Assembly: GCA_029932675.1 (NCBI GenBank)
Contig: JAOZPP010000099.1
Location: 1 to 6,572, forward strand
DNA length: 6,572 nt
Direction of reading: 5' to 3'
From: a bacterium
Lineage (GTDB): Bacteria; SM23-81; DAOVCL01
The position numbers were made by a program, and so were the translations under genes. The notes under the pieces were generated by a model. It was not told the DNA's origin. It worked only from the letters and a program-made list of their open reading frames with translations, and did no database searches. Of the stretch, positions 1 through 6,572 are shown piece after piece. Position 1 is the first letter of the stretch, and every line of letters begins with the position of its first letter.

Positions 1-215
1 TTAGGGGAATTTATGGAAGTTGCTGATTTGGGGAGGCCCTCCCAAACCTTTAGTCCCGGGAGGATAAACGGTGAAGAACCTAATAGGGAGGGACGGGTGC
101 TATTCGAGGGATTTGGAGGGATGAAATAGGGGGACATGAGGTAATTCCCTGTGCAAGGTTGCCTCACGCCCCCCGCCAACAACGATTGGTGAAACGGCAG
201 AGGTGTAGCTAAAGA

Positions 216-239
216 GGGAGATAGTGCTCATTAACTCCC
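216..239 (-). terminator. possible weak terminator after the ferredoxin gene
   Basis: Reading the minus strand about 19 nt past the ferredoxin stop, GGGAG (239-235) can pair with CTCCC (220-216) across a 14-nt loop, and TCTTT follows. The stem is only 5 bp and the U-tract is short. The position is right for a terminator, but the structure is weak and could be chance. Confidence 0.22.
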
Positions 240-257
240 AAAGCCAGAAGCCTCCTC

Positions 258-443
258 TTATTCCACCGTTATAGCGTCAGTAGGGCAATCTTCAGCCGCC
301 TGTTTGGCACACTCTTCGGCCTCCGGAGGGAGTGGATTTGCCTTCGGTTTGGCTACTTCCCCATCCATCTCGAATCCCTCGGGGCAATTAGTGACACACA
401 GTTCACAGCCAATACAGGCTTCTTCGTCAACACTTACCTTCAC
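258..443 (-). CDS. monocluster [4Fe-4S] ferredoxin
   Basis: A 61-residue low-potential electron carrier of the cytoplasm. From the chosen start, the CxxCxxC motif gives C10, C13 and C16, and C53 lies in a CPT motif near the C-terminus. These are the four expected cluster ligands. C20 (followed by Pro) and C45 sit where Thermotoga-type ferredoxins have a disulfide instead of a second cluster, so I infer one cluster rather than two. The protein is acidic and ends in AITVE, typical of the family. An upstream GTG (447-449) is only 2 nt from the AAAGGAGG Shine-Dalgarno site (452-459), whereas GTG 441-443 is 8 nt away and places the first cysteine at residue 10, as in the Thermotoga maritima protein, so I prefer it. 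The gene is monocistronic, with its own promoter at 477-505. Its redox partners cannot be told from the neighbours. Confidence 0.93.
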   Translation of the reverse strand: MKVSVDEEACIGCELCVTNCPEGFEMDGEVAKPKANPLPPEAEECAKQAAEDCPTDAITVE

Positions 444-476
444 TTTCACCTCCTCCTTTAGGTTTCAAATCGCTTC

Positions 477-505
477 AAAATAAGGCCTCCCGGGCTGGCT
501 GTCAA
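477..505 (-). promoter_or_regulatory. sigma70-type promoter of the ferredoxin gene
   Basis: On the minus strand a perfect -35 TTGACA (505-500) is followed by a 17-bp spacer and a -10 TATTTT (482-477), which matches the consensus at 4 of 6 positions. Transcription would start near 470, giving a leader of roughly 27 nt that contains the AAAGGAGG ribosome binding site. Spacing and placement both fit the ferredoxin gene. Confidence 0.65.
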
Positions 506-609
506 GAGGATTTAGCCATAGAGCAAAATTTTTATCCCCTTGAGATCCCACTACAGCCAAGCCATATATACACCTATAGGCTTTACTTTCACTCACTGAA
601 ACTTGCGAC

Positions 610-670
610 GGATCTTTCCACAGGATAAACACCCCTTTCGGGGTTTCATTGGAAGATCCTATTTATCCTG
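610..670 (-). other. interleaved inverted repeats, possible structured RNA or switch
   Basis: Two pairs of inverted repeats interlock. Pair A is GGATCTTTCCA (610-620) with TGGAAGATCC (650-659), 10 bp with one bulged base. Pair B is CAGGATAAA (621-629) with TTTATCCTG (662-670), 9 bp and perfect. In the middle is a third stem, ACCCC/GGGGT (631-635, 640-644), which read on the minus strand closes a GAAA tetraloop. Because the order is A, B, hairpin, A', B', the A and B helices would form a pseudoknot or be mutually exclusive alternatives. The GNRA-type loop appears only on the minus strand, so a minus-strand RNA is the better guess. It lies 30-90 nt past the small membrane protein gene and upstream of the ferredoxin promoter. 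The hairpin followed by GTTTAT may also serve as a weak terminator. Confidence 0.5.
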
Positions 671-699
671 CCCAAAAAGGGGTTCGCTGAAACCTTGAA

Positions 700-906
700 T
701 TAGGATTCTCCTTCCTCGGTTTCACGAGGCTTGCTTCTGGGCCTTGGTGGTCTAAAGATGAGCCTAATCCCAACAAGAACAAGGATGATTGGCCACCACT
801 TCCATACATCCCCAATGGGATAGCCAAAGTTGCGCAAAAGGAAGAGGACTCCGAGAACAACCAGTATAAGGCCCCAGAGGAACCTATCGTGGGAATGGGA
901 TGTCAT
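700..906 (-). CDS. small two-helix membrane protein, LiaI/LiaF-like (DUF5668-type)
   Basis: A 68-residue protein with a short polar N-terminus containing two histidines (residues 1-8), a first membrane helix at about 9-25, a short loop with RNFGYPIGDVWKWW (25-38), a second helix at about 38-51, and a basic then acidic tail (RPPRPRSKPR, then ETEEGES). The pattern WGLILVVLGVLFLLRN followed by WWPIILVLVGIRLI is typical of the LiaI/LiaF-type transmembrane region found in envelope-stress proteins and in many small orphan proteins. No cytoplasmic domain of full LiaF is present, so a role in envelope stress is inference only. The ATG start is preceded by AAAGGAGG three bases upstream. The gene lies 88 nt downstream of glnS on the same strand and may be cotranscribed with it, though no functional link is evident. 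Confidence 0.8.
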   Translation of the reverse strand: MTSHSHDRFLWGLILVVLGVLFLLRNFGYPIGDVWKWWPIILVLVGIRLIFRPPRPRSKPRETEEGES

Positions 907-917
907 AATCCTCCTTT

Positions 918-957
918 CTTAGGCTAAGGACCTTAAACTTCCGAGGAGAACAAGTTT
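918..957 (-). repeat. short inverted repeats in the glnS to membrane-protein gap
   Basis: The 88-nt gap holds two small inverted repeats: CTTAG-G-CTAAG (918-928), directly beside the ribosome binding site of the membrane-protein gene, and AAACTT/AAGTTT (935-940, 952-957) with an 11-nt loop. Neither is followed by a convincing U-tract, so I do not call a terminator for glnS. They may be operator-like or simply chance. Confidence 0.25.
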
Positions 958-994
958 CCGCCACTCGCTCCGCTGCGACGAAAAGGCCCATCGT

Positions 995-2695
995 TTAGAC
1001 ATTTTTCTGGCCCCTCTCGATCTTGGCCCAGGTGTCACGCAGGGGAACGGTTCGATTGAAGACAAGCCTTTCCTCGCTCGAGTCAACCGAGTCAACACAA
1101 AAATAACCTAACCTCTCAAACTGGTATCTGTTTCCTGGCGCTGCTCCCCTCAGACTTGGTTCCACCCGGCAGGAGGTCAAGACCTCCAATGAGTTTGGAT
1201 TCAAGTAAGTCTTAAAATCAGCGCCATCCTTCTCACCTACTGGGTTCGCCTTTACAAAAAGCCTATCATACAGCCGTACCTCCACCTCCAACGAGTGGGG
1301 GGCAGAGACCCAATGTAAAGTTCCCCTAACCTTACGCCCATCAGGACTCCACCCACCCTTGGATTGGGGGTCATAGGTGCAATGGAGCTCAACAACTTCG
1401 CCAGTCCTTTTATCCTTAACTACCCCCACACAAGTAATGTAGTAGGCATATCTAAGTCGCACCTCACGCCCAGGGGCGAGCCTGAACCACTTTGGGGGCG
1501 GGTCCTCCCGAAAGTCATCCCGTTCGATGTAGAGCACCTTGGAAAATGGAACCTTCCGCGTCCCCATCTCAGGGTCCTCCGGGTTATTTATCGCCTCTAA
1601 CTCCTCGACCTGGTCTTCCGGATAGTTATCTATTACCAGGCGGAGCGGACGCAACACAGCCATTACCCGGGGGGCCCGTCGGTTCAAATCCTCCCGCAGG
1701 CAATGCTCAAGCAAGGCGATATCCACCATACTGTCTGCCTTAGCGACCCCAATCCTTTCACAGAAGTTTCGAATTGATTCTGGCGTAAACCCCCGCCTCC
1801 GTAAGCCAGAAATCGTCGGCATACGGGGATCATCCCATCCACTCACATATCCCCCTTCCACCAACTCTAAAAGCCTCCGCTTACTCAACACAGTATAACT
1901 AAGATTAAGGCGAGCGAATTCGATCTGCCTGGGGTGATGGATGTCCAACTCATTTAGATACCAGTCATATAATGGGCGATGGTCTTCAAATTCAAGGGTG
2001 CAGATGGAGTGGGTGATTCCTTCAATGGAATCACATTGGCCGTGAGCAAAATCATAGGTCGGATAGATGCACCACTTCTCCCCAGTTCGGTGATGGGGAA
2101 CTTTGAGTATTCTGTACATAACTGGGTCACGAAGGTTCAAATTCCCAGATGCCATGTCAATTTTTGCCCGCAAAACGCGGGAACCATTGGGGAACTCCCC
2201 AGCACGCATTCGTTGGAATAGATCCAGGTTCTCCTCCACCGATCGATCACGATAGGGGCTGTTCCTTCCCGGCTCAGTTAACGTCCCTCTAGTCTCCCGG
2301 ATCTCATCAGCAGTTAAGTCACAGACATAGGCTTTCCCCTTTTTGATCAACTGCACGGCGTACTCATACAATTGCTCAAAGTAGTCCGATGCGTAGAAAA
2401 GCCGGTTGCCCCAATCGAACCCCAGCCAGCGGATGTCCTCTTTGATCGATTCCACATACTCGACTTGTTCCTTGCTTGGGTTCGTGTCGTCAAACCTCAG
2501 GTTGCAGAGACCTTTGTATTTAGCGGCAATACCGAAGTTTAGGCAGATGGATTTGGCATGGCCAATATGCAGGTAACCATTCGGTTCTGGAGGGAAACGG
2601 GTGTGAACCCGCCCACCATATCTGTTTGTTCTTAAATCCTCCTCAATGATATCTTCAATGAAGTTTGTGGGTTGGATGGAATCCTTTGTGGTCAT
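995..2695 (-). CDS. glnS: glutaminyl-tRNA synthetase
   Basis: Class I aminoacyl-tRNA synthetase that charges tRNA-Gln with glutamine using ATP, in the cytoplasm. The 566 residues compare well with about 554 for the E. coli enzyme. The Rossmann catalytic domain starts with [15 protein letters not shown] (residues 35-49, HIGH at 43-46), followed by RFDDTNP (67-73), characteristic of the GlnRS/GluRS family. The KMSKS equivalent is VLSKRR (269-274), the GlnRS-type variant (VMSKR in E. coli). YPTYDFAHG (211-219) and [12 protein letters not shown] (234-245) also favour GlnRS over GluRS. The C-terminal part from about 340 is the two-beta-barrel anticodon-binding region, as in bacterial and eukaryotic GlnRS. 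I see no YqeY-type or other appended domain. A GGGAG ribosome binding site lies about 9 nt before the ATG. Its presence implies direct glutaminylation rather than sole reliance on GatCAB amidation. The call is secure. Confidence 0.97.
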
Positions 2696-2948
2696 CTAAC
2701 CAGTCTCCCTTCTGCTATGGACAGCACCTCAATTCAAATCACTCTTTCATCCCAAGGGGAAAGACCCCTATTCTAAGAAGCCCAATCCCTACCCGAAACC
2801 CAACGCTACTCAGCCACCAGGCGTTAATAGAACCAACCAAAACAAAGGGCTTACGGCCAAAAGTCTCATCGACTTATATCTCCCACCTGGAACGTGCAGG
2901 CAGGGTCTGAGAGAGAATCGGAATTTCTTATAATTCCAAAAGGTAGGG
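2696..2948. other. intergenic region between pncB and glnS, no supported gene
   Basis: These 253 bases should contain the glnS leader, or connect glnS to the pnc operon. I looked for a T-box leader (the AGGGTGG-type antiterminator bulge) on the minus strand and found none. A 6-bp inverted repeat GGAATT/AATTCC (2920-2925, 2932-2937) lies just after the pncB stop but has no U-tract. No clear -35/-10 pair for glnS stands out. Confidence 0.4.
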
Positions 2949-4037
2949 TTAACATCTAACCAACTCCAATCTGGGATTGGGGTTAAACTTCCTCCCCACT
3001 TTGGCACAGGGTTTGCCCTCTACTTGGACTATATCGGCAGTAAAATCTATCTTCTCTTTGAACAATGACGAACCTACTCCTACGGCATCAAAAGGCACTC
3101 CTATTTTGATGAACTCTTCTACTCTCTGCGCATTAAATCCCCCGGAGACTACTATCTTCACCCAGGAGAATCCTTCCGCATCAAGCCTCTTCCTCACCAA
3201 CCAGCAAAGCTCAGGGCAGACCCCAAGGGACTCCTCTCCTTCCGCGGTTACAGACTTATCTCGGAGCTCCTTAGCGGTATCCAACCTTACCCCCCAGAGC
3301 CTCTTACCCATTGCCCTGGCTACGGCTAAGGCGGTGTTCACACAGTCATTTTCAAAGTCCACCAACACTATCCGTTTAATTTTCTCAGGCATCTGACGAT
3401 CGAAGGCTAAGGCCGCCGCTACTGTATCCCCTCGATAAGCGGCTATTAAGCCATGGGGAATGGTGCCCAGGCCCTCTTCCCCCCACCAAGCTCCTTGCGC
3501 ATCGGTGGAAACTCCAGTTGCCCCAGCGACGAAAGCAGCATATCCATCAGTTGTCTGTACCCTATAATGGTCAAACCGGGCAGGAAAGAAGAGAACAGTC
3601 TTCCCTTTTGCGGCCTTAATGACCTTGCTTACAGCCGTAGCTACCGAGGTAGCACGGGCCATAACCCCCAAGTAGACAGTCTCTAAATGCGCAAATGTGC
3701 TATAATCCCCTTCAATGGTAAGAACCGTTTCCCAGGCCTTGATCCTATCCCCATCTCTCAACGCTTTGATAACCAACTCCTCCGACCTCTCTGCACAAAG
3801 GGTGAGGATGGCAATTGCTTCATCTATCCCACAGAGCACACCATCTCGGCGAGGGAAGACCTGCATAAGGACTCGAGGATGATGGTTATCTTTAATCAGA
3901 ACCTCCTTTGTGCGGAGGAAGTACTTGTCGCTATACCAACCGCTCTTTATTTTCTCTACAGGAAGGTTAAAAATATGAGGGGGGAGCCTTTGGCCCCTTT
4001 TCCACTTTGTCCCTCCCTTAGCCAATTTCGGCCCCAT
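2949..4037 (-). CDS. pncB: nicotinate phosphoribosyltransferase
   Basis: Converts nicotinate and PRPP to nicotinate mononucleotide, the committed step of the Preiss-Handler NAD salvage route. The 362-residue length fits the short archaeal/bacterial subgroup (Thermoplasma type) rather than the longer E. coli form of about 400 residues. Visible family motifs are KSGWYSDKYF (31-40), LETVYLG (118-124), RFDHYR (154-159), GTIPHGLIAA (191-200, whose His195 matches the position of the conserved active-site histidine motif), VDFEND (226-231), VRLDT (250-254), VSGGFN (297-302) and VGVGSS (319-324), the last two forming the phosphate-binding end of the type II PRTase barrel. The gene overlaps the end of pncA by 20 nt and has GGAG seven bases before its ATG, so the two are translationally coupled. 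Quinolinate phosphoribosyltransferase is a related fold, but the KSGxYSDKYF start and the nicotinamidase partner favour NAPRTase. Confidence 0.93.
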   Translation of the reverse strand: MGPKLAKGGTKWKRGQRLPPHIFNLPVEKIKSGWYSDKYFLRTKEVLIKDNHHPRVLMQVFPRRDGVLCGIDEAIAILTLCAERSEELVIKALRDGDRIKAWETVLTIEGDYSTFAHLETVYLGVMARATSVATAVSKVIKAAKGKTVLFFPARFDHYRVQTTDGYAAFVAGATGVSTDAQGAWWGEEGLGTIPHGLIAAYRGDTVAAALAFDRQMPEKIKRIVLVDFENDCVNTALAVARAMGKRLWGVRLDTAKELRDKSVTAEGEESLGVCPELCWLVRKRLDAEGFSWVKIVVSGGFNAQRVEEFIKIGVPFDAVGVGSSLFKEKIDFTADIVQVEGKPCAKVGRKFNPNPRLELVRC

Positions 4038-4536
4038 AGATCTTCTCCATCCTCTTCAGAGCGAAGCTATGGGCTTGGGGGTCGAAATCTGCCACCCCAT
4101 CCCGATATACCCTCACCCTATATCCCCTACTCCTCAACCCTCCTACGGTATCCATCACACAGATGGAGGTGCAGATCCCCACTACCTCCACCTCATCGAT
4201 TCGATTCCTCCTCAGGATACCGTCGAGATCAGTCTCATAAAACCCATTATATCTCTGCTTCCTGACCACGAGGTCCCCTTCAACTACCGGAAGCTCATCT
4301 ATGATCTCCGCTCCCTCTGTCCCCTCTACACAGTGAGGGGGAAAGAGCTCAAACTCCTCATCATCCCGGGGATGGGAGTCACAAAGAAAGATAACCAACT
4401 CCCCCCCTTTGCGAAACTCCTCTATCTTCCCTTGGATGAAAGGTATGATGCCCCTGGCCTCATCCCCGCAAAAGAGCTTTCCTGTAGGATGGAGGAAGTC
4501 CTTAAGCATATCGATGATAAGCAGTGCCTTATTCAT
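4018..4536 (-). CDS. pncA: nicotinamidase (isochorismatase-fold cysteine hydrolase)
   Basis: Hydrolyses nicotinamide to nicotinate and ammonia, supplying the adjacent PncB. Numbered from the preferred start (172 residues), the catalytic triad is D9 (in LLIIDMLKDF), K93 (in VVRKQRYNGF) and C126 (in GICTSICVMDT). The metal site is D53 and H55 (in CDSHPRD) with H68 (in FPPHCV). This arrangement separates nicotinamidases from other isochorismatase-like hydrolases, which lack the metal triad. The frame can extend to a TTG at 4564-4566, adding ten residues, but most nicotinamidases begin directly with the MxxALLxID strand. A GAGGAG motif lies directly before the ATG, and a promoter-like TTGACA overlaps the TTG region, so I choose 4536. 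The gene leads the pncA-pncB operon. Confidence 0.93.
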   Translation of the reverse strand: MNKALLIIDMLKDFLHPTGKLFCGDEARGIIPFIQGKIEEFRKGGELVIFLCDSHPRDDEEFELFPPHCVEGTEGAEIIDELPVVEGDLVVRKQRYNGFYETDLDGILRRNRIDEVEVVGICTSICVMDTVGGLRSRGYRVRVYRDGVADFDPQAHSFALKRMEKIYGAEIG

Positions 4537-4544
4537 CTCCTCTA

Positions 4545-4573
4545 AAACTATCCCAGAACCCTCCAAATGTCAA
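4545..4573 (-). promoter_or_regulatory. possible pncA promoter giving a near-leaderless mRNA
   Basis: On the minus strand a perfect TTGACA (4573-4568) is followed after 17 bp by TAGTTT (4550-4545), matching the -10 consensus at 3 of 6 positions. A 15-bp spacer would give GATAGT, 4 of 6. Transcription would start around 4538, at or just before the pncA ATG (4534-4536), leaving almost no leader. The -35 is strong and the -10 is weak, so this is tentative. Confidence 0.35.
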
Positions 4574-4853
4574 GGGAAATTCTATTTATCCCCTCCCCTA
4601 AAAAACTCCACGGAATAAGGCAACACTGCAAAGCGACAACCTCAGCGAAGAACCACACCAAAAACTATTATCAAACACCTGGATTACTCATAAACTGACG
4701 ACGAATTGGCATAACTTTTTTCAAACTAAGAAATTATGTCGCTGTAGGTGGGATAAAGACCTTCTTTGCCAGGCGACCTAAAAGGCTTTTCCAAATTGTA
4801 AAAGGTCAGCCATTGAGGTAAAGGTAGAAGTGTTATTCAATTCAAACTTTTTG
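4574..4853. other. divergent intergenic region, nothing further recognised
   Basis: About 280 bases between the leftward pnc operon and the rightward tRNA promoter. I found no ORF with a ribosome binding site, no tRNA or rRNA signature and no long repeat. A 6-bp inverted repeat GACCTT/AAGGTC (4758-4763, 4802-4807) is present but is probably chance. The stretch is AT-rich, as expected for a region with divergent promoters. Confidence 0.4.
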
Positions 4854-4882
4854 TTGACATAGTAAGTCAAAAACCTTATATT
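4854..4882 (+). promoter_or_regulatory. strong sigma70-type promoter of the tRNA-Ser pair
   Basis: A perfect -35 TTGACA (4854-4859), a 17-bp spacer and a -10 TATATT (4877-4882, 5 of 6) lie directly upstream of the first tRNA. The predicted start is near 4889-4890, only 3-4 nt before the mature tRNA 5' end, a usual arrangement for bacterial tRNA genes. It is the best promoter in the window and probably also feeds the downstream cassette by read-through. Confidence 0.8.
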
Positions 4883-4892
4883 TGCCCTGGCT

Positions 4893-4977
4893 GGAGGGTT
4901 AGCCTAACTGGTAAGGCAGCGGACTTGAAATCCGCCGTCCCTTAACGGACTTGGGGGTTCGAGTCCCTCACCCTCCG
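4893..4977 (+). tRNA. tRNA-Ser(UGA), CCA not encoded
   Basis: Acceptor stem GGAGGGT (4893-4899) pairs perfectly with ACCCTCC (4970-4976), with discriminator G4977. The anticodon stem GCGGA/TCCGC (4919-4923, 4931-4935) closes the loop CTTGAAA with anticodon TGA at 4926-4928, reading UCA-type serine codons. A long variable arm with stem GTCC/GGAC makes it a class II tRNA, as expected for serine. The T arm is GGGGG, TTCGAGT, CCCTC with one G-U pair. The bases after the discriminator are CTA rather than CCA, so the 3' end would need CCA-adding enzyme. Confidence 0.95.
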
Positions 4978-4990
4978 CTATGGGCGATTC

Positions 4991-5085
<95 letters not shown>

Positions 5086-5117
5086 CTTCAGGAAAAGTTA
5101 AAACTCTATCAGTTAAA

Positions 5118-5825
5118 ATGAGCAACAAGGGTAAAATCTATAAGAACGCTCCTCTTGTCGAGACGGTTTTTGAGATAAGATTCCCAGGGGAGCCAGCAAT
5201 CGAATGTAATAGGGACAAGTTCTATGATAGGGTCAGGAAGGTCTATTCAAAAGTTTTAGTCCCCAAATCATTCGAGAGTAAAGTGCAAGCTTTAGAGCCA
5301 TATAGATTCGAACGAGAGGATGGTACCATAGGAATTATGTTGGCTATCAATAAGATTGCAATATATTGCAGAAAATATATGGGTTTTAAACCATTTAAAG
5401 AAGAAACGATAAGGATACTCTCCATCTTTGGGGAGTTGTTTAAAGTGCAAAAACTTAACAGAACCGGATTACGCTATATAAATATCATACCCTTCACAAG
5501 GGAAAAGGATGTTATCCCTATAGAAAATTATTTGAATATTAAAATAGGGTTGCCGCAATCTATACCAACTAATTTCAAAAATCTAAACATAATATTTGTA
5601 TCCCAGACTGAAGGTGGCAGTATAACAACACGCATTGAACCAGCAATTTCACCGGATAAGACCCAGGAAGTTATCATTTTAGATTTCGATTATGCTAAAG
5701 AAGAAAATTTAACCTTTGGTTCAGTAGACAAATACCTTGATGAAAGCCACCAACATACGAAATATTTATTCGAGGAGCTAATAGCCGACTGTTACAAGAA
5801 GGTAATGCGCGGGGAGGTGATATAA
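5118..5825 (+). CDS. TIGR04255-family protein of unknown function
   Basis: A 235-residue soluble protein. I recognise the pattern of the sporadically distributed TIGR04255 family: the N-terminal NAPLVETVFEIRF (10-22), the central LNRTGLRYINIIPF (113-126), and a C-terminal helix with LDESHQHTKYLFEEL (207-221) ending KKVMRGE (227-233). The length is close to what I recall for the family (about 250). No enzyme motif, signal peptide or membrane segment is visible, and the biochemical role is unknown. The frame runs back into the tRNA (GTG 5055), but that start would translate the tRNA T arm, so ATG 5118 is chosen. No good Shine-Dalgarno site precedes it, only AGGAAAAG about 20 nt upstream. It overlaps the next gene by one base (TAATG), implying coupled translation. 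It is clearly AT-richer than the minus-strand genes, suggesting transfer. Confidence 0.8.
   Translation: MSNKGKIYKNAPLVETVFEIRFPGEPAIECNRDKFYDRVRKVYSKVLVPKSFESKVQALEPYRFEREDGTIGIMLAINKIAIYCRKYMGFKPFKEETIRILSIFGELFKVQKLNRTGLRYINIIPFTREKDVIPIENYLNIKIGLPQSIPTNFKNLNIIFVSQTEGGSITTRIEPAISPDKTQEVIILDFDYAKEENLTFGSVDKYLDESHQHTKYLFEELIADCYKKVMRGEVI
5808..5820 (+). promoter_or_regulatory. strong ribosome binding site inside the end of the TIGR04255 gene
   Basis: GGGGAGGTGA near the end of the upstream gene is an almost complete anti-16S match, about 4-5 nt before the ATG at 5825-5827. This strong site contrasts with the absence of one before the first gene of the cassette, suggesting the HicB-like product is made in larger amounts than the TIGR04255 protein. 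Confidence 0.7.
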
Positions 5826-6253
5826 TGAGTCCTTCATTAGTTGATAGCATTTATGACGATATAAAGGAACGAATGGCATATGTGCCTAAAAACTATATAG
5901 ATTCCAAAGTTAAAGAGGTGGAGACAGCCTCTGCTATTGATCCGCAACGGATTCTCAGCCACATTAAGAAGTATCAGCCAAGTCCCATCTGGAGAATCAA
6001 TGTAGAAACCAAAAAGTTTTATACTCCTAAACCCATAGGAGTGAGAATTTACCGTGATGAGGATTTATTTTTCGCTGAGAATGAAAACCTCGCCGTTTGC
6101 GGTACTGGGGACACCCCGGAAAGCGCCCTCCAAGATCTATGTCTCCATATTACACATTTTTTTGAGTATTACAGAAAAATTGACAGGAGTAAACTTACTG
6201 GTGAAGCTTTAAGGTTAAAAGCACTTTACGAGAACTTACTTATTGAGGAATAG
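5825..6253 (+). CDS. HicB-like protein, candidate antitoxin
   Basis: A 142-residue protein. Residues about 70-115 look like the partial RNase H-like HicB fold: the strand IGVRIYRDEDLFFAENENL, then GTGDTPESALQDL, the xGxTxEEAL turn and helix typical of HicB antitoxins and UPF0150 relatives. A helical stretch follows (116-142, including SKLTGEALRLKALYENLL). The first 60 residues are mostly helical-looking and are not part of a standard HicB. I see no C-terminal HTH or ribbon-helix-helix domain, which many HicB proteins use for autorepression. The gene is coupled to the TIGR04255 gene upstream (one-base overlap) and to the HicA-like gene downstream (one base between stop and ATG). The antitoxin role rests on the HicA-like neighbour and the weak HicB resemblance, so it is a family-level inference. 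Confidence 0.6.
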   Translation: MSPSLVDSIYDDIKERMAYVPKNYIDSKVKEVETASAIDPQRILSHIKKYQPSPIWRINVETKKFYTPKPIGVRIYRDEDLFFAENENLAVCGTGDTPESALQDLCLHITHFFEYYRKIDRSKLTGEALRLKALYENLLIEE

Positions 6254-6254
6254 G

Positions 6255-6572
6255 ATGCAGGTTGAAAGGAAGACAATAGAGTCTAACCTTCCTGCTAAGG
6301 GATTTGTGGTCCAAGAGACCCATCATAAGTATTTTTACCATGAATATCAAGGGCTAAGAACTGGTCCCTATACCTACACATCGCGGGGAAGCAGATATAA
6401 AACTTACGGTACTCCACTACTTAAAAGAATGAAGAAAGAGTTAAAATTAGATAGAATTAGGCAAGTTGTTGATTTGTTTGAGTGCCCAATAAGCGGTGAG
6501 GACTACAACAATATCTTAAAGCCCAAGTTTGACAGTCAAAGGGGCAAAATTGGCCTTGGATGTGTTCTTTGA
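6255..6572 (+). CDS. HicA-like protein, candidate mRNA-interferase toxin
   Basis: A 105-residue protein, complete, with its TGA as the last bases of the window. Residues 1-60 fit the HicA double-stranded-RNA-binding-like fold: helix ERKTIESNLPAKGF (4-17), then strands with THHKYFYHEY (22-31) and LRTGPYTYTSRGS (34-46). The adjacent H23/H24 sit where HicA toxins carry the catalytic histidine. The tail, with LLKRMKKELKL (55-65), a CPISGEDY motif (77-84) and a short basic end, belongs to a longer variant than the classic HicA of about 60-80 residues. TTG 6243 would extend it by four residues, but ATG 6255 has GAGGA five bases upstream and is preferred. Gene order (HicB-like first) is reversed from classic hicAB. 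An RNase toxin is the likely function by family. Activity is not shown by sequence alone. Confidence 0.68.
   Translation: MQVERKTIESNLPAKGFVVQETHHKYFYHEYQGLRTGPYTYTSRGSRYKTYGTPLLKRMKKELKLDRIRQVVDLFECPISGEDYNNILKPKFDSQRGKIGLGCVL

Follow-up and report, generated by a model that had tools for sequence, protein, structure and literature searches.

The locus and its gene products

The window analysed was the whole contig G000:C36 (6,572 bp), which belongs to an assembly of 3.0 Mb in 116 contigs. Two tRNA-Ser genes were followed on the same strand by a cassette of three closely packed genes, and the following features were located.

4854–4882, + strand: sigma-70-like promoter (TTGACA-17-TATATT, 11/12), ahead of the tRNA-Ser pair
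4893–4978, + strand: tRNA-Ser (TGA), predicted by ARAGORN
4991–5082, + strand: tRNA-Ser (GCT), predicted by ARAGORN; 35 bases between its end and the cassette
5118–5825, + strand: gene 1 (P0001), TIGR04255 protein of 235 aa (NCBIfam)
5825–6253, + strand: gene 2 (P0002), HicB-like antitoxin of 142 aa (profile comparison)
5825–6007, + strand: N-terminal extension of gene 2 (about residues 1–61), putative TIGR04255-binding part
6008–6250, + strand: HicB-like domain of gene 2 (about residues 62–142; profile match)
6255–6521, + strand: native part of gene 3 (P0003), HicA-like toxin, residues 1–89 (AF2 model, structural matches and a bridging homologue)
6522–6572, no strand assigned: end of an insertion sequence, which supplies residues 90–105 and the stop codon of annotated gene 3 (repeat at other contig ends)

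The annotated gene 3 ORF covers 6255–6572 (105 aa) on the same strand as genes 1 and 2. As the sequence-only reading had described, genes 1 and 2 overlap by one base (TAATG) and genes 2 and 3 are separated by a one-base gap; ribosome sites of good quality lie ahead of gene 2 (GGGGAGGTGAT) and of gene 3 (GAGGAATAGG). The three ORFs are not a product of chance, since the same genes were present in the same order in a congener and in Omnitrophota genomes. The gene order of the last two had been called reversed, which is literally true relative to hicAB but ordinary, as HicB lay upstream of HicA in 19 of the 24 canonical HicA loci sampled and downstream in 2.

Two promoter-like sites were observed against 0.9 expected, and the strongest was that at 4854–4882, upstream of the tRNAs. 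No terminator-like site was found between the tRNA-Ser genes and the cassette. Because the strongest promoter stands before the tRNAs and no such site intervenes, the cassette is probably co-transcribed with the tRNA-Ser pair. The same tRNA-Ser pair precedes the cassette in congener G001 (ARAGORN), and no repeat of the tRNA-Ser 3' end (an attachment site) of at least 14 bases was found downstream of the cassette there.

The assignment of gene 1 to TIGR04255 held (NCBIfam: E 5.8e-32, 111.5 bits against a cut-off of 30), with the match spanning residues 8–224 of P0001 and positions 2–245 of the 252 in the model. The AF2 model of P0001, built with 47 homologues, had a pLDDT of 90.5 and a pTM of 0.87, and consisted of two consecutive halves, each of four strands plus a helix (beta4-alpha); a search for an internal duplication of these halves at the sequence level gave no signal. 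The family is diverse in sequence, with a mean column identity of 21% (alignment A5), and its most conserved positions include Y87, F218, Y120, I121, R119, P12, E15, D189, H211, N122 and R115.

A known fold was sought for TIGR04255, and the matches (guanidino kinases, AdoMetDC and TBP-like proteins) stayed at background level: guanidino kinases reached Z of about 7 to 8.8, values near 7 came from AdoMetDC and others, and Foldseek gave TBP and START-like structures. A sequence relationship to SecB was also rejected. Profile comparison with six SecB gave p 0.44, neither the whole protein nor either half was similar, and the Pfam SecB search of P0001 gave no match. SecB was not among the matches listed in the fold comparisons, which carries no weight either way.

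P0002 alone had no family match in Pfam, NCBIfam or PADLOC. In profile comparison with 22 canonical HicB it gave p 5.3e-6 and 1.2e-4, reaching p 1e-6 once the G400 pair (L162) was added, while the crossed and unrelated profile controls gave p 0.37 and 0.71; the HicB and HicA sets used here were gathered around Pfam-positive HicA genes. Residues 67–118 of P0002 also matched the HicB adjoining a Pfam HicA in its own genome (E 0.0024). No C-terminal DNA-binding HTH/RHH domain was matched in P0002 by Pfam or NCBIfam. Ahead of its HicB-like domain the protein carries an N-terminal extension of about 61 residues. This N-terminus had no recognisable similarity to other gene 2 N-termini, and no common motif was seen by eye across all of them.

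P0003 alone likewise had no family match in Pfam, NCBIfam or PADLOC, the gathering threshold of PF07927 not being reached. Its AF2 model, built from eight sequences (pLDDT 80, pTM 0.68), showed an alpha-beta-beta-beta-alpha (dsRBD-like) arrangement plus helices at 68–76 and 81–99. The top structural match was 1whz (Z 5.2; titled hypothetical), a HicA homologue, followed by the HicA of E. coli (6hpb_A, Z 4.6), the HicA of B. pseudomallei (6g26_E, 4.1) and that of S. pneumoniae (5yrz_B, 3.7), with the first unrelated structure at Z 2.9. A sequence search of PDB chains gave nothing useful. The HicA profile comparison gave p 0.0014, which became 1.6e-4 with the G400 pair included. Distant relatives of P0003 were found in G380, G166, G037, G305 and one Geminocystis plasmid, and the ORF preceding each of them ends in a HicB-like domain. 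One bridging relative (L023: 5086–5349) matched PF07927 at E 5.5e-4 and 20.4 bits, under the cut-off of 27. The residues G16, F17 and H24 were invariant in nine relatives of P0003; from the alignment, we take H24 to be equivalent to the catalytic His of HicA. Genes 2 and 3 are thus very probably a HicBA-like pair, as had been proposed, HicA being recognised by predicted structure and HicB by profile comparison. The genome that carries the cassette is itself rich in HicA, with 12 PF07927 matches besides the HicA-like gene of the window.

Near-exact copies of the last 51 bases of the window (6522–6572, CCCAAGTTTGACAGTC...) terminate contigs C38, C43, C59 and C4, and a further one lies within C39. 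The element on C39 (L028) is about 1.49 kb long (2527–4013) and has inverted CCCAAGTTTGACA ends and transposase-like reading-frame remnants; we take this insertion sequence to be IS1634-like. Gene 3 is native through codon 89. Intact relatives of P0003 are 94–96 aa long and stop about 6 residues later, with ...ILKDKGLFK or similar. Since 6522–6572 is the end of the insertion sequence and the C-termini of the relatives differ, the last 16 residues and the stop of the gene 3 ORF are foreign. Judged from these bases, the true C-terminus of the toxin is missing in this assembly.

Recurrence of the cassette and the pairs led by TIGR04255

The cassette recurred, with its gene order kept, in congener G001 at 85, 80 and 71% identity and in Omnitrophota AUK132 (L014, G386) at 73, 61 and 76% identity. 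Omnitrophota G400 carried a diverged three-gene set, whose HicA was detected at E 4.4e-23 by a model built without it and had no match to PF07927; its TIGR04255 protein was 38.5% identical, and HicBA cargo with a TIGR04255 protein this distant (about 38%) comes from this one genome. Around the G400 cassette (L178, 18–10000) lie the C-terminal part of a type I restriction subunit, a gene for an NrS-1-like polymerase and an ORF that resembles integrases, which suggests a mobile element. In FCPU426 Zod, the contig starts within the HicB-like gene. Four complete HicBA-type cassettes were thus obtained (own, G001, G386 and G400), all in one TIGR04255 subclade (support 100/99), which also includes L097, a sister with a different pair.

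TIGR04255 was present in 49 of the 386 sampled genomes, and HicBA cargo was found in 2 of these 49; among 193 genomes of the phylum of the Omnitrophota locus, it was found in 2 of the 10 that bear TIGR04255. The TIGR04255 gene is therefore not locked to a HicBA-like pair, as the sequence-only reading had it: only four complete HicBA cassettes were found, and most TIGR04255 genes lead other pairs. Taken nominally, such rare adjacency to HicB and HicA counts against that reading; the idea of a tripartite system nevertheless gains strength from the wider pattern.

From the 386-genome sample 53 TIGR04255 loci were taken, 45 of which had enough flank. A same-strand ORF began within 30 nt after the stop in 43 of the 45 loci; among 112 control genes, 44 had such an ORF (p 7e-12). 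TIGR04255 was usually followed by two genes. Gene 2 was small, variable and antitoxin-like, and came from several unrelated families; one was a Panacea antitoxin (PF13274). Gene 3 families comprised HEPN, PIN, PemK/MazF, HicA, DUF7689 and unnamed families labelled by motif (SQSCDL, NWLEFL, RYIT), and one HEPN family was common to nine loci (PF05168 in L060 and L150). By Pfam, 8 of 29 gene 3 proteins belonged to known toxin families: PIN (PF01850) 4, HEPN 3 and PemK/MazF (PF02452) 1. In the control, at least one PIN was present in 56 flanking ORFs (p 6e-4), a count that covers the best 25 of 55 families listed, so that weak matches could be missed. PADLOC gave weak matches of gene 3 proteins to PDC-M05B and HEPN_IX. 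A simple script served for ORF calling, many loci come from fragmented assemblies, and short flanks affect the number of gene 3 proteins counted.

The same TIGR04255-led arrangement was seen in Omnitrophota and temperate-phage loci. In the Pseudomonas temperate phage VW-6S (L153, 3971–5632), a full TIGR04255 cassette, with a gene 3 of an unnamed family, has the CI repressor on one side and the integrase on the other, and four viral contigs (L165–L168) have a TIGR04255 three-gene cassette. No close relatives of P0001 or P0003 were found in viral contigs. The plasmid search gave one distant HicA relative, in a Class 8-like pair without TIGR04255. On the Rhizobium plasmid pCB3060_2 (L152, 1162–6144), a multiubiquitin/ThiF/DUF6527 operon closely precedes a TIGR04255 cassette, which thus has a ubiquitin-like neighbourhood of the defence type.

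When cargo was mapped on the TIGR04255 tree, which has several long branches and weak deep support, 9 changes were required compared with a mean of 20.4 for shuffled cargo, and none of 200 shuffles was as low. From this it follows that the partners stay together and are exchanged now and then. In L070 and L071, the TIGR04255 proteins are sisters, and the N-terminal 90 residues of gene 2 are homologous (E 9e-8); the remainder of gene 2 in L071 (E 2.6e-25) has its match in L103, as does gene 3 of L071, and the TIGR04255 protein of L103 is distant. This pattern implies that the N-terminus of gene 2 goes with TIGR04255 and the C-terminus with the toxin, so gene 2 looks bipartite. By analogy, P0002 is built in the same way: residues 1–61 precede the HicB-aligned region, and for this reason and by analogy with gene 2 of L070 and L071 they were taken as the putative TIGR04255-binding part.

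The comparison as a whole supports well the suggestion of a tripartite toxin-antitoxin (TA) system, with TIGR04255 leading a compact operon in 43 of 45 loci and with varied toxin families. TIGR04255 is probably a functional third component of TA-type modules.

Proposed mechanism and alternative readings

Our main reading, to which we assign a probability of about 0.5, is that the cassette is a tripartite TA module of a promiscuous TIGR04255-led family, in which TIGR04255 engages the N-terminal extension of the antitoxin. Gene 3 would encode a toxin of the HicA type, near to the Class 8 HicA of Gerdes, and the HicB-type domain in the C-terminal part of gene 2 would neutralise it; we infer both the toxicity of gene 3 and its neutralisation by gene 2. 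TIGR04255, being translated first, would most likely bind the N-terminal extension of the nascent antitoxin and keep the antitoxin folded or stable. If TIGR04255 were lost or titrated, plausibly during phage infection, the antitoxin would become inactive and the toxin would be freed. Chaperone addiction in SecB-dependent toxin-antitoxin-chaperone systems runs along these lines, with another protein and with a C-terminal antitoxin extension. The chaperone-like action proposed here has slightly less than an even chance of being correct, and is an analogy, since the TIGR04255 profile showed no similarity to SecB. The phage locus and the type I restriction and ubiquitin-like neighbours of other cassettes hint, indirectly, at a phage-defence role.

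A different role for TIGR04255 would be that of a sensor or trigger, which recognises a phage or stress signal and then releases or degrades the antitoxin, genes 2 and 3 being self-neutralising. The position of the VW-6S cassette between CI and integrase and the four viral contigs are in keeping with this, as are the TIGR04255 genes near the ubiquitin-like operon and type I restriction, and the diversity of the family is what a sensor might show; however, TIGR04255 lies upstream of the antitoxin gene and is translationally coupled to it, which suggests direct help. The antitoxin N-terminus is conserved along with TIGR04255, which speaks for such help too, although a sensor could give the same pattern. 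We consider the sensor unlikely. That TIGR04255 is instead an enzyme acting on toxin or antitoxin by modification, in the way MntA modifies HepT, appears improbable. Its best structural matches were guanidino-phosphotransferases (Z up to 8.8 over 184 residues, 3.9 A) and it has conserved polar positions (E15, R115, R119, N122, D189, D191 and H211), but the tool states Z values of this size as background where a model has no clear match, two-repeat folds such as TBP-like and AdoMetDC were matched as well, and no nucleotide-binding motif was recognised in TIGR04255.

Genes 2 and 3 might also form a normal two-gene HicBA system, with TIGR04255 as a passenger or independent gene. HicA relatives do occur without TIGR04255, after a long Class 8-like HicB (L024, L025, L026 and L029) or a short HicB (L023). 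Against this, 43 of 45 loci show TIGR04255 in tight coupling with unrelated pairs, the cargo follows the TIGR04255 tree, and HicBA recurs with a TIGR04255 protein of 38% identity (in one genome), so little weight can be given to a passenger. As to the present copy, it may be a decaying remnant whose toxin was inactivated by the insertion sequence, the end of which comes directly after codon 89, with relatives running about 6 residues beyond the junction. This is possible but on balance doubtful, because the HicA core (residues 1–66) and nearly all of the C-terminal helices are kept, and genes 1 and 2 are intact.

For the family as a whole, we regard it as evenly balanced whether TIGR04255 defines an undescribed, phylum-spanning tripartite TA/defence class, in which a promiscuous control protein with no relationship to SecB serves eight or more unrelated antitoxin-toxin pairs by way of exchangeable antitoxin N-termini, so that cells or temperate phages could couple different toxins to a shared signal. 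TIGR04255, a widespread family without an assigned function, gains a testable role in this way. With TA pairs exchanged as cargo behind a constant partner, the question of how multi-gene TA systems gain regulation becomes testable, and the unnamed gene 3 families (e.g., SQSCDL and NWLEFL) become candidate new toxins by association.

Comparison with known systems

In the open-access literature searched (5.39 million papers), TIGR04255 was nowhere found by name, and the main text of the 2024 HicA survey of Gerdes (PMC10865869) contains neither TIGR04255 nor a three-gene class. The cassette shares with canonical HicAB the predicted HicA fold, the HicB-like domain and the tight gene packing. It differs in falling below the Pfam thresholds, in a HicA extended after residue 66, in about 61 additional N-terminal residues of HicB, and in the third gene.

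Class 8 HicA is about 95 aa long, with a dsRBD fold and two extra C-terminal helices, and hicB stands before hicA; Class 8 HicB is 342–356 aa long and has three domains (PMC10865869). The HTH/RHH domain of HicB is limited to Gerdes classes 3 and 4, and Classes 1, 2, 7 and 8 are without it (PMC10865869). The present cassette resembles Class 8 hicBA in the hicB-hicA order, the close linkage and the same layout of the P0003 model, and the relatives in L024–L026 and L029 have a HicB of 312–367 aa; in contrast, HicB here has 142 aa and a separate TIGR04255 gene stands in front. In G380 (L023, 4379–5352), an 88-aa ORF that belongs to no known family stands before a short HicB/HicA pair whose HicA is of the same family, and this may be a further three-gene arrangement.

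The Panacea/NetFlax network consists of two-gene systems only, and multigene systems and HicBA escaped that survey (PMC10440598). The likeness lies in a promiscuous domain that is common to pairs with different toxins. In toxin-antitoxin-chaperone systems (TAC), one SecB-like family controls HigBA, MqsRA and HicAB via variable, partner-specific antitoxin extensions (PMC5105189, PMC6377645). In both cases a single third-component family serves several TA pairs and an antitoxin extension is present; however, the third gene of TAC is SecB-like and the extension is C-terminal, whereas here TIGR04255 comes first and the extension is N-terminal. One apparently true HicAB-type TAC was seen in G028 (L174, 456–1491, reverse complement), where the gene after a HicB with a C-terminal extension is SecB-like and a Pfam HicA lies nearby. 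Tripartite TA organisation itself is already known; what TIGR04255 as a general family would add is a new class of third component.
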